A DNA stretch of 64,000 nucleotides from Microbacterium forte (GTDB lineage Bacteria > Actinomycetota > Actinomycetes > Actinomycetales > Microbacteriaceae), in contig NZ_CP116871.1 in NCBI RefSeq assembly GCF_031885415.1, positions 3,224,001 to 3,288,000 of the forward strand, read 5' to 3'. A program made the position numbers and the translations under genes. Position 1 is the stretch's first letter. Every line of letters begins with the position of its first letter. Shown piece after piece: positions 1 through 64,000 of this stretch. The notes beneath the pieces are model-generated. The model was not told where the DNA came from. It worked only from the letters and a program-made list of their open reading frames with translations, and did no database searches.

Positions 1-462
1 CAGCACCGCCTCACCGCCCGACAACTCGCCGACACGTCGGTCGAGGAACTCGGGGGCGAGGCCCGCCTCGGCCAGGGACTGCTCGGCTCGTGCCTCGATG
101 TCCCACTCGTCGCCGACCGCGTCGAAGTGCGCCTGGTCGACATCGCCCGCGCTGATCGCTCGGACGGCATCGAGGGCTTCGGCGACTCCGAGCAGCTCGG
201 ACACCCGGCGGTCGACGTCGAGCGTGAGCTGCTGCGGCAGGTACGCGACCTCGCCAGTCGTGGTGAGGGATCCGGTCGTGGGACTCAGCTCGCCCGCCAT
301 GAGGCGGAGCAGTGTCGACTTGCCGGCGCCGTTGCGGCCGACCAGCCCGGTGCGACCGGAGCCGAACGATCCCGAGACCGAGTCGAGCGCGGTGGTGCCG
401 TCCGGCCAGGTGAAGGTGAGTCGGTCGAGGGTGACCGACGCGTGGAGGGTGGGTACTGACAT
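1..462 (-). CDS. ABC-F family ATPase, N-terminal part (cut by window edge)
   Basis: Only the first 154 codons lie in the window; the gene continues past position 1. The reading frame starts at an ATG read leftward from 462, with an AGGAGA ribosome site a few bases upstream. A Walker A motif (GRNGAGKST, about residues 42-50) and an ABC signature (LSGGE, about 145-150) lie in one soluble cassette with no membrane segments, as in ABC-F proteins, which act on ribosomes (translation rescue or antibiotic protection) rather than as transporters. The second cassette and linker that would prove the class are outside the window. The subgroup cannot be named. Confidence 0.8.
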   Translation of the reverse strand, partial: MSVPTLHASVTLDRLTFTWPDGTTALDSVSGSFGSGRTGLVGRNGAGKSTLLRLMAGELSPTTGSLTTTGEVAYLPQQLTLDVDRRVSELLGVAEALDAVRAISAGDVDQAHFDAVGDEWDIEARAEQSLAEAGLAPEFLDRRVGELSGGEAVL

Positions 463-661
463 GGTGTCTCCTGACGAGTGCGAGGGTGCACTGACACCGG
501 TCGCCCGAGGGCCCGTCTGAGCGGGGCGCTGTCGGAGGACAGCGGGCGTGGTCTGCCGTGGAGTCGGCGATCGTCGGGTCAGCGCGCGGAAAGGTGAGCG
601 CGGAGGCGACGGATCAGATCAAAGGACTTCCAGACACGGCGGACAGGACTCCACGACGATA

Positions 662-707
662 CCCGGGCGTGTCGGACTTTCGCAACCCCGGGCGTGTCGC
701 ACTTGCG
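662..707. repeat. Short tandem direct repeat, period 25 bp
   Basis: Two 21-bp copies, 662-682 and 687-707, begin CCCGGGCGTGTCG and match at 19 of 21 positions. They lie in the 256-bp gap between the ABC-F start and the end of the esterase gene, and no gene is apparent in that gap. They could be a paired protein-binding site or a remnant of an intergenic repeat family. Confidence 0.6.
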
Positions 708-718
708 GACAGGCTCGA

Positions 719-1375
719 TCAGGCCTTGGCGGCCCGCTCCAGCCATTTCGTGAGGAAGACGTGCACATCGCGGAGCTCTTCCTCCGAGATGCTGTGCGTG
801 AGTCCGGTGTAGACCCGCCCTGACAGCTCGGAGTGCGAGGGCAGCCACTCTGCGGTGTGGGCGACCAGCGCCTCGGGGATCACCTGGTCGTTCGTGCCTC
901 GGCCCCAGAAGACGTGCGGTCGCGACTCGGTCAGCGCTTCGTCACCCGGAAGCTCGCCGGCCGCGGCGTAGCCGCTGAGCGCCACCACGGTGTCGATGCT
1001 CTGCGGGGCGAGGCGCATGGCCTGGAGCGCGACGGCGGCGCCCTGCGAGAAGCCGAGGAGAGCCACCGCAGGAGCATCCTCCCGAGCATCGTCGAGCCAG
1101 CGCAGGAATGCCTCTGCCGCCAGCGTCACCGACGCGGCGCTGCGGCCGTCGAGGCCCTCGATGGCATACCAGGAGCGCCCCGGCATCGGCCACGGGGGTG
1201 CGAGCGGGGCGGCGACGGATGCCACGGCGATGCCCTCGGGCAGATACGGCACCAAGCCGAACAGGTCGTGCTCGTCGGCGCCGTATCCGTGCAGCAGCAC
1301 CAGCAGCGGCATCCCCGCGCGGTCTTCGGTCGACCAGCGCGTGAGGAGCCCGTCGATCATCAGTTCTTCGCTCAC
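719..1375 (-). CDS. Alpha/beta hydrolase, phospholipase/carboxylesterase-like
   Basis: This 218-residue cytoplasmic esterase has the short carboxylesterase fold. Visible are the oxyanion-hole segment LLHGYGADEHD (about 27-37), the nucleophile elbow GFSQG with Ser110, and candidate Asp163 (GTND) and His194 (LTH). No signal peptide is seen. Length suits the phospholipase/carboxylesterase family, whose members hydrolyse short acyl esters; the natural substrate cannot be read from sequence. The GTG start is preceded by CAGGAT (1382-1387) and exactly six bases, a variant of the leaderless layout. It is monocistronic and ends beside the ABC-F upstream region. Confidence 0.85.
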   Translation of the reverse strand: MSEELMIDGLLTRWSTEDRAGMPLLVLLHGYGADEHDLFGLVPYLPEGIAVASVAAPLAPPWPMPGRSWYAIEGLDGRSAASVTLAAEAFLRWLDDAREDAPAVALLGFSQGAAVALQAMRLAPQSIDTVVALSGYAAAGELPGDEALTESRPHVFWGRGTNDQVIPEALVAHTAEWLPSHSELSGRVYTGLTHSISEEELRDVHVFLTKWLERAAKA

Positions 1376-1488
1376 CCGTCCATCCTGCCAGCGCCCTCTG
1401 ACACGCGCAGGCGCTGATCGTCGGATCGTATGCCGGTCGTGGCCGCAAGTCGATGTTCAGGCGAGGATGCGGCTGGTAGAAAGGAGAC

Positions 1489-2088
1489 ATGTCCGTCCGC
1501 ACACCTGATCCCGATCCCGAGCCCGACGACGGCCTCGAGGGTTTCGGCTCCGCACAGCCTTCGCGCGACTCCAATCCGGGGTGGTTGAGCGAATACGAGC
1601 TCGCAGAGGCGAGACGCCACCTGCCGATGCTCTACGTCGAGGCGATCCCGGTGCGCACCGACGGTTCAGGCCAGGTGACCGAGATCGGCATCCTGCTGCG
1701 GTCGACCCCCATGGGCGAGATGACGCGCACGATCGTCTCGGGTCGAGTCCGGTTCGGCGAGACGATCCGCGATGCGCTGTTCCGCCACGTCGAGAACGAC
1801 CTGGGCCCGATGGCGTTCCCGCTGCTTCCGCCCCAGCCACTGCCGTTCACGGTCGCCGAGTACTTCCCGATCCCGGGGGTCAGCGCCTACCACGATGACC
1901 GTCAGCACGCCGTCTCGCTCGCGTTCGTGGTGCCGGTCACCGGCACGTGCGAGCCGCGACAGGACGCGCTCGAGGTCACGTGGTTCTCGCCGGAGGCGGC
2001 GGCGTCGGACACGGTCGCCGCCGAGATGGAGGGTGGGCGCGGCACGCTGATCCGTCTGGCGCTCGCCAATCTCGGTCTGCTCCGCTAG
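1489..2088 (+). CDS. Nudix-fold family protein (DUF4916-like) with degenerate Nudix box
   Basis: This 199-residue protein has an acidic N-terminal tail (about 1-30) followed by a Nudix-like domain. The box region starting near residue 85 keeps the first glycine and glutamate spacing (GRVRFGE) and a later Arg, but reads RHVENDLG where active Nudix enzymes have REUXEEXG, so the metal-binding glutamates are largely replaced. It may therefore not be a hydrolase. A strong AAAGGAG site precedes the ATG. It is transcribed toward the threonine aldolase gene, with a shared terminator between them. Assignment to the actinobacterial DUF4916 group is from memory of the family. Confidence 0.75.
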   Translation: MSVRTPDPDPEPDDGLEGFGSAQPSRDSNPGWLSEYELAEARRHLPMLYVEAIPVRTDGSGQVTEIGILLRSTPMGEMTRTIVSGRVRFGETIRDALFRHVENDLGPMAFPLLPPQPLPFTVAEYFPIPGVSAYHDDRQHAVSLAFVVPVTGTCEPRQDALEVTWFSPEAAASDTVAAEMEGGRGTLIRLALANLGLLR

Positions 2089-2109
2089 CGGCGCAGTCAC
2101 CGCATACGC

Positions 2110-2148
2110 GAGAGACCCACCGTCACGACTTCTGATGGTGGGTCTCTC
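2110..2148. terminator. Bidirectional intrinsic terminator
   Basis: A 12-bp perfect stem (2110-2121 with 2137-2148, GAGAGACCCACC), extended inward by four further pairs including one G-T, lies between two convergent genes. It can end transcription of both the Nudix-family gene and the threonine aldolase gene. Confidence 0.85.
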
Positions 2149-2178
2149 TCGTAGGCCGCGGGCGCCGCGACCGAATTG

Positions 2179-3246
2179 TCAGCGCGTGGTGAGGCGCGCG
2201 AGCTCTGCGACGAACTCGTCGACGTCGGACTCCTCGGTGTCGAAGCCGCACATCCAGCGGACCTCGTTGCGCACGGCATCCCAGTCGTAGAAGCGGAACT
2301 TCTCGCGCAGCCGGTCGGCGATGCCGTCGGGAAGGGTCGCGAAGACGCCGTTCGACTGGGTCGGCTGCGTGAACGACACTCCGGTGATCTCGCCGGCGGC
2401 GATGCCGGCCTCGATCGCGCCGCGCAGGCGCTGGGCCATGGCGTTCGCGTGCTGGGCGTTGCGCAGCCACAGGTCGCCCTCGAGCAGCGCGATGAGCTGC
2501 GCCGAGACGAACCGCATCTTCGACGAGAGCTGCATGTTGAACTTGCGGGAGTACTGCAGACCCGTCGACGCCTCGGGGTTCAGCACCACGATGGCCTCGC
2601 CGAGCATGGCTCCGTTCTTCGTGCCGCCGAAGCTGAGCACGTCGACACCGGCGTCGCGGGTGAAGGCGCGCAACGGCACGTCGAGGGCCGCGGCCGCGTT
2701 CGAGATGCGTGCGCCGTCGAGGTGCAGCATCATGCCGCGTTCGTGCGCGTGGTCGGCGAGCGCGCGGATCTCGTCGACGGAGTACAGGGTGCCGAGCTCG
2801 GTCGACTGCGTGATCGAGACCACGAGCGGCTGTGCGCGGTGCTCGTCGCCCCAGCCCCAGGCCTCGCGGTCGACGAGCTCGGGCGTGAGCTTGCCGTCGT
2901 CCGTCGGCACGGCGAGGATCTTGAACCCGCCGATCCGCTCGGGGGCACCGCCTTCGTCGACGTTGATGTGAGCGGTGGACGCCGCGATGACGGCGCCCCA
3001 GCGGGGCAGCATCGACTGCAGGCCGGTGACGTTCGCGCCGGTGCCGTTGAACACCGGGAAGGCCTCGACGCCCTCTCCGAAGTGCGCGCGGAAGACCTCC
3101 TGCAAACGCGCCGTGTAGGCGTCCTCGCCGTATGCGACCTGGTGGCCGCCGTTCGCCGCTGCGATGGCCGCGAGGACCTCGGGGTGGACGCCGGAATAGT
3201 TGTCGCTGGCGAAGCCCCGGACGGCGGGGTCATGCTGAATACTCAC
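2179..3246 (-). CDS. Low-specificity L-threonine aldolase
   Basis: This PLP enzyme cleaves L-threonine or allo-threonine to glycine and acetaldehyde. It has 355 residues, the usual length. The PLP-binding lysine is Lys210 in SFGGTKNG, the cofactor aspartate lies in LHLDGAR (about 175-180), and the N terminus carries the family hallmark FASDNYSGVHPEVL. The GTG start at 3246 has TAGGCT (3253-3258) exactly six bases upstream, so the mRNA is probably leaderless. The gene is divergent from the MFS gene at 3336, whose own leaderless promoter is also in the 90-bp gap. Confidence 0.92.
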   Translation of the reverse strand: MSIQHDPAVRGFASDNYSGVHPEVLAAIAAANGGHQVAYGEDAYTARLQEVFRAHFGEGVEAFPVFNGTGANVTGLQSMLPRWGAVIAASTAHINVDEGGAPERIGGFKILAVPTDDGKLTPELVDREAWGWGDEHRAQPLVVSITQSTELGTLYSVDEIRALADHAHERGMMLHLDGARISNAAAALDVPLRAFTRDAGVDVLSFGGTKNGAMLGEAIVVLNPEASTGLQYSRKFNMQLSSKMRFVSAQLIALLEGDLWLRNAQHANAMAQRLRGAIEAGIAAGEITGVSFTQPTQSNGVFATLPDGIADRLREKFRFYDWDAVRNEVRWMCGFDTEESDVDEFVAELARLTTR

Positions 3247-3335
3247 CGCACAAGCCTATTGCCGGATGCCGGCCGCAGACGCCGCGCTGCGGAACCGCTC
3301 TACCGAATGTCCGAGGCCCCGCCTACCCTCTAATC

Positions 3336-4805
3336 ATGGAGCGCACCGCAGCGAAGACGGCCTTCGCGAACGTCCTCGTCAACACGCTCATCGCGAACGT
3401 GACGACGAGCTTCCTGTGGTTCGCGCTGACGTTCTGGGTGTACATCGAGACGCAGTCGGTGCTCGCGACCGGCATCATCGGCGGCGCCTACATGCTGTTC
3501 GTCGCCTTCTTCGCGATGATCTTCGGCACGATCGTCGATCGCAACCGCAAGCACACGGTGATGCTGCTCTCGAGCGTCATCTCGGCGGTCGCGTTCCTGA
3601 TTGCGGGGGTGCTCTACGTCTGGCAGCCCGAGTCGGCGCTGCTCGACCTCGGCGGCCCGTGGTTCTGGCTGTTCTCGGCGATCATCCTGTTCGGCGGGGT
3701 CATCGAGCAGCTGCGCAACATCGCGCTCTCGACCACGGTCACGCTGCTGGTGCCCGAAGACCGGCGGGCCAACGCCAACGGCCTCGTCGGCACGGTGCAG
3801 GGGCTGGCCTTCCTCGTGACGAGCGTGTTCTCGGGGCTCTCGATCGGCTTCCTCGGCATGGGGTGGACTCTGGCGATCGCGATCGGCGCGATGGTGCTGA
3901 CGTTCGTGCACCTGCTCTTCATCCGCATCCCCGAGGGGGCACCGCACCCCGACCCCGACGCCAAGAGCGCACTCGACTTCCGCGGCAGCGTGGCGGCCAT
4001 CAGGCTGGCGCCCGGGCTGTTCGCGCTGATCATCTTCTCGACCTTCAACAACCTCATCGGCGGCGTGTACATGGCGCTGATGGACCCCTACGGTCTCACC
4101 CTCTTCGACGCCCAGATGTGGGGGTTCGCTCTCGCGTTCGCGTCGACCGGGTTCCTGATCGGCGGCGGGCTCGTGGCGAAGTTCGGCCTCGGCGCGAAGC
4201 CGATGCGCACGCTGCTGCTGGTCGTGATCGCGATGGGCATCCTCGGCTCGCTCTTCATGCTGCGCGAGTGGTGGCCGCTCTATGTGATCGGCATGTGGAT
4301 CTACATGGCTCTCGTGCCTCCCGTCGAGGCGGCGGAGCAGACGATCATCCAGAAGGTGGTCCGCTACGACCGGCAGGGGCGCGTGTTCGGCGTCGCCGCC
4401 GCGATGGAGGCCGCAGCCGCCCCCATCACGGCGTTCCTGATCGCGCCGATCGCCGAGTTCCTGATCATCCCGTACATGAAGACCTCCGAGGGGCAGCAGC
4501 AGTGGGAGTGGCTGCTCGGCACGGGGGATGCTCGGGGCATAGCGCTGATCTGCCTGTTCGCGGGCATCATCATGGTGGTGGCTGCCACACTCGCGTTCTT
4601 CACGAAGTCGTATCGCAAGCTCACCGAGCTCTATGCGAACGCCCCGGAGCAGGATCCGAACGGCGAGGATGCTGTGGAGGACGGCGATGCCAGCGACGCT
4701 GCAGGGGCAGACGCGGTCGCGAATCGCAGCGTCGACGACCGCATCGCAGATTCCCCGCCGCCGCTGCGGGGGCTGCCGCCCGAAGTGCCCGACGCGCGTC
4801 GCTAG
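3336..4805 (+). CDS. MFS transporter
   Basis: The 489-residue protein has about twelve membrane segments and the MFS loop-2 motif (GTIVDRNRKH), so it is a secondary carrier of the plasma membrane, probably an exporter. A soluble acidic tail of roughly 70 residues follows the last helix (about 420-489). The frame is open upstream, but I choose ATG 3336 because TACCCT (3324-3329) lies exactly six bases before it, predicting a leaderless transcript; no ribosome site is present. Substrate is unknown. It is transcribed divergently from threonine aldolase and converges on an SDR gene 15 bp away. Confidence 0.85.
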   Translation: MERTAAKTAFANVLVNTLIANVTTSFLWFALTFWVYIETQSVLATGIIGGAYMLFVAFFAMIFGTIVDRNRKHTVMLLSSVISAVAFLIAGVLYVWQPESALLDLGGPWFWLFSAIILFGGVIEQLRNIALSTTVTLLVPEDRRANANGLVGTVQGLAFLVTSVFSGLSIGFLGMGWTLAIAIGAMVLTFVHLLFIRIPEGAPHPDPDAKSALDFRGSVAAIRLAPGLFALIIFSTFNNLIGGVYMALMDPYGLTLFDAQMWGFALAFASTGFLIGGGLVAKFGLGAKPMRTLLLVVIAMGILGSLFMLREWWPLYVIGMWIYMALVPPVEAAEQTIIQKVVRYDRQGRVFGVAAAMEAAAAPITAFLIAPIAEFLIIPYMKTSEGQQQWEWLLGTGDARGIALICLFAGIIMVVAATLAFFTKSYRKLTELYANAPEQDPNGEDAVEDGDASDAAGADAVANRSVDDRIADSPPPLRGLPPEVPDARR

Positions 4806-4820
4806 CCGCGGTCGACCGGG

Positions 4821-5462
4821 TCAGTCGAGCGTGAGGATCTGGTCGTTGAGATCGGCGGCGTCGCCGTCCCACAGGGCCAGCACACGCGGTGCGAGTGACT
4901 CGGGGTCGAGCGCCTTCGCCCGGAACACGACGGATGCCGCGCGCAGCGGCTCCCCGGCATCCCCGGCCGCCTTGGCGAAGCCCTGAGCCACGGCGCGTGT
5001 CCACGCCTCGCTCGCCGCCTTGACGGCCGCGTAGTTCGCACCGCCCGCCAGAGGGCGCCCCACGGCGGTGGACGAGACGATCGCGAAACGTCCGGCATCC
5101 GACGCACGCAGTGCACCGTCGAACGCCCGGCTGGTCGCGCGCACCGCATCGAGCGCCGGCAGGAGGGCGCGGAAGTCGTCATCGGACTGCCCGGCGAGCC
5201 CGCCGCCGCCGCGCCAGCCGCCGACCAGCGGGATCACCGCGTCAACCGTGTCGAGCCGTGAGGCCAGCTCCGTCATCGCCTCCAGTGAGGTCGCGTCAGC
5301 CACCTCGACCTGGGCTCCGATCGACCGCAGCGATTGCAGCCGCTCGGCGGAGCGACCGGTGGCGATCACCCGCGCCCCGGCGTCGACGAGTGCCCGAGCG
5401 AGCGCGAGTCCCGAAGGGCTGGTGGCTCCGGCGAGGAGGACGGTTCTGTCGGTGACGCTCAT
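4821..5462 (-). CDS. Short-chain dehydrogenase/reductase (SDR)
   Basis: This 213-residue Rossmann protein has a nucleotide-binding motif GATSPSG near the N terminus, a conserved Ser in VSSTAVG, and the catalytic YAAVK. It is slightly short for a classical SDR (about 250), with an abbreviated C-terminal region. The oxidoreductase substrate is not predictable. It converges on the MFS gene and is followed upstream by the DUF6421 gene in the same orientation, 105 bp away, so it may have its own promoter. Confidence 0.85.
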   Translation of the reverse strand: MSVTDRTVLLAGATSPSGLALARALVDAGARVIATGRSAERLQSLRSIGAQVEVADATSLEAMTELASRLDTVDAVIPLVGGWRGGGGLAGQSDDDFRALLPALDAVRATSRAFDGALRASDAGRFAIVSSTAVGRPLAGGANYAAVKAASEAWTRAVAQGFAKAAGDAGEPLRAASVVFRAKALDPESLAPRVLALWDGDAADLNDQILTLD

Positions 5463-5567
5463 GTGCTCAACTCTCGTGAAGAAACAGTTCTGCGGCCACC
5501 CCGGGCAGGAATGGCCGCAGATGCTGCGTCCGATCGCCCCCGCGACCGGACCCCAGAAATGCGCGAG

Positions 5568-7007
5568 TCAGTCGTCGGTGCCCCGGATGCCGACGGTCGA
5601 CTCGATGACCGGCTTCATCTTCTTGTCGAGGGCTTCGAAGAACATGGAGAGGGGGAACTCGTCGTCCAGCACCGCGTCGGTGAAACCCTTCGGGGCGCCG
5701 GCGAGGATCTCGTCCGGAAGACCGCGGGCCCAACGCGAGGCGGGGTTCGGGGTGAGCACGGAACGGACGAGATCGTAGGCGGCCAGCCAGTGAGCCGTCT
5801 TCGGGCGATCGATCGAGCGCCAGTAGAGCTCGTCGATCGCATCGCCGAGGGCGACGACCGCATCGGGCACGGCAGCCCAGTCGAACGCGAGGGCGGTGTC
5901 GGTCCAGTGCAGCACGCCGCGCTGGTGCAGCCAGGCGAACAGCAGCTGTCCACCGAGACCGTCGTAGTTGCGCACACGCGATCCCGTGATCGCGAAGCGG
6001 AAGATCCGGTCGAAGATCACGGCGTACTGCACGAGGTCCGCGTGGTCGAGCATCTCGTGCTCGGAGTCGGAGAGGCTCTCGCCGGCCTCGGCACGCGCAC
6101 GCAGGGACCGCTCGATGTTCACCGACTCGCGGAACGCGGTCAGGTCGCACCGCAGCTCTTCGAGCGAGTAGAGGAAGAACGGCATCCGCTGCTTGATCAT
6201 GAACGGGTCGAACGGCAGGTCGCCGCGCATGTGGGTGCGGTCGTGGATGATGTCCCACATCACGAACGCGCGCTCGGTCAGCGCCTGGTCGTCGAGCATC
6301 GCGGCGGCGCGCTCGGGAAGCTCGAGCTTGGTGATCTCGGCAGCCGCGCGGGTGACCCGACGGTAGCGGGCGGCCTCACGGTCCTGGAAGATCGCGCCCC
6401 ACGTGAACGAGGGGATCTCGCGCATCGCGACGGTCTCGGGGAACAGCACGGCCGAGTTCGTGTCGTACCCGGGCGTGAAGTCGACGAGCCGCAGCGAGAC
6501 GAACAGCTTGTTGCCGTAGTCGCCGGCCTCGAGGGCCGCGATGAACTCGGGCCAGATGGTCTCGACGATGAGCGCCTCGACGAGGCGATCGCTCGAGCCG
6601 TTCTGTGTGTACATCGGGAAGACGACCAGATGACGGATGCCGTCGACCCGGTGCTGCTGAGGCTGGAAAGCCATGAGCGAATCCAAGAAGTCCGGCACGC
6701 CGAATCCTTCGGAGACCCAGCGGTCGAAATCGACGATCGACGCGGCGAGGTACTCGGCGTCGTGCGGGAAGGCCGGGGCGAGGGCGCGGATGCCGGCGGT
6801 GACCGCCCCGACGAGATCGCGGGCTGCGGCGTGGTGCGCAGCATCCGGGATCGAGCCGTCCTTGATCTGCATCTCGCGGATCGCGATCGCCGCGTCCTTG
6901 AGCTGCGCCCACGCCGCGGAGGATTCCGCGGTCGATGCGTCTTCGACGACCTCGGGTTCGCCGACGATGGCCTGTGCAGCGGAGCTGTTGGCGGAAATGA
7001 TGGACAT
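5568..7007 (-). CDS. DUF6421 family protein
   Basis: This 479-residue soluble protein has no recognisable catalytic motif and matches, from memory, the actinobacterial DUF6421 family of unknown function. Start choice: an upstream in-frame ATG at 7049 would add 14 residues, but the ATG at 7007 has a good GGAGG at the right distance, so I use it. It is divergent from an Lrp/AsnC regulator across 72 bp that hold an inverted repeat, which suggests that the regulator controls it, perhaps in response to an amino acid. Confidence 0.75.
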   Translation of the reverse strand: MSIISANSSAAQAIVGEPEVVEDASTAESSAAWAQLKDAAIAIREMQIKDGSIPDAAHHAAARDLVGAVTAGIRALAPAFPHDAEYLAASIVDFDRWVSEGFGVPDFLDSLMAFQPQQHRVDGIRHLVVFPMYTQNGSSDRLVEALIVETIWPEFIAALEAGDYGNKLFVSLRLVDFTPGYDTNSAVLFPETVAMREIPSFTWGAIFQDREAARYRRVTRAAAEITKLELPERAAAMLDDQALTERAFVMWDIIHDRTHMRGDLPFDPFMIKQRMPFFLYSLEELRCDLTAFRESVNIERSLRARAEAGESLSDSEHEMLDHADLVQYAVIFDRIFRFAITGSRVRNYDGLGGQLLFAWLHQRGVLHWTDTALAFDWAAVPDAVVALGDAIDELYWRSIDRPKTAHWLAAYDLVRSVLTPNPASRWARGLPDEILAGAPKGFTDAVLDDEFPLSMFFEALDKKMKPVIESTVGIRGTDD

Positions 7008-7038
7008 CGGGACCTCCGATCGGAGACTTTCACGGAAA

Positions 7039-7059
7039 GATTCCGGCATATACGGAATC
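7039..7059. promoter_or_regulatory. Putative Lrp/AsnC operator
   Basis: Perfect 7-bp arms, GATTCCG (7039-7045) and CGGAATC (7053-7059), are separated by an AT-rich 7-bp spacer. The site lies between the divergent DUF6421 and Lrp/AsnC genes, just upstream of the regulator's -10 (TAATAT, 7067-7072). Position suggests control of both. Confidence 0.6.
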
Positions 7060-7079
7060 CTGACGATAATATTACATCC

Positions 7080-7538
7080 ATGGATGACTCCGTCGACCGC
7101 GCGATCCTGGCCGAGATCTCACGAGACGGGCGTGCGACGCTGTCTCAGCTCTCCGACGCCGTCGGGCTCTCCGTCTCGGCCGTCCAGTCGCGACTCCGCC
7201 GCCTGGAGACCAGAGGCGTCATCACCGGCTACCGTGCGATCCTCGACCCCGAGCTGGTCGGCACCCCTCTCTCGGCGTTCATCGAGATCACCCCTCTCGA
7301 CCCGGCCCAGCCCGACAACGCCCCCGAGCTTCTCGAGCACCTCGACGCGATCGAGGCGTGCCATTCGATCGCCGGCGACGCCAGCTACATGCTGTTCGTG
7401 CGGGTCGCATCGCCGCGTGCGCTGGAAGAGCTCGTGCGCGACATCCGCCTCGCGGCGAACGTCAGCACCCGCACGACGGTCGTGCTGCAGACCTACTACG
7501 AGCACCGGCCGATCATCTCGGTCGCCCCCGACGCCTGA
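7080..7538 (+). CDS. Lrp/AsnC family transcriptional regulator
   Basis: This 152-residue regulator has an N-terminal winged helix-turn-helix (about 1-60, DSVDRAILAEI through the recognition helix SAVQSRLRRLE) and a C-terminal RAM effector domain, the usual size for the family. The reading frame is open far upstream, but the protein begins at ATG 7080: the sequence before it is intergenic and TAATAT lies seven bases upstream, so the transcript is nearly leaderless. It likely binds the 7039-7059 palindrome and regulates itself and the divergent DUF6421 gene. The amino-acid ligand is unknown. Confidence 0.88.
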   Translation: MDDSVDRAILAEISRDGRATLSQLSDAVGLSVSAVQSRLRRLETRGVITGYRAILDPELVGTPLSAFIEITPLDPAQPDNAPELLEHLDAIEACHSIAGDASYMLFVRVASPRALEELVRDIRLAANVSTRTTVVLQTYYEHRPIISVAPDA

Positions 7539-7652
7539 TCCCGGTTTCGAACACCTGATCGCACTCTGGAAGAACGGCGTCGCACCGGCCATACTGTGAC
7601 AGATCTCTCGTCGCAGAGGATCCCACGCCAGCGCTGACTCCCAGGAGCATCC

Positions 7653-7943
7653 ATGTCCTTCCAGGCATACCTCGACAAGGTCGAGACCCAGACCGGCCTC
7701 ACGCCTCGCCAGTTCATCGCACTCGCCAAGGAGCAGGGGTTCGACGAGTCGACCAAGTCGACCGTGGTCCTCAACTGGCTCAAGCAGGACTACGGCCTCG
7801 GCCACGGCCATGCGCAGGCGATGGTGCACGTGATCCTCAAGGGCCCGAAGATCAGCGACAAGCACGTCGGCAAGGGCGGAGCGCACGGTGACGCGTCCGA
7901 CACCCTCTGGCTCGACGGCAAAGACAGCAACCCGAACCCCTGA
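7653..7943 (+). CDS. DUF4287 domain protein
   Basis: This 96-residue soluble protein is almost entirely one DUF4287 domain (SFQAYLDKVETQTGLTP, then WLKQDYGLGHGHAQAMVH). The family is common in Actinobacteria and has no established function; members often sit beside small enzymes. An AGGAG site precedes the ATG. A possible -10 (TACTGT) lies in the 114-bp gap after the Lrp gene. The RibD-like gene follows after 37 bp in the same direction and may be co-transcribed. Confidence 0.8.
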   Translation: MSFQAYLDKVETQTGLTPRQFIALAKEQGFDESTKSTVVLNWLKQDYGLGHGHAQAMVHVILKGPKISDKHVGKGGAHGDASDTLWLDGKDSNPNP

Positions 7944-7980
7944 CCTGCGTCTCCCGGCACACGACAGAAGAGAGAGAATC

Positions 7981-8625
7981 ATGGCCGTCCGCGTCGATCT
8001 CAACGTCTCCCTCGACGGATTCGCGACCACCACCGACCAGACACCGGAGAACCCCTTCGGCGACGACTGGCCGCGTCTGGTCGCTGCCTACGCCGCGACG
8101 CGGACGTTCCGCAGCCGCGTGCTCGGTGACGACTCAGGAGCAGGCACGACCGGAGTCGACGAGAAGTACGCCCACGCCTACTTCGAGGGGATCGGCGCCG
8201 AGATCATGGGCGCCGGGATGTTCGGCCTGCACCAGTTCCCGGACGATCCGCAGTGGCGCGGCTGGTGGGGCGATGAACCGCCGTTCGAGGTGCCGGTCTT
8301 CGTTCTCACCCATACTGCGCGCGACTCGATCGAGTTCGTGAACGGCACCGTCTTCCACTTCGTCGCCGGGAGCCCGGAAGAGGTGCTGCCGCGTGCTCTG
8401 GACGCCGCGAACGGGGGCGATGTGCGCATCGGCGGCGGTATCGACGTGGTGCGGCAGTTCCTCGGGGCGGGACTGGTCGATCGGGTGCACCTCGCGGTGA
8501 ACCCTCTCGTGCTCGGCCGGGGCGAGCGCATCTGGGACGGTCTGCGCGGGATCGAGAACGGCTACGACGTCGAGTCCGAGGTCGCCGAGTCGGGAGTCAC
8601 GCATCTGACCTTCCACCGGGGCTGA
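7981..8625 (+). CDS. Dihydrofolate reductase/RibD C-terminal family protein
   Basis: This 214-residue protein begins MAVRVDLNVSLDGFATT, the typical opening of RibD_C/DHFR-like proteins, and ends with the NADPH-site region GGGIDVVRQFLGAGLVDRVHL and the conserved NPLVLGRGERIW. It is a stand-alone reductase-fold protein without a deaminase domain, so it is not the riboflavin enzyme itself. The reaction is unknown. ATG 7981 follows an AGAGAGAGA purine stretch that acts as a ribosome site. Confidence 0.82.
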   Translation: MAVRVDLNVSLDGFATTTDQTPENPFGDDWPRLVAAYAATRTFRSRVLGDDSGAGTTGVDEKYAHAYFEGIGAEIMGAGMFGLHQFPDDPQWRGWWGDEPPFEVPVFVLTHTARDSIEFVNGTVFHFVAGSPEEVLPRALDAANGGDVRIGGGIDVVRQFLGAGLVDRVHLAVNPLVLGRGERIWDGLRGIENGYDVESEVAESGVTHLTFHRG

Positions 8626-8679
8626 GCCCGCGGCATCGTCCGCGCGTCGTCCATCGGCGGCCCCAGTAGGATTCCCTGC

Positions 8680-9657
8680 GTGGCAGCATCCTCGAAGCGC
8701 AAGAAGAACCAGACCCGTGTGAGCGGCAATCCCGCGAAGCGGGCGAGCGGCAACCCCGCGAGCCAGGCCGTCATCGACGCCGGGCCCGTGACGTTGGGCG
8801 ACTGGATCGGCGCCGCCCGTCTGCGCACGCTGCCGCTCGCCGTCGCCCCGGTCGTCATCGGCACAGGCGCCGCACGCAGCACCGGTCCGGAGTTCCACTG
8901 GGTGATCGCCCTGGCGTGCCTCGCGGTCGCCGTGCTGCTGCAGATCGGCGTCAACTTCGCGAACGACTACAGCGACGGCATCCGCGGCACGGACGCCGTG
9001 CGTGTGGGGCCGGCTCGACTGACGGCATCCGGTCGGGTGAAGCCGCGCACCGTGCTCGTCGCGGCTCTCGTGTTCTTCGCGCTCGCCGCGGCGGTCGGCG
9101 TCGCGATCGTCATCCGCACCGAGCAGTGGTGGATGCTGGCGATCGGTGCGGCCTGCATCATCGCCGCCTGGTTCTACACCGGCGGCAAGCGACCCTATGG
9201 ATACAACGCGCTCGGCGAGGTGTTCGTCTTCATCTTCTTCGGACTCGTCGCGACCCTCGGCACCACGTGGGTGCAGGTCTTCGAGCTGCCGCAGCAGGCG
9301 TGGCTCGGAGCGATCGCCGCCGGTCTCTTCGCCTGTGCTGTGCTGCTCGCCAACAACCTGCGCGACATCGACCAGGATCGCGTGGTCGGCAAGCGCACCC
9401 TGACGGTGCTGATCGGCAAGCGGGCGACCCAGGTGCTGTTCACTCTGTTCGTGATCGTGCCCTTCGGCATCCTCGTGCTGATCGCGCTGCTGTACCCGAT
9501 CGCGTGGATCGGTCTGCTCGCGCTGCTCGCCGGACTCCCTGCCATCCTCATCGTCTGGACCTACCGCCAGGCGAAGGAGCTGGTCACGGCACTGGCCCTG
9601 ACATCGCTGACCGCACTCCTCTACGCCGGCGCGTTCTTCTGGGCGCTCGCCGGCTGA
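8680..9657 (+). CDS. menA: 1,4-dihydroxy-2-naphthoate polyprenyltransferase
   Basis: MenA attaches the prenyl chain to 1,4-dihydroxy-2-naphthoate in the membrane, giving demethylmenaquinone. The protein has 325 residues and about eight or nine membrane helices. The prenyl-diphosphate metal site is NFANDYSDGIRGTD (about 92-105); a second conserved site is NNLRDIDQDR. The N terminus carries a basic extension of some 35 residues with a doubled SGNPA motif. The GTG start has TAGGAT (8667-8672) seven bases upstream. The other quinone genes of the window lie 26 kb or more away, while DUF4229, a frequent menA neighbour, is 0.9 kb downstream on the other strand. Confidence 0.93.
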   Translation: MAASSKRKKNQTRVSGNPAKRASGNPASQAVIDAGPVTLGDWIGAARLRTLPLAVAPVVIGTGAARSTGPEFHWVIALACLAVAVLLQIGVNFANDYSDGIRGTDAVRVGPARLTASGRVKPRTVLVAALVFFALAAAVGVAIVIRTEQWWMLAIGAACIIAAWFYTGGKRPYGYNALGEVFVFIFFGLVATLGTTWVQVFELPQQAWLGAIAAGLFACAVLLANNLRDIDQDRVVGKRTLTVLIGKRATQVLFTLFVIVPFGILVLIALLYPIAWIGLLALLAGLPAILIVWTYRQAKELVTALALTSLTALLYAGAFFWALAG

Positions 9658-9662
9658 TCGTC

Positions 9663-9734
9663 GTGGGGGATATCGGCGAAAAGGTCGGCGACTGGTTCGT
9701 CGACACGACCGGCATCGGCGAGTGGTTCAACTGA
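9663..9734 (+). CDS. Possible 23-residue small protein after menA
   Basis: A GTG six bases after the menA stop opens a 23-codon frame with two spaced Gly-acid-Trp-Phe motifs (GDWF and GEWF) and ends in TGA. Third positions are G or C in 21 of 23 codons, like the neighbours. There is no ribosome site or own promoter, so expression would depend on coupling to menA. It may be chance. Confidence 0.25.
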   Translation: MGDIGEKVGDWFVDTTGIGEWFN

Positions 9735-9756
9735 TGACGGATGCCGAGAGCTAGGC

Positions 9757-10485
9757 ATGCCGAAGGGATCTCGGCGGATCGACGGCTTCGTCGTGCAGGC
9801 GCGTCGCCAGGAGCGGGCGGAGCCTCCCACGCAGGCACCAACATGGACAGTTGTCGCGCTCGGCGCTCTGCTGCTCGTGGGTCTGGCCTTCGTCGTGGCG
9901 TCCGGGCAACCGGCGCTCTACGCGTTCGTCGCCGCCATGGTGGGTGCGGGTGTGCTGGAGCGTGTGCTCGACGGGCGCGCGCCGTCGTGGGGTGAGGGCC
10001 ATGTGGTCGCGGATATCGAATCCGATGGTGTGACGTTCCGCACCTACCGCGGTGCGGTCGCACTCGCGATCCTCTTCTTCGTCGCGCTCGCCACAGCGTC
10101 GATCCTCTTCGTCGTGGTGTGGATCACGCCCGGTCTAGACCTGGCGATGTTCTTCGGCGCCTTCGCGCTCGTTCTCGCCGCCGGACTCGTGCATGCAGTG
10201 CGGCTCGTCGTGCAGAGCGTCCGATCCGTCGCCATTCGGTTGAACGCCGATGGCGTCACGGCCGTTCGCGTTCTCGGGGCGAGCGAAACCGTGAGTTGGA
10301 GTTCGCTCCTCGCAGCTTTCCCGGGGGGACGAGTGATCGTGCTCACGACGTCGGAGAACGTCGTGCGGTGGCCGACGGACCGCCTGCGCGCCGACCCCGT
10401 CGCCGTCGCAACCATCATCGATCGGTGCGCGGCGCTCGACCGACACGATCGCCAGTCGATCGTCGCCGTCATCGAGGAGCTGTGA
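9757..10485 (+). CDS. Membrane protein of unknown function
   Basis: The 242-residue protein has a short basic N terminus, two membrane helices (about 28-66), a soluble segment, a second pair of helices (about 97-150), and a C-terminal soluble part (about 150-242) with beta-strand character reminiscent of small membrane-attached PH-like domains (LNADGVTAVRVLG, then VSWSSLLAAF). No catalytic motif is visible and I do not recognise the family. It ends at a terminator shared with DUF4229. Confidence 0.65.
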   Translation: MPKGSRRIDGFVVQARRQERAEPPTQAPTWTVVALGALLLVGLAFVVASGQPALYAFVAAMVGAGVLERVLDGRAPSWGEGHVVADIESDGVTFRTYRGAVALAILFFVALATASILFVVVWITPGLDLAMFFGAFALVLAAGLVHAVRLVVQSVRSVAIRLNADGVTAVRVLGASETVSWSSLLAAFPGGRVIVLTTSENVVRWPTDRLRADPVAVATIIDRCAALDRHDRQSIVAVIEEL

Positions 10486-10517
10486 GTCGCGCCCGCCGAT
10501 CGATGACCGGGCGCGAC
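10486..10517. terminator. Bidirectional intrinsic terminator
   Basis: A 10-bp perfect stem GTCGCGCCCG (10486-10495) pairs with 10508-10517 around a 12-base loop. It sits between the convergent membrane-protein gene and DUF4229 and overlaps the end of the former. Confidence 0.75.
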
Positions 10518-10536
10518 GAGAGAGCTGTTCTCGGTC

Positions 10537-10854
10537 TCAGCCGCGCGGCGTCGACTCGGTGCTTCCGGAGTCGTGGCGCCTGGGACCGTCGATCGCCTCA
10601 TCCTCGGCATCCGCATCGTCCTGCTCGGCGGAGCTGCGGCCTCCGCGACGCTCGACGATCCGCGCTGAGGCATCGGTGAGAGGTCGGCGCAGGAACAGCA
10701 TCGAGATGCTCATGCCGATGAGGGCGGCGAAGATCGCGGCGAGCCACCAGTACTCGCGGAAGATCGGGAAGAAGAACCACATGATCGCCAGCGGCACGAG
10801 GAAGGCCAGCAGACGCAGCACGGTGTAGACGAGGAAAGGTGCACGGTTCTTCAC
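10537..10854 (-). CDS. DUF4229 domain membrane protein
   Basis: This 105-residue protein has two membrane helices (about 8-50), then the conserved RRPLTDASARI segment and a disordered acidic tail. DUF4229 proteins are frequent neighbours of menA in Actinobacteria; their function is unknown. Two in-frame GTGs exist, at 10860 and 10854. I choose 10854 because TAGACT (10861-10866) is exactly six bases before it, the spacing seen for 17 other genes in this window; the 10860 codon would lie in the promoter spacer. Confidence 0.8.
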   Translation of the reverse strand: MKNRAPFLVYTVLRLLAFLVPLAIMWFFFPIFREYWWLAAIFAALIGMSISMLFLRRPLTDASARIVERRGGRSSAEQDDADAEDEAIDGPRRHDSGSTESTPRG

Positions 10855-10891
10855 CCGCACAGTCTACGTTCGCGAGCTGAGGGGTCTGCTG

Positions 10892-11785
10892 TCAGCCGTC
10901 CAGGCCGAGCGACTGGAAGGGGATGCCGCGTACGACGCGCTTCCACGGGTGCTCGCCGAGCGACCACAGCAGCTTCGCGTCGAGGTCGAGAGCGAGATCC
11001 TCGCAGCCGACGGGCAGGGGCACCCGATCGCGCACCAGGGCGTCCCGGCTGCCGGTCCACAGCGCGCCGGGGCGCATGCCGTCGGACTGCGAGACGAAGT
11101 GCCGGTCGCCCCAGCGTGCCGCTCCCTGCATCTGCGTGATGCCGGGGGTGAAGCGGCTCTCTTCGCGGAAGTCATCGTCATCGGCGTCGGGCACCGTGAA
11201 CTCCGCGATCCGCCCCGCGTCGTCTTTCGTGTACTCGCCGATGAGCACTCGCCGCAGTGGCGTGCCGTCGTCGTCGAACACGCGACCCAGATATGAGCAC
11301 CGCAGCTCGATCGGGTGCACGCGGGTGCGCACCGCGACGAGTGCGGAGGCGCGCAGGCCTCGACCGCTCGCACCGGCGATGCGTCGCGCCTCGGCGCCCC
11401 GCACCCGGCGGATGTCGGCGAGATCGAACTCCCAGATGCCGCGACCGGTCGCCGCGACGAACAGCCGATCGTCGAACCACGCGAGGCCGCCGGCGTGGAT
11501 CGGGGCGGGCTGCAGCTCTCCGCCCTCGTCGATGGCGAGCAGCACGTCGAGATGGCGAGAGCGCTCGAGGTCGACGAACGCGACGCGGGACGCCAGGTGG
11601 TGACCGTCGAGCCGCTGACGGAACCAGCTGACAGCGAGTGTGCGGCGCCCGTGCCACAGACCGAGATCGACGCCCTGCGGATACCAGCGGCGCGTCCAGG
11701 TGCGAGCGCTCAGCCACCGCAGGTCGACCGTGGCGCGGCGCTTCTGGCGCACCGGGCGCCAGGTGGTTCCGAACGGCCAGAGCAT
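10892..11785 (-). CDS. Hypothetical protein, possible beta-propeller
   Basis: The 297-residue product is soluble and lacks a signal peptide. It shows repeated strand-turn blocks (WFDDRLFVAATGRGIWEFDLADIRRV, GDRHFVSQSDGM, LDAKLLWSLGEH) that suggest a propeller-like fold, but no family motif is recognised. An in-frame GTG at 11836 would add 17 residues; I prefer ATG 11785, which has GACGAT six bases upstream. It lies divergent from the nonulosonic-acid locus and may be unrelated to it. Confidence 0.6.
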   Translation of the reverse strand: MLWPFGTTWRPVRQKRRATVDLRWLSARTWTRRWYPQGVDLGLWHGRRTLAVSWFRQRLDGHHLASRVAFVDLERSRHLDVLLAIDEGGELQPAPIHAGGLAWFDDRLFVAATGRGIWEFDLADIRRVRGAEARRIAGASGRGLRASALVAVRTRVHPIELRCSYLGRVFDDDGTPLRRVLIGEYTKDDAGRIAEFTVPDADDDDFREESRFTPGITQMQGAARWGDRHFVSQSDGMRPGALWTGSRDALVRDRVPLPVGCEDLALDLDAKLLWSLGEHPWKRVVRGIPFQSLGLDG

Positions 11786-11939
11786 GCACCCATCGTCGCC
11801 GATCGTCGGGCCAGGTGCGAATCCGGCAGAGGGCACCGGTGGGTCGGCCGATATCGCGTCACCGTGCGTTCACCCGCCGGCCCCCGACCGGCAAGGAGCG
11901 CCTGCGAGCATTCCGAGACCGTCGACCCGGGGGAGTTCT

Positions 11940-12920
11940 GTGCGCACACCGCTCGTCACCGTCATCCTGCCCGCGAAAGACGCAGGCGCCTACATCGGTA
12001 CGACGCTCGAGACGCTGACACGGCAGTTCGACGACCCTGCCTCGCTCAAGCTCGTGGCGATCGACGACGGCTCGCGCGATGACACCGGCACGCTCATGAG
12101 GCGATACGCCGAGCGGTTCCCGCACGCCGAGGTCATCGTCAACCCTCGGCCGAAAGGGCTCGCGAGTGCCCGCAACCAGGGGCTCGAGCATGTCGAGGGC
12201 GACGCCTTCTGCTTCCTCGACGGAGACGACTGGATGCAGCCCCAGCGACTCTCGGTGCTGGCCCGGCGGCTGAACGAGCTGGGCTGCGACTTCCTCCGCA
12301 CCGACCACGTCACGGTGAAGACCGGCGTGCGCACCCTCGTGCCGGCGCCGTACCCGTGGCGGGAGACCGTCGGTTCGCCCCGTGAGGCGATCCTGCCCGA
12401 CGACGAGCCGACCATGGTCGACTACCCGTTCGCGTGGGCCGGGATCATGCACCGACGCCTGATCGACCAAGGGCTCGCGGGTTTCACACCGGGCCTCTTC
12501 ACCGCCGAGGATCGGCCGTGGATCTGGCGGCTGCACCTGCAGGCCCGCTCGTTCGCGGTGGTCGACGCCCCGGCCCTGCTCTACCGCCGCGGGGTGTCGA
12601 CATCGCTCACCCAGGTGCGCGACCGGCGACAGCTCGACTTCGTGCGCGCGATGGGCGAGGTGCTCGACATCGTCGAGGCGGATGCCGAGTCTGACCGGTT
12701 CCTGCCGAAGGCGGTGTGGAGCGTGATGGCGCTCTCGTCGCGCCACCTCGTGCGGTCGAGGAGGATGACCCCGTCGCTGCGCGGCGAGATGCGTGCCGGC
12801 CTGCGCGCATTGCTCGGTCGTCTGCCTGAACGAGAGGCATCGGCGGTGCTGTCGCGTCTCGACGGACCCCGGCGCCGCGTGCTGGCGCCGCTGCTGCGCA
12901 CGGTCGGGATCGCCGCATGA
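11940..12920 (+). CDS. Family 2 glycosyltransferase
   Basis: This 326-residue GT-A enzyme opens with the GT2 core (VTVILPAKDAGAYIGTTLE, then VAIDDGSRDDT) and has the metal-binding FLDGDDW near residue 98. It lacks membrane helices, so it acts at the cytoplasmic face on a nucleotide sugar. The frame is open upstream, but GTG 11940 has GGGGGAG at the right distance and begins at the conserved fold. It is the first gene of the nonulosonic-acid locus; its stop overlaps the next start (ATGA at 12917), so translation is coupled. It may prime or extend the polymer. Confidence 0.88.
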   Translation: MRTPLVTVILPAKDAGAYIGTTLETLTRQFDDPASLKLVAIDDGSRDDTGTLMRRYAERFPHAEVIVNPRPKGLASARNQGLEHVEGDAFCFLDGDDWMQPQRLSVLARRLNELGCDFLRTDHVTVKTGVRTLVPAPYPWRETVGSPREAILPDDEPTMVDYPFAWAGIMHRRLIDQGLAGFTPGLFTAEDRPWIWRLHLQARSFAVVDAPALLYRRGVSTSLTQVRDRRQLDFVRAMGEVLDIVEADAESDRFLPKAVWSVMALSSRHLVRSRRMTPSLRGEMRAGLRALLGRLPEREASAVLSRLDGPRRRVLAPLLRTVGIAA

Positions 12921-14275
12921 CGCAGCTCTTCGCGGTGCACAGCGCCTACGGGCTGGCCACCGCAGCCGCAGCGCTCGACGGCGGATTGCTCGGCGACCAC
13001 GGTGAGCGCATCCTCGTTCCGTTCGTGTCGTCGCGAGTGCCCGAGACATCGGTGAGCATCGCCGCCGACCCCGCACTGGCGAGCCTCCGCGACAGGTTCG
13101 ACCGCATCGAAGATCTCGACGCGATGCTCGGCCCCCTGCATCCGAGCTCGTGGAAGCCCCATGCTTCGGACCTGCCGCTGCTGCGCCGCCTGCTGCTCCG
13201 GGCGTGGAACATCGACCCCGGCGACCTCGAACTGCTCGTGCAGAGCCCGCAGATCGCCCCGGCGCGCACCCTGATGCTGCTCTTCCCGCACGCGCGACTC
13301 ACGATCATCGGCGACGGGCTGATGACGTACTCGCCGATGCGGGTGCGGATGCCGCACACGGTGACTGCTCGGATCGGTCGCGTCGTGCACGCCGACGTGG
13401 TGCCGGGACTGACACCGCTGGTGGGTGCGCCCACCGCGACGCCGGTGCCGGTCTCACCCGACCTGTTCCGCGCGGTGCTCTGCGAGACCGCCGCGGCGGT
13501 CGACGACACGGCAGAGCTCGACAGCGCTCTCGATGGGGAGTCGACCGTGCTCGTGCTCGGGCAGTACCTCTCGGCTCTCGGACTGGTCAGCGAGGGCGAG
13601 GAGATCGCGCTGCAGAAGGAGATGATCGACCGCGCGGCGAGCCGGCGACCGCAGCACATCGTCTTCAAACCGCACCCCGCCGCCCCGCCTCGACTGAGCG
13701 ACGCTCTGCGCGACCGGGCACGGGTGCACGGCATCGACTTCCGCGAGTACCGCGGCGCGCTCGCCGCAGAGATGCTGGCCGAACGCATCGACGCGACAGC
13801 CGTCATCGCCGGGTTCTCGACCGCCCTGCCGACCGTGCAGGCGCTGTTCGGCCGCGAGATCGATGCGGTCGGGGCAGACACCGTGCTGGCGCGGCTGACT
13901 CCGTATGAGAACAGCAACCGAGTGCCGGCGACGATCGTCGATGCGCTCACCCGCGCAGACTCCCCGTATCGCGACCCCGAGCGCATGCAGCTGCTGATCG
14001 ACGCGGTCGGCTATGCCATGCAGCCCGTCGTCGCCGGGCACCTCCGCGGTCGGGCCGAGCAGCTGCTCAGCGGCATCCGTCCCTCTGATCGAGATCGGTA
14101 CTTCGCCCCCGAGAGGCTGGCCGAGCTGCGCCTCCCGGGAGCCCCGCGCGAGACGGCCGTGCGTCGAGCGCTGCGCCCGGTCGGCGGCATCGGCCGGGTC
14201 GAACAGGCGAGGCTCACAGTGCTCGCAGCGCGGCGCAGACTCGCCCGCGCATGGCGGGTGCTCAGAGGGCGATGA
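12917..14275 (+). CDS. Polysialyltransferase-like glycosyltransferase
   Basis: The 452-residue protein shows the three motifs shared by bacterial sialyltransferases: an acidic-Gly motif GDG (132-134) in IIGDGLMTYSP, the HP motif KPHP (251-254), and a Ser/Thr motif GFSTALPT (299-306). This places it in the alpha-2,8-polysialyltransferase (POLYST) group, which transfers CMP-activated nonulosonic acid to a growing chain. A basic C-terminal helix (about 425-452) could bind the membrane. ATG 12917 overlaps the upstream stop, and its own stop overlaps the start of the CMP-synthetase gene, which would supply its donor. The exact sugar and linkage are inference. Confidence 0.82.
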   Translation: MTQLFAVHSAYGLATAAAALDGGLLGDHGERILVPFVSSRVPETSVSIAADPALASLRDRFDRIEDLDAMLGPLHPSSWKPHASDLPLLRRLLLRAWNIDPGDLELLVQSPQIAPARTLMLLFPHARLTIIGDGLMTYSPMRVRMPHTVTARIGRVVHADVVPGLTPLVGAPTATPVPVSPDLFRAVLCETAAAVDDTAELDSALDGESTVLVLGQYLSALGLVSEGEEIALQKEMIDRAASRRPQHIVFKPHPAAPPRLSDALRDRARVHGIDFREYRGALAAEMLAERIDATAVIAGFSTALPTVQALFGREIDAVGADTVLARLTPYENSNRVPATIVDALTRADSPYRDPERMQLLIDAVGYAMQPVVAGHLRGRAEQLLSGIRPSDRDRYFAPERLAELRLPGAPRETAVRRALRPVGGIGRVEQARLTVLAARRRLARAWRVLRGR

Positions 14276-15531
14276 GCAGGATGACAGCGATGACGGGCGA
14301 CGACGGCGAGGGGACGAGCGACATGAGCGCGGAACAGCAGACGGCAGCAGCGGGCAGGGTCGTCGCGATCATCCCGGCGCGAGGCGGGTCTAAGGGCGTG
14401 CCGCGCAAGAACCTGCGACGCGTCGGCGGGGTGCCGCTCATCGAACGGGCCGTGCGCACCGCGTCGGAGACCGACGGCATCGACCTCGTCGTCGTCTCGA
14501 CCGATGACGATGAGATCGCCGCGGTGAGCGAGGCAGCCGGGGCGAGAGTCGTGCGGCGACCGGCGGACATCTCCGGCGACACGGCCTCGTCGGAGTCCGC
14601 GATCCTGCATGCGCTCGACGTGCTCGAAGGCGAGGGGGAGCCGGCCGAGGTGATCGCGTTCCTGCAGGCGACCTCGCCGTTCATCGCCCAGGACGCCCTG
14701 TCGAGTGCGGTGCGCGAGGTGCGCGAGCGCAGGGCAGACAGCGTGTTCGCCGCCCACGAGACCTATGGATTCCTGTGGTCGCGCGGCCGCCGAGGAGAAT
14801 CGAGCGGCGAAGGGCGAGCGGATGCCGGCGAGGCCGTCGCACTCAACCACGATGCCGCGCATCGCCCGCGGCGTCAGGATCGCGAGCCGCACTTCCGCGA
14901 GACGGGGGCGTTCTACGTGTTCCGCGCCGACGGCTTCCGCGAGGCGAGGCATCGCTTCTTCGGCCGCATCCGCATCGCCGAGGTGCCCGAGTGGACGGCG
15001 ATCGAAATCGACGACGAACAGCAGCTGCGCATCGCCCGCGCGCTCGCCGCCCTCCACGAGAGCCCTGAGCGGGTGCCGGTGCGAGCGATCGTCACCGATT
15101 TCGATGGGGTGCACACCGACGACACCGCGACCGTCGACGCCGACGGCGTCGAACGCGTGCGGGTGAGCCGCGAGGACGGCATGGGGGTGTCGTTGCTGCG
15201 GCGCGCCGGCATCCCGATGCTCATCCTCTCGACCGAGGTCAACGCCGTCGTGCGCGCTCGGGCAGAGAAACTCCGCGTGCCGGTGCTGCACGGCATCGAC
15301 GACAAGGAGTCGGCGCTGCGGGGGTGGGCGGAGGAGGTCGGCATCCCGCTCGCCGACATCGCGTACCTCGGCAACGACGTCAACGATCTCCCGGCCCTGC
15401 GCATCGTCGGCTGGCCGGTCGCGGTGGCCGACGCGCATCCCCTCGTGCTGGAGGCGGCCCGTGTCGTGCTGAGCCGCGCCGGCGGACATGGTGCCGTCCG
15501 CGAGCTGATCGAACGGGTGTTGCCCGCCTGA
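14272..15531 (+). CDS. CMP-nonulosonate synthetase fused to KdsC-like HAD phosphatase
   Basis: This is a two-domain protein of 419 residues. Domain 1 (about 29-260) is a cytidylyltransferase with the CMP-sialate synthetase signature IPARGGSKGVPRKN (34-47). Domain 2 (about 270-419) is a HAD phosphatase of the KdsC/Kdn-9-phosphatase type, with the catalytic aspartates in DFDG (276-279), a Ser-Thr motif near 320, and GNDVNDLP (367-374). Together they would remove the 9-phosphate of a nonulosonic acid and activate the free sugar with CTP. ATG 14272 overlaps the previous stop; an alternative ATG at 14323 has a GAGGGG site. Animal CMAS shows a similar domain order. The insertion near residues 172-205 is rich in Arg and Gly. 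Confidence 0.87.
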   Translation: MSRMTAMTGDDGEGTSDMSAEQQTAAAGRVVAIIPARGGSKGVPRKNLRRVGGVPLIERAVRTASETDGIDLVVVSTDDDEIAAVSEAAGARVVRRPADISGDTASSESAILHALDVLEGEGEPAEVIAFLQATSPFIAQDALSSAVREVRERRADSVFAAHETYGFLWSRGRRGESSGEGRADAGEAVALNHDAAHRPRRQDREPHFRETGAFYVFRADGFREARHRFFGRIRIAEVPEWTAIEIDDEQQLRIARALAALHESPERVPVRAIVTDFDGVHTDDTATVDADGVERVRVSREDGMGVSLLRRAGIPMLILSTEVNAVVRARAEKLRVPVLHGIDDKESALRGWAEEVGIPLADIAYLGNDVNDLPALRIVGWPVAVADAHPLVLEAARVVLSRAGGHGAVRELIERVLPA

Positions 15532-15616
15532 CCGGTGCCGGTAACCCTCCTGTCGTGTGGCGTTCATTCTCGGCGCGTACTCAGGGGAGAAGGCCATTTC
15601 GACGACCGGAGGAACC

Positions 15617-16489
15617 ATGACTGTCAGCATCGGCTCACGCGTGATCGGCGGCGGCCACCCCGCCTATGTCATCGCGGAGATCGGCCTCAACCACAACGGC
15701 GACGTCGACATCGCCAAGCGTCTGATCGACGTCGCGGCGAAGGCGGGAGCCGACGCGGTGAAGTTCCAGAAGCGCACTCCCGAGATCTCCACCCCCGAGC
15801 ACATGCGCGATGTCCCGCGCGAGACGCCGTGGGGCACCATGAGCTACCTCGACTACCGTCGCCGCGTCGAGTTCGGCCGCGACGAGTACATCGCCATCGG
15901 CGACCACGCCACGATGCTCGGACTCGACTGGTTCGCGTCCCCCTGGGACGTGCCCAGCGTCGAGTTCCTCGAAGACCTCAACGTCGTGGCTCACAAGGTC
16001 GCCTCGGCCAGCCTCACCGACACCGAGCTGCTCCTCGCGCTGCGCGAGACCGGCAAGCCGGTCATCCTCTCGACCGGCATGTCGACGATCGAGCAGATCG
16101 ACCGCGCTCTGTCCACGCTCGGCACCGACCGCGTCGTGCTCATGCACGCCACGTCGACCTATCCGCTCGAGCCCGAGGAGGCCAACCTCCGCGCGATCGC
16201 CACGCTGCGCGACCGCTACCCCGGAGTGCCGGTCGGCTACTCCGGCCACGAGCGCGGTCTGCAGATCTCTCTCGCCGCCGTCGCGATCGGCGCGGTCGCC
16301 GTCGAACGCCACATCACGCTCGACCGCACGATGTGGGGCTCCGACCATGCGGCATCCCTCGAGCCCACCGGCCTCGAGCACCTCGTGCGTGACATCCGTG
16401 TGATCGAGATGGCTCTGGGCGACGGAGTCAAGCGCGTGTTCGAGAGCGAGCGCGCGCCCATGGCGAAGCTGCGGCGCATCTCCGCATGA
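15617..16489 (+). CDS. NeuB-family nonulosonic acid synthase lacking the SAF domain
   Basis: The 290-residue TIM barrel condenses phosphoenolpyruvate with a hexosamine or hexose (phosphate). Conserved elements are AEIGLNHNGD (about 20-29), VKFQKR, STGMST, HATSTYPLEPEEANL and SGHERGLQIS, then GSDHAASLEP. It stops at KLRRIS, exactly where family members of about 340-360 residues continue into the C-terminal SAF (antifreeze-like) domain that caps the active site. There is no frameshift or remnant downstream: the next gene overlaps its stop. A GGAGG lies upstream of ATG 15617. With no NeuC-type epimerase nearby, a Kdn-type product from mannose 6-phosphate is plausible but unproven. Confidence 0.87.
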   Translation: MTVSIGSRVIGGGHPAYVIAEIGLNHNGDVDIAKRLIDVAAKAGADAVKFQKRTPEISTPEHMRDVPRETPWGTMSYLDYRRRVEFGRDEYIAIGDHATMLGLDWFASPWDVPSVEFLEDLNVVAHKVASASLTDTELLLALRETGKPVILSTGMSTIEQIDRALSTLGTDRVVLMHATSTYPLEPEEANLRAIATLRDRYPGVPVGYSGHERGLQISLAAVAIGAVAVERHITLDRTMWGSDHAASLEPTGLEHLVRDIRVIEMALGDGVKRVFESERAPMAKLRRISA

Positions 16490-17892
16490 GCGAACCGGGC
16501 ACGAGCAGGTCGGGCGCGCTGCGGGTCGTCGCGATCGCCGACGCCGACTCGTTCGTGAAGTGGTCGGCGTCGCTGCTCGGCAGTGTGCCCGGCATCCGTC
16601 CGCATCTGCTGCTGGTGCAGACGCCGCTGACCGCGAGCGTCGATCAGCAGCGCACGGCGCTGGCCGGCACCGGGATGCTGTCAGACGACGTCACCCGCAT
16701 CGGCTTCGCGCAGGCTGCCGCGTGGCTCGAGGGACAGCGTCCCGACGTCGTCCTGCTCGCCGGGCGCGGGCCGTTCGTGCGCCTGATGGGGCGCCTGGTC
16801 GACACGCTCTCGCACCGCCCGGTGGTCGTAGCGGGTCTGCCGGGAATGGCGATCCCCGCCCAGCGGGGCGCCCTCGAGTACCGCCGCCATGCCGACCTGC
16901 TCGTGGTGCACTCCCACCGTGAGGAACGCGCGTTCGCCGAGCTGGGCCACCGGATCGGCGTGCAGGTGCCGACGGCGCTGGCCACATTGCCGTTCGCGCG
17001 ATCGCGATCGCGTATGCTCGCCGCTGACCGGGCCCGGGCGCTCGGCGCAGACGCAGGCCACCCGGCAGGAACCCTCATCGCCGATCGTCCTCCGACTCCG
17101 AGCGCCGTGCGGATGCCGGCGACCGACATCGTGTTCGCGGCGCAGGCCCTGGTGCCGGTCGGACGGGACGAACGCGCCGAGATCGCCGCCACCCTCGTCA
17201 GGGCGGCCGAGGCCGACCCGAATCGTCGAGTCGTCGTCAAGCTGCGCTCGCGCCCAGGGGAGTCCGAGACCCACCTCGAGCGCGATCCGTATCTCGAGCT
17301 GCTGCCTGCCCGGCGTCCCGACAACCTCGTGGTCTCCTACTCCTCGATGGCTGCCGCGCTCTCGACGGCGGCCGGACTCGTGACAGTCAGCTCGACCGCG
17401 GCCGTCGAAGCCGTGGCGCTCGGTGTGCCTGTGATCGCGCTCGATTCGTTCGGCGTCAGCAAGAGCCTGCTCAACACCGTCTTCGTCGGCAGTGGGCTGC
17501 TCGGCGGGCGCAACGAGGTCGTGGCCGGTCGATTCCGGCATCCGCACCCCGCCTGGCTGCGAGACAACTACTTCCACCCGGCGGCCGAGTCGACCTGGTG
17601 GAACCACGTCGAGCAGCTGGTCGCTCTGCGCCGGGCCGGTGCTCTGCCGGCGAAGCGCGTGCCGGCAGCCCGAGGCGGCGCGCTTCACGAGGCGTGGCAC
17701 CGCGCGAGCGTGCTCGGCTCGAAGGACCGCACCCTCGGCGGCGCTGCTGCTCTCGCCGTGGGGGTGCCTGCGACGGCGCTCCTCGCTGCTCTGCGCCGCG
17801 GCCGCGCGTCCGGCGACGGCGGCACCTGGGCCGACGCGACGACCGACATCACCCTCGAGCCGAACCCGTTCCACGACTCGATCCGGCGCTGA
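16486..17892 (+). CDS. DUF6716 putative glycosyltransferase
   Basis: The 468-residue protein begins with an overlap (ATGA) on the NeuB-like gene. It has a GT-B-like layout: an N-terminal Rossmann-like part (VVLLAGRGPFVRLMGRLVDTL) and a C-terminal donor half with VVVKLRSRP and VTVSSTAAVEAVALGVPVIALDSFG. The last block resembles the Ser/Thr motif of sialyltransferases. No signal or firm membrane segment is visible, except a weakly hydrophobic stretch near 420. It probably adds or modifies the acidic sugar of the same polymer. The DUF6716 name is from memory and no activity is established. Confidence 0.75.
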   Translation: MSEPGTSRSGALRVVAIADADSFVKWSASLLGSVPGIRPHLLLVQTPLTASVDQQRTALAGTGMLSDDVTRIGFAQAAAWLEGQRPDVVLLAGRGPFVRLMGRLVDTLSHRPVVVAGLPGMAIPAQRGALEYRRHADLLVVHSHREERAFAELGHRIGVQVPTALATLPFARSRSRMLAADRARALGADAGHPAGTLIADRPPTPSAVRMPATDIVFAAQALVPVGRDERAEIAATLVRAAEADPNRRVVVKLRSRPGESETHLERDPYLELLPARRPDNLVVSYSSMAAALSTAAGLVTVSSTAAVEAVALGVPVIALDSFGVSKSLLNTVFVGSGLLGGRNEVVAGRFRHPHPAWLRDNYFHPAAESTWWNHVEQLVALRRAGALPAKRVPAARGGALHEAWHRASVLGSKDRTLGGAAALAVGVPATALLAALRRGRASGDGGTWADATTDITLEPNPFHDSIRR

Positions 17893-17913
17893 GACACCGG
17901 CGGGCGATCGGGC

Positions 17914-18516
17914 TCAGGGGCGGAGCAGTGCGTCGACCTGCGCCCTCACGTCCTGGGCGATCTCATCGATGCTCGCCTCGGCATTGACGCTCGCCGCCAT
18001 CGTGACGAACATCACCGCTGACACGATCCGGGCGAGTGCGGCAGCCCGATTGTCGTCGATGGTCGGATCGCGCCGCAGGATGTCCGCCAGCGCGTTCTCG
18101 GTGTCGCCCACGATGCGCAGAGCCTCGGCATGGTGCGAGTCGGTCGGATTGCCGAACACCATCTCGCGGAGATAGGTGCGGCCGTTCTCGATCTGGGCGC
18201 GATTGCACTCGATGATCGGGCGGAGGAGAGCCATCGCGGCGTCGAGCGTGTCCGGTGTCGCCTCGGCGGCCGCACGTCCGGCCTCGAGCGCGACAGCGTA
18301 GTGCGCGTTCTGCACGAGCAGCAGCAGCTCGCCCTTCGTCTTGGCGTACAGGAACAGCGTGCCCGTGCCGACATCTGCCTTCTCGGCGATCTGCTGGGTG
18401 GTGACGTCGTCGATGCCGTGCTGCGCGAACAGCTCAGTCGCGGCCGCGGTGATGCGCTCGAGCTTCTGCTGCTTGTTGCGCTCGCGGCGCCCGAGGGTCG
18501 GTGCTGGGGTCGACAT
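17914..18516 (-). CDS. TetR family regulator
   Basis: The 200-residue repressor has an N-terminal helix-turn-helix (about 12-60: RITAAATELFAQHGIDDVTTQQIAEKADVGTGTLFLYAKTK) and a helical ligand-binding domain. GAGAGGACGAG precedes ATG 18516. It is divergent from an SDR and a quinone oxidoreductase, and a TetR-style inverted repeat lies in the gap, so it probably represses both directions until it meets an unknown, perhaps reactive or aromatic, inducer. Confidence 0.88.
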   Translation of the reverse strand: MSTPAPTLGRRERNKQQKLERITAAATELFAQHGIDDVTTQQIAEKADVGTGTLFLYAKTKGELLLLVQNAHYAVALEAGRAAAEATPDTLDAAMALLRPIIECNRAQIENGRTYLREMVFGNPTDSHHAEALRIVGDTENALADILRRDPTIDDNRAAALARIVSAVMFVTMAASVNAEASIDEIAQDVRAQVDALLRP

Positions 18517-18534
18517 CTCGTCCTCTCGGGAATA

Positions 18535-18556
18535 TAAACTGATTGGGCTCAGTTAT
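18535..18556. promoter_or_regulatory. Putative TetR operator
   Basis: The arms TAAACTGA (18535-18542) and TCAGTTAT (18549-18556) are inverted with one mismatch around a 6-bp spacer. They lie 19 bp from the TetR start and overlap an AT-rich -10-like stretch (TATATT on the minus strand). Confidence 0.65.
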
Positions 18557-18621
18557 GACTGCAGTCGCTTACGTGCGAACTCAGCAGACACCACATTGTC
18601 CCAAACATCAAGGAGCATTCC

Positions 18622-19335
18622 ATGCCTTCACTCGACGGCGCAGTCGTCCTCATCACCGGAGCGAACGGGGGCATCGGCACCCGTTTCGTCGAGGAGGCGC
18701 TCGCGCGCGGAGCGGCCAAGGTGTACGCCACGGCGCGGACGCCGCGCGAGTGGGCCGACGAGCGGGTGGTGCCCCTGCGACTCGACGTCACGGATGCGGA
18801 GTCGATCCGCGCCGTCGTCGAGGCGGCACCTGATGTGACGGTGCTCATCAACAACGCCGGCGCCTCTGTGCCGACCGCGGGGATCCTCACGCATACGGAC
18901 GATGAGATCCGCCACAACGTCGAGACGAACTTCCTCGGACCGCTCTTCCTGACCAGGGCCTACGCCCCGCTGCAGTCGGGTCGCGACGGAGCGACGGTCA
19001 TCGACATCCACTCCGCTCTCGCCTGGTTCGCCGTCGGCGGCATCTACAGCGCCACGAAGGCGGCGCTGTGGTCGGCCACCAACTCGCTCCGTCTCGAGCT
19101 GGCTCCGTCGGGCGTGCACGTCGTCGGCGTGCACGTCGGCTACGTCGACACGGCGATGGCAGAGCACGTGTCGGACCCCAAGACCGACCCCGCCGAGCTG
19201 GTGCGTGCGATCCTCGACGCGACCGAGCGCGGGGAGTACGAGGTGCTCGCCGACGAGATCTCCGTGCAGCTCAAGGCCGGGCTCAGCGCGCCGCTCGAGG
19301 CGGTCTACCCGCAGCTCCAGCCCGCGGCCGGCTGA
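18622..19335 (+). CDS. Short-chain dehydrogenase/reductase (SDR)
   Basis: This 237-residue classical SDR has TGANGGIG near residues 12-19, NNAG, and the catalytic YSATK. It is a cytoplasmic NAD(P)-dependent oxidoreductase with unknown substrate. An AAGGAG site precedes the ATG. It is divergent from the TetR gene at 17914 and is followed after 34 bp by a quinone oxidoreductase, so the two form a likely TetR-controlled operon for reducing carbonyl or quinone compounds. Confidence 0.88.
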   Translation: MPSLDGAVVLITGANGGIGTRFVEEALARGAAKVYATARTPREWADERVVPLRLDVTDAESIRAVVEAAPDVTVLINNAGASVPTAGILTHTDDEIRHNVETNFLGPLFLTRAYAPLQSGRDGATVIDIHSALAWFAVGGIYSATKAALWSATNSLRLELAPSGVHVVGVHVGYVDTAMAEHVSDPKTDPAELVRAILDATERGEYEVLADEISVQLKAGLSAPLEAVYPQLQPAAG

Positions 19336-19369
19336 TCCCGGTCGAACGAGAACGAACAGGGGAAAGACG

Positions 19370-20368
19370 ATGCGCGCAGTCGTGCTCACCAAGTACAAGC
19401 AGCCGCTGGAACTCATCGAGGTCGAAGAGCCGCAGGTGGGGGAGCGAGACGTCCTGGTCGCGGTCGAGGCCGTCGGCCTCAACCAGCTGGACGAGAAGAT
19501 CCGGGCAGGCGAGTTCGCGCAGATCCTGCCGTACTCTCTGCCCGTCGTGATGGGCAACGACGTGGCGGGCACGGTCATCCGGGTCGGCCGCCTGGTCGAG
19601 TCCTTCCGTCCCGGTGACCGGGTGTTCGCCCGGCCGGATCAGAATCGGATGGGGGCGTTCGCGGAACGGATCGCGGTGGCGGAAGCGGATCTGGCACTGA
19701 TTCCGGACGGCATCTCGATGGCTGAGGCGGCGTCGCTGCCCCTGGTGGCTCTCACGGCGTGGCAGGCGCTGGTGGAGAGAGGCCACGTCGGACCGGGGCA
19801 GAGGGTGCTGATCCACGCGGGGTCCGGCGGCGTGGGCTCGATCGCGATCCAGCTCGCGAAGCATCTCGGCGCGATCGTCGCCACCACCGCGAGCGCGGCG
19901 AACGCCGACTTCGTCCGCGAGCTGGGCGCCGACGTCGTGATCGACTACCGCGCGGAGGATTTCGAGAAGATCCTCTCGGAGTACGACTTCGTGCTCGACA
20001 GCCTCGGCGGCGAGAATCTCGAGAAGTCGCTGCGGGTCCTGAAGCCTGGCGGCCTCGCCGTCGGGATCTCGGGGCCGCCTGACCCGGCGTTCGCGAAGCG
20101 GATGGGGCTGGGCGTGATGGTGCGCCTCGCGATCGCCGTGTTGAGCCGACGGATCCGACGTCAGGCGAAGCGGCTCGGAGTCACTTACGAGTTCCTCTTC
20201 ATGCGCGCGGATGGCGAGCAGCTGAGTCGCATCGCGGCCCTCGTCGACGGAGGTGCGCTCAGGCCCGTCGTCGCGAAGACCTATCCGTTCGGGCAGATAC
20301 CCGCCGCGCTCGCGGATCTCGCGTCCGGGGGCAGCCGGGGAAAGATCGTCGCCACCCTCGAGCGCTGA
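19370..20368 (+). CDS. NADP-dependent quinone oxidoreductase (zinc-independent MDR)
   Basis: The 332-residue medium-chain reductase has an N-terminal GroES-like domain and the NADP site VLIHAGSGGVGSIAIQLAK (about 145-163). The structural-zinc cysteines of alcohol dehydrogenases are absent, as in quinone or enone reductases. ATG 19370 follows AGGGGAAAG. It is probably co-transcribed with the SDR and controlled by the divergent TetR protein. A strong terminator follows. Confidence 0.87.
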   Translation: MRAVVLTKYKQPLELIEVEEPQVGERDVLVAVEAVGLNQLDEKIRAGEFAQILPYSLPVVMGNDVAGTVIRVGRLVESFRPGDRVFARPDQNRMGAFAERIAVAEADLALIPDGISMAEAASLPLVALTAWQALVERGHVGPGQRVLIHAGSGGVGSIAIQLAKHLGAIVATTASAANADFVRELGADVVIDYRAEDFEKILSEYDFVLDSLGGENLEKSLRVLKPGGLAVGISGPPDPAFAKRMGLGVMVRLAIAVLSRRIRRQAKRLGVTYEFLFMRADGEQLSRIAALVDGGALRPVVAKTYPFGQIPAALADLASGGSRGKIVATLER

Positions 20369-20375
20369 TCGCGCG

Positions 20376-20420
20376 ACGTCCGCACCGCCCGCCCGGACAT
20401 CGGGTCGGCGGTGCGGACGT
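20376..20420. terminator. Bidirectional intrinsic terminator
   Basis: A 14-bp perfect stem ACGTCCGCACCGCC (20376-20389) pairs with 20407-20420. It is shared by the convergent oxidoreductase gene and the ABC permease gene, whose stop lies 6 bp beyond. Confidence 0.85.
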
Positions 20421-20426
20421 GTCGCG

Positions 20427-21209
20427 TCAGCTGCTGCGACGGATAGCCCGTACTCCCACCACGAGTCCGACGACCGCCACCGCCAGCGCCGAGACCCACC
20501 CCCACAGCACGGTCGGATCGCCCAGGTCGCCCGCGAACAGCGCGCGCTCGGCCTGCACCACCCAGTTGACCGGGTTGACCGATGCGACCGCCCGCATCCA
20601 GGCGGGGCCGTCGTCGAGAGGCAGCAGCATGCCCGACAGGATCAGCAACGGGAAGATCAGCGACTGCTGCACTCCCCAGAACAGCCACTCGCGGTCTTTG
20701 GTGGCCAACGCCAGCGAGTACGACAGCGAACCGAGTCCGACGCCGAAGACCGCGAGCAGCGCGAGCCCGATGAACAGGCCCGGCAGGTTGATCGCGAACC
20801 CGAACGGCCACGCGATCAGCACGATGATCAGAGCCTGTACCACGATCGGCGCGATCTCCTTGAGCGCACGACCCACGAGCAGCGATGAGCGCGCGAGCGG
20901 TGCGACCAGCGTGCGCTCGTGCGAGCCGGTCATCATCTCGTACTGCAGGTTCGAGCCCGTGGCGCCGGTGCCGAACAGCACGATCATCACGAGCACGCCG
21001 GGCACGAACCAGGCGAGGGTCTCTCCGGCCGGTCGGCCGGACCCGCCGATGAGGAGCGGCGCGAACAGGCCGAGGAACACGAGCGGCTGCAGCAGGCTGA
21101 AGATCAGGGTGAACGGGTCGCGCAGCACCGGCTTGAGCTCGCGGGTCAACACGTTCCTGGTGTCGCGCATGAGATTCGCGCGCACGAGGGTGTCGGTCCT
21201 GGTGGTCAT
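20427..21209 (-). CDS. ABC-2 type exporter permease
   Basis: The 260-residue protein has six predicted membrane helices and an ABC-2 membrane domain, typical of DrrB-like drug or lipid exporters. The frame is open far upstream, inside the ATPase gene, but translation starts at ATG 21209, which overlaps the ATPase stop (ATGA), and the sequence before it is non-homologous. It pairs with the ATPase at 21206. The substrate is unknown; cytotoxic hydrophobic compounds are usual for this class. Confidence 0.88.
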   Translation of the reverse strand: MTTRTDTLVRANLMRDTRNVLTRELKPVLRDPFTLIFSLLQPLVFLGLFAPLLIGGSGRPAGETLAWFVPGVLVMIVLFGTGATGSNLQYEMMTGSHERTLVAPLARSSLLVGRALKEIAPIVVQALIIVLIAWPFGFAINLPGLFIGLALLAVFGVGLGSLSYSLALATKDREWLFWGVQQSLIFPLLILSGMLLPLDDGPAWMRAVASVNPVNWVVQAERALFAGDLGDPTVLWGWVSALAVAVVGLVVGVRAIRRSS

Positions 21210-22243
21210 GAGCGGACTCCTGTCTTGTCGTTCTCGACCCCGGTTGCGGCATCGGACTCGGATGCATCGGCGGTGCCTTCGCCCGCTTCGCGCAGCGTGC
21301 GCCCGGTCAGAGCGAGGAAGACGTCGTCGAGGGTGGGTGGGACGCCGGTCGCCCGACGCACCAGGATGCCGGCGGCATCCAGCTCGCGCACGATCACCGG
21401 CAGCAGTCGGTCGCCGTCGGGCACGGCCAGCGTCAGCGAGTCGTCGTCGAGCGACACCTCGGCCCCGCTGAGGCGAGCGACGGCCGGGCGTGCGTTCGCG
21501 GCATCCGCATCGTTCGCGAAGCCGAAGGTGAGCACGTCGCCGGCGAGCGTCGCCTTCAGCGCTGCCGCGTCGTCGTCGGCGATGATGCGGCCCTTGTCCA
21601 TGACCATCACCCGCTCGGCGTAGCGGTCGGCCTCTTCGAGATAGTGCGTGGTCAGGAAGACGGTCGTGCCGTGCTGGGTGCGCAGGTCGAGGATGTGCTC
21701 CCACAGATTGGCCCTGCTCTGCGGGTCGAGACCGGTCGACGGCTCGTCCAAGAAGATCAGCGGCGGCGCGTGCATGAGACCGAGCGCGATGTCGAGCCGG
21801 CGCTTCTGACCTCCGCTGAGCTGCTGCACCGTGCGGGCCGCGAACGAGGAGAGATCGAGGGACTCGATCAGCTCATCGGCGCGACGGATGCTGTCGCGCC
21901 GGCTCATGCCGTAGAACGCGCCCTGGCTGAGCAGCTCATCGCGCACCCGCTGCGAGAAGCTGCCGCTCGTGAGCTGACCGACGTAGCCGATGCGTGCGCG
22001 AACTCCGGCCGCATCCGTGCGGATGTCGTGGCCGACGACGCGGGCGGTCCCCGACGTCGGCGGGATGAGCGTCGTCAGCATCCGCAGGCTCGTCGACTTG
22101 CCCGCGCCGTTCGGGCCGAGGAACGCGACGAGCTCGCCGCGCACCGCAGTGAAGGAGAGGTCGGTGACCGCTTCGACCGACGTCTTCTTGACGGTGAAGA
22201 CCTTGGTGAGGCCTTCGGTTTCGATGATGGATTCGTTCGACAT
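21206..22243 (-). CDS. ABC transporter ATPase, DrrA-like
   Basis: The 345-residue ATPase has Walker A GPNGAGKST (about 43-51), the signature LSGGQKRRLDIALGL, Walker B LIFLDEPSTGLD and the H-loop TTHYLEEAD. A C-terminal extension with a beta domain (about 225-320) is typical of DrrA-type ATPases. The start has TAGCCT (22250-22255) exactly six bases before it, predicting a leaderless transcript. A 15-bp palindrome between it and the divergent WYL regulator suggests control by that regulator. Confidence 0.92.
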   Translation of the reverse strand: MSNESIIETEGLTKVFTVKKTSVEAVTDLSFTAVRGELVAFLGPNGAGKSTSLRMLTTLIPPTSGTARVVGHDIRTDAAGVRARIGYVGQLTSGSFSQRVRDELLSQGAFYGMSRRDSIRRADELIESLDLSSFAARTVQQLSGGQKRRLDIALGLMHAPPLIFLDEPSTGLDPQSRANLWEHILDLRTQHGTTVFLTTHYLEEADRYAERVMVMDKGRIIADDDAAALKATLAGDVLTFGFANDADAANARPAVARLSGAEVSLDDDSLTLAVPDGDRLLPVIVRELDAAGILVRRATGVPPTLDDVFLALTGRTLREAGEGTADASESDAATGVENDKTGVRS

Positions 22244-22266
22244 GCCAGCAGGCTAGAACGCAATCA

Positions 22267-22281
22267 GGACAGATCCTGTCC
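22267..22281. promoter_or_regulatory. Putative WYL-regulator operator
   Basis: GGACAG (22267-22272) and CTGTCC (22276-22281) are perfect inverted arms around ATC. The site is midway between the two divergent -10 elements (22250-22255 and 22293-22298), so binding would affect both the exporter operon and the WYL gene. Confidence 0.65.
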
Positions 22282-22304
22282 GCAATTTCTGTCAATCTTG
22301 AGAC

Positions 22305-23291
22305 ATGTCCGACACCACCTCCAGAGCCCTCGCCCTGCTCAATCTGCTGCAGACGCACAGGCACTGGCCCGGCACGGAACTGGCGAGCAGGCTCGGCGTC
22401 ACCGAGCGCACGGTGCGCCGCGACGTCGATCGGCTGCGAGAGCTCGGATACCGCGTGGAGTCGACGCCCGGAGCGGCCGGCGGATACCGCCTCGAGGCCG
22501 GCAGTGCCGTGCCCCCGCTGTTGCTCACCGATGACGAGGCGGTGACGATGGCGATCGGTCTTCGCGTCGCCGCGACGCAGCAGCTGGTGGGCGGTGCCGA
22601 GGTGACGCTGACGGCACTTGCGAAGCTCGAGCAGGTGCTGCCGTCGGCGCTGCGTCAGCGGGTCAATGCGCTCGCCGCCGCCGTGCAGCCACCGCGCATC
22701 GGCGACGCCCCGGTGGTCTCGCCCATCGTGCTGGGGGAGATCGCTCTCGCGACCCGAGACCACGAGCGTGTGCGGATGCGCTACGTCGACGGAGCGGGTG
22801 CCGAGAGCGTGCGTCGGGTCGAGCCGCACGCGCTCGCTCCCTCGGGCCGCAAATGGTTCCTGCTGTGCTGGGATCTCGACCGCGATGACTGGAGGACCTT
22901 CCGCGTCGACCGGATCGTCTCGGTCGAGCACACCAGGGTGCTGTTCACACGACGCGAGATCTCGACCGAGGAGATCGACGAGCGGGTGCTCATCGCCGCG
23001 TCGTGGTCGCCGCAGAAGATCGAGGCGGATGCCGTGATGCAGCTGCCGTTCCCCGAGATGCAGGACATGTTCGGGCCCTGGTCCGAGGGCGCGACTCCCG
23101 AGGGTGAGAATCGCACGCGCTGGCCCTTCGGCGGCTCGGACTGGCGCGAGGCGATGTACGCGCTGCTCTGGATCCCCCAGGGCGTCGAGTACACGACCAG
23201 CTTCCCCGAGCCGCATCGCGCCGAGCTGCGGGAGTCGGTGCAGCGGCTTCTGCGGGCGCTCGATGCGCCGGCTCCCGATCCGCGCGACTAA
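22305..23291 (+). CDS. WYL-domain DeoR/YafY-type regulator
   Basis: The 328-residue regulator has an N-terminal winged helix (about 5-60: ELASRLGVTERTVRRDVDRLRELGY) and a WYL domain (about 135-220: RMRYVDGAGAESVRRVEPHAL, then KWFLLCWDLDRDDWRTFRVDRI). WYL domains bind ligands or nucleic acids and often govern nearby transporters or stress genes. The ATG has CAATCT (22293-22298) six bases upstream, a variant of the leaderless layout. It is divergent from the ABC exporter and its stop overlaps that of the next, convergent gene. Confidence 0.88.
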   Translation: MSDTTSRALALLNLLQTHRHWPGTELASRLGVTERTVRRDVDRLRELGYRVESTPGAAGGYRLEAGSAVPPLLLTDDEAVTMAIGLRVAATQQLVGGAEVTLTALAKLEQVLPSALRQRVNALAAAVQPPRIGDAPVVSPIVLGEIALATRDHERVRMRYVDGAGAESVRRVEPHALAPSGRKWFLLCWDLDRDDWRTFRVDRIVSVEHTRVLFTRREISTEEIDERVLIAASWSPQKIEADAVMQLPFPEMQDMFGPWSEGATPEGENRTRWPFGGSDWREAMYALLWIPQGVEYTTSFPEPHRAELRESVQRLLRALDAPAPDPRD

Positions 23292-24214
23292 GGGCGGGGT
23301 GCGGCGATCGAAGGAGGGTTCGGGTCGTTCCACCGTTGAAATGTCTGCACCCACCAGAATGCCGCGAACAGGATCAGGGCGACCGCCTCGCCGATGAGTA
23401 CGACGGGCGTCTCCCCGAAGGTCTGACGGAAGAGCACCGCGACCACGAGCAGCACGAGGTCGGCGATGAGCAGCCCCGCGATCCAGCGATAGACCGATCG
23501 TTGCCGGGGTGTGGGCGGAGTCTCGCCTGGCTCGAGTGGGCCGCCCGCGTAGAGGATCGGGACCGCCGCGAACACTCCGAAGAACAGCAGGGTCACTGCG
23601 AAGTGGATGCTGTTCACAGGCCAGAAGTTGAACGGGAAGTACTCGTCGAGCGCCGGGGCGAAGGCGAGTGCCGTGACGACAGCGGCCGTGACGAGCGCGA
23701 ACAACGACACCAGCACGGCCGCCCGGTTCGGGGTGCGCGTGCGGCGGCGGATCACCGCCATCGTGATCACCACGGCCACCACCACCACGGCATAGACCGC
23801 GATCCCCGCCTTGGCGCTGCCGACGTATCCCGCGGGGATGCACTCCGTGGCGATCGGGCACGGAATGTGGCCGACCGCGCGAGTGTCGGCGAGCCCGGTC
23901 GGAACGATCGCGATGAGCGGCGCCAAGACGGCGCATACGTCGAGCAGCGTCGTCGCCCGGCTGCGTCCTGAGAGAGCCAGCAGGACGACGGATGTCGCGA
24001 TCAGCGCTCCGGCGAAGACGTCGCGGGCCGGCGTGTAGATCGCGTGGCTGATCGAGTGGAGCGGATTCCAGCCGAACATCATCGGCTCCCACATCACCAC
24101 GAAGCTCTGCAGCGCGACGCTCACGAGCAGGGCGAACACGATCAGCACCAGCGACAGACGGAGATAGCGGTGGGTCTTCTGCGGGGTCGTCGCGGGACTG
24201 TCTGCGGCTGCCAT
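23288..24214 (-). CDS. Multipass membrane protein of unknown function
   Basis: The 308-residue protein has about eight membrane segments, with little soluble sequence. Its layout recalls DUF998-type proteins (SISHAIYTPARDVFAGAL, PLIAIVPTGLADTRAVGHIPC), but I cannot assign it firmly. The start at 24214 rather than the in-frame ATG at 24289 is supported by TAGCGT (24221-24226) seven bases upstream. The last four bases overlap the WYL gene: both stop codons share CTAA at 23288-23291. Confidence 0.7.
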   Translation of the reverse strand: MAAADSPATTPQKTHRYLRLSLVLIVFALLVSVALQSFVVMWEPMMFGWNPLHSISHAIYTPARDVFAGALIATSVVLLALSGRSRATTLLDVCAVLAPLIAIVPTGLADTRAVGHIPCPIATECIPAGYVGSAKAGIAVYAVVVVAVVITMAVIRRRTRTPNRAAVLVSLFALVTAAVVTALAFAPALDEYFPFNFWPVNSIHFAVTLLFFGVFAAVPILYAGGPLEPGETPPTPRQRSVYRWIAGLLIADLVLLVVAVLFRQTFGETPVVLIGEAVALILFAAFWWVQTFQRWNDPNPPSIAAPRP

Positions 24215-24350
24215 GTTCGAGACGCTACACCGCTCGGCGGACGCCGCCGTGTGACGCGGCGTGACGCCCCATGTCATGCGGGGACGCACTCTGTCAATCC
24301 CCGCAACGATCCTGGCCTTCCCGGTCGCAGCCGGGTAGCGTCATTCCCAT

Positions 24351-24426
24351 CGCGGCGATCCGGGCGGTCCCGGGCCTCAGTTCATACCTGAAGGCGTGGC
24401 GGGTTCGACTCCCGCCGTCGCGTCCA
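24351..24426 (+). other. tRNA-like sequence, CAT anticodon, degenerate D arm
   Basis: This stretch folds as a near-tRNA. The acceptor stem is 24351-24357 with 24416-24422 (seven pairs, one G-T). A perfect T arm has stem 24399-24403/24411-24415 and loop TTCGACT. The anticodon loop is TTCATAC with a four-of-five-pair stem, and CCA is encoded at 24424-24426. The length from base 1 to the discriminator is 73, as in tRNAs. The D region folds only as CCGG with CCGG and lacks the conserved bases. A -10-like TAGCGT (24336-24341) lies just upstream. It may be a decayed tRNA, an attachment-site remnant or an unusual small RNA. Confidence 0.35.
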
Positions 24427-24459
24427 CTTGTTCGGGCTCTGCCCGCGACCCACCCGCGG

Positions 24460-25653
24460 TCAGCCCCCTGCGCGGCGACCGCGACGCAGACGCTCGAGGG
24501 TCTCGCCCGCTGCGACACCGACGAGAACCGTCGCCGTCGTGATCGACAGCGTGAGCGCGTCGACGGTGAAGCCCGCGAGCCGCACAACGGCGAGCAGAGC
24601 GAGAGCCACCAGACCGACGAGTTGCGCTCGCGCCCAGCGCCCTTCGAGCACGCGGCGGAACAGCACGGTGCCGGTGAGGAAGAGGAACGGCGCGCCGACG
24701 ACCACGACGGCCGCGGCGAGGCCGCGCTGGTCGGGAAGCGCGAGCATCTCCTTGTCGCCCACGCTCATCAGCACGATGCCGGCGATGATCAGAAGATGCA
24801 CCCATGTGTAGACGGTGCGAGCGAGCCGGGCCGGTTCGCCTGACGCCTCGATCGCCTCGGCGCCGATGCGTTCGCCGTGATCGAAGTAGATCCACCAGGT
24901 CGCCGCGGCGGCGACGAACGCCGTCACCAAGGCAGCGATGGATGCGACGGACGATTCCTTGTCGACGAACGCGAAGCCGGTGACCAGCAGGCCTTCACCG
25001 AGTGCGATGAGCACGAAGAGGGACGTGCGCTCGGCGATGTGCGGACCGGAGAGATCCCAGGTCTTCAGCTGCACCTTCCCCCGTCCGGGCACCGGAAAAC
25101 CGAGCACGGTGCCCAGCAGTTCGAGAGCCAGCGCGGCGGCCCACAACGGCAGCTGCCACCCGAGGGGCAGCAGCGCGCCGACGATCCACAACACGCCGCC
25201 GGCGACCGCCCAGCAGAGGAGGAGGGAGAAATCGCGGGCCACCCGCCGGTCGTGACGGGCTGTCGCCCACACGATGAAGACCGTGCGTCCCACCTGGAGG
25301 ACGACGTAGGCGATGGCGAACGCCCATGCGCGATCGCCGAACGCCTCAGCGATCGAGACGCTCATCACGAGCGCCACGAGGGCCAGTGCGATCACCGCCC
25401 CGCGCACGGGGAGCGTGACGGGGTCGAGCCAATTGGTGACCCAGGTGGTCGACACCCACGCCCACCACAGGGCGCACACCATGATGACGCCCTCCAGAGC
25501 GCCCAAAGGCGTCTGATTCTCGTAGAGGTAGGCAGACAGCTGGGTCAGCGCGAGGACGAACACGAGGTCGAAGAACAGCTCGACATAGGTCACTCGATCC
25601 GCGCGCGGAGAGTCTGTGGGGCGCAACACGTCGCGGGCCATCCCGAATGCCAT
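24460..25653 (-). CDS. Low-temperature-requirement A (LtrA) family membrane protein
   Basis: The 397-residue protein has about eleven or twelve membrane helices and the LtrA hallmark VTYVELFFDLVFVLALTQLS near its N terminus, plus the conserved ERTSLFVLIALGEG. LtrA proteins were linked to growth at low temperature in Listeria, but their molecular role is unknown. The frame is open upstream to 25962; I start at ATG 25653, where CAAGCT (25660-25665) lies six bases before the codon and the LtrA homology begins. Confidence 0.85.
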   Translation of the reverse strand: MAFGMARDVLRPTDSPRADRVTYVELFFDLVFVLALTQLSAYLYENQTPLGALEGVIMVCALWWAWVSTTWVTNWLDPVTLPVRGAVIALALVALVMSVSIAEAFGDRAWAFAIAYVVLQVGRTVFIVWATARHDRRVARDFSLLLCWAVAGGVLWIVGALLPLGWQLPLWAAALALELLGTVLGFPVPGRGKVQLKTWDLSGPHIAERTSLFVLIALGEGLLVTGFAFVDKESSVASIAALVTAFVAAAATWWIYFDHGERIGAEAIEASGEPARLARTVYTWVHLLIIAGIVLMSVGDKEMLALPDQRGLAAAVVVVGAPFLFLTGTVLFRRVLEGRWARAQLVGLVALALLAVVRLAGFTVDALTLSITTATVLVGVAAGETLERLRRGRRAGG

Positions 25654-25742
25654 GTCACCAGCTTGGCATCGCTTTTCGTCGGGGGGAGTGGACCCGCGCG
25701 CGGCAGGCGCTTCGCCGTGAGACCGCGCAGCTCCAGCGCGGG

Positions 25743-26357
25743 TCAGTCCGGCGACTCCGTGAGCGCCGCCTCGACCGGAGCCCACCCGTTCTCGAGAACG
25801 GTGAAACCGGCGTCGAGGATGCCGAGCTGGTCGTCGTTCTCGTTCACGAGCAGCTGCATCTGCAGCACGAAACGCGAGTAGACGCGGATCTCCGGGGTCG
25901 GCTCGGGGACTCCGAGCTCGTCGGCGATCGCATCCGACAGGGCATCCTCGTGGCGGAGCCACATCTTGGCGGCATAGTCGCGCAGTGCGGGCGTCTCGTT
26001 GAGAAAGGCGAGGAAGATCCGCGTCACGTCGTTGCCGTGCTCATCGATGTTGGCGCCGACCTCTGCGGTGTAGAAGTCGCGGATCGCCTGATTGATCGTG
26101 GTGCCGTCCGGTCGGTCTCGGACGGCGCCGACGAGCCGGTCGCGCTGCTCGTCGTCCTCGTCGAAGACCAGCGCCTCCTTCTGAGGAAAGTGCGCGAACA
26201 CCGTCGTGGGCGAGACGTCGGCGGCGTCGGCGACCTCGCGGATGCTGACGTTGTCGAAGCCCCGCTCGAGGAACATCATCGTCGCGACATCGGAGATGTT
26301 CTTGCGGGTCGCCGCCTTCTTGCGTTCCCGGCGTCCGAGTGGCTCGGTATTCGTCAT
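25743..26357 (-). CDS. TetR family regulator of the adjacent MFS gene
   Basis: The 204-residue repressor has an N-terminal helix-turn-helix (about 15-60: RKNISDVATMMFLERGFDNVSIREVADAADVSPTTVFAHF). GGTGGAGG precedes ATG 26357; the longer open frame upstream is promoter DNA. It is divergent from an MFS exporter across 70 bp that carry repeated CCAAAACTGG elements on the exporter promoter, so it very likely represses the exporter and perhaps itself. The ligand is probably a substrate of the pump. Confidence 0.88.
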   Translation of the reverse strand: MTNTEPLGRRERKKAATRKNISDVATMMFLERGFDNVSIREVADAADVSPTTVFAHFPQKEALVFDEDDEQRDRLVGAVRDRPDGTTINQAIRDFYTAEVGANIDEHGNDVTRIFLAFLNETPALRDYAAKMWLRHEDALSDAIADELGVPEPTPEIRVYSRFVLQMQLLVNENDDQLGILDAGFTVLENGWAPVEAALTESPD

Positions 26358-26382
26358 GCCTCCACCGTATCGCGCATTCGAT

Positions 26383-26426
26383 CCAAAACTGGCTTGACAC
26401 CAAAACTGGTATTGATACAGTTTCGG
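26383..26426. promoter_or_regulatory. TetR operator array over the MFS promoter
   Basis: CCAAAACTGG occurs at 26383-26392 and 26400-26409. The second copy faces an inverted CAGTTTCGG (26418-26426; 8 of 9 matched) across 9 bp. The inverted pair covers the spacer and -10 (TACAGT, 26416-26421) of a promoter with -35 TTGACA (26394-26399), so bound repressor would block RNA polymerase. Confidence 0.75.
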
Positions 26427-26427
26427 A

Positions 26428-27729
26428 GTGACTTCACTAACGAACCCGCTCGCGCGCAGCGACAAGCGCGCCTGGATCATGCTCATCGTGCTGACGATGC
26501 TCACCGTCATCGGGATGACCGTCGTGCTCCCCGTCCTTCCTTTCGTCGTGCTGCAATACGTCTCGCACGAGGGCGATCTCGCGATCTGGGTCGGTGTGCT
26601 CGAAGCCGTCAACGGCCTGTGCGCCTTCCTGGTAGCCCCCTTCCTCGGTCGCCTCTCCGACCGCTTCGGTCGACGCCCGGTGATCATCGCCGCCGCGTTC
26701 GGAGCGGCGTTCGCGATGACCCTCTTCGGCATCGGCGGTGCGATCTGGGTCCTGGTGCTCGCTCGCGTGATCCAGGGGGTGACCGCCGGTGACCTGCCGG
26801 CGCTCTTCGCCTACCTCGCAGACATCACCCCGCCCGAGAAGCGCGCGCAGCGATTCGGCCTGCTCGGCGCTCTCTCGGGGATCGGAATGATGATCGGCCC
26901 CGCCATCGGCGGACTCCTCGCGGCAGTGAGCCTGCAGCTGCCGGTCTTCCTCACCGCGGCCGTCGCCCTCACGATCGCGATCCTCAGCATCTTCCTGCTG
27001 CCCGAGAGCCTGAAGCCCGAGAACCGCATCGAGCGCATCTCGATCCGTGAGATCCAGCCGTTCGGTGTCTTCACCGAGGCGTTCGGCCGCAAGGAGCTGC
27101 GGGGTCTGATGATCGGATTCGGCCTGCTCGCGCTGCCGTTCGGCTTCTTCGTCAACAACTTCAGTGTGCTGGCGCTCGACTCGATCAGCTGGGGGCCGAC
27201 CCAGATCGGTCTCCTCACCGCGGGCGTCGGCATCATCGACATCCTCATCCAGGGCGTGCTGCTCGGCATCCTGCTGCCTCGCATAGGCGAGCGCGGTGTG
27301 ATCATCAGCGGCATCGTCGCGCAGACGATCGGACTCGTCGGCCTTGCGGTCGTCGCCTCGGTCTTCGCGCAGCCGTGGGTGTTCATCGTCGGTGCGTTGA
27401 TGCTCGCCGCAGGGCAGGGAGCCGCCACAGCAGCGCTGGACGGTGCCATGTCGAACGCGGTCGGCGACGACGAGCAGGGCTGGCTCGGAGGGGCGACCCA
27501 ATCGCTCAACGCCGCGATGAACACCGCGGCGCCGCTGATCGCGGGCGCGCTCTACGTCACCGTCAGCCACGCGGCGCCGTACTGGTTGGGAGCCGCGCTC
27601 ATGGTCGTCGCTGCGATCGTGGTCGGCCGGGCGCACATCGCGAACATCGCGAAGAGGGATGCCGGAGAGCAGCCGTCAGCGGGCACCGCGAACCGCGTCC
27701 CGCTCGAGGCTGTGGACACCGTCGGCTGA
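26428..27729 (+). CDS. TetA-like MFS drug exporter
   Basis: The 433-residue carrier has twelve predicted helices and loop-2 motif A GRLSDRFGRRPVI, typical of drug:proton antiporters of the TCR/Tet group. It exports an unknown compound through the plasma membrane. The GTG start follows TACAGT (26416-26421) by exactly six bases, with a consensus -35, so the mRNA is leaderless. Expression is probably opened by ligand binding to the divergent TetR protein. Confidence 0.88.
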   Translation: MTSLTNPLARSDKRAWIMLIVLTMLTVIGMTVVLPVLPFVVLQYVSHEGDLAIWVGVLEAVNGLCAFLVAPFLGRLSDRFGRRPVIIAAAFGAAFAMTLFGIGGAIWVLVLARVIQGVTAGDLPALFAYLADITPPEKRAQRFGLLGALSGIGMMIGPAIGGLLAAVSLQLPVFLTAAVALTIAILSIFLLPESLKPENRIERISIREIQPFGVFTEAFGRKELRGLMIGFGLLALPFGFFVNNFSVLALDSISWGPTQIGLLTAGVGIIDILIQGVLLGILLPRIGERGVIISGIVAQTIGLVGLAVVASVFAQPWVFIVGALMLAAGQGAATAALDGAMSNAVGDDEQGWLGGATQSLNAAMNTAAPLIAGALYVTVSHAAPYWLGAALMVVAAIVVGRAHIANIAKRDAGEQPSAGTANRVPLEAVDTVG

Positions 27730-27763
27730 CACGCGCACCCCACGCCGGGGGGATGATGGATGC

Positions 27764-28204
27764 ATGCCCACCCCTCATCGCCCCGGCCTGCGGGTCTCGG
27801 CGGGTCTCACGATCCCGGAGGCCGAGCTGTCGTGGCGCTTCTCCCGGTCGTCCGGCCCTGGTGGGCAGGGTGTGAACACCGCGGATTCCCGGGTGGAGCT
27901 GGTCTGGGATGCTGCCGGCAGCGCAGTGCTCTCGCCACACCAGCGCGAGCGTCTGCTCGACCGACTGAGCGGCCGTCTGGTGAACGGGGTGCTGACGATC
28001 GCCGCCTCCGAGCACCGCGCGCAGCTGCGCAACCGTGACGCGGCGCGGGAGCGGCTGGTGGCACTCGTCGGCGAGGCGCTGCGTCCGCCCGCACCTCCCC
28101 GCCGCGCCACCAAGCCGAGCCGCGGATCGAAAGAGCGTCGGTTGACCGCGAAGAAGCAGCGCACTGACGTCAAGAGACTGCGCAGACCGCCGCGCGACGG
28201 CTGA
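27764..28204 (+). CDS. arfB: Peptidyl-tRNA hydrolase ArfB (release-factor-like ribosome rescue)
   Basis: The 146-residue protein carries the release-factor GGQ loop (SGPGGQGVNTADSRVEL, about 30-46), which hydrolyses peptidyl-tRNA on stalled ribosomes. A short basic C-terminal tail (about 115-146, many Lys and Arg) fits the mRNA-channel anchor of ArfB/YaeJ. It lacks the codon-recognition domain of RF1/RF2. The chosen ATG has GATGAT six bases upstream. Its stop lies 9 bp from the end of a convergent gene. Confidence 0.9.
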   Translation: MPTPHRPGLRVSAGLTIPEAELSWRFSRSSGPGGQGVNTADSRVELVWDAAGSAVLSPHQRERLLDRLSGRLVNGVLTIAASEHRAQLRNRDAARERLVALVGEALRPPAPPRRATKPSRGSKERRLTAKKQRTDVKRLRRPPRDG

Positions 28205-28213
28205 CGGGCCGAA

Positions 28214-30289
28214 TCAGTCCTTGCTGCCGCGCACCAGTTCGAGACCGGCGCCCGCGAACTGCCGCAGAGTGGCATCCGGCAGGAAGGCTCGTGTGAGGGC
28301 CGTGCCGATGGCCGCGAGATCGGCCTCATCGCGGAACAGCAGGTACATCGTCTCGTAGCGCGGGTGGAACTTCTGCTTGAAGCGGTGCAGCGACGCGAAG
28401 CCGTAGACGGGTTCGAGTGCTTCGGCGAGGCGGTCGCTGAGCACCGCGATCATGCCGGCATCCGGCGGATAGTCGTGGGCGAGCGGGGCCCCCGAGAGCG
28501 ACATGATCTGGGCGCCTTCCTCCGAGAACTGCTTCGCAGACGATCCGATCAGGTACTCCATGACGGGCCCGAAGCCGCCATCCCGGCGCCGCATCAGATC
28601 GAGCGTCCATCCGCGCACGGAGCCGCCCTCGCCGTATACCGGCAGCCACGACAGGAATCCGTCGACGTCGCCGTTCTGGGCCAGCGCCAGAGCCAGTCGC
28701 ACCTCGGGATCCTCGGCCTCGTCGAGCGTGCCGAGAGTGAACCGCATCTCGGGGAGGTCCTTGTCGCCGACCCAAGCCTCCGAGATCGCCCGCAGCTGCT
28801 GCCGCACCCCCCACGACTCGTCGCCGAGTCGGGTCAGCCGGAAGTTCATGTCCTCGCGTCCTGCTCGATTGAGCGAACTGCGCACCGAGTTCCAGCGCTT
28901 GCCGGTGAACTCCAGGCCCGGCAGGTCGACGATCGTGTCATCCGCGACCACGAGGCTGCGCCAGCCCGCCGGCACGGCATCCCGCGTCGCATCGTCGGCG
29001 CTGAAGAAACACGGTACGAGGCCCGCGAGCTCGGCGGTGCGGATGAATTCCGCGACAGCGTCTGCACGCGACGCCGACGGTCCGATCGGGTCGGCCAGCG
29101 CGAGCGCGACCCCGGCCCGGCGCTGGTACGCGACGATCCCTGCAGCGCTGCGGGCGTAGCTGTTGCCCTCCCACGTCGTCATCCAGGACAGCGTCCCGCC
29201 GCCGTGCGCGCGCAACTCGGTCTTGACCTCATCGACGGTCGGGGCGGGTTGGATTCCGAGCGGTGACCTGCGCTTCGCCCGGAACGCCCGACGCACCGCG
29301 ACCAGGTAGACGAGCAGGATCACCCAGAGGAAGCCGTTGGCGAGGGCGAGCTCAGTCTCGCCATCCCAGCGCAGGTCGACCTGAGCCTGCGAGAACACGG
29401 TGATCAGGATGAGCACGAGCGCCGCGATCAGGATGTTGAAGGGTCCGAGCAGGATCACGAGCACCCACGACCAGCGGCGGCCTCGCAGCAGTCCGTTCAC
29501 GAGCACGGCGATGACCACGAGGTCGATCGCCAGGTCGATGAATCCGCCCGACACGGGCTCCGTCGGACCGAACGGGCCGTCGGTCGCCACCAGGGTCGTG
29601 ATGATCTCGACCGCTCCCAGAACCAGCAGGGAGATCACGGCGATCAGGCGCTGTTCCCGCACGGTGGTCCGCTGCACACGCAGGGTGCGGTCGACGACCA
29701 GGATCAGCAGCACGGCGAGCAGGTGCTCGAGATCCGCGACCGCGCCCCAGAACAGCATCGCGATGAACACGAATCCGAGCAGCACGAGCCAACCGCGCAC
29801 CCGCCACGGCGGCCGGAACAGTCCGATCGCCGCGGCGATGCAGGCCATGGTGCCGCCCGAGGCGCCGACATCGAGCGCCTGAGCCTGCTCCTGCGCCCAG
29901 GCCCACGGCAGCTGCGAGGCGAAGAACAGCACGAGTGCGGTGGCCAGGATCGCGAAGAGCTGCCCGACCCAGTAATAGGCGAGCGCGACCCTGGTGCCGC
30001 GGCGGTACTCGAGGTACGCCATGCCCCAGAATCCCGAGATCGTGAAGACGTACACCCAGGGTGCGTTGACGAAGAACGTGCCGGTGAACGGCGTCCACCA
30101 CATGCCCTGCGCGAGGTTGGGCAGACCGTACGCGACGGTGCCGAACAGGTCCGTCTTCTCGAACGGGCTCCACAGTCCCTGCCACACCACGCCGACGACG
30201 AGGATCACCGAGACCATCGTGAGAGTGGCGGGCATGCGTCGCAGCACGGCGAGAACAGGATGCGATGTGGGGGTTCGCGCCTCGGTCAT
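28214..30289 (-). CDS. Rhomboid-like membrane domain fused to DUF2156 (lysyl-PG synthase-like) domain
   Basis: The 691-residue protein has two parts. Residues about 20-205 form a rhomboid-like helical bundle with the serine motif GASGG (Ser144) and a histidine in DLEHLLAVLL (His189), matching the catalytic dyad positions of rhomboid proteases. After more helices (to about 360), residues about 380-690 are DUF2156, the GNAT-like domain of MprF that transfers an aminoacyl group to phosphatidylglycerol (GKRWNSVRSSLNRA and HRFKQKFHPRYE are typical). ATG 30289 has TACGCT (30296-30301) six bases upstream. It may modify membrane lipid charge; protease activity is unproven. Confidence 0.82.
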   Translation of the reverse strand: MTEARTPTSHPVLAVLRRMPATLTMVSVILVVGVVWQGLWSPFEKTDLFGTVAYGLPNLAQGMWWTPFTGTFFVNAPWVYVFTISGFWGMAYLEYRRGTRVALAYYWVGQLFAILATALVLFFASQLPWAWAQEQAQALDVGASGGTMACIAAAIGLFRPPWRVRGWLVLLGFVFIAMLFWGAVADLEHLLAVLLILVVDRTLRVQRTTVREQRLIAVISLLVLGAVEIITTLVATDGPFGPTEPVSGGFIDLAIDLVVIAVLVNGLLRGRRWSWVLVILLGPFNILIAALVLILITVFSQAQVDLRWDGETELALANGFLWVILLVYLVAVRRAFRAKRRSPLGIQPAPTVDEVKTELRAHGGGTLSWMTTWEGNSYARSAAGIVAYQRRAGVALALADPIGPSASRADAVAEFIRTAELAGLVPCFFSADDATRDAVPAGWRSLVVADDTIVDLPGLEFTGKRWNSVRSSLNRAGREDMNFRLTRLGDESWGVRQQLRAISEAWVGDKDLPEMRFTLGTLDEAEDPEVRLALALAQNGDVDGFLSWLPVYGEGGSVRGWTLDLMRRRDGGFGPVMEYLIGSSAKQFSEEGAQIMSLSGAPLAHDYPPDAGMIAVLSDRLAEALEPVYGFASLHRFKQKFHPRYETMYLLFRDEADLAAIGTALTRAFLPDATLRQFAGAGLELVRGSKD

Positions 30290-30293
30290 GCGC

Positions 30294-30497
30294 TCAGCGT
30301 AGCGAGGGCGACGCATCTTCCGGAGTGAGACGCCGCGGGACATAGTGGCTCCATGCCCATCGGAATCCGACGCCGCCGACCGTCATGAACCCCGCGGCGA
30401 GAAGCAGGCCCGCGATGACCCCGACCGACGCGGCCCACGCGACGACGCCTGGATCGTCCCTGTCGCTCCGCGCGAAGAACGCGTTGGATGGACTCAT
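30294..30497 (-). CDS. Small single-helix membrane protein
   Basis: A 67-codon frame just upstream of the rhomboid-DUF2156 gene encodes a short polar N terminus, one membrane helix (about 19-38, VVAWAASVGVIAGLLLAAGF) and a basic tail. Its stop is five bases before the next ATG, and the -10 of that gene lies inside it. No ribosome site is obvious. Its ATG overlaps the ATG of the divergent dehydrogenase (CATG at 30495-30498). Confidence 0.5.
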   Translation of the reverse strand: MSPSNAFFARSDRDDPGVVAWAASVGVIAGLLLAAGFMTVGGVGFRWAWSHYVPRRLTPEDASPSLR

Positions 30498-31572
30498 GCC
30501 TGCGAATCGGATGCCGCGCCCCTCACCGACCCGGCCGCGCACCGCTGCCGCGCTCGCCGCCGCATGCGTCAGCGCAGTTCTCGTGCTGGCGTCCTGCGCC
30601 CCCGAACCGAACCCGGTGTCCGCGCCGGCATCCGAGTCGTTCGTCGACGAGCTGGAAGCACCCTGGTCGATCGCCTTCCACGGCGACGCCGCTCTGGTCA
30701 GCGAGCGCGACAGCGCCCGCGTGCTCGAGATCGGCGAGACCGGCGAGGTGCACGAGGTCGCTGTCATCGACGGCGTGGAACCCGGTGGCGAGGGCGGACT
30801 GCTCGGGCTCGCCGTGAGCGACGGCGAGCTCTTCACGTACTTCACGGCGCAGGGCGAGAACCGTGTCGAGCGGCGGACGATCGTCGGGGACGCAGGAGGA
30901 CTGTCGCTGGGGCCCGCGACCGTGGTGATCGACGGCATTCCCGCAGCCGGCAACCACAACGGCGGGCGCATCGCGTTCGGGCCCGACGGGATGCTGTACG
31001 TCACGACGGGCGACGCGGGCGATCGTGACAGCGCTCAGGACCTCGACGCGCTGTCGGGCAAGATCCTGCGGCTCACACCCGAGGGAGAGATTCCCGCAGA
31101 CAACCCCTTCGACGACTCACCCGTCTACAGCTACGGGCACCGCAATCCGCAGGGCATCGCCTGGGACGCGGAAGGCGGAATGTACGCGAGCGAGTTCGGG
31201 CAGGACACGTGGGATGAACTCAACGTCATCGAGCCCGGCGGCAACTACGGCTGGCCCGAGGTCGAGGGAATCGCCGACGACGGCGACTACATCGACCCCG
31301 TGCAGCAGTGGCGGCCGGAGACTGCGAGCCCGAGCGGCATCGCCGTGACGGGCTCGAGCATCGTGATCGCGAACCTCCGGGGCGAGCGCCTGCGCACGGT
31401 GCCGCTCGACGATCTGACGGCCGGCACCGAACAGCTCGTCGGCGAGTTCGGCCGCCTGCGCGATGTCGTGGTCGGGCCGGGAGGAGACGCCTGGATCCTC
31501 ACGAACAACACCGACGGGCGCGGTGATCCGTCAGACGGAGACGACCGCATCCTCCGGCTCTCTCTCGACTGA
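30496..31572 (+). CDS. PQQ-dependent sugar dehydrogenase-like lipoprotein
   Basis: The 358-residue exported protein has a basic n-region, a hydrophobic core and the lipobox LASC (Cys34). The rest is a six-bladed propeller of the soluble glucose/sorbosone dehydrogenase family (PWSIAFHGDAALVSERD, GEGGLLGLAVSD, NHNGGRIAFGPDGMLYVTTGDAGD, YSYGHRNPQGIAWD). It would oxidise sugars outside the membrane using PQQ, though many actinobacterial members have unproven cofactor use. Starts at 30385, 30496 and 30511 are possible; I use 30496, with TTGGAT six bases upstream. Confidence 0.82.
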   Translation: MPANRMPRPSPTRPRTAAALAAACVSAVLVLASCAPEPNPVSAPASESFVDELEAPWSIAFHGDAALVSERDSARVLEIGETGEVHEVAVIDGVEPGGEGGLLGLAVSDGELFTYFTAQGENRVERRTIVGDAGGLSLGPATVVIDGIPAAGNHNGGRIAFGPDGMLYVTTGDAGDRDSAQDLDALSGKILRLTPEGEIPADNPFDDSPVYSYGHRNPQGIAWDAEGGMYASEFGQDTWDELNVIEPGGNYGWPEVEGIADDGDYIDPVQQWRPETASPSGIAVTGSSIVIANLRGERLRTVPLDDLTAGTEQLVGEFGRLRDVVVGPGGDAWILTNNTDGRGDPSDGDDRILRLSLD

Positions 31573-31592
31573 TCGGGCCGCGGCGGTCAGAC

Positions 31593-32573
31593 TCAGGCGA
31601 AGGCGTCGACGCCTGTCGCGGCGACCGACAGCGCCCAGAGTCGCTCGGCGGCCTCAGGGTCGATCGCCCACTCCTTCACCCCGCCGGTGGTCATGTCGCT
31701 GTGGTCGGGCGCGACGATCCCCTTGATCGAGCAGTCCTCGCAATACGCACCGCTGCGCTCGACCAGCTCCGTGGCGGTCGCTGCCCAGAGCCCTGTCGAC
31801 GCACCTTCAGCCGGTGTCTTGAACCGCGGGTTCGGGGTGCCGTCCTCATCGATCCAGCCGCGAGAGAGCAGCTCCTCACGGGGAACGTGCCGCTGCAGCT
31901 CGGTCATGATCCCGCCGGGATGCACCGAGAAGGCGAGGATGCCGCGCTCGGCGCCGCGTCGCGCAAGGCCCACCGCGAACAGAGCGTTCGCCGTCTTCGA
32001 CTGCCCATATGCGACCCAGGGGTCGTAGGGCGTCGTCGCGAAGTCGATGTCGTCGAACCGCACGGGGGATCGGAAGTGCCCTCCGGATGAGTACGAGATG
32101 ACGCGGGCGTGGTCTGACAGCAGGTCCGCCACCCCGCCCACCAGGGCGAAGTGACCCAGGTGGTTGGTGCCGAACTGCGACTCGAAGCCCTGCGCCGTGT
32201 GACCGAACGGGGTGGCCATGATGCCGGCGACGTTCAGCACGAGGTCGATCGGCTGACCGTCGCGGCGCACCGATTCCGTGAACGCCGCGACGGAGTCGAG
32301 GTCGCTGAGATCGGCGCCCCGTACCGCCGCCTCCGCGATCCCGTCGAGTGCCTGCTGCGCCGCATCCACACGCCGTGCCGGAACGACCACGCGCACTCCG
32401 GCATCCGCCAGCGCGCGCACCGTCTCGAGTCCCAGTCCGGAATAGCCGCCGGTGACGATCGCGGTCTTGCCGGCGAGGTCTGTGCCCGCGATCACCTCGG
32501 CCGCGGTGGAGCGGTAGCCGAACTCCGACGAGAGCGGCTGCTGGCGGGCGATCATGTCGAGAGGAGCTGTCAT
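31593..32573 (-). CDS. Short-chain dehydrogenase/reductase (SDR), MerR-controlled
   Basis: The 326-residue protein resembles the retinol-dehydrogenase/WW-domain oxidoreductase-like SDRs: cofactor motif TGGYSGLGLE (about 50-59), NVAG, catalytic YGQSK, and a long C-terminal segment. The substrate is unknown. The ATG at 32573 is exactly six bases after TACGGT (32580-32585). That -10 is paired with TTGACT across 19 bp, a MerR-activated layout, and the MerR gene is divergent. It probably responds to the same ligand or redox signal. Confidence 0.87.
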   Translation of the reverse strand: MTAPLDMIARQQPLSSEFGYRSTAAEVIAGTDLAGKTAIVTGGYSGLGLETVRALADAGVRVVVPARRVDAAQQALDGIAEAAVRGADLSDLDSVAAFTESVRRDGQPIDLVLNVAGIMATPFGHTAQGFESQFGTNHLGHFALVGGVADLLSDHARVISYSSGGHFRSPVRFDDIDFATTPYDPWVAYGQSKTANALFAVGLARRGAERGILAFSVHPGGIMTELQRHVPREELLSRGWIDEDGTPNPRFKTPAEGASTGLWAATATELVERSGAYCEDCSIKGIVAPDHSDMTTGGVKEWAIDPEAAERLWALSVAATGVDAFA

Positions 32574-32579
32574 GATCCG

Positions 32580-32610
32580 ACCGTACGATCTAGAGTGCAC
32601 TCGAAGTCAA
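32580..32610 (-). promoter_or_regulatory. MerR-type promoter with 19-bp spacer
   Basis: On the minus strand, -35 TTGACT (32605-32610) and -10 TACGGT (32580-32585) are separated by 19 bp, longer than the usual 17. A perfect 10-bp palindrome GAGTGCACTC (32593-32602) sits in the spacer. This is the standard arrangement by which a MerR dimer twists DNA to activate transcription. Confidence 0.82.
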
Positions 32611-32622
32611 GGAGGAGTCCTC

Positions 32623-33024
32623 ATGGTTGATGTGGTCGACACGACGCGCACGTTCAGCATCGGCGAGCTCGCTCGCCTGGCGGGCGTGAGCGTGCACACC
32701 CTGCGCTGGTACGAGGCCGAGGGGCTGTTCCCTCGTGATGTGCCCCGCACCTCCGGCGGGCGGCGCGTGTACGCCCACGATTCGCTCGTATGGCTCGCCC
32801 TGCTGGGGCGGCTCCGCGAGTCCGGGGCGCCGATCGCGCTGCTGCGCGAATACGCCGCCCTCGTGCGAGCGGGCAGCGGCAATGAGGCCGAGCGACTCGC
32901 CCTGCTGCGTGCACACGAACGCTCACTCGATGCGCAGATCGAGTCGCTGATCGCCTGTCGACAGGTGATCCACGACAAGGCCGCGGGCTATCAGAAGGCG
33001 CTCTTCGCCCGCGGCCTTCTCTGA
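32623..33024 (+). CDS. MerR family regulator
   Basis: The 133-residue protein has the N-terminal MerR winged helix (about 10-75: FSIGELARLAGVSVHTLRWYEAEGLFP, then GGRRVY) and a dimerisation helix. It lacks the metal-binding cysteines of metal-sensing members; the single Cys near residue 113 is in the coiled coil. AAGGAGGAG precedes the ATG. It is divergent from the SDR gene whose promoter carries its likely operator, and ends one base before the convergent DsbA-like gene. Confidence 0.88.
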   Translation: MVDVVDTTRTFSIGELARLAGVSVHTLRWYEAEGLFPRDVPRTSGGRRVYAHDSLVWLALLGRLRESGAPIALLREYAALVRAGSGNEAERLALLRAHERSLDAQIESLIACRQVIHDKAAGYQKALFARGLL

Positions 33025-33025
33025 C

Positions 33026-33679
33026 TCAGCCGTTCACAGCCTCCTCGATCGCCGCCTCGAGGTCATCCCACGCCTCCAGCACGACGGGTTCGCCGTCGAT
33101 GAAGAAGCTGGGCGTGCTGCGCACTCCGAGCCGCTCGCCGTCGCTCTTGTCGGCCTGCACGCGTTCGAGCGTCGCCGGGTCGGCGACCGCCGCGTCGTAG
33201 GCGGCCATGTCGAGTCCGAGGTCGACGGCGAGCGCCCGGAACACCTCCGGAGTCTCCTCCGACTGCTCGCCCCACTGGGCCTGCGTCTCGAACAGCCGGT
33301 GGTACATGTCCTCGAAGCGGTCCTGCTCTGCCGCGGCCTCGGCGGCGAGAGCGGCCTGCGTCGAGTTGATGTGCCCCGGCAGCGGGAAGTACCGCACGAC
33401 GTAGGTGATCTCGCCGTCGTACTGCTCACGCAGGTCTTCGACGATCGGGTAGAACGCGGCACACGCCTCGCACTCGAAGTCGAGGAACTCGACGACCGTG
33501 ACGGCTCCGGCCCCTCCGTCGTCGAGCACGTGCGAGTCGGTGCGGACGGTCTGCAGCTTCTCACCCTCGGGCGGAGCCGGATCAGCGGCCTGCTGCGACA
33601 TGGCATAGACGATGCCGACGATCGCGAGGACGATCGCGACGGCGATGGCGATCAGGGTCGCCTTGACAGGGGTCTTCAT
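33026..33679 (-). CDS. DsbA-family thiol-disulfide protein, membrane-anchored
   Basis: The 217-residue protein has an N-terminal membrane anchor (about 7-28) and a thioredoxin-like domain outside the cell, with the active-site pair CEAC (Cys70, Cys73) in FLDFECEACAAF and the cis-proline loop STPSFFI. It would form or shuffle disulfides in exported proteins. A TTG four codons upstream is possible, but ATG 33679 has GGAGA at good distance. A two-helix membrane protein gene lies 87 bp upstream in the same direction. Confidence 0.88.
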   Translation of the reverse strand: MKTPVKATLIAIAVAIVLAIVGIVYAMSQQAADPAPPEGEKLQTVRTDSHVLDDGGAGAVTVVEFLDFECEACAAFYPIVEDLREQYDGEITYVVRYFPLPGHINSTQAALAAEAAAEQDRFEDMYHRLFETQAQWGEQSEETPEVFRALAVDLGLDMAAYDAAVADPATLERVQADKSDGERLGVRSTPSFFIDGEPVVLEAWDDLEAAIEEAVNG

Positions 33680-33766
33680 GGGGTTCTCCAACGGTTCGGA
33701 TCAGGCAGGGTGATGAGGCCGCGACGAGAGTGCGGCCGGGGGTCGCCGACGAACGGCGTGCCTGAT

Positions 33767-34183
33767 TCAGGTGCGGGAGAGCGACAGCTGCGTGAGGGTG
33801 AGCGCGGGGATGCACCGCTGCGGGCCCGCGCGAGGCGGAGCAGACGCACGCACGGGGATGCCGGTGCGGATGAGACCGCCGCGTCTGCCGAACCGGAGGA
33901 GGAGCAGCACGAGCACGAAGCAGCACAGCGCGGCGACGACGACGATCCCGGCATCGGACGGGGCCGCATCCATCGCGGTGCCGCCACCGTCATGGTGGCC
34001 CGAGAGCGACGCGGCGCTCGCACCCGGCGCGAGGCACAGCGTCGCGTGCGCATCTGCTTTGCCATGCGACGTAGACCACGCGCCGATCACGAGCAGCAGG
34101 GCGAGGCCGAGCGCGAGAGCGACCCGGAGGATCAGCATCCGCTCGACGCCCTGGTGTCGCAGTCGCGTCGACGGGGCATGCAT
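33767..34183 (-). CDS. Two-helix membrane protein with His-rich loop
   Basis: The 138-residue protein has one helix near 18-38 and another near 78-97. Between them is an exported loop with Cys50 and a GHHDGGG cluster, which could bind metal. It resembles small actinobacterial DUF6153-type proteins, but the match is uncertain. TAGACT (34194-34199) lies ten bases before the ATG, so the leader is at most a few bases. It precedes the DsbA-like gene and may be its partner. Confidence 0.6.
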   Translation of the reverse strand: MHAPSTRLRHQGVERMLILRVALALGLALLLVIGAWSTSHGKADAHATLCLAPGASAASLSGHHDGGGTAMDAAPSDAGIVVVAALCCFVLVLLLLRFGRRGGLIRTGIPVRASAPPRAGPQRCIPALTLTQLSLSRT

Positions 34184-34272
34184 GGTGCGCGCAGTCTAAC
34201 AATCGGGCATCGGCGACCGCTCGACGGCACCCCCACAGGTCCACGTCTCGCAGACCCGCCTACACTGGAGGG

Positions 34273-34641
34273 GTGGCGAGACTGTTGATCGTGGGCGGCT
34301 TCCTGGCCGCCATCTTCTGGGTGTTCAGCATCGTCGACTGCGCAGTGCAGCCGCCGACGCGGCACCGGGGCGTGCCCAAGGCCGCGTGGATCGCGATCGT
34401 CGTCTTCATCCCGGTCATCGGCGGGATCCTCTGGTTCACGCTCGGCCGCCGCCGCGCCAACGACAACGGCGGGGCGATCCGCATCATCGCCCCCGACGAC
34501 GACCCCCAGTTCCTCCGCAGCATCAGCAAGAGCGAACAGGATGCCCGCATCCGCCGCCTCGAAGAGGAGCTCGCGAAGCTCGAGGACGAGACCGACGACG
34601 GCACCGCACCGGACGGCACGGCGCCGGACACGCGTCCGTGA
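34273..34641 (+). CDS. PLDc_N domain small membrane protein
   Basis: The 122-residue protein is a phospholipase D N-terminal-type (PLDc_N) membrane module: two helices (about 4-22 and 38-57) separated by DCAVQPPTRHRGVPKAAW, then a charged tail with a heptad-like stretch (about 85-108). No nuclease domain is present. GTG 34273 has TACACT (34261-34266) exactly six bases upstream; the intervening GGAGGG is too close to serve as a ribosome site. Its stop overlaps the menD start (GTGA). Confidence 0.82.
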   Translation: MARLLIVGGFLAAIFWVFSIVDCAVQPPTRHRGVPKAAWIAIVVFIPVIGGILWFTLGRRRANDNGGAIRIIAPDDDPQFLRSISKSEQDARIRRLEEELAKLEDETDDGTAPDGTAPDTRP

Positions 34642-36302
34642 CAGCATCGCCGGCGACGGATGCCGCGGCATCCCTGATCGCCGACCTCATCGCCCACGGC
34701 GTCCGCGATCTCGTGCTCTCGCCGGGTTCTCGATCTCAGTCGCTCGCGCTCGCCGCAGTGCACGCCGCGAACCAGGGGCACCTGCGCCTGCATGTGCGGA
34801 TCGATGAGCGCGTCGCAGGGTTCACGGCACTGGGTCTCTCGCGTGAGACCGGAGTTCCCGCCGCAGTGCTCTGCACCTCGGGAACCGCCGCCGCGAATCT
34901 CCTCCCGGCGGCGATGGAGGCCTTCCACTCAGGAGTGCCGCTGCTGCTGCTGACGGCCGACCGCCCGCCCGAGCTCCGCGGAGTCGGAGCCAACCAGGCG
35001 ACGATCCAACCGGGCATGTTCGCCTCCTGGGTGCGCGAGCAGATCGACGCACCTGTTCCCGGTGACGGCGACTGGTCAGGTCTGGCGGTGCGAGCCGTCG
35101 GGGCCGCGATGGGGGCCGATGCCGAGCACGGCCTCCCCGGAGTCTCAGGCCCCGTGCACCTGAATCTGCCGTCGCGTGAGCCGCTGTCTGGCGACGTTCC
35201 CGCTGTCGACATCGCACCGGGCGAGGCTCCGAGGCCGGTCGCCGCAGAGCCGCTCGTGCTCGAGCGCGGGCCGCGTACGGTCGTGATCGCAGGGGCCGAT
35301 GCCGGGCCGGATGCCGAAGAGGTCGCGCACGCCGGATCCTGGCCGCTGATCGCCGAGATCGTCAGCGGTGCCCGCTTCGGACGCCAGGTCGTGCACGGCT
35401 ATCGAGCGCTGCTGAGCGACGACGAGTTGGGCGGCCGCATCGAGCGCGCCGTCGTGCTGGGGCATCCGACTCTCAGCCGCGAGGTGGCCCGTCTGCTGTC
35501 GCGTGCCGACGTCGAAGTGATCGCCGTCCGCCGCGGTGGGGAGGCTCTCGACCTCAACGGGCGCACGACGCCTGCGGCGTCCGTCGCGGTCGCCGCCGGC
35601 CCTGCCGATCGCGAGTGGCTCGGAGCCTGGCTCACGGCATCCGCCGCTCGCGCCGTCGACCTCAGCGAACGCGCCCCCGACCAGGACGGTCTCACCTCCA
35701 CCGATCCGTCCGCTCGACGTGATGCCGTGAGGGCCGAGCTGGCTGCCGTGCGCCGCCCGCTCGATCGCGAACTCCTCGCCGACGCCGTCTGGCGGGCGAC
35801 CTGGCCGCACGACCGGCTCGTCTTCGGCTCGTCGCGCCTCGTCAGGGTGGCCGACTCGGTGCTCGGCGGCAAGAAGGTCCCGGTGCACGCCAACCGCGGA
35901 CTCGCCGGGATCGACGGCACGATCGCGACTGCCACAGGCATCGCTCTCGCGAGTCAGGCCGGGGGAGCCCCGGGGGTCACCCGCGTGCTGCTCGGCGACC
36001 TCGCCTTCCTGCACGACGTCGGAGCGCTGCTGCTGCCACCCGATGAGCACGAACCGCGCATTCAGGTCATCGTGGGCAACGACGGCGGCGGCACGATCTT
36101 CGACGGCCTGGAGGTCGCGGGCACAGCGCCTCGCGCCGACCTCGACAGAGCGTTCTACACCCCGCACACGGTGCGTCTCGAGCAGCTGGCCCTCGCTTAC
36201 GGGTGGGAGTATCAGCGCGTCACGACCCGCACGGCGCTCGATCAGGCTCTCACCGCTCCGGCCGGTGGCCGTCAGCTGATCGAAGTGCCGCTCACGCGCT
36301 GA
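34638..36302 (+). CDS. menD: 2-succinyl-5-enolpyruvyl-6-hydroxy-3-cyclohexene-1-carboxylate synthase
   Basis: MenD is the thiamine-diphosphate enzyme that joins 2-oxoglutarate and isochorismate in menaquinone synthesis. It has 554 residues, the usual length. N-terminal signatures are SPGSRSQ (28-34) and IDERVAGF (55-62, with the catalytic Glu57); the ThDP/Mg site is VGNDGGGTIFDGL near residue 475. The frame is open upstream, but the GTG at 34638 overlaps the stop of the PLDc_N gene, so the two are co-transcribed and translationally coupled. Confidence 0.95.
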   Translation: MTASPATDAAASLIADLIAHGVRDLVLSPGSRSQSLALAAVHAANQGHLRLHVRIDERVAGFTALGLSRETGVPAAVLCTSGTAAANLLPAAMEAFHSGVPLLLLTADRPPELRGVGANQATIQPGMFASWVREQIDAPVPGDGDWSGLAVRAVGAAMGADAEHGLPGVSGPVHLNLPSREPLSGDVPAVDIAPGEAPRPVAAEPLVLERGPRTVVIAGADAGPDAEEVAHAGSWPLIAEIVSGARFGRQVVHGYRALLSDDELGGRIERAVVLGHPTLSREVARLLSRADVEVIAVRRGGEALDLNGRTTPAASVAVAAGPADREWLGAWLTASAARAVDLSERAPDQDGLTSTDPSARRDAVRAELAAVRRPLDRELLADAVWRATWPHDRLVFGSSRLVRVADSVLGGKKVPVHANRGLAGIDGTIATATGIALASQAGGAPGVTRVLLGDLAFLHDVGALLLPPDEHEPRIQVIVGNDGGGTIFDGLEVAGTAPRADLDRAFYTPHTVRLEQLALAYGWEYQRVTTRTALDQALTAPAGGRQLIEVPLTR

Positions 36303-36345
36303 TCCGGTTCGGCGTGGCGTGCATCCGCAGTGGCAGGATGAACGC

Positions 36346-37188
36346 ATGACAGCGCACGAGTGGGCCAAGACCCTCCAGGTCGGCGACGGATTCCGTCTCT
36401 CCGACGTCGATCCGCAGAGCACTCCGGGATACAGCGGCGCGAAGGCCGACGGCAAGCGCGATCTCGCGTCCGGTCTCGACGAGCTCAATCAGCTGCAGGA
36501 GCGGCTGTTCGCAGAGAGTCGCGTCGGAGTCGCGAAGGACTCGGTGCTGCTGATCCTGCAGGCGATGGACTCGGCGGGCAAGGGAGGCATCGTGCGGCAC
36601 GTCGTCGGCGGCGTCGACCCGCAGGGTGTCGCGCTCACGGCGTTCAAGGCGCCGACGGAGGAGGAGCTCGCGCACGACTTCCTGTGGCGTGTCGCCAAGC
36701 GGCTGCCGGAGCCGGGGTTCATCGGCGTCTTCGACCGCTCGCACTATGAGGACGTGCTCATCGGCCGGGTGCGGTCGCTGGCCCCGTCCGACGAGATCGA
36801 ACGGCGGTACGACGCGATCAACGAGTTCGAGGCCGAGGTCGCGGCCTCCGGCACCCGCATCATCAAGGTCATGCTGCACATCTCTCGCGACGAGCAGAAG
36901 GAGAGGCTGATGGAGCGGCTCGAGCGGGCCGACAAGCACTGGAAGTACAACCCGGGCGATGTCGACGGGCGACTGCTCTGGGACGACTACATGGCGGCCT
37001 ATCAGACGGCGTTCGAGCGCACCTCGACCGCTGCGGCGCCCTGGCATGTGATCCCGGCCGACCACAAGTGGTTCGCCCGCCTCGCCGTGCAGGAGCTGCT
37101 GCTCGACGCACTGCAGCAGATCGATCCGCAGTGGCCGGCGGCCGACTTCGACGTCGAGGCGGAGAAGAAGCGTCTCGCCGCGAGCTGA
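36346..37188 (+). CDS. Polyphosphate kinase 2 family protein
   Basis: The 280-residue single-domain kinase has the PPK2 Walker A MDSAGKGG (about 68-75) and the Walker B-like DRSHYEDVL (about 132-140). PPK2 enzymes transfer phosphate between polyphosphate and nucleotides; this size is the short one-domain form, and whether it prefers AMP, ADP or GDP cannot be told. The ATG has CAGGAT (36334-36339) six bases upstream, the same variant as for the esterase at 1375. It converges on menF. Confidence 0.88.
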   Translation: MTAHEWAKTLQVGDGFRLSDVDPQSTPGYSGAKADGKRDLASGLDELNQLQERLFAESRVGVAKDSVLLILQAMDSAGKGGIVRHVVGGVDPQGVALTAFKAPTEEELAHDFLWRVAKRLPEPGFIGVFDRSHYEDVLIGRVRSLAPSDEIERRYDAINEFEAEVAASGTRIIKVMLHISRDEQKERLMERLERADKHWKYNPGDVDGRLLWDDYMAAYQTAFERTSTAAAPWHVIPADHKWFARLAVQELLLDALQQIDPQWPAADFDVEAEKKRLAAS

Positions 37189-37207
37189 CCGATCCGAAGG
37201 GCGTCGC

Positions 37208-38467
37208 TCAGGCGAGGGCGTCGACCAGCGGACGGAACTTGACGCGGGTCTCGAGCAGCTCCGACTCGGGGTCCGAGCCGGCGACGATTCCCGCGCCCGC
37301 ATAGGCGGTGACGGCGATGTCGGTCTCGGCGGGAGTGAACTGCGCGCAGCGCAGCGCGATGGCCCATTCACCGTTGCCGGCTCCGTCGACCCACCCGACC
37401 GGGCCGGCATAGCGACCGCGGTCGAACGGTTCGAGTTCGCGGATCGCCGCGATCGCAGCGGATGTGGGGGTTCCTGCCACAGCGGCCGTCGGATGCAGGG
37501 CGCCGACCAGATCGAGCGACGAGCCGCCGTCGGCCAGCTCGCCTTCGACATCGGTCGCCAGGTGGAAGAGGTTCGGCAGCTTGAGCAGGAAAGGCTGCTC
37601 GCTCGCGGCCAGCGCGCGCGTGTGCGGGCGCAGCGAGGCGAGCACGCTCTGCACCGCATACTCGTGCTCGTCGAGATCCTTGGTGCTCGAGGCCAGGTGA
37701 GCGGATGCCGTGGTGTCGGCATCCGCATCGGCCCCTCGGCCGATGGTTCCGGCCAGCACACGGGCGGTGACGGTGCGCTGTTGCACGGTGACGAGCGTCT
37801 CGGGGCTCGCGCCGATCAGCCCGTCGACCGCGAAGGCCCAGGTGTCGGGGTATCCGGTCGACAGCGCGCGCACGAGGCGGCGCAGGTCGGATCCGGCGGG
37901 GATGCTGCCGGTGAGGTCGCGAGCGAGCACGACCTTGCTGAGGGCGCCACTGGCGATGCGATCGAGCGCCTGGCGGACGGAGTCCTGATAGCCCTGCGGG
38001 CTCTGCGCCCCCGGCCCGACCGTGCCGGCCCAATGGGGGCCGTAGCCGATCGTGGACGCATCGGGCTGCGGTTCGGCCGCGGAGTGCGACGCCGAGTGGA
38101 TGCGGGTGAGCCACGTGCGCCCATGGTGTCGGCCGATCACGAGCGCAGGCACGACGAGAACGCTGTCGGCGGCGGAGTCCTCGTCGAAGGTCAGCGCACC
38201 GAACGCGACGAGCCCCGAGCCGGGAAGCCGGAGGTCGTCGTCGATCTCGGCATCCTCCGCCAGGTCTCGCCAGGCGGCGGCGATGGCGGCCGAGCGCATG
38301 GACGCAGCGCCTGCGGGAATGCGGACCGTCTCGACCACGCCGTCTCCCACGGCGACGATGCCGTCACCGCGGCGCAGCCAGGCAAGGGGCCGCGACGGGT
38401 CGGCGTAGGCCAGGAGATCCTCGACCGGATCGATCTCTCGGGTCTCCACGACCAGCCTGCTGCTCAC
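37208..38467 (-). CDS. menF: Isochorismate synthase
   Basis: The 419-residue chorismate-utilising enzyme converts chorismate to isochorismate, the first menaquinone step. The C-terminal half carries GALSKVVLARDL, GASPETLV, the SSTKDLDEHEYAV stretch and LHPTAAVAGTP of isochorismate synthases. A siderophore role (EntC-like) is possible on sequence alone, but menD is next to it across PPK2 and no siderophore genes are present. GTG 38467 follows TAGGCT (38474-38479) by exactly six bases. Confidence 0.9.
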   Translation of the reverse strand: MSSRLVVETREIDPVEDLLAYADPSRPLAWLRRGDGIVAVGDGVVETVRIPAGAASMRSAAIAAAWRDLAEDAEIDDDLRLPGSGLVAFGALTFDEDSAADSVLVVPALVIGRHHGRTWLTRIHSASHSAAEPQPDASTIGYGPHWAGTVGPGAQSPQGYQDSVRQALDRIASGALSKVVLARDLTGSIPAGSDLRRLVRALSTGYPDTWAFAVDGLIGASPETLVTVQQRTVTARVLAGTIGRGADADADTTASAHLASSTKDLDEHEYAVQSVLASLRPHTRALAASEQPFLLKLPNLFHLATDVEGELADGGSSLDLVGALHPTAAVAGTPTSAAIAAIRELEPFDRGRYAGPVGWVDGAGNGEWAIALRCAQFTPAETDIAVTAYAGAGIVAGSDPESELLETRVKFRPLVDALA

Positions 38468-38529
38468 CCCTCCAGCCTAGTTCGTCGCTCGTCGACCGGG
38501 ATGTGAGTGACCCCGCCTACGCTGAGTGC

Positions 38530-39093
38530 ATGAGCGACGCCCGACCCGCCCCCGGCACCGAGATGATCTTCCAGTGGCGCAAATGGGACGGCTCGCCGCA
38601 CTGGCGGCACGAGTGCGTGTATCTCGGTGCAGACGAGTGGGGCGACTGGATCGGTCAGCCGGCCGGCTGGCCCAGCGCTCGACCGGGTGCGGCCTACATC
38701 GCAGAGACCCCCAACGTGACGTTGGTGCCGCGACAGCCCGACTTCGCCCTGACCGTGAATCGCGATCATCCGAAGGGCATGCGCGTCTACATCGACATCG
38801 GATGGGATGTGCGCTGGTCGGACGACCCGCTGCTGGCGGTCGGCATCGACATGGACCTCGACGTCGTGCGGGTCGATGGGCCGCGGGGCATCTGGGTGGA
38901 CGACCGTGACGAGTGGGCCGAGCACATCGTGCAGTACGGATATCCCGCCGAGATCATCACCCGGCTCGAGGCACTCGCGCTCGACCTCGAGCAGCGCGTG
39001 CGCGATCAGACCGCTCCGTTCGACGATGCGACTCCGGATCTCTGGCTCGATCGCCTCGATGCCCTGCACCTCGCGCCTAGACTGGGCACGTGA
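38530..39093 (+). CDS. DUF402 domain protein
   Basis: The 187-residue soluble protein is a DUF402 beta-barrel (VYIDIGWDVRWSDDPLLAVGIDMDLDVVRVDG, then GIWVDDRDEW). Related proteins are nucleotide or RNA phosphatases, and the aspartate-rich strand could bind metal. The start at ATG 38530 is fixed by TACGCT (38518-38523) six bases upstream; an in-frame ATG at 38503 lies in the promoter. Its last codons overlap the menG start, whose own promoter lies inside this gene. Confidence 0.82.
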   Translation: MSDARPAPGTEMIFQWRKWDGSPHWRHECVYLGADEWGDWIGQPAGWPSARPGAAYIAETPNVTLVPRQPDFALTVNRDHPKGMRVYIDIGWDVRWSDDPLLAVGIDMDLDVVRVDGPRGIWVDDRDEWAEHIVQYGYPAEIITRLEALALDLEQRVRDQTAPFDDATPDLWLDRLDALHLAPRLGT

Positions 39094-39809
39094 CCTCGAA
39101 CGAAGCAAACCGCGCCGATCTCGGCAAGGACCCGGCCCGCGTCAGCGGCATGTTCGACCAGGTCGCCGCGGGCTACGACCGCACGAACACGGCGATGACG
39201 GTCGGCAACGACGCCCTCTGGCGCGCAGCCACGACCAGGGCGGTCGCCCCGAAGCCCGGGGAGAAGATCCTCGACCTCGGTGCGGGCACCGCGTCGTCGT
39301 CGGCATCCCTCGCCCGCAGCGGAGCGCAGGTCGTCGCCGCAGACTTCTCGCCCGGCATGCTCGCCGAGGGCAAGCGGCGCCACGGCAGCATCCGCAATCT
39401 CTCGTTCGTGCAGGCGGATGCCACCGATCTGCCCTTCGAGGACGGCGAGTTCGACGCCGTCACCATGTCGTACGCCCTCCGCAACGTCAACGATCCGAAG
39501 AAGGCGCTCCGCGAACTGCTGCGGGTGACGAAGCCGGGCGGTCGCCTCGTGATCAACGAGTTCTCGACCCCGCCCGGCACCCTGTTCCGTGCCGGGTACC
39601 GCTTCTACAACTCGCAGGTGCTGCCTCGGGTGGCCCGTATCGCCGGCACGAACGGCGACGCGTACGACTACCTGAACGAGTCGATCCGCGACTGGCCGGA
39701 TCAGAAGAAGCTCGCTGCGTGGATTCGCGAGGCCGGGTGGACCGAGGTCGAGTACCGCAACCTCTCGTTCGGGATCGTCGCGCTGCACCGGGCGTTCAAG
39801 GCCGCGTGA
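39090..39809 (+). CDS. menG: Demethylmenaquinone methyltransferase
   Basis: The 239-residue SAM-dependent methyltransferase makes menaquinone from demethylmenaquinone, the last step of the pathway. The UbiE signature FDQVAAGYDRTN (about 17-28), the SAM motif ILDLGAGTA (about 58-66), and YALRNVNDPKKALRE are present. It is also called UbiE. GTG 39090 has TAGACT (39078-39083) exactly six bases upstream, inside the DUF402 gene, so it can be made from its own leaderless mRNA as well as by coupling. A prenyl synthase follows. Confidence 0.93.
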   Translation: MTSNEANRADLGKDPARVSGMFDQVAAGYDRTNTAMTVGNDALWRAATTRAVAPKPGEKILDLGAGTASSSASLARSGAQVVAADFSPGMLAEGKRRHGSIRNLSFVQADATDLPFEDGEFDAVTMSYALRNVNDPKKALRELLRVTKPGGRLVINEFSTPPGTLFRAGYRFYNSQVLPRVARIAGTNGDAYDYLNESIRDWPDQKKLAAWIREAGWTEVEYRNLSFGIVALHRAFKAA

Positions 39810-39854
39810 GTACGACGCGCGAACCCGCACGGCTGACGACGGTAGGCTGAGACC

Positions 39855-40916
39855 GTGACTTCGAGCCGCGTAGCCCCGGGTTCGCGACTGGCGAGCCGTC
39901 TCGGTTTCAGCGACCGTGTCTTCATCGGCACTGCAGGTCGACGCATCGCTCAGGCGATCGAAGACGGTCTCGAGCGTGTCGAGACCGGTCTCGCCGACGA
40001 TGTGCGCGTCGCCGACCCGCTGGCCGACGCCGCGAGCCGCTACCTCTACGAGGCGGGGGGCAAGCGCATCCGCCCCGTGCTCACCCTGCTGGCGGCCCAG
40101 CTGGGCGACGGCAACACCGAGCAGGTGATCGACGTCGCGAAGGCGCTGGAGATCACGCACCTCGGATCGCTGTACCACGACGATGTCATGGACGGCGCCG
40201 ACCGCCGTCGTGGCGTCCCCGCCGCGCACGCGGTGTGGGGAAACAACATCGCGATCCTCACCGGCGACATTCTCTTCTCCCGCGCGAGCCAGCTGATGTC
40301 GCGTCTGGGCGAGCGCGCCATCCGCCTGCAGGCCGACACCTTCGAGCGTCTGGTCCTCGGCCAGATGCACGAGACTCTCGGTGCGCAGCCCGGAGACGAC
40401 CCCATCGAGTTCTACCTCCAGGTGCTCGCCGACAAGACCGGTTCCCTGATCGCCGCGGCGACGCAGGGCGGCGTGATCTTCTCGAACGCACCCTCGGAAT
40501 ACGAAGAGCCGCTGCGTGTGTACGGCGAGAAGATCGGCGTCGCCTTCCAGCTGCTCGACGACGTGATCGACCTGTCGGCCAAGCCCGAGGACACGGGCAA
40601 GGTGCCGGGAACCGACCTGCGCGCCGGCGTTCCGACGATGCCGTACCTGCTGCTGAAGGCCGAGACCGACGACGCGTCGATCGACCTCGCCGCCCGCATC
40701 GACGACGGGGTCACCCGCATCGCCGAGGGTGAGGACCCCGGGATCCTCGACGGCCCGCTCACCGAGCTCCGCGACCACGTCGGCACTCAGAAGACCCTCG
40801 CGCTCGCGCATTCCTGGACCCGGGATGCGATCGATGCGCTCACCGCGCTTCCGCGCGGCACCGTGCGCGATGCGCTCACCCGTTTCGCAGAGACCCTCGT
40901 CGAACGCTCCAGCTGA
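39855..40916 (+). CDS. Long-chain polyprenyl diphosphate synthase
   Basis: The 353-residue trans-prenyl synthase elongates allylic diphosphates with IPP and would supply the menaquinone side chain. Both aspartate motifs are intact: DDVMD in LYHDDVMDGADRRRG and DDVID in QLLDDVIDL. The chain length is not readable here. GTG 39855 follows TAGGCT (39843-39848) by exactly six bases, so it has its own promoter although menG lies only 45 bp upstream. Confidence 0.92.
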   Translation: MTSSRVAPGSRLASRLGFSDRVFIGTAGRRIAQAIEDGLERVETGLADDVRVADPLADAASRYLYEAGGKRIRPVLTLLAAQLGDGNTEQVIDVAKALEITHLGSLYHDDVMDGADRRRGVPAAHAVWGNNIAILTGDILFSRASQLMSRLGERAIRLQADTFERLVLGQMHETLGAQPGDDPIEFYLQVLADKTGSLIAAATQGGVIFSNAPSEYEEPLRVYGEKIGVAFQLLDDVIDLSAKPEDTGKVPGTDLRAGVPTMPYLLLKAETDDASIDLAARIDDGVTRIAEGEDPGILDGPLTELRDHVGTQKTLALAHSWTRDAIDALTALPRGTVRDALTRFAETLVERSS

Positions 40917-40974
40917 CCGCGTCGCGGCCATCGGCCGCATGCGTCGGGCGTGACGGCATACGAAAGGACCCCTT

Positions 40975-42369
40975 ATGACCAAGCTCAGACTGGCCATCGT
41001 CGGAGCGGGCCCCGCCGGCATCTACGCTGCCGACATCCTGCTGAAGGCCGAGCGCAAGTTCGACGTCTCGATCGATCTCTTCGAGCAGCTTCCGGCACCC
41101 TACGGCCTGGTCCGCTACGGGGTGGCCCCCGACCACCCCCGCATCAAGGGCATCATCAACGCGCTCCGCGATGTGCTCGACCGCGGCGACATCCGTCTGT
41201 TCGGCAACGTGCGCTTCGGCGAGGACATCACGCTCGATGATCTGAAGAACCACTACAACGCGGTGATCTTCGCCACGGGCGCGATCCGAGACACCAGCCT
41301 CGACATCCCCGGCATCGATGCGGTCGGCGCCTACGGGGCAGCCGACTACGTGAGCTGGTTCGACGGACACCCCGACGTGCCGCGCGAATGGCCGCTGGAT
41401 GCCGCTTCGGTCGGCGTGCTGGGCAACGGCAACGTCGCTCTCGACGTCGCCCGCATGCTGGCGAAGCACGCGGAAGACCTGCTCGTGACCGAGGTCCCCG
41501 AGAACGTCTACGAGGGGCTGAAGGCGAGTGCGGTCACCGACGTGCACGTGTTCGGTCGCCGTGGCCCCGCGCAGGTCAAGTTCACCCCGCTCGAGCTGCG
41601 CGAGCTCGGCGAGCTGCGCGATGTCGACATGGTCGTGTACGACGAGGACTTCGACTACGACGAGGCGTCGAAGGACGCCGTGGCCAGCAACAAGCAGGTC
41701 ATGGTCATCGACCGCATCCTGCAGTCGTGGCGCAAGCGCCCGTCGGTCAATGACGCCAGAGGCGATGCGAACAACGCAGGGGGAACGGCATCCCGTCGCC
41801 TGCACCTGCACTTCTGGGCCCGCCCGGTCGAGGTCCGCAAGGACGAAGCCGGCCGCGTGGCGGCCCTCGTCTACGAGCGCACGAAGCCCGACGGACAGGG
41901 CGGCGCAGTGGGCACGGGTGAGATGCGCGAAGTGCCGCTGCAGGCGCTCTACCGCGCGATCGGATACTTCGGCTCACCGCTCCCCGGCGTGCCCTTCGAC
42001 AAGAAGCACGGCGTGATCCCCAACCGCGAGGGCCAGGTGCTCGCCAAGGACTCGAACCAGCAGATGACCGGAATCTACGCCACCGGCTGGATCAAGCGCG
42101 GACCGGTCGGGCTCATCGGCCACACGAAATCGGATGCCATGGAGACCGTGCGGCACATCATCAACGACCAGGGGTCGTGGTGGCACCCGGAGGACCCTTC
42201 AGAAGAGGCGATCCCCGCGCTGCTGCAGGAACGCGGCGTCAAGTGGACCGACCTCGAGGGCTGGCATCGACTCGACGAGCACGAGGTCGCCCTCGGCGCG
42301 CCGCAGGAGCGTGCTCGCGTCAAGGTCGTGCCGCGTGACGAGATGGTGCGCGTCTCTCGCGGAGAGTGA
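40975..42369 (+). CDS. fprA: Ferredoxin/adrenodoxin-type NADP+ reductase
   Basis: The 464-residue flavoprotein moves electrons between NADPH and ferredoxin. The FAD site is IVGAGPAGIYAADIL (about 6-20), followed by the family hallmark PYGLVRYGVAPDHPRIK, and the NADP site is GVLGNGNVALDVARML (about 145-160). It matches mycobacterial FprA-type, mitochondrial adrenodoxin-reductase-like proteins. AAAGGA lies before ATG 40975. It follows the prenyl synthase by 58 bp and has no visible leaderless promoter, so it may be read through. Confidence 0.9.
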   Translation: MTKLRLAIVGAGPAGIYAADILLKAERKFDVSIDLFEQLPAPYGLVRYGVAPDHPRIKGIINALRDVLDRGDIRLFGNVRFGEDITLDDLKNHYNAVIFATGAIRDTSLDIPGIDAVGAYGAADYVSWFDGHPDVPREWPLDAASVGVLGNGNVALDVARMLAKHAEDLLVTEVPENVYEGLKASAVTDVHVFGRRGPAQVKFTPLELRELGELRDVDMVVYDEDFDYDEASKDAVASNKQVMVIDRILQSWRKRPSVNDARGDANNAGGTASRRLHLHFWARPVEVRKDEAGRVAALVYERTKPDGQGGAVGTGEMREVPLQALYRAIGYFGSPLPGVPFDKKHGVIPNREGQVLAKDSNQQMTGIYATGWIKRGPVGLIGHTKSDAMETVRHIINDQGSWWHPEDPSEEAIPALLQERGVKWTDLEGWHRLDEHEVALGAPQERARVKVVPRDEMVRVSRGE

Positions 42370-42431
42370 CCGACACCGGATCGTTGTCGGCACCTCGCGT
42401 GTCGGAGAGTCGGCATCCTTAGGCTGAGTGC

Positions 42432-43475
42432 ATGCGACTGCGCTCTCTGATCGTCTTCGGCACTGCTGCCCTGCTGCTCGTCTCTGGGTGCACCGCCGGG
42501 CCGACAGCTGAGCCGAAGCCCTCGGCTTCGCCGTCTGAGTCGCCGTCTCAGACGCCGACGCCGACACCTGCGCCGATCGTCGAGCCGGAGACGGCGTTCG
42601 ACGTGACGTGCGACGACGTCGCCGCGACGATGGCGGAGCTCCTGGGCGAGCCGTCGACACCCGTCGAGCCGGTGCTCTCAACAGTGTCGGCGATGAGCTG
42701 GCTTCCCGGTCCGGCGCAGCACATGTTCCAGCGGGCCGGCGGAATCGCCTGCTCGGTAGGCGACGCGGAGCGCAACTGGGAGGTCACGATCGTCCCGGAT
42801 GCGCAGGCGGTGATCGCCGGTGCGACCGAGCGTCAGGGCTTCTGGGGCGAAGCGGCGAGCTGTGAGAACGGACGCTGCGGGTTCGAGCTGCCAGACGGAG
42901 ACGTGCTGCTGTCGGCCACCGTCGTCGACCCCGATCTCGGCGCGGACGACACCTCCCCGATCGAAGAGGCGCTGCGGGGGATCGCGGCGTCGGCGGCGTC
43001 GAGCACGCGCGAGGTCGAGTACGTCGACAGCGACATCGTGGGTGCTCCGTGCGAGCGCTTCGTGACGCCGGAGCAGGTGGACGCCGCATTCGGAGTGTCG
43101 GACGCGGCTCTCTTCACGGATTTCGGCGGCTGGGGGATCCCTGCTGAGGTGTACGAGGTCGTCAACGGCTCCCGCATCTGCTATTTCAAGTCGGCCGGAA
43201 GCGAGTACGAGGGATCGAGCTATCTGATGCTCACGACGCTTCCCGCAGGAGCATGGGCGTTCGAGAAGCTCGATGGCGACCCCGTCGAGGTCGAGGGCGC
43301 CGATGCCGCCAAGGCCAGTGAGGGCCAGAACGGCGAGAACATCCTCGACGTGCGCGTCGGCCCCGACTGGATCCGACTGATGACCTACGACAACGGATCC
43401 GGTGCCGCCGACCCGGCTCCTCTGGCAGAGAAGGTCGTGCGCAACTTCACGGTCGGACACACCGCTCCCGAGTAG
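42432..43475 (+). CDS. Hypothetical lipoprotein
   Basis: The 347-residue protein has a signal peptide with the lipobox VSGC (Cys20), then a Pro/Ser/Thr-rich linker (about 21-50) and a soluble domain with six further cysteines, probably forming disulfides. No enzymatic motif is visible. The ATG has TAGGCT (42420-42425) exactly six bases upstream. It lies between fprA and a hydrolase, each with its own promoter. Confidence 0.7.
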   Translation: MRLRSLIVFGTAALLLVSGCTAGPTAEPKPSASPSESPSQTPTPTPAPIVEPETAFDVTCDDVAATMAELLGEPSTPVEPVLSTVSAMSWLPGPAQHMFQRAGGIACSVGDAERNWEVTIVPDAQAVIAGATERQGFWGEAASCENGRCGFELPDGDVLLSATVVDPDLGADDTSPIEEALRGIAASAASSTREVEYVDSDIVGAPCERFVTPEQVDAAFGVSDAALFTDFGGWGIPAEVYEVVNGSRICYFKSAGSEYEGSSYLMLTTLPAGAWAFEKLDGDPVEVEGADAAKASEGQNGENILDVRVGPDWIRLMTYDNGSGAADPAPLAEKVVRNFTVGHTAPE

Positions 43476-43503
43476 CCCGCACGCCGTCGGCTAGCCTGGC
43501 GGC

Positions 43504-44511
43504 ATGCCTGAGTGGATACCGGACGTTCTCGGCGACGAGTTCGACCAGCTCACGCTCGAACTCGGTGAGGACGACGAGGGGCCGTTGGTCGCCACTCTCG
43601 TGCGAGCCCTGCCGCGGGAGCAGCCGTGGTGGAATCGCATGCGGGGGCATCGTCTTCCGCTCGATGACGTCGACGTGCTCTACGTGCACGGCTGGTCGGA
43701 CTACTTCTTCCAGAAGAGACTCGCTCGCTTCTGGACCGCGCGAGGTGCGCGCTTCTTCGCCCTCGACCTGCGCAAGTACGGACGCAGTCTGCGCGACGGT
43801 CAGACGCCCGGGTACATCACCGACCTCGGCGCGTACGACGAGGACATCGCTGCGGCGCTGCACGCGATGGGCCGCAGCCCCGAGACGACCGCATCCACGC
43901 GGCGCCTGGTGCTTCTCGGACATTCCACGGGCGGGCTCACACTGAGCCTGTGGGCATCGCGGCACCCCGAGACAGCGGATGCAGTGATCCTGAACAGTCC
44001 GTGGCTCGAGTTCCAGGTCGCATCGGCCCGCCCGCTGATCGCCCCCGTCGCCGAGCTCCAGGCGCGGTGGGCTCCCCGCGAGGTCGCCCCGCAGGTCGAT
44101 CTCGGGTTCTACACCCGGGCGCAGCAGGAGGTCGCCGACCCCGAGGATCCTGTCGAGGTGAACCTCACGTGGCGACCCGCGCAGACGATGGCCGTGCACG
44201 CGGGGTGGTTCCACGCGATCCTCTCCGGACACGCCAAGGTCGCGGCAGGACTGACGATCGACGCAGCCGTGTGCGTGCTGCTCTCCGCACGCTCGGCGAC
44301 GCCCACACGATGGTCTGAAGACCTCACCCGAGCAGACTCGGTCTTGGTGGTCGACGACATCGCGCGGGCGGCGCTGAAGCTCGGTCCGTCTGTCACTGTC
44401 GAGCGCATCGACGGTGCCCTGCACGACGTCTTCCTCTCTCGCCATGAGGCGAGAGAGGAAGCGTATCGTCGCCTCGACCGGTGGGTCAGAGGCTGGACGG
44501 CCGCGCGCTGA
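43504..44511 (+). CDS. Alpha/beta hydrolase (serine aminopeptidase S33-like)
   Basis: The 335-residue cytoplasmic hydrolase has the nucleophile elbow GHSTGG (about 139-144), an oxyanion region YVHGWSDYFFQK (about 61-72) and a conserved His near the end (GALHDVF). It resembles monoacylglycerol lipase-like hydrolases; the substrate is unknown. The ATG follows TAGCCT (43492-43497) by exactly six bases. It converges on the GntR gene. Confidence 0.85.
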   Translation: MPEWIPDVLGDEFDQLTLELGEDDEGPLVATLVRALPREQPWWNRMRGHRLPLDDVDVLYVHGWSDYFFQKRLARFWTARGARFFALDLRKYGRSLRDGQTPGYITDLGAYDEDIAAALHAMGRSPETTASTRRLVLLGHSTGGLTLSLWASRHPETADAVILNSPWLEFQVASARPLIAPVAELQARWAPREVAPQVDLGFYTRAQQEVADPEDPVEVNLTWRPAQTMAVHAGWFHAILSGHAKVAAGLTIDAAVCVLLSARSATPTRWSEDLTRADSVLVVDDIARAALKLGPSVTVERIDGALHDVFLSRHEAREEAYRRLDRWVRGWTAAR

Positions 44512-44530
44512 CAGCGATCAGACGCAGCGG

Positions 44531-45166
44531 TCAGACGTAGTGCATCAGTCGGGCCTGACGCTCTGCGTCATCGGCATCGCCGCGCAGCACCGCGTCGTGG
44601 AAGTCCCGATAGACCTGGAGCATGCGCTCCCGGTCGTTCTCGGGAACGCTCCAGCCGCGGAGGTTGCGGAACAGCGCCATGCTCGCATCGTTGATCAGCA
44701 CCTGATGCTGTGCGTTCCGGCTGCGCGTGCTCAGAAACGAGAACACCGCCCACCTCGTGTTGGAGATGTGCACGTCGTCATCGAGCGCCGTGTACATCTG
44801 CTCGACGAGTTCGGCGAGGCTCTCGCGTTCTTCCTGGCTCATCCGCGCGACGCCCATTCGAGCCGCAATCCCCGCCTGATACCCCGCGAACTCGAGCGTC
44901 TGCTCGACGGTCTCGGGTGTGACCGCCGTGACCTCGGTGTATCTGCTCGGGTACATCGTCACGAGCCCGAGACGCTCGAGGCGCTGTAACGCCTCTCGCA
45001 CCGGAGTCCGCGACACATGCAGTTCTTCGGCGACATCGACATCGCGGATGCGATACCCCGGCTCCAGCACACCGTCCACGATCTGCGCGCCGATGTGCTG
45101 AAAAACCTCCTCTGCTAAGAGCTGCTTGCTTTCTCTGACACTCGTCATCGAGCTGTTGGTGTTCAT
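44531..45166 (-). CDS. GntR family regulator (FadR/FCD type)
   Basis: The 211-residue regulator has an N-terminal winged helix (about 20-80: RDVDVAEELHVSRTPVREALQRLERLGLV) and an all-helical FCD effector domain. Start ATG 45166 has a GGGGG stretch upstream; an in-frame ATG at 45205 lies in a less plausible context. There is no obvious regulated neighbour, since the 440 bp upstream hold hairpins rather than a gene, so its target is unknown. Confidence 0.85.
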   Translation of the reverse strand: MNTNSSMTSVRESKQLLAEEVFQHIGAQIVDGVLEPGYRIRDVDVAEELHVSRTPVREALQRLERLGLVTMYPSRYTEVTAVTPETVEQTLEFAGYQAGIAARMGVARMSQEERESLAELVEQMYTALDDDVHISNTRWAVFSFLSTRSRNAQHQVLINDASMALFRNLRGWSVPENDRERMLQVYRDFHDAVLRGDADDAERQARLMHYV

Positions 45167-45561
45167 GGACTGCCCCCAGTTGCTTTCCAGATCCGGGCTC
45201 CCCATGATGTGCCCGGACGGCCACTACATCACGAAGTGGATCGCGATGCCAATAATCCACAGACGAGTTTTCGGACGAGCATGTCGGGGCTCGCGCTCGG
45301 TGCGTCGTCGCGGGATCAAGTACGGGTGATTTCTGTGGCCGACGGGTGTTTGGGACACCCGCCGGCCACAGACGATGGCGTGCACGGAGCTGTACTGCGC
45401 CCAGTCCCCACAAGGCGGGAACCGCGATCCGCGAAGCGCGGAGCCGTGGTTCGGCAGCGCGTCATGCATCGCCGCATCGTCTGTCGCATTCGGGACGCGA
45501 CTGCATCCAGTCTCGGGCACTTCGCCCCATATATCGGAATGCGATCGGCGGGCATAGAGAA
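45167..45561. other. Gene-free region with two strong hairpins
   Basis: I find no convincing gene here; open frames on both strands lack codon bias and starts. Two hairpins stand out. 45333-45371 has 17-base arms with one mismatch and a 5-base loop (CTGTGGCCG outermost). 45419-45452 has arms GAACCGCG and CGTGGTTC enclosing a perfect TCCGCG/CGCGGA stem. Neither is followed by a T tract. They may belong to a small RNA, a long GntR leader or protein-binding sites. Confidence 0.5.
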
Positions 45562-45591
45562 GGGGGACGGATGCCTCGGCATCCGTCCCCC
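45562..45591 (-). terminator. Intrinsic terminator of the YajQ-family gene
   Basis: A 14-bp perfect stem (45562-45575 with 45578-45591, GGGGGACGGATGCC) has a 2-base loop as written. On the minus strand it is followed by TTCTCTAT, and it starts 15 bp after the YajQ-family stop. It is among the strongest terminators in the window. Confidence 0.88.
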
Positions 45592-45605
45592 TGAGATCTG
45601 CGAGG

Positions 45606-46094
45606 TCAGCGGTAGTTGATGAACTGCAGGTCGAGATCGAGGTCCGAGCCCTTGAGCAGGGAGATCACGGACTGCAGGTCGTCACGGCTCTTGGACTGCA
45701 CGCGCAGCTCGTCGCCCTGGATCTGGCTCTTCACACCCTTGGGGCCCTCGTCGCGGATGATCTTGTTGATCTTCTTCGCGTTCTCCGACGAGATGCCGTC
45801 CTTGAGGGTCGAGACGATTCGGAACTCCTTGCCGCTCGCGAACGGGTCGCCCGACTCGAGGCTCTTGAGCGAGATGCCTCGCTTGATGAGCTTGGACTGG
45901 AAGACGTCGAGAACGGCCTTCGCACGCTCTTCGGTGCCGGCGATGATCAGGATCTGCTCGCCGCTCCAGGCGATGGACGAGCCGGTGCCTTTGAAGTCGT
46001 AGCGCTGCTCGATCTCCTTGCGCGCCTGGTTCAGGGCGTTCTCGGCCTCCTGGTGATCCACTTTCGAGACGATGTCAAAGGAACTGTCAGCCAT
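45606..46094 (-). CDS. YajQ family nucleotide-binding protein
   Basis: The 162-residue protein matches the YajQ (UPF0234) family throughout: [13 protein letters not shown] at the start, [13 protein letters not shown], and DLQFINYR at the end. YajQ proteins bind nucleic acids or nucleotides, and some bind cyclic di-GMP; the role in Actinobacteria is unclear. ATG 46094 is fixed by TACACT (46101-46106) exactly six bases upstream, predicting a leaderless mRNA; the in-frame ATG at 46100 would fall in the spacer. It is divergent from the mal operon. Confidence 0.92.
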
Positions 46095-46132
46095 AAGCAA
46101 AGTGTATCGACACCGTCGTTTTCATGCTCGCT

Positions 46133-46243
46133 TGGAAGCGCTTCCATCACGCCTCAGCCGACATTCCGCGGTTACAGCTTGATATCGAAGGCTTCTTGCA
46201 TTGCGATTCCTGCCGATCTCGATGCATACTGTAAGCGCTTGCA
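46133..46243 (+). promoter_or_regulatory. mal promoter with two LacI-type operators
   Basis: TGGAAGCGCTTCCA (46133-46146) is a perfect 14-bp palindrome. A second, imperfect copy TGTAAGCGCTTGCA occupies 46230-46243. Both share the AAGCGCTT core of LacI/GalR-family sites (MalR-like). A plausible promoter is -35 TTGCGA (46201-46206) and -10 CATACT (46225-46230), which the second operator overlaps. No LacI gene lies in the window. Confidence 0.75.
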
Positions 46244-46281
46244 GTCCTGCAGGCCACAGCACTTCAGAGAGGGACACACCA

Positions 46282-47490
46282 ATGAAGGTGAACAAGAGGG
46301 GCATCGTCGCCGCCGGCGTCATCGCGATCGTTTCGACTCTTACGCTTGCCGGTTGCTCGACCGCGACCGATGGCGGCGACTCGGCCGAGGGCGAGAGCAG
46401 CGGATCGCTGACCGTCTGGGTCGACGCCGAGCGTGTCGACGCGCTGCAGAGCGCCGCCGACTCCTACGAGGAGAAGACCGGGGTCAAGGTCGAACTCGTG
46501 GGCAAGTCCGTCGACGACATGAAGGACGACTTCATCCAGCAGGTGCCGACCGGCAAGGGCCCCGACGTCGTCATGGGAGCGCACGACTGGCTCGGCGAGC
46601 TGTCCACGAACGGTGTCGTCGCACCGCTCGAGCTCGGCGACTCGTCGGCCGACTACCTGCCCGTCGCACTTCAGGCTGCGACCTACGACGGCACCGTCTA
46701 CATGCTTCCCTACGCGGTCGAGAACATCGCCGTGCTGCGCAACGCCGACATGGTCCCCGCCGCCGCGACGAGCTTCGACGACATGGTCTCGAAGGGCACC
46801 TTCGTGGTCGAGCAGGGCACCGAGGGCAACCCGTACCACCTGTACCCGTTCCAGACGGCATTCGGCGCCCCGGTCTTCGGCACCGACGACTCGGGGAGCT
46901 ACGACTCGAGCGACCTCCAGCTCGGCAGCGAGGGCGGCTTCGCCTTCGCCGACTGGCTCGCCGCTCAGGGCGCAGCGGGCACCTTGAACACCGACATCGA
47001 CGGCGAGATCGCCAAGCAGCAGTTCCTCGACGGCACCGCGGCCTTCTGGCTGACCGGCCCGTGGAACGTCGGCGCCGCGACCGACGCCGGCATCAACGTC
47101 GCGATCGACCCGATCCCGAGCCCCACGGGCGAGACCGCCTCGCCGTTCGCCGGCGTCAAGGGCTTCTTCGTGAGCTCCGAGTCGAAGAACAAGGTCGCCG
47201 CGAACGACTTCCTCGTGAACTACATCGGCACCGAAGAGGTGCAGCTCGAGCTGTTCAAGGCAGGAAACGTCCTGCCCGCGCTGACGGCCGCAGCCGATTC
47301 CGCAGCATCCGACCCGATCATCGCCGGCTTCCAGGCCGTCGGTGAGGACGCGGTGCCGATGCCGGCCATCCCCGCCATGGGCTCCGTGTGGGAGTTCTGG
47401 GGCGTCGCAGAGGCTGCCATCATCAACGGCTCCGACCCGACGACGACGTGGCAGAAGCTCGTCGACGACGTGACCGCAGCAATCAAGTAA
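46282..47490 (+). CDS. malE: Maltose/maltodextrin ABC transporter substrate-binding lipoprotein
   Basis: The 402-residue exported protein has a signal peptide with lipobox LAGC (Cys25) and a two-lobe cluster-A binding fold. MalE-like landmarks are the N-terminal SLTVWVDAERVDAL, the GPWNV motif near 270, and the C-terminal PMPAIPAMGSVWEFWG. It captures malto-oligosaccharides outside the membrane for MalF/MalG. ATG 46282 is the first that gives the signal peptide. The gene is first in the operon, with LacI-type operators upstream and a hairpin after the stop. Confidence 0.9.
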   Translation: MKVNKRGIVAAGVIAIVSTLTLAGCSTATDGGDSAEGESSGSLTVWVDAERVDALQSAADSYEEKTGVKVELVGKSVDDMKDDFIQQVPTGKGPDVVMGAHDWLGELSTNGVVAPLELGDSSADYLPVALQAATYDGTVYMLPYAVENIAVLRNADMVPAAATSFDDMVSKGTFVVEQGTEGNPYHLYPFQTAFGAPVFGTDDSGSYDSSDLQLGSEGGFAFADWLAAQGAAGTLNTDIDGEIAKQQFLDGTAAFWLTGPWNVGAATDAGINVAIDPIPSPTGETASPFAGVKGFFVSSESKNKVAANDFLVNYIGTEEVQLELFKAGNVLPALTAAADSAASDPIIAGFQAVGEDAVPMPAIPAMGSVWEFWGVAEAAIINGSDPTTTWQKLVDDVTAAIK

Positions 47491-47508
47491 CGACACCCAG
47501 CACCATCC

Positions 47509-47539
47509 CTGCCGGGGCGGACCTCGTCCGCCCCGGCAG
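47509..47539 (+). terminator. malE-malF intercistronic hairpin
   Basis: A 13-bp perfect stem (47509-47521 with 47527-47539) and 5-base loop lie 19 bp after the malE stop. No T tract follows, so it may act as a partial terminator or an RNA-stabilising end that gives more binding protein than membrane protein. Confidence 0.65.
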
Positions 47540-47557
47540 CTCGACGACGGGGACGAG

Positions 47558-49162
47558 ATGACAGAACTCGCTGAGCCCACGGCTCCACTGAACAAGCGCC
47601 AGCGCCAGGCGGCGAAGATCGCCGAGGCCGCGTCCGGGCCCATCGGCTGGATGCTGCTGAAGATCCTGCTGCTCGCCGTCGTCGACGCCATCGCGCTGTA
47701 CGCGGCGTTCGTCCTCTTCGGCCAGCAGGAGTGGCTGGTGCTCGGCCTGGTCGTGGCCGTCACGGTGCTCGTCAACTACATCTACTTCTCGCGCAAGCGA
47801 ATTCCCGCGAAGTATCTGACCCCCGGCATCATCTTCCTGATCATCTTCCAGGTGTTCACGCTGCTGTACACGGGGTACATCGGCTTCACGAACTACGGCA
47901 CCGGGCACAACGGCACGAAGGACCAGGCGATCTCGTCGCTCCTCGCCTCCGCCCAGGAGCGTGTCGAGGATTCCGCCACCTATCCGGTCACGGTCGTCGA
48001 GCAGTTCGGCACCTATGGTCTGCTCGTGACCGACCCCGAGTCGGGTGACGCGCTGCTCGGCACCGCTGAGCAGCCCCTGCAGGAGGTCGACGCCGAGTTC
48101 GAGGGCGATCAGGCCGTGGCCGTCGACGGCTGGACCACGCTCCCGCTCGCGAAGGTGTTCACCCTGTCGGAAGAGCTCGAGCAGCTCTCGGTCCCCTTCA
48201 GCGACGACCCCAACGACGGCTCCCTGCGCGCCCCCGACGGACAGAAGGGGTACCTGTACGTCTCGACGCTCGAGTACGACGCAGACGCCGACACCATCAC
48301 CGACACGACGACCGGCGCGGTGTACTCCGACACCGGTCAGGGGTCGTTCATCGCCGAGGACGGCGCCGAGCTGCTGCCCGGCTGGCAGACCACCGTCGGC
48401 TTCGACAACTTCGTGCGTGCGGTGAGCGACGAGAACATCCGCGGTCCGCTCATCTCGGTGACGATCTGGACCTTCGTGTTCGCACTGCTCTCGGTCGCGA
48501 CCACGTTCTTCCTCGGACTCCTGCTCGCTCTGGTCTTCAACAACACGCGGATGCGGTTCCGCAACGGCTATCGGATCATCCTGATCCTCCCGTATGCGTT
48601 CCCGGCGTTCCTGTCGGCCCTCGTCTGGGCGGGCATGATGAACGAGAGTTTCGGATTCATCAACCAGGTGATCTTCGGGGGAGCGGACATCCCGTGGCTC
48701 ACCGACCCGAACCTCGCGAAGGTGTCGGTGCTCCTGGTCAACCTCTGGCTGGGCTTCCCCTACATGTTCCTCGTCTGCATGGGCGCCCTGCAGGGCATTC
48801 CCGAGGACGTCAACGAGGCGGCGGTGATGGACGGCGCGAACCCGTGGCAGGTCTTCCGCCGCATCAAGCTGCCGCTGCTGCTCGTGACGGTCGCGCCGCT
48901 GCTGATCTCGTCCTTCGCGTTCAACTTCAACAACTTCAACCTGATCTACATGCTGACCAAGGGCGGGCCGCGGTTCGAGGACGTCAGCATCCCGGTCGGG
49001 CACACCGACATCCTGATCTCGATGGTCTACAAGGTGGCGTTCACGGGTCAGTCCCGCGACTACGGCCTCGCCTCCGCGTTCACGATCCTGATCTTCATCG
49101 TGGTCGCGACGATCTCGATCATCAGCTTCCGCAAGACCAAGGCCCTCGAGGAGCTGAACTGA
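47558..49162 (+). CDS. malF: Maltose ABC transporter permease MalF
   Basis: The 534-residue permease has about eight membrane helices, an N-terminal cytoplasmic basic segment (LNKRQRQAAK) and a large exported loop (about 130-285), as in MalF rather than shorter sugar permeases. The ATPase-contacting EAA loop is NEAAVMDGANPWQVFRRIKLP (about 424-444). Its start lies 67 bp after malE, beyond a hairpin; its stop is one base before malG. No MalK-type ATPase is nearby, so a shared one elsewhere (MsiK-like) is expected. Confidence 0.92.
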   Translation: MTELAEPTAPLNKRQRQAAKIAEAASGPIGWMLLKILLLAVVDAIALYAAFVLFGQQEWLVLGLVVAVTVLVNYIYFSRKRIPAKYLTPGIIFLIIFQVFTLLYTGYIGFTNYGTGHNGTKDQAISSLLASAQERVEDSATYPVTVVEQFGTYGLLVTDPESGDALLGTAEQPLQEVDAEFEGDQAVAVDGWTTLPLAKVFTLSEELEQLSVPFSDDPNDGSLRAPDGQKGYLYVSTLEYDADADTITDTTTGAVYSDTGQGSFIAEDGAELLPGWQTTVGFDNFVRAVSDENIRGPLISVTIWTFVFALLSVATTFFLGLLLALVFNNTRMRFRNGYRIILILPYAFPAFLSALVWAGMMNESFGFINQVIFGGADIPWLTDPNLAKVSVLLVNLWLGFPYMFLVCMGALQGIPEDVNEAAVMDGANPWQVFRRIKLPLLLVTVAPLLISSFAFNFNNFNLIYMLTKGGPRFEDVSIPVGHTDILISMVYKVAFTGQSRDYGLASAFTILIFIVVATISIISFRKTKALEELN

Positions 49163-49163
49163 C

Positions 49164-50087
49164 ATGAGCACCACGGACACCGGCACCGCCCGCCCCGTCG
49201 CCGTCGCGCAGAACCTCGCGCCCCGTCGCCGCAGCTTCGGCGCGTGGTTCGCAGACACCGGATGGCGCCATGTGGTCGCCATCGTCGTGAGCGCCTTCGC
49301 GCTCTTCCCGCTGCTGTACGTCGTCTCGGCTTCTCTCAATCCGAAGGGCACGCTGACCGGCTCGAACCAGCTCTTCTCCGCGTTCGGCTTCGACAGCTAC
49401 GTGCGCATCCTCAGCGATCCGCAGAACCCCTACGGCCTGTGGTTCCTGAACACGCTGGTCATCGCCGTGGTGACCGGCGCCGTGACCGTCTTCATCGGGG
49501 CTCTCGCGGCATATGCCTTCTCGCGCATGCGCTTCGCCGGTCGTCGCATCGGCCTCGTCACGATCGTCGTCGTGCAGATGTTCCCGCAGCTCCTGGCCGT
49601 GGTGGCGATCTTCCTGCTGATGTCGACGCTCGGGGACTGGTTCCCCGCCATCGGCCTGAACACGCACACCGGCCTGATCCTCGTCTACCTCGGTGGCGCG
49701 CTCGGCGTGAACACCTACCTGATGTACGGCTTCTTCAACACCCTCCCGATGGAGCTCGACGAGGCCGCCCGCATCGACGGCGCCGGTCACGCCCGCATCT
49801 TCTTCACGATGATCCTGCCGCTGGTCGCCCCGATCCTCGCGGTGGTCGCGCTGCTGTCGTTCATCGGCACGGTCAACGAGTACGTGATCGCGAGTGTCAT
49901 GCTCGTCGACGTCGACCAGCAGACCCTGGTCGTCGGCCTGACGAAGCTCGTCGCGAACCCGCGCTACGCCGACTGGTCGGCGTTCTCGGCCGGCGCGGTG
50001 ATGGCGGCGATCCCGGTGATGATCCTCTTCCTGTTCCTTCAGCGATACATCGTCGGCGGGCTGACGGCCGGCGCGACGAAGGGCTGA
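49164..50087 (+). CDS. malG: Maltose ABC transporter permease MalG
   Basis: The 307-residue permease has six predicted helices and the EAA loop DEAARIDGAGHARIFFTMILP (about 198-218). It pairs with MalF to form the membrane channel for malto-oligosaccharides. Spacing of one base from malF gives tight coupling. A terminator follows 33 bp after the stop. Confidence 0.92.
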   Translation: MSTTDTGTARPVAVAQNLAPRRRSFGAWFADTGWRHVVAIVVSAFALFPLLYVVSASLNPKGTLTGSNQLFSAFGFDSYVRILSDPQNPYGLWFLNTLVIAVVTGAVTVFIGALAAYAFSRMRFAGRRIGLVTIVVVQMFPQLLAVVAIFLLMSTLGDWFPAIGLNTHTGLILVYLGGALGVNTYLMYGFFNTLPMELDEAARIDGAGHARIFFTMILPLVAPILAVVALLSFIGTVNEYVIASVMLVDVDQQTLVVGLTKLVANPRYADWSAFSAGAVMAAIPVMILFLFLQRYIVGGLTAGATKG

Positions 50088-50120
50088 CCTGCGGTCGTGG
50101 TCGCATCGTTCGCGGCGTTG

Positions 50121-50147
50121 CGACCGCCGGCGCGGCACCGGCGGTCG
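50121..50147 (+). terminator. Terminator of the mal operon
   Basis: A 10-bp stem (50121-50130 with 50138-50147, CGACCGCCGG) with a 7-base loop follows malG. It ends at the -10 of the next small gene. Confidence 0.7.
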
Positions 50148-50159
50148 TAGCGTGATGGC

Positions 50160-50312
50160 ATGACGCGTGTCGCGGGGCGAAACGCGGTGATCAGCTGGAT
50201 CGCCGCAGTGCTGTGCATCGGCGTGGTGGGCGCCCTGATCTGGTTCTCGATGCCGATCGTGCCGGTCGTCGCCTCGTTCATCGGCGACGCCCTCCGCGCC
50301 ACCCTTCGCTGA
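50160..50312 (+). CDS. 50-residue single-helix membrane protein
   Basis: The product has a short basic N terminus (MTRVAGRNAV), one membrane helix (about 11-33) and a short amphipathic tail. Support for a real gene is its own promoter: TAGCGT (50148-50153) exactly six bases before the ATG, the layout of 17 other genes here. A hairpin terminator follows 11 bp after the stop, so it is a complete, independent unit. The function is unknown. Confidence 0.65.
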   Translation: MTRVAGRNAVISWIAAVLCIGVVGALIWFSMPIVPVVASFIGDALRATLR

Positions 50313-50322
50313 CGGTGCCGTC

Positions 50323-50347
50323 GCATCTCGTCCCGAGGACGAGATGC
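50323..50347 (+). terminator. Intrinsic terminator after the small membrane gene
   Basis: An 11-bp perfect stem (50323-50333 with 50337-50347, GCATCTCGTCC) has a 3-base loop. Confidence 0.75.
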
Positions 50348-50444
50348 GTGATCACGGGCTCAGCGACACGTCGGCACGCCTCCGTCGGGGCGCGGGCGCG
50401 CGGCGGTAATCTCGCAGAGCACACATCCGATGAGAGGCGCACCC

Positions 50445-51485
50445 ATGAGTGACCCCGAGGTTCCACAGCCCGAGCGGCCGAAAGACGTCAACGACGTCGT
50501 CGACAGCGCGAACGCTGGACTCGACGACGCCGCCGCAGCGAGTGCAGGCGTGCACGGCACGCCCGCGGACCCCACGCACGAGACGTCGGCTCCCGCTCCG
50601 ACCCAGCCCGCCGTCGACCCCGATGTCGCCGCATTCGAGGCTGCCGAGAACGAACACCCCGGCACCTTCGCGACGCCGGAGCTCAACGACCCGAAGTACC
50701 TCGACGACGCAGACGACACGACGAAGTCGTGGAACACGGATGCTGACGCGACGAAGTCCTGGAACACGGATGCCGACGCGACGGCCGCGTACACGCCGCC
50801 GGCCGCGCACGAGCAGTCCGCCCTGGCCGGAGCCGCGTACTCGTCGGCCGACCAGACGGAGACCCGGATCGTCCCGTCGGAGCCGGCAGCCGCCGAGCCG
50901 GTCGTCGTTCCGATCCAGCAGCAGCCGATCTTCGTCCAGGCTCCCGAACCGCCCCGTGAACGAGGCAACCGCGGCACCGCGGGCGCGATCGGCCTGCTCG
51001 CGACCATCGCCTTCGCGATCCTCTACCTGGGCGCGACGCTCGGCCTCCGTGCCGTCGCGGGTGACATCACCGGCGAGAACATCGGCGAAGCCGCTCTCGC
51101 TCCGCTGATGACCTGGGGCTACTGGGTTCCAGTCGTCGGGTTCTTCCTCGGCTTCTGGCTGCTCGGCGCCTTCATCAACCGCGGACGCTGGGGACTCTGG
51201 GTGGTCTTCGGCATCATCGTCGGTCTCATCGCCTACGGCGGGCACATCCTCGGGGCGCTCTTCGAGGCGCCGTTCTGGCTGCTCACCGCCCGGGAGGGCA
51301 GCGAGCTCATCGGAGCGCAGCTCTTCCACCCGCTCGCCATCGCGGCATTCGTCTTCGCCCGTGAGCTGACCATCTGGTTCGGCGCATGGGTCGCCCGCAG
51401 CGGGGCACGCAAGACCGAGCTCAACGCCGAAGCGCAGCGCGAGTACGAGCGCACGCTCGAGGCCGGCCCGACGCTGGCGAGGTAG
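50445..51485 (+). CDS. Membrane protein with acidic repeat-bearing N-terminal region
   Basis: The 346-residue protein has an acidic, disordered cytoplasmic half (about 1-170) and four membrane helices in the C-terminal half. The disordered part carries a doubled 10-residue unit TKSWNTDADA encoded by a 30-bp tandem repeat at 50721-50780. No family is recognised. ATG 50445 has AGAGGCG upstream; the in-frame ATG at 50430 has weaker support. A second membrane protein follows 8 bp downstream. Confidence 0.65.
   Translation: MSDPEVPQPERPKDVNDVVDSANAGLDDAAAASAGVHGTPADPTHETSAPAPTQPAVDPDVAAFEAAENEHPGTFATPELNDPKYLDDADDTTKSWNTDADATKSWNTDADATAAYTPPAAHEQSALAGAAYSSADQTETRIVPSEPAAAEPVVVPIQQQPIFVQAPEPPRERGNRGTAGAIGLLATIAFAILYLGATLGLRAVAGDITGENIGEAALAPLMTWGYWVPVVGFFLGFWLLGAFINRGRWGLWVVFGIIVGLIAYGGHILGALFEAPFWLLTAREGSELIGAQLFHPLAIAAFVFARELTIWFGAWVARSGARKTELNAEAQREYERTLEAGPTLAR
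50721..50780. repeat. 30-bp tandem repeat inside a coding region
   Basis: Two adjacent 30-bp units (50721-50750 and 50751-50780) differ at two bases and encode identical 10-residue units in the disordered part of the protein. Copy number could vary among strains. Confidence 0.85.
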
Positions 51486-51493
51486 TCACGAAC

Positions 51494-51985
51494 ATGTCGT
51501 CGCCGAACCCCCGTGGACCCGAGTCCCCGGGGGTTTCGGTCATTCTGGCGCTGGTGCTCGCCACCATCAGCTTCTTCGCGCTGGCGGTGTTCGGCCTCGG
51601 CGCGGTGAGCATCGCCACCGACAGTGACATCATCGCCGTCCCCGGTCTCGGTCAGCTGCCCGGCGCGATCGGGATGCTGGCGGCCGTCGTGGCGTTCGCG
51701 CTGTCGCTGTGGTCGTCGCTGCGGCGGACGCAGCCGTCGTTCGTGTCGGCGCCGGCGGTCGCATTGGCCACGGCGCTCGCGCACCTGGTCGTCGTGTGGA
51801 TCGGCGTCATCGCCGCCAGCGGCGACATCATCGTCGCGACGGTCGTCGCGGGTGACCTCGTGCGCGGGGGAGCGAGCGCGGTGCTCCTCGTCGCGTCCGC
51901 GATCGCGGCCTGGGGCGGCATCGCGCTCCGGCGCACGCGTGCTCAGCATCCGCAGTGGCCGTGGGAGCGCGAAGAAGACGAGTGA
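51494..51985 (+). CDS. Four-helix membrane protein of unknown function
   Basis: The 163-residue protein is nearly all membrane: four hydrophobic segments (about 15-40, 50-70, 82-103, 120-145) and an acidic tail. No motif is recognised. ATG 51494 lies 8 bp after the preceding membrane-protein gene, so the two probably form an operon. The open frame extends upstream but has no better start. Confidence 0.65.
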   Translation: MSSPNPRGPESPGVSVILALVLATISFFALAVFGLGAVSIATDSDIIAVPGLGQLPGAIGMLAAVVAFALSLWSSLRRTQPSFVSAPAVALATALAHLVVVWIGVIAASGDIIVATVVAGDLVRGGASAVLLVASAIAAWGGIALRRTRAQHPQWPWEREEDE

Positions 51986-52044
51986 CGCCCCGCCGTGGCG
52001 TGGAAATCTCCACGTCGGCGGCGGCCGCGCCGTACGCTCTAGGT

Positions 52045-52692
52045 GTGGAGCGCTCGTTGGAGACGCAGGTCGACCAGGCCGTCGAGGCCTGGTTGCGCTG
52101 GGTGCCGCGCTGGGAGCCGGCGACCCATCGCGGTCGGGTCGCGCCCTGTCGACGTTGTCTGGGGTCGCCGATCCTGTCTGCGGCGGGCATCGGCTCGAAC
52201 ACGCCGCACGGTGTGCAGCACGGTCTCTCCACGCGGATCAAGACGATCGTCGACCACGCCGTGGCCGAGTACACCGCCAGGAACCTGCCGATGCTGCAGC
52301 GCGAACTCGATCAGCAGGCCGCGCGCAACCGGGCACGCAGCTACCGCCCGGCCGACGGTCTGGATCCCGAGTTCGACGGGCTGCCGCTCGACCCCGAGCC
52401 GGTTCCGGGCGCACCGTTCCTCTTCACGATCGCCGGCATGGCCGACGAGGCAGTCGCCGATCTGCCGCCTCTGCCCCCGTTGAGCGACGAGGCGAAGGTC
52501 GCCCTGCGTCAAGAGGTCGCCCTCGCCGACGAGTACGCGAACATGGTCGGTCGCGAGATCTGCGGCATCCTGCTGCGCCACCGCATCTACATCCAGGCTG
52601 CGATCTCGCAGCATGTCGAGCCGCAGATCGAGGCGCTGCTGGCTGAACTCACCGACTCGCTCGACTCCCCGTTCGACGCGGATCAGTCGTAG
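52045..52692 (+). CDS. Conserved hypothetical protein upstream of rpsL
   Basis: The 215-residue soluble protein has a CRRC pair near residues 35-38 that could bind metal, and helical central and C-terminal regions. I recognise no function. The frame opens at 51955, but GTG 52045 follows TACGCT (52033-52038) by exactly six bases, which fixes a leaderless start and removes a 30-residue Arg-rich false N terminus. It precedes the str operon but ends before that operon's own strong promoter. Confidence 0.7.
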   Translation: MERSLETQVDQAVEAWLRWVPRWEPATHRGRVAPCRRCLGSPILSAAGIGSNTPHGVQHGLSTRIKTIVDHAVAEYTARNLPMLQRELDQQAARNRARSYRPADGLDPEFDGLPLDPEPVPGAPFLFTIAGMADEAVADLPPLPPLSDEAKVALRQEVALADEYANMVGREICGILLRHRIYIQAAISQHVEPQIEALLAELTDSLDSPFDADQS

Positions 52693-52709
52693 ATCGCTGC
52701 AGCCCTCAT

Positions 52710-52738
52710 TTGACCACCACGTTACGTGGCATTACACT
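52710..52738 (+). promoter_or_regulatory. str operon promoter with dyad in spacer
   Basis: -35 TTGACC (52710-52715) and -10 TACACT (52733-52738) have an ideal 17-bp spacer. A perfect inverted repeat CCACGT-T-ACGTGG (52717-52729) sits in the spacer and could bind a regulator. The untranslated leader runs about 160 bases to rpsL and holds several short inverted repeats (for example CACGTC/GACGTG near 52750). Confidence 0.85.
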
Positions 52739-52905
52739 TGATCAGGTGTGTGCACGTCTCGACGTGCGCGCTGGGCGTCGGCACCATGCCGGTCCGCCCC
52801 CACGGCATACCCACCACCACAAAGGCACGTCGATTCCGGCGTGCCGGTGGGTCACTGATGTGAAACCCATCACGCTGTCACCGTGCAGCATTATGAGGAG
52901 AGAAC

Positions 52906-53274
52906 GTGCCAACCATTCAGCAGTTGGTTCGCAAGGGTCGCTCGCCCAAGGTCACCAAGACCAAGGCGCCCGCACTCAAGTCGAACCCGCAGCAGGCCGG
53001 GGTCTGCACCCGCGTCTACACCACCACCCCGAAGAAGCCGAACTCGGCGATGCGCAAGGTCGCTCGTGTGAAGCTCCGCAACGGCACCGAGGTGACCGCC
53101 TACATCCCGGGCGAGGGTCACAACCTCCAGGAGCACTCGCTGGTGCTCGTCCGCGGTGGTCGTGTCAAGGACCTCCCCGGTGTTCGCTACAAGATCGTCC
53201 GTGGCGCCCTGGACACCCAGGCCGTCAAGAACCGTAAGCAGGCTCGCAGCCTCTACGGCGCAAAGAAGGGCTGA
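52906..53274 (+). CDS. rpsL: 30S ribosomal protein S12
   Basis: S12 lies at the decoding centre of the small subunit. The 122-residue sequence has the universal [12 protein letters not shown] (about 42-53) and [10 protein letters not shown], the two loops where streptomycin-resistance changes occur; both look wild-type here. A GAGGAGAG site precedes the GTG. It is the first gene of the str operon. Confidence 0.98.
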
Positions 53275-53279
53275 GTCCA

Positions 53280-53750
53280 ATGCCTCGTAAGGGTCCCGCC
53301 CCCAAGCGTCCCGTCGTCAACGACCCGGTATACGGCGCTCCGATCGTCAGCCAGCTGGTCAACAAGATCCTGGTCGACGGTAAGAAGTCGCTCGCCGAGT
53401 CGATCGTCTACAACGCCCTCAAGGGCGTCGAGGCGAAGAACGGTCAGGATGCCGTCGCCACTCTGAAGAAGGCGCTCGACAACGTGCGCCCGACTCTCGA
53501 GGTCAAGAGCCGCCGCGTCGGTGGCTCGACCTACCAGGTTCCGGTCGAGGTCAAGCCGCACCGCGCGAACACCCTCGCGCTGCGCTGGCTCGTCAGCTAC
53601 GCCAAGGGTCGTCGTGAGAAGACGATGACCGAGCGTCTCCAGAACGAGATCCTCGACGCGTCGAACGGTCTCGGTGCAGCGGTCAAGCGCCGCGAGGACA
53701 CGCACAAGATGGCCGAGTCGAACCGCGCGTTCGCTCACTACCGCTGGTAA
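53280..53750 (+). CDS. rpsG: 30S ribosomal protein S7
   Basis: S7 organises the head of the 30S subunit and binds the 3' major domain of 16S rRNA. The 156-residue sequence has the conserved PRKGPAPKR start and the helical core with [14 protein letters not shown]. It follows rpsL by 5 bp and is co-transcribed with it. Confidence 0.97.
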
Positions 53751-53834
53751 ACAGCTTCGCCTGCCCCCGGCCACACGCCGGGGGCAGGCACCCCCTCTTC
53801 GCAGTACGACTGCCAAAAAGATAAGGACACTCCT

Positions 53835-55952
53835 GTGGCACAAGACGTGCTCACCGACCTGAGCAAGGTTCGGAACATCGGCATCATGGCTCACATCGAT
53901 GCCGGCAAGACCACCACCACCGAGCGCATCCTGTTCTACACGGGCGTCAACCACAAGCTCGGCGAGACCCACGACGGTGCCTCGACCACCGACTGGATGG
54001 AGCAGGAGAAGGAGCGCGGCATCACGATCACGTCTGCCGCCGTGACCTGCTACTGGAACAAGAACCAGATCAACATCATCGACACCCCCGGTCACGTGGA
54101 CTTCACGGTCGAGGTGGAGCGCTCGCTCCGCGTCCTCGACGGTGCTGTCGCAGTGTTCGACGGCAAGGAGGGCGTCGAGCCCCAGTCCGAGACCGTGTGG
54201 CGTCAGGCTGACAAGTACAACGTCCCCCGCATCTGCTTCGTCAACAAGATGGACAAGCTCGGCGCGGACTTCTACTTCACCGTCGACACCATCATCAACC
54301 GCCTCGGCGCCAAGCCGCTGGTCATCCAGCTGCCCATCGGTGCAGAGAACGACTTCGTCGGCGTCATCGACCTCGTCGAGATGCGTGCTCTCGTCTGGGC
54401 TGGTGACTCCAAGGGTGACGTCACCATGGGCGCCTCCTACGAGGTCCAGGAGATCCCGGCCGACCTTAAGGACAAGGCAGACGAGTACCGTCAGCAGCTC
54501 CTCGAGACCGTCGCCGAGACCGACGACGCTCTGCTCGAGAAGTTCTTCGGTGGCGAAGACCTGACCGTCGCCGAGATCAAGGGCGCGATCCGCAAGCTCA
54601 CCGTGGCTTCCGAGATCTACCCGGTCCTCTGCGGCTCGGCGTTCAAGAACCGTGGCGTCCAGCCGATGCTCGACGCGGTCGTCGACTACCTGCCGAACCC
54701 GCTCGACGTGGGCTCGATCCAGGCTCACGACCCCAAGGACTACGACACGATCATCGAGCGTCACCCCGACGCGAAGGATCCGTTCGCGGCTCTCGCGTTC
54801 AAGGTCGCGGTGCACCCGTTCTTCGGTCGCCTCACCTACGTGCGCGTCTACTCGGGCCAGCTCGACTCCGGAGCCCAGGTCGTCAACTCGACCAAGGGCA
54901 AGAAGGAGCGCATCGGAAAGATCTTCCAGATGCACGCCAACAAGGAGATCCCGGTCCCCTCGGTCACTGCGGGCAACATCTACGCGGTCATCGGTCTGAA
55001 GGACACCACCACCGGTGACACCCTGACCGACCCGGCCTCGCCGGTCGTACTCGAGTCGATGACGTTCCCCGAGCCCGTCATCGAGGTCGCCATCGAGCCG
55101 AAGACCAAGGCCGACCAGGAGAAGCTGGGTGTCGCCATCCAGAAGCTCGCTGAAGAGGACCCGACCTTCCGCACGGAGCTCAACCCCGAGACCGGTCAGA
55201 CGACCATTAAGGGCATGGGCGAGCTGCACCTCGACATCCTCGTCGACCGCATGAAGCGCGAGTTCAACGTCGAGGCCAACGTCGGCAAGCCGCAGGTCGC
55301 GTACCGCGAGACGATCCGCAAGGGCGTCGAGAAGTACGACTACACGCACAAGAAGCAGACCGGTGGTTCGGGTCAGTTCGCGAAGATCCAGTTCAACATC
55401 GAGCCGCTCGACCTCGACGACGAGAAGACGTACGAATTCGTCAACTCGGTCACCGGTGGTCGCATCCCGCGTGAGTACATCGGCTCGATCGATGCCGGCT
55501 TCCAGGATGCGATGAACGTCGGCGTGCTCGCCGGATACCCGATCGTCGGCGTCAAGGCGACGATCGTCGATGGTGCTGCTCACGACGTCGACTCTTCGGA
55601 GATGGCGTTCAAGATAGCAGGATCCATGGGTATGAAGGAAGCTCTTCGTCGGGCCAACCCCACGCTCCTCGAGCCGCTCATGGCGGTCGAGGTGCGTACT
55701 CCCGAGGAGTACATGGGCGACGTCATCGGTGACCTGAACTCGCGTCGCGGCCAGATCCAGTCGATGGAAGACGCCGCCGGCGTCAAGGTCGTCCGTGCGC
55801 ACGTGCCGCTGTCCGAGATGTTCGGCTACATCGGCGACCTGCGCTCGAAGACCTCGGGTCGCGCCGTCTACTCGATGGAGTTCAACAGCTACGCTGAGGT
55901 TCCCCGCGCTGTGGCCGACGAGATCGTCCAGAAGCACCAGGGCGGCGAGTAA
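53835..55952 (+). CDS. fusA: Elongation factor G
   Basis: EF-G is the GTPase that moves tRNAs and mRNA through the ribosome. The 705-residue protein has G1 [12 protein letters not shown] (about 18-29), G3 DTPGHVDF and G4 NKMD, with domains II-V complete. An AAGGA site precedes the GTG. A hairpin follows the stop, so the downstream tuf gene may need its own promoter. Confidence 0.98.
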
Positions 55953-55958
55953 CACTTT

Positions 55959-55989
55959 CCTGGGAGCCGGGTTTCGGCTCGGCTCCCAG
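55959..55989 (+). terminator. Hairpin after fusA
   Basis: A 10-bp stem CTGGGAGCCG (55959-55968) pairs with 55979-55989 around a 10-base loop, six bases after the fusA stop. It probably attenuates read-through into tuf. Confidence 0.7.
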
Positions 55990-56019
55990 GTCACCTACAA
56001 CTTCACATTCCCTCTCTAC

Positions 56020-56025
56020 TAAACT
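56020..56025 (+). promoter_or_regulatory. Possible tuf promoter -10
   Basis: TAAACT lies in an AT-richer stretch 75 bases before tuf and after the fusA hairpin. The -35 is weak (TACAAC at 55996-56001, 18-bp spacer). It would allow separate, stronger EF-Tu expression. Confidence 0.4.
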
Positions 56026-56100
56026 GAGATTCACACCCGTAGAGAACCGGTCGCAAACCAGTGCCCGGCACCCTCTACATGACGTCCTGAGGAGGACCCA

Positions 56101-57291
<1,191 letters not shown>

Positions 57292-57306
57292 GCATCTGCT
57301 TTCTCG

Positions 57307-57340
57307 CACAGGGGTCGGGCCTTCGGGTCCGGCCCCTGTG
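57307..57340 (+). terminator. Intrinsic terminator after tuf
   Basis: A stem of about 13 bp (57307-57319 with 57328-57340, CACAGGGG outermost, one G-T pair) ends the str operon 15 bp after the tuf stop. Confidence 0.85.
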
Positions 57341-57484
57341 TCGTACCCGGGTGCGGACATGTCGTGAGCGCGCAGGTTCTCGGCGACTTCGCGGTGAGAC
57401 GCGACTCGTGACGGATAACATGGCCCGAGCCTGCCTGCGGGCATCGCCGTCGCCCGACCTCGGGCGTGAGAGAGGAACGCGACC

Positions 57485-58147
57485 ATGACACAGATCCAGG
57501 TGGGACCCCCGCCGCCGCGAAGCCACGCGCGGCTGTGGATCTCGACGCTGCTGCTGATCGTGTACTCCGCGTTCGTGCTGCTGGTCACGATGTGGCCGCA
57601 GCCTGAGCAGCTCGAGTTCGACAGCATCGCGGGGCGTGTGGTCCGTGCGCTGCACAACCTCGGCGTGCCCGAGCGATTCGACTACAACGAACTCGAGTTC
57701 GCCGCCAACATCGGCATGTTCGTGCCGCTCGGCTTCCTGCTCGGTCTCGCACTCGCACGCAAAGCGTGGTGGGTCGCGATCTTCCTGCTGCCCGCCTTCT
57801 CGGGCGCGATCGAGTTCACGCAGGGCATCGCGCTCGACGAGCGCGTATCGACCGTGCTCGACGTGCTGGCGAACACGATCGGCGGATACACGGGCGTGCT
57901 GCTCGCGATGATCCTCAGGGCGATGATTCACGCCAGAGATCGCACCATGATCGAGCGCGAGCTGTGGGAGCGTCGTGCAGCCGCCGCCGAACTGCAGCGG
58001 CAGAACGCCGCTCGTGCTGTGGCTCGCGCGACGCAGACGTCGCAGCCGGTGCCGGCGTGGGCCGAGGAGCCCGTTCCGGTGACTCGTGTGCTGGACGCGG
58101 ACTTCTGGGAGACGGGTGACGCGCCTACGGTGCGGATTCCTGTGTAG
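57485..58147 (+). CDS. VanZ family membrane protein
   Basis: The 220-residue protein has a VanZ-like domain of about four or five helices (about 18-145), with the conserved [14 protein letters not shown] and the acidic-polar [10 protein letters not shown] segment, then a charged cytoplasmic tail (about 150-220). VanZ-like proteins influence cell-envelope and teicoplanin sensitivity, but their mechanism is unknown. A purine-rich GAGAGAGGA precedes the ATG. It may belong with the surface-polysaccharide genes that follow. Confidence 0.82.
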
Positions 58148-58219
58148 ATCGGGGTGGTGCTCTGCGCGTCAGATAGTCTGAGCGAACCGGTCGCTTCTCC
58201 AATAACGTAGGGCTTCAGA

Positions 58220-59533
58220 ATGACTGTACGAGTACATCTGGACGGAGTCGTGGGCGACTTCCTCAAAGGCTGGGCCGTCGATGACGACGCTCCGAGCGTC
58301 CCGGTGGTCGTCGAGGTATTCGCGGAGTCCCGGCGGCTAGGCTCAGTCGTAGCGGACAGAGAGAGAAGAGATCTGGCGACCGAGGAGGGGCGCAGCCCTT
58401 CGATCGGGTTTCGATTCGTGCTGCCTGCCTCGCTGCTCACCGGTGATGAGGAGCAGTTCACCGTGCGAGCCGTGGTGGCGACTGAGGGACAGGCGACGGC
58501 CACTCGCACTCTCGCGACGACCCGGTTGGCGTTCGCGACACCGGCGGGCAAGCCGTGGGTTCTGGCATCGGATGACATTCCCAGCGTGGAGGGTGATGTC
58601 GACGACGAACTCCGGAGCATTCTCGCGTGTGCGAGTGCCGGCGAGATCGACGAAGCGATCGGAATGGCGCGCGCGAAGTTTCGGTTGAACCGTGACCTGT
58701 TCGGCGTGGATACCGGACTGGTCGAAGCCGTGTCGCGCCACACCGGCGTGAAGACATTCGAGCAGCTGATGACCGACCGGCGCCATGAGTGGTTCGAAAG
58801 CGGCAACCATTCCTTCTGGCAGAGTCGGCTGGAGAAGAAGGACGCGATGCACGCGTTCGCACGTGAGAACCTCGTGGAGATTCCACGACAGATCGCACAT
58901 TTCTCGGACCCGGAGGAGCTGCTGCAGCTCGACCTTCCGCAGCGCTACGTGGCCAAGCCGGACGGTCTGGCATCGGCGAAGGGAGTCTTCGCCGTATCCC
59001 GCGGTGTCAACGTGTTCACCGGCAAGCCCATCTCACCGGATCGCATCGTGGCGAACTGGCAGAAGCTCGCGAGCGAGACGGACCGGGTCGATATGTACAT
59101 CGTCGAGGAGTTCGTCGCGGACCGTTTCGCTCCGGAAGCGAACGTCATACCCCTTGACTACAAGTTCTACGTGTTCCGCGGCATCGCCGGGTTCCTCGAA
59201 GTGTTCGACCGCAACTACCCCGGACCATCCAGACGGCCCTACTCGGTCACGTGGCGCCCTCTGCCGCACCCGCTGGAGTTGGGCCGGACCCTGGGCAACG
59301 CGATGCGCGAGCCCGACAATCTGAGCGAAATGATCAGCGTCGCGGAGCGGCTGGGCAGTGAGGTGGGAGCGTTCTGTCGCGTCGATCTCTTCAACACACC
59401 GAGAGGCCCGGTCCTCGGGGAGATCACCATCTTGCCGGCGAACGGAAAGAACCGAACCGCCTATGCGAATGTGATCACCCAGCAGGCGTACATCGTGTTC
59501 GAGGACCAGGAGCTCTGGTCCACCGACGCGTGA
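58220..59533 (+). CDS. TupA-like ATP-grasp protein
   Basis: The 437-residue protein has an N-terminal beta-rich domain (about 1-115), then a TupA-like ATP-grasp domain (about 190-430), with RYVAKPDGLASAKGVF and YIVEEFVADRF typical of ATP-grasp ligases. TupA acts in teichuronopeptide assembly, so this enzyme probably joins an amino acid or other acid to a surface polymer. A -10-like TAGTCT (58174-58179) lies 40 bases before the ATG. Codon bias is slightly lower in GC than that of the housekeeping neighbours. Confidence 0.8.
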   Translation: MTVRVHLDGVVGDFLKGWAVDDDAPSVPVVVEVFAESRRLGSVVADRERRDLATEEGRSPSIGFRFVLPASLLTGDEEQFTVRAVVATEGQATATRTLATTRLAFATPAGKPWVLASDDIPSVEGDVDDELRSILACASAGEIDEAIGMARAKFRLNRDLFGVDTGLVEAVSRHTGVKTFEQLMTDRRHEWFESGNHSFWQSRLEKKDAMHAFARENLVEIPRQIAHFSDPEELLQLDLPQRYVAKPDGLASAKGVFAVSRGVNVFTGKPISPDRIVANWQKLASETDRVDMYIVEEFVADRFAPEANVIPLDYKFYVFRGIAGFLEVFDRNYPGPSRRPYSVTWRPLPHPLELGRTLGNAMREPDNLSEMISVAERLGSEVGAFCRVDLFNTPRGPVLGEITILPANGKNRTAYANVITQQAYIVFEDQELWSTDA

Positions 59534-59668
59534 TGCACTGAGCGGGCGCATCCCCCGCCGGGCGGACACGAAACACGACCGACACTCAACGTGGTTAGGA
59601 TTGATCCGACCGTCCAACGGCCTCGATCGGGTGCCGACGCTGAGCTGTGAAGCGAGAGTAATACTGGT

Positions 59669-62260
59669 ATGCAATCCCCTGTTCTCCTGCCGACTCCTCA
59701 TGTGTCGATCATCATCCCCATGTACAACGACGAGGAATGGATCGCCGCGGCAGTCGAAAGCTGCATGCGTCAGACGCTGAGTGCGATCGAGATCATCTGT
59801 GTAGACGATGCTTCCACGGACCGCAGCCGAGAGATCGTCGAGCGTTACCAGGCCGTCGACCCGCGCATCCGCCTCGTTTCCTTCGACCGCAATCGCTCGG
59901 CCTTCCAGGCTCGACGAGCGGGCATCATGGCCGCGACGGCTCCGTATGTGCTGTTCCTCGACGGTGACGACGAGCTCGCTCCGGATGCCGCTGAGAAGGC
60001 CACGGCTGAGGCGCAGAAGACGAGTGCGGATCTCGTCGGCTTCGGTGTCGAGGTCGTGACTCCAGACGGGCGAAGCGGCGGGGGCTTCGAGAAGCGGCTG
60101 CAGCCATACCACGAGCTCGTCGAGAACGATGCCATCCTTCCGAGTCTCTTCCCCGTCGGAGTGCCCGCGCGCGGGCAGATCTGGCGCTACCTCTTTCACG
60201 TCGGGCTGCTCCGTGTCGCCTATGCGCAGCTCTCACCCGACCTCGAGCTCTACCGAGCCAATGATCTGCCCATCGCATATCTTGCGATCGCGGGGGCGCA
60301 GCGGTACGTCTCACTGCCGGCGAAGCTGTACCGCTACAACTTCGGCCGAGGAATCAGCGGACACCGCGTCGAGGAGGCTTCGCAGTTCGAGTTCTACCTG
60401 CGCGCGATCGACTCGATCGACAGCATCGCGCCGGCGGTGCGCGAGCAGGCACGCAAGCGGATCGACCCGGATCCCCTCATGGACAGCTATGCGTCCGCCA
60501 GGTTGTCGGTGATCGGCAACCTGCTCAACTACCTGATCAACAACACAGCGGAGGGCGTTCGGGCCGACTGCCTCGGGCTGCTGCGCGAGCGCGTCTCCGA
60601 AGAGGATGTGGTTCTGGCGGCGACGGGGTTCTGCCCCGGGGCGCTCGCGCTCCTGGCGCAGAGCAGCGACCGGATCGAGCTCGGCAGCCGCCCGATCCGC
60701 AGCGTACTGCTGACGACGAAGTCGCTCACGACAGGCGGGGTGTCCGGCGTTCTCCTGACGCAGGCCAGAGTTCTCCTGGACGCAGGATACGACGTCACGA
60801 TCGCAGCGCGACGGCCGGGCAGCTCGGCGGACGCAGTCCCGTACGGCGCGAAGTTCGTCGAGATCGGCGAGGGGAGCCTCCTCGCACAGGTCACTCAATG
60901 GGGCGAGATCTGTCGTCGGGAGTCCATCGATCTCGTGATCGACCATCAGATCCTCTACAGCAGGGATTGGCCTGCGTACGCGCTCATCGCGCGTTCACTG
61001 GGGGCTGCGACCATCGGATGGGTCCACAACTTCGCTGCCAGGCCGGTCTACGACCTCAACGACCTCACCTCGCTGATGACCGATCATCTCGGCGCGCTCG
61101 CTCAGCTCATCACCCTCTCACCGCTCGACGTCGCATTCTGGAAGCTTCGTGGCATTCGACATGTGGCGTATCTCCCGAATCCGCCGTCTCCGATGATCCT
61201 GGAGGCGCCGATCGAGAACATCGTCAAGACGGCGCCTCAGGGACGCCCGGTGAGACTCCTCTGGTGGGGGCGTCTCGAACAGCACACGAAGCAGGTCCGC
61301 CAACTTCTGCTCGTGGCGGCAGAACTCCGGAAGCTCGGCGTCGCCTTCGAGATGAAGATCATCGGGCCGGGGTGGGCGGAGACGGAACCGCACATGCTCG
61401 AGGCAGAGGCCCGCAAGCTCGGGCTGGAGGAGGTGTCGGTCCCGGGACCGTTGTACGGCGAGCATCTGCTCTCCGCCATCGATGCCGCGGATATCTTCGT
61501 CAACACCAGCGTCATCGAGGGATATCCCCTGACGATTCTCGAGGCTCAGGCGCGCGGCCTTCCCGTGGTCATGTACGACATGCCCTGGCTGGCTCTCGCT
61601 GCCGACAACGGGGGGATCGTGAGCGTTCCTCAGGCCACCCCGGCGGCGTTCGCACGTGAGGTCGTCGCGATCGTCGAGAGTCCCGATCGCTACGACGAGC
61701 TCTCCCATGAATCCCTGGCCGTGGCCAAGAGGAAGCGCGACTTCGATTTCGGTCAGACGTACCGTCAGCTCGTCGAAGGAGAGCTGCCTGCTGCCTTCTC
61801 ACCTGAGCCCACGATCGACGATGCACAACGCCTGATCGATCTGCTCATCTTCTTCACCGAGCGCAACGCCGGTCTCAGGGCGAAGAAGACGGCGGCAGTC
61901 GCGGCCGCGAGGAAGGCCACCGCAGAAGCGGCGGCGACCAAGAAGGCGGCCGCAGTCGCAGCCAAGGCGGCTGCGAGGAAAGCAGCGAGGATCGCCGCCA
62001 AGGCCGCGGAGAAGAGCGCGACGAGACAGGCGGGGGAGCGGACTCAGAGTGCGACACCGACTGCGGCGAGGATCTCACGGCAGTCGACGAGTCCGTCGCC
62101 GTCCGCTCAGGCGTCGACGCGAGCGAAGACCGCCCCTCCGGTACAACCGGATCCGCTGCTCGTCGGCATGATCCGGCCGCTCGGGCGCGTGGTCCTGAAG
62201 GTCATGCCGGGCTTGCGGCCGACGGCGCACAAGTTCAACAAGATGGTTCGAGAACGCTGA
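59669..62260 (+). CDS. Two-domain glycosyltransferase (GT2 + GT4) with Lys/Ala-rich tail
   Basis: The 863-residue protein joins a family 2 domain (about 8-250: SIIIPMYNDEEWIAAAVES, VDDASTDRS, FLDGDDEL) to a family 4 GT-B domain (about 345-715: TTGGVSGVLLTQARVLLDAGYDV, donor motif EGYPLTILEAQARGLPVV). A Lys/Ala-rich helical tail (about 730-790) and a Ser/Pro-rich linker end in a short basic segment, perhaps a membrane or polyanion contact. It would add two sugars in sequence to a surface polymer. A TAGGAT (59596-59601) could be its -10. Confidence 0.82.
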   Translation: MQSPVLLPTPHVSIIIPMYNDEEWIAAAVESCMRQTLSAIEIICVDDASTDRSREIVERYQAVDPRIRLVSFDRNRSAFQARRAGIMAATAPYVLFLDGDDELAPDAAEKATAEAQKTSADLVGFGVEVVTPDGRSGGGFEKRLQPYHELVENDAILPSLFPVGVPARGQIWRYLFHVGLLRVAYAQLSPDLELYRANDLPIAYLAIAGAQRYVSLPAKLYRYNFGRGISGHRVEEASQFEFYLRAIDSIDSIAPAVREQARKRIDPDPLMDSYASARLSVIGNLLNYLINNTAEGVRADCLGLLRERVSEEDVVLAATGFCPGALALLAQSSDRIELGSRPIRSVLLTTKSLTTGGVSGVLLTQARVLLDAGYDVTIAARRPGSSADAVPYGAKFVEIGEGSLLAQVTQWGEICRRESIDLVIDHQILYSRDWPAYALIARSLGAATIGWVHNFAARPVYDLNDLTSLMTDHLGALAQLITLSPLDVAFWKLRGIRHVAYLPNPPSPMILEAPIENIVKTAPQGRPVRLLWWGRLEQHTKQVRQLLLVAAELRKLGVAFEMKIIGPGWAETEPHMLEAEARKLGLEEVSVPGPLYGEHLLSAIDAADIFVNTSVIEGYPLTILEAQARGLPVVMYDMPWLALAADNGGIVSVPQATPAAFAREVVAIVESPDRYDELSHESLAVAKRKRDFDFGQTYRQLVEGELPAAFSPEPTIDDAQRLIDLLIFFTERNAGLRAKKTAAVAAARKATAEAAATKKAAAVAAKAAARKAARIAAKAAEKSATRQAGERTQSATPTAARISRQSTSPSPSAQASTRAKTAPPVQPDPLLVGMIRPLGRVVLKVMPGLRPTAHKFNKMVRER

Positions 62261-62326
62261 CCGCTGCCTGATCGGAGAACCGACCGGTGCTCCGATCAGG
62301 ACTGGAGCACCTGTCGGCTGGTGGCG

Positions 62327-62845
62327 CTACGACGATGTGTCGGTCGGTTCCGTCGAGGCAGTGCGGGCGGACTCTCCTGATCGATCGTCGACCGGCAGAT
62401 CGCGGATGAACCGAGCGGGGACCCCGCCGTAGAGGGTGTTGTCCGGAACGTCCTTGGTCACCATCGCGCCGGCGGCGATGATGCATCCCTCGCCGATCGT
62501 GACGCCGCCCAATACCGTCACCGATGCCCCGATCCATGTTCCTGCGCCGATCACGATCGGATCGAATCGGGACTTGCCCGCGCGGCGGGAAGGCGGGCCC
62601 ACTTCGTGAGTGTCCGAGATGAGGCGAACGAAGGGGCCGATCCGCACCCCGTCGCCGATGGACGTGTTGGGGCGGATGTACGCGTCTCTGTTGATGAAGA
62701 CGTTGTTCCCGATCGTGACCGGGCCGAGCATTTCGGTGCCTCGGTAGAAGTTCGCCCCGTCGCCGATCGTGATCGGGCGATCGTCGCTGTGGGAGAAAGA
62801 GACGCGCTGATGGATCTTGGATCGGTCGCCGACGGTCAACACCAT
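62327..62845 (-). CDS. Hexapeptide-repeat acyltransferase
   Basis: The 172-residue protein is a left-handed beta-helix acyltransferase of the LbetaH/xenobiotic-acetyltransferase class: repeated hexapeptides (IGDGANF, IGNNVFI, IGDGVRIG) and the terminal IGEGCIIAAGAMVTKDVPDNTLYGG with the CoA-site loop. Its catalytic His is probably in DTHEVG. It would O-acetylate a sugar. ATG 62845, not 62908, is chosen because TATACT (62852-62857) is exactly six bases upstream. It is divergent in function but adjacent to the glycosyltransferase and pyruvyl-transferase genes. Confidence 0.85.
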   Translation of the reverse strand: MVLTVGDRSKIHQRVSFSHSDDRPITIGDGANFYRGTEMLGPVTIGNNVFINRDAYIRPNTSIGDGVRIGPFVRLISDTHEVGPPSRRAGKSRFDPIVIGAGTWIGASVTVLGGVTIGEGCIIAAGAMVTKDVPDNTLYGGVPARFIRDLPVDDRSGESARTASTEPTDTSS

Positions 62846-62948
62846 TAGTGCAGTATATTGGCTCGCCACCTGCAGGGCGCCCGTCGCTGTCCTCCTGCCG
62901 CTCTCCATCCGGGGCCCGTCGGCGATGGGAACGGTGAGAAGGGCCGTG

Positions 62949-63995
62949 TCAGTCGGCGTCGATGACGTCGTGGATTCGCTTGGTCAGCGCTGCCAACTCA
63001 TCGCGCGCGGTGTCGATCGACGGCGCGAGCAGAGGGAGGTGCTCGTCGAGCCGTGCGGAGAACTCATCGATCTGGTCGTAGCGCCCGACGAGCTCGCCGA
63101 GACCGGCGGTGGCCAGGAGGCGATGGATCTTCTGCGGGTCGGCGCCCGAGCCGATGGGATATGCTCCCTCGGATGCCGCGATGATGAGGCCGTGCGCTCG
63201 ATCGCTGACCACGAATCGGGACATCTTGAACGCGCCGCGTGCATGCGCGTCGAGAGTGGCATGGTCCATGCTGGGAGGCATCAGGTACTCGCCGCCGAGT
63301 TCCTCGGCGAGACGGACCGCCCGAGGTGCGTCGCGCGAGACCTGAGCGAGAGTGACGATCCGCGTCGACGTGCGCGAAGCCAGATCGCGGACGGATGCGA
63401 TCCATCGCGACCCCGGCCACGGACGATCGAATCGGAGCGTCACCGCGAGCAGAGGACGCTCATCCGCCGGCGCCCATTGGCTCGTCGGCGTTCCGAGGGA
63501 ATACGCCCAATCGGGTGCGACGTCGCCGAATCCTGCGGCGTCACGAGAAGGGGTATCGCGCCAGGAGACGATCGCCGCGTTGCGAAGAACATCGTCGAAC
63601 TCCACTTGCTCGATCGACGAGGGGTCCTTGATCCCGAAACCGGCCGCGATGAACACGCCGCCGGCGTCGACGGTGCGGCGCAGCTCGCGGGTGCGGTGGA
63701 TGTTCGGGAACAGTCCTGGCGGCGGATTGATCTCTCCCGCGTTGAGGAAGTGAACTCCCCGACGCGCGGCATCACCGGCGGCCAGCCAGGTCGGCCGGTG
63801 CGTGTAGATGCGGTCGCGCCTGCCGAGCGCGAAGCCGGAGGTGTAGTCGGGGGTGGCTGCACCGAAGTAGATGTGCAGGCGCCGACCTTCGCCGCGAGCG
63901 GCGTTGAGATAAGCGAGCCGGAGGGCCGAGTCGCCGAGGTTGTCGTCCTGCCCCGCCAGGTGGAAGAAGAGATCCTGGGGTCTGTTGGCGCTCAT
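62949..63995 (-). CDS. Polysaccharide pyruvyl transferase family protein (start at window edge)
   Basis: The protein has about 348 residues and the fold of the PS_pyruv_trans family (WcaK/CsaB type), which adds pyruvate ketals to surface sugars. Hallmarks are DNLGDSALR (about 17-25), NAGEI, SWRDTPSRD and SDRAHGLIIAASEG near the C terminus. Such ketals give negative charge and can anchor S-layer proteins. ATG 63995 and GTG 63998 are both possible, and upstream sequence is outside the window, so the true start may be longer. Confidence 0.8.
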   Translation of the reverse strand: MSANRPQDLFFHLAGQDDNLGDSALRLAYLNAARGEGRRLHIYFGAATPDYTSGFALGRRDRIYTHRPTWLAAGDAARRGVHFLNAGEINPPPGLFPNIHRTRELRRTVDAGGVFIAAGFGIKDPSSIEQVEFDDVLRNAAIVSWRDTPSRDAAGFGDVAPDWAYSLGTPTSQWAPADERPLLAVTLRFDRPWPGSRWIASVRDLASRTSTRIVTLAQVSRDAPRAVRLAEELGGEYLMPPSMDHATLDAHARGAFKMSRFVVSDRAHGLIIAASEGAYPIGSGADPQKIHRLLATAGLGELVGRYDQIDEFSARLDEHLPLLAPSIDTARDELAALTKRIHDVIDAD

Positions 63996-64000
63996 CACGG

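Follow-up and report, generated by a model that had tools for sequence, protein, structure and literature searches.

The five genes at 11940-17892 of the window, as we call the whole 64-kb stretch of Microbacterium forte DNA that was analysed, most likely form an operon that makes the nonulosonic-acid portion of a wall glycopolymer free of phosphate, the sugar being most probably the Kdn of a teichulosonic acid and the operon being putatively switched by PhoP. We give this reading a probability of roughly two in three (0.65). It is based on gene content, homology, co-occurrence, the fold classes of two predicted models, the HAD motifs and a conserved upstream repeat, from which we infer which sugar is made, all of the reactions, the acceptor, how the polymer is joined to the wall, and the binding of PhoP. 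Judged by its sequence, the locus is a relative of a known Streptomyces cluster, rearranged into a single operon. The new elements are the distinction between a core and an optional GT2-polysialyltransferase module, a clade of NeuB proteins devoid of the C-terminal SAF domain, a conserved PHO-box-like triple repeat, and fold matches for the polysialyltransferase-family protein and for DUF6716.

All five genes lie on the forward strand. The first encodes a GT2 glycosyltransferase (11940-12920; PF00535, 91 bits) with homologues in Streptomyces, and its GTG start at 11940, which sits within a longer ORF (11640-12920), is kept in relatives. It is followed by a polysialyltransferase-family glycosyltransferase (pST, PF07388; 12917-14275), a fusion of a CMP-nonulosonate synthetase (PF02348) with a KdsC/Kdn-9-phosphatase-like HAD domain (PF08282; 14272-15531, ATG at 14272), a NeuB-family synthase without SAF domain (PF03102; 15617-16489, the ORF being extendable to a GTG at 15557) and DUF6716, a protein of predicted GT-B fold (PF20471; 16486-17892). 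Genes were called with a home-made codon model. Pfam matches and ORF coordinates agree with the preliminary description on these five genes, and the gene coordinates yield the ATGA overlaps that it had listed at 12917, 14272 and 16486. The CMP-synthetase and NeuB genes do not overlap, the probable NeuB ATG (15617) standing about 85 nt past the CMP-synthetase end. Promoter and terminator scans gave nothing helpful.

Homologues of NeuB (64-66% identity), of the CMP-synthetase/HAD fusion (47-51%), of pST (36-41%) and of DUF6716 (28-38%) were found in each of six Streptomyces loci, and a GT2 homologue (42-45%) lies beside pST in four of them; all five are thus together in four loci, and all but GT2 in the other two. 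The genus name comes from a DUF6716 of identical sequence. In print, SCO4873-SCO4882 of S. coelicolor is a PhoP-controlled teichulosonic-acid cluster (Ostash et al. 2014). In this cluster, SCO4878 is a glycosyltransferase (a GT2 in the Planobispora orthologue), SCO4880 a transferase and SCO4881 NeuB; one published table gives the "sialic acid synthase" as the orthologue of SCO4880, not of SCO4881. Our five genes were matched to SCO numbers by gene order and annotation rather than by the S. coelicolor sequence. Since SCO4873-SCO4882 are assigned in print, such loci are not undefined, and the earlier statement that the genes for teichulosonic acids are poorly defined no longer holds, homologues being present in six Streptomyces loci. 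PHO-box-like repeats also occur in the Streptomyces loci, in a weaker form, and PhoP control of that cluster is in print. The Streptomyces cluster is made of two divergent units, whereas M. forte has one co-directional operon, and none of its M20 peptidase and Bmp/ABC transporter genes is found beside the M. forte operon. Similarly, a SCO4882-like protein (f10) occurs in at least five of the six Streptomyces loci, but a profile search of the M. forte genome gave no match; f10 is perhaps accessory, since 22 of the 32 Microbacteriaceae genomes that carry NeuB do without it.

That the nonulosonic acid belongs to a capsule, an exopolysaccharide or a glycolipid or glycoprotein decoration instead of a wall polymer appears unlikely. 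Such a product would suit the lack of any match of the five proteins to LCP ligase, flippase, ABC exporter or lipid-carrier enzyme families, and the polysialyltransferases known so far make capsules. However, in Streptomyces the homologous cluster is linked to wall teichulosonic acid, and PHO-box-like control fits the swap of a phosphate-rich wall polymer.

The synthase matches the PF03102 TIM barrel with 264 bits (cut-off 22.1), and its best NCBIfam score is with N-acetylneuraminate synthase TIGR03569 (262.3 bits, aligned over 2-274 of 329), under the equivalog cut-off of 399.65. The protein stops after the barrel, with no PF08666 match to a C-terminal SAF domain, and all 46 distinct relatives at least 50% identical, kept among matches of at least 100 bits over more than 230 residues, measure 279-312 aa; the window-type synthases are a clade without this domain. 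In a tree of 82 rows (the 46 SAF-less proteins plus that encoded in the window, the rows under 50% identity whose locus number is below L130, a choice of 12 from 80 Bacteroidota loci, and four solved chains), the clade joins the NeuB found beside the Bacteroides Kdn-9-P phosphatase with a support of 94/76, which is below the limit of the tool, under midpoint rooting and at a place where long branches meet. It is set apart from PseI and NmNeuB (92/87). The Bacteroides Kdn pathway (BT1713 phosphatase/BT1714 synthase type), for which locus L136 with a 99% identical phosphatase served as proxy, also combines a synthase, a KdsC-like phosphatase and a cytidylyltransferase, and its synthases are the nearest large clade in the tree. 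It differs in that the phosphatase is a separate gene and that the synthase, about 35% identical to the NeuB of the window, has a SAF domain. SAF loss is therefore no mark of Kdn, and we rejected the lack of this domain as proof that no N-acetyl substrate is used.

In the fusion protein, the synthetase domain covers about 14362-14895 and the HAD domain about 15079-15522. Among phosphatase models, the HAD part scores best with the KDN-9-P phosphatase model NF058599 (106.3 bits, equivalog cut-off 180), the KdsC model giving 90 bits (cut-off 208), and its best solved match is 3mmz. HAD and NeuB fall below every NCBIfam equivalog cut-off and no protein exceeded a Kdn-specific one. The HAD motifs DFDGVHT and GNDVND are both intact. 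Among 38 related loci with a NeuB at least 60% identical (L111 and L112, at 50-52%, being excluded), a tally by eye recorded a HAD with both motifs in 24, motif I only in five (motif IV not found), no HAD in seven and two unsettled cases. The KdsC-like phosphatase noted earlier is thus present here, but it is not a constant element of such loci, as no HAD was found in the CMP-synthetase frame in 7 of 38. The order of synthetase and HAD is that of the animal-type CMP-sialate synthetase, and 1qwj and 3ewi, which we take to be the mouse enzyme with its C-terminal HAD, are among the solved matches. The animal HAD is not known to be active, whereas the HAD motifs are present in the M. forte fusion. 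The top NCBIfam model for the synthetase part is PseF (128 bits, under the cut-off of 205.7), even though M. forte has a separate PseB/PseC/PseG-H/PseI locus, in which PseB and PseI are over cut-off and PseI has a SAF domain; on account of that locus, pseudaminic acid was rejected as the sugar.

Kdn is a plausible product. The absence of NeuC holds genome-wide, PF02350 (NeuC/WecB) having no match anywhere in the single 3.75-Mb contig that makes up the genome, whereas an identical search was positive in 11 of 14 control genomes. The preliminary description had read this absence, together with the phosphatase, as the logic of Kdn synthesis. The missing NeuC, the intact KdsC-like HAD motifs and the homology to the Streptomyces Kdn cluster speak for that logic; the inconstant HAD and a NanE encoded in the genome speak against it. 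NeuC absence does not force Kdn, because NanE is a source of ManNAc-6-phosphate, and it was rejected as proof for this reason. The genome also encodes a phosphomannose isomerase. NanE, which is over cut-off, lies at 2.68 Mb in an apparent operon for sialic-acid catabolism, together with a DHDPS-family (NanA-type) lyase, a ROK kinase and a glucosamine-6-P isomerase. This catabolic make-up and the position of the operon argue against a route that we judge rather improbable, in which NanE would convert GlcNAc-6-P to the ManNAc-6-phosphate used by the synthase, and the HAD would dephosphorylate Neu5Ac-9-P as in animals, giving a polymer with Neu5Ac or another N-acyl sugar. The presence of NanE is consistent with it, as is the 9-phosphate logic, which suits either substrate, and N-acetylneuraminate synthase is the NCBIfam model with which the synthase scores highest, though below cut-off, but the Streptomyces homologues go with Kdn. 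In NmNeuB, moreover, ManNAc is contacted by Arg314 of the SAF domain (PMC6795526), which the M. forte synthase does not have; this argument is weakened by the SAF domain of the Bacteroides Kdn-type synthase.

An element of three 11-nt direct repeat units (CGTCACC-N4-GTTCACC-N4-GGCCCCC; 11857-11885, forward strand), starting 83 nt upstream of the GT2 start, looks like a phosphate-starvation switch of the operon. It lies outside the coordinates of the preliminary description. It is the sole match with at most two mismatches in the 64-kb window (0.4 expected) to the direct repeats GTTCACC-N4-GTTCACC, which we take to be the PHO-box consensus. A scan of 30 loci out of the 51 pST-bearing Microbacterium genomes placed a match with at most three mismatches upstream of GT2 in all 30, on the same strand and 41-85 nt before GT2 (reversed pattern 0/30), and the conserved columns of their alignment fall on the repeats. 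That the repeat is nonetheless due to chance or to another regulator, the operon being free of phosphate control, is in our opinion improbable. At up to three mismatches, 21 of 40 NeuB operons match, vs 22 of 231 other genes of the same loci (p 2e-9, with a crude rule choosing the first gene of the operon; reversed pattern 1/40); the motif is not rare, since these 22 control genes carry it, and related loci are not independent. The whole genome has 54 matches with at most two mismatches vs eight for the reversed pattern, and most of those placed (surroundings of 30 of 54 examined) sit inside genes, which would suit chance; but one stands 90 nt before pstS and another before an LTD/phytase-like gene. 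None of the six Streptomyces loci has a match within three mismatches, the best having four, in weaker repeats between the divergent halves, which again would suit chance.

The genes are grouped beyond chance. Among 120 Microbacteriaceae genomes, NeuB (at least 69% identical) is found in 32, DUF6716 in 32 and both in 31 (Fisher p 2e-26, a guide only because the genomes are related), and in a sample of 296 genomes from the phylum, the 12 in which DUF6716 is over cut-off are precisely those with a NeuB at least 64% identical. The constant core is made of the CMP-synthetase, NeuB and DUF6716, and GT2 with the polysialyltransferase forms an optional module. pST is accessory: it is found in 5 of the 120 Microbacteriaceae genomes and in 51 of 149 Microbacterium genomes; these 51 all belong to the 89 that carry the window-type NeuB.

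GT2 is possibly the transferase for the neutral sugar of the repeat. pST scores 60.3 bits with PF07388 (cut-off 23.3), and the best solved match of its predicted model, by Z and by Foldseek E, is the bacterial polysialyltransferase 5wc6/5wcn, at 13% identity. The HP motif has a functional role in bacterial polysialyltransferases, and H253-P254 of pST is invariant in 11 of 11 sequences; the acidic-acidic-Gly motif carried by these enzymes is GDG in M. forte. A search of the pST profile against solved sequences returned only an unrelated, non-significant stretch (E 0.58).

DUF6716 (408 bits with PF20471, gathering cut-off 27) is probably a CMP-nonulosonate-dependent glycosyltransferase. The nearest solved structures to its predicted GT-B model are UDP-GlcNAc 2-epimerases; 5wc6 is not among the 50 matches listed, which excludes nothing. 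Among solved sequences, its profile picked up no more than a stretch of an epimerase, without significance (E 0.82), and hhalign gave no convincing relationship to pST for DUF6716 (2% probability) or for f10 (19%). No paper using the name was found in the literature searched. A hidden NeuC-like epimerase feeding ManNAc to the synthase would account for the near-perfect co-occurrence with NeuB, but is very unlikely: the GDR, GGE and YHP signatures, residues with catalytic roles in NeuC, have no counterpart in the stretches of DUF6716 aligned with them (AGRGPF, VAGLPG, FAAQAL), PF02350 has no match to DUF6716, loci L107 and L108 have a DUF6716 copy on either side of the core, which suits transferases, and the NeuC route yields an unphosphorylated sugar that would leave the HAD without task.

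In the Kdn pathway that we propose, the SAF-less NeuB would condense mannose-6-phosphate and PEP to Kdn-9-phosphate, the HAD domain would release Kdn and the synthetase domain of the same fusion protein would use CTP to form CMP-Kdn. DUF6716 would be the core CMP-Kdn transferase, and GT2 and pST may lengthen the chain with Kdn and a neutral sugar, galactose in Streptomyces, where wall teichulosonic acid is a Gal-Kdn copolymer. Upon phosphate shortage, PhoP would turn the operon on through the PHO box, and the phosphate-free polymer would replace a phosphate-rich one in the wall. The earlier claim that the locus can make and activate a sialic-type sugar is supported by its synthase and CMP-synthetase, to which transfer can be added. 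Polymerisation, also claimed, need not mean a homopolymer, because pST is accessory and the Streptomyces polymer is Gal-Kdn.

A broader hypothesis, to which we give somewhat less than even odds, is that the module of SAF-less Kdn-9-P synthase, CMP-Kdn synthetase and DUF6716, the latter being a novel CMP-nonulosonate transferase family that descends from the NeuC fold, acts as a widespread actinobacterial phosphate-starvation wall switch controlled by a conserved PHO box. Both Microbacteriaceae and Streptomyces would then exchange their phosphate-rich wall polymer for one with Kdn, whose chain would be tailored in each lineage by the GT2-polysialyltransferase and f10 modules. The analysis tells the constant core of teichulosonic-acid loci from their optional parts, proposes a function for DUF6716 and defines a SAF-less NeuB clade whose substrate choice is measurable. 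No gene-level account of phosphate-responsive wall remodelling in Microbacteriaceae was found among open-licence PubMed Central papers; if the proposed reading is true, this family would gain a testable system of this kind.

The operon at 11940-17892 of the window is a teichulosonic-acid-type locus, ordinary in kind. Pfam/NCBIfam searches located the five genes of the preliminary description, all on the forward strand, where it had placed them: a GT2 glycosyltransferase (11940-12920, PF00535), a polysialyltransferase (12917-14275, PF07388, 60 bits, cut-off 23), a cytidylyltransferase fused to a KdsC-like HAD domain in one protein (14272-15531), NeuB (15617-16489, PF03102) and a DUF6716 protein (16486-17892, PF20471, 408 bits). 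The ATGA overlaps claimed at 12917, 14272 and 16486 were all confirmed, and ATG at 15617 is a more likely NeuB start than GTG at 15557. The host genome is a single contig of 3.75 Mb, and near-identical polysialyltransferases carry Microbacterium names (e.g., M. foliorum at 98%).

The same genes recur in six loci from genomes of 7-10 Mb, assigned to Streptomyces through an identical DUF6716 protein so named. DUF6716, the fused synthetase and NeuB are consecutive in all six and the polysialyltransferase is divergent from this row in all six, GT2 adjoins the polysialyltransferase in four, and f10, an SCO4882-like protein, is recognised after NeuB in five. According to published reports, the PhoP-controlled teichulosonic-acid cluster of S. 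coelicolor spans SCO4873-SCO4882 (PMC13011467) and its polymer is made of Gal and Kdn (PMC11481543, PMC7831098). Published tables give SCO4877 as hypothetical, SCO4878 as glycosyltransferase, SCO4879 as conserved hypothetical, SCO4880 as transferase and SCO4881 as polysaccharide biosynthesis; NeuB is printed as SCO4881, but the Planobispora orthologue table places the sialic acid synthase at SCO4880 and GT2 at SCO4878. Our correspondence with SCO numbers is one of gene order and printed annotation.

Across genomes, a core can be distinguished from accessory genes. NeuB at least 69% identical to that of the window occurs in 32 of 120 Microbacteriaceae genomes and DUF6716 also in 32, 31 of them shared (G030 has NeuB alone, G066 DUF6716 alone). 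CMP-synthetase, NeuB and DUF6716 are consecutive on one strand in 21 of 27 Microbacteriaceae NeuB loci, as tallied by eye from our own gene calls, amid varied surroundings; among the others, L056 and L061 have DUF6716 close by but on the opposite strand, L058 (from G030) has NeuB and the fused synthetase without DUF6716, and in L050, L055 and L057 one gene of the row was not called. Among 296 actinobacterial genomes, DUF6716 exceeded its cut-off in exactly the 12 with NeuB at least 64% identical, and the NeuB of G324 (62%) and G227 (60%) occur without it. It was also over cut-off in one of 14 named control genomes, that of E. coli, which lies outside the Actinobacteria. The polysialyltransferase is found in only five of the 120 genomes, all NeuB-bearing, and in 51 of 149 Microbacterium genomes, all inside the 89 carrying this NeuB; in G062 and G097 it is paired with GT2 apart from NeuB. 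The small glycosyltransferase-like f10 ('WVESPLQLL'), a different protein from the polysialyltransferase, scored strongly in ten of the 120, all NeuB-bearing (two of the 12 matches are weak, E 3e-4 to 5e-4); none of these five and ten genomes harbors both. In L048, a predicted protein of 2042 aa (10512-16640, reverse strand) lies immediately upstream of the NeuB core operon. Other-type Microbacteriaceae NeuB (L063, L064, L065; 43-46% identical) occupy a different conserved cluster, where the gene calls give long fusion proteins of some 750 aa.

Upstream of GT2, a PHO-box-like element (11857-11885) reads CGTCACC-GTGC-GTTCACC-CGCC-GGCCCCC. All 30 Microbacterium loci examined present GTTCACC-N4-GTTCACC with at most three mismatches (one in 2, two in 18, three in 10) within 250 nt before GT2, against 3.2% of shuffles, and conserved alignment columns in these loci coincide with the repeats. 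At most three mismatches were found before 21 of 40 NeuB operons, window included, versus 22 of 231 other same-locus genes (p 2e-9), and at most two before 15 of 40 versus 9 of 231 (p 1e-8); the reversed pattern, used as control, gave 1/40 and 0/40. Streptomyces intergenic regions show weaker forms only, with four mismatches at best in 6/6 (e.g., GTTCACC..CGCCACG..GTTCACC). Genome-wide, seven matches have at most one mismatch: one at the window operon, one before pstS (TIGR00975, 205.7 bits, cut-off 205), one ahead of a gene for an ABC binding protein, one ahead of an MFS gene, and three intragenic by our gene calls. A weaker triple repeat stands upstream of a gene (L285:3454-6096, reverse strand) whose 880-aa product combines Lamin Tail Domains with a phytase-like domain and is likely involved in phosphate scavenging. 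For S. coelicolor and Planobispora, the published model is a phosphate-free wall polymer, there named teichuronic acid, made when phosphate is limiting. The intergenic region of the element is shared with a divergent gene (10892-11785, reverse strand) devoid of Pfam match at E 0.01.

The synthase belongs to a distinct short form. All 46 distinct sequences at least 50% identical to it measure 279-312 aa, all 95 others at least 337 aa, and the short ones form a single clade (support 100/99). Its neighbour in the tree comprises Bacteroidota NeuB encoded beside a Kdn-9-P phosphatase and one actinobacterial row (94/76, with a long-branch warning); PseI and NmNeuB lie across a 92/87 branch. The window NeuB lacks the SAF domain, in which, according to PMC6795526, Arg314 of NmNeuB touches ManNAc; since the Bacteroides synthase (a proxy for BT1714) has this domain, its absence leaves the sugar undecided. 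A Kdn-9-P synthase of P. parvum converts Man-6-P to Kdn-9-P as its sole product, and the search for a dedicated phosphatase there found none (PMC6200933); the absence of the HAD in some relatives is therefore compatible with Kdn. No NCBIfam equivalog was reached by the synthase (top model N-acetylneuraminate synthase, 262 of 400 bits), the synthetase part (PseF, 128 of 206) or the HAD (Kdn-9-P phosphatase, 106 of 180).

Regarding sugar supply, the genome encodes phosphomannose isomerase and NanE, and no PF02350 protein in its whole length. NanE lies in a probable sialic-acid catabolic operon outside the window (L217, G000:C1:2672000-2689000), with transporter genes, a DHDPS/NanA-type lyase, a ROK kinase and glucosamine-6-P isomerase. 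Pseudaminic acid is probably made by a separate locus at 1.10 Mb (L067, G000:C1:1093500-1113000), where PseB and PseI are over cut-off, PseC slightly under, a PseG-PseH fusion clearly under and a cytidylyltransferase-like gene also under; two nonulosonic-acid pathways therefore seem to coexist. The start of a large polysaccharide region (58250-63995 of the window, and L218) encodes a TupA-like ATP-grasp protein, long glycosyltransferase-like proteins and an ABC-2 exporter pair, and is a candidate partner for polymer export.

We infer that the sugar of the operon's product is probably Kdn. What is new is the location of this locus and three details: the split between core and accessory genes, the clade of SAF-less synthases and a conserved putative phosphate-type operator.
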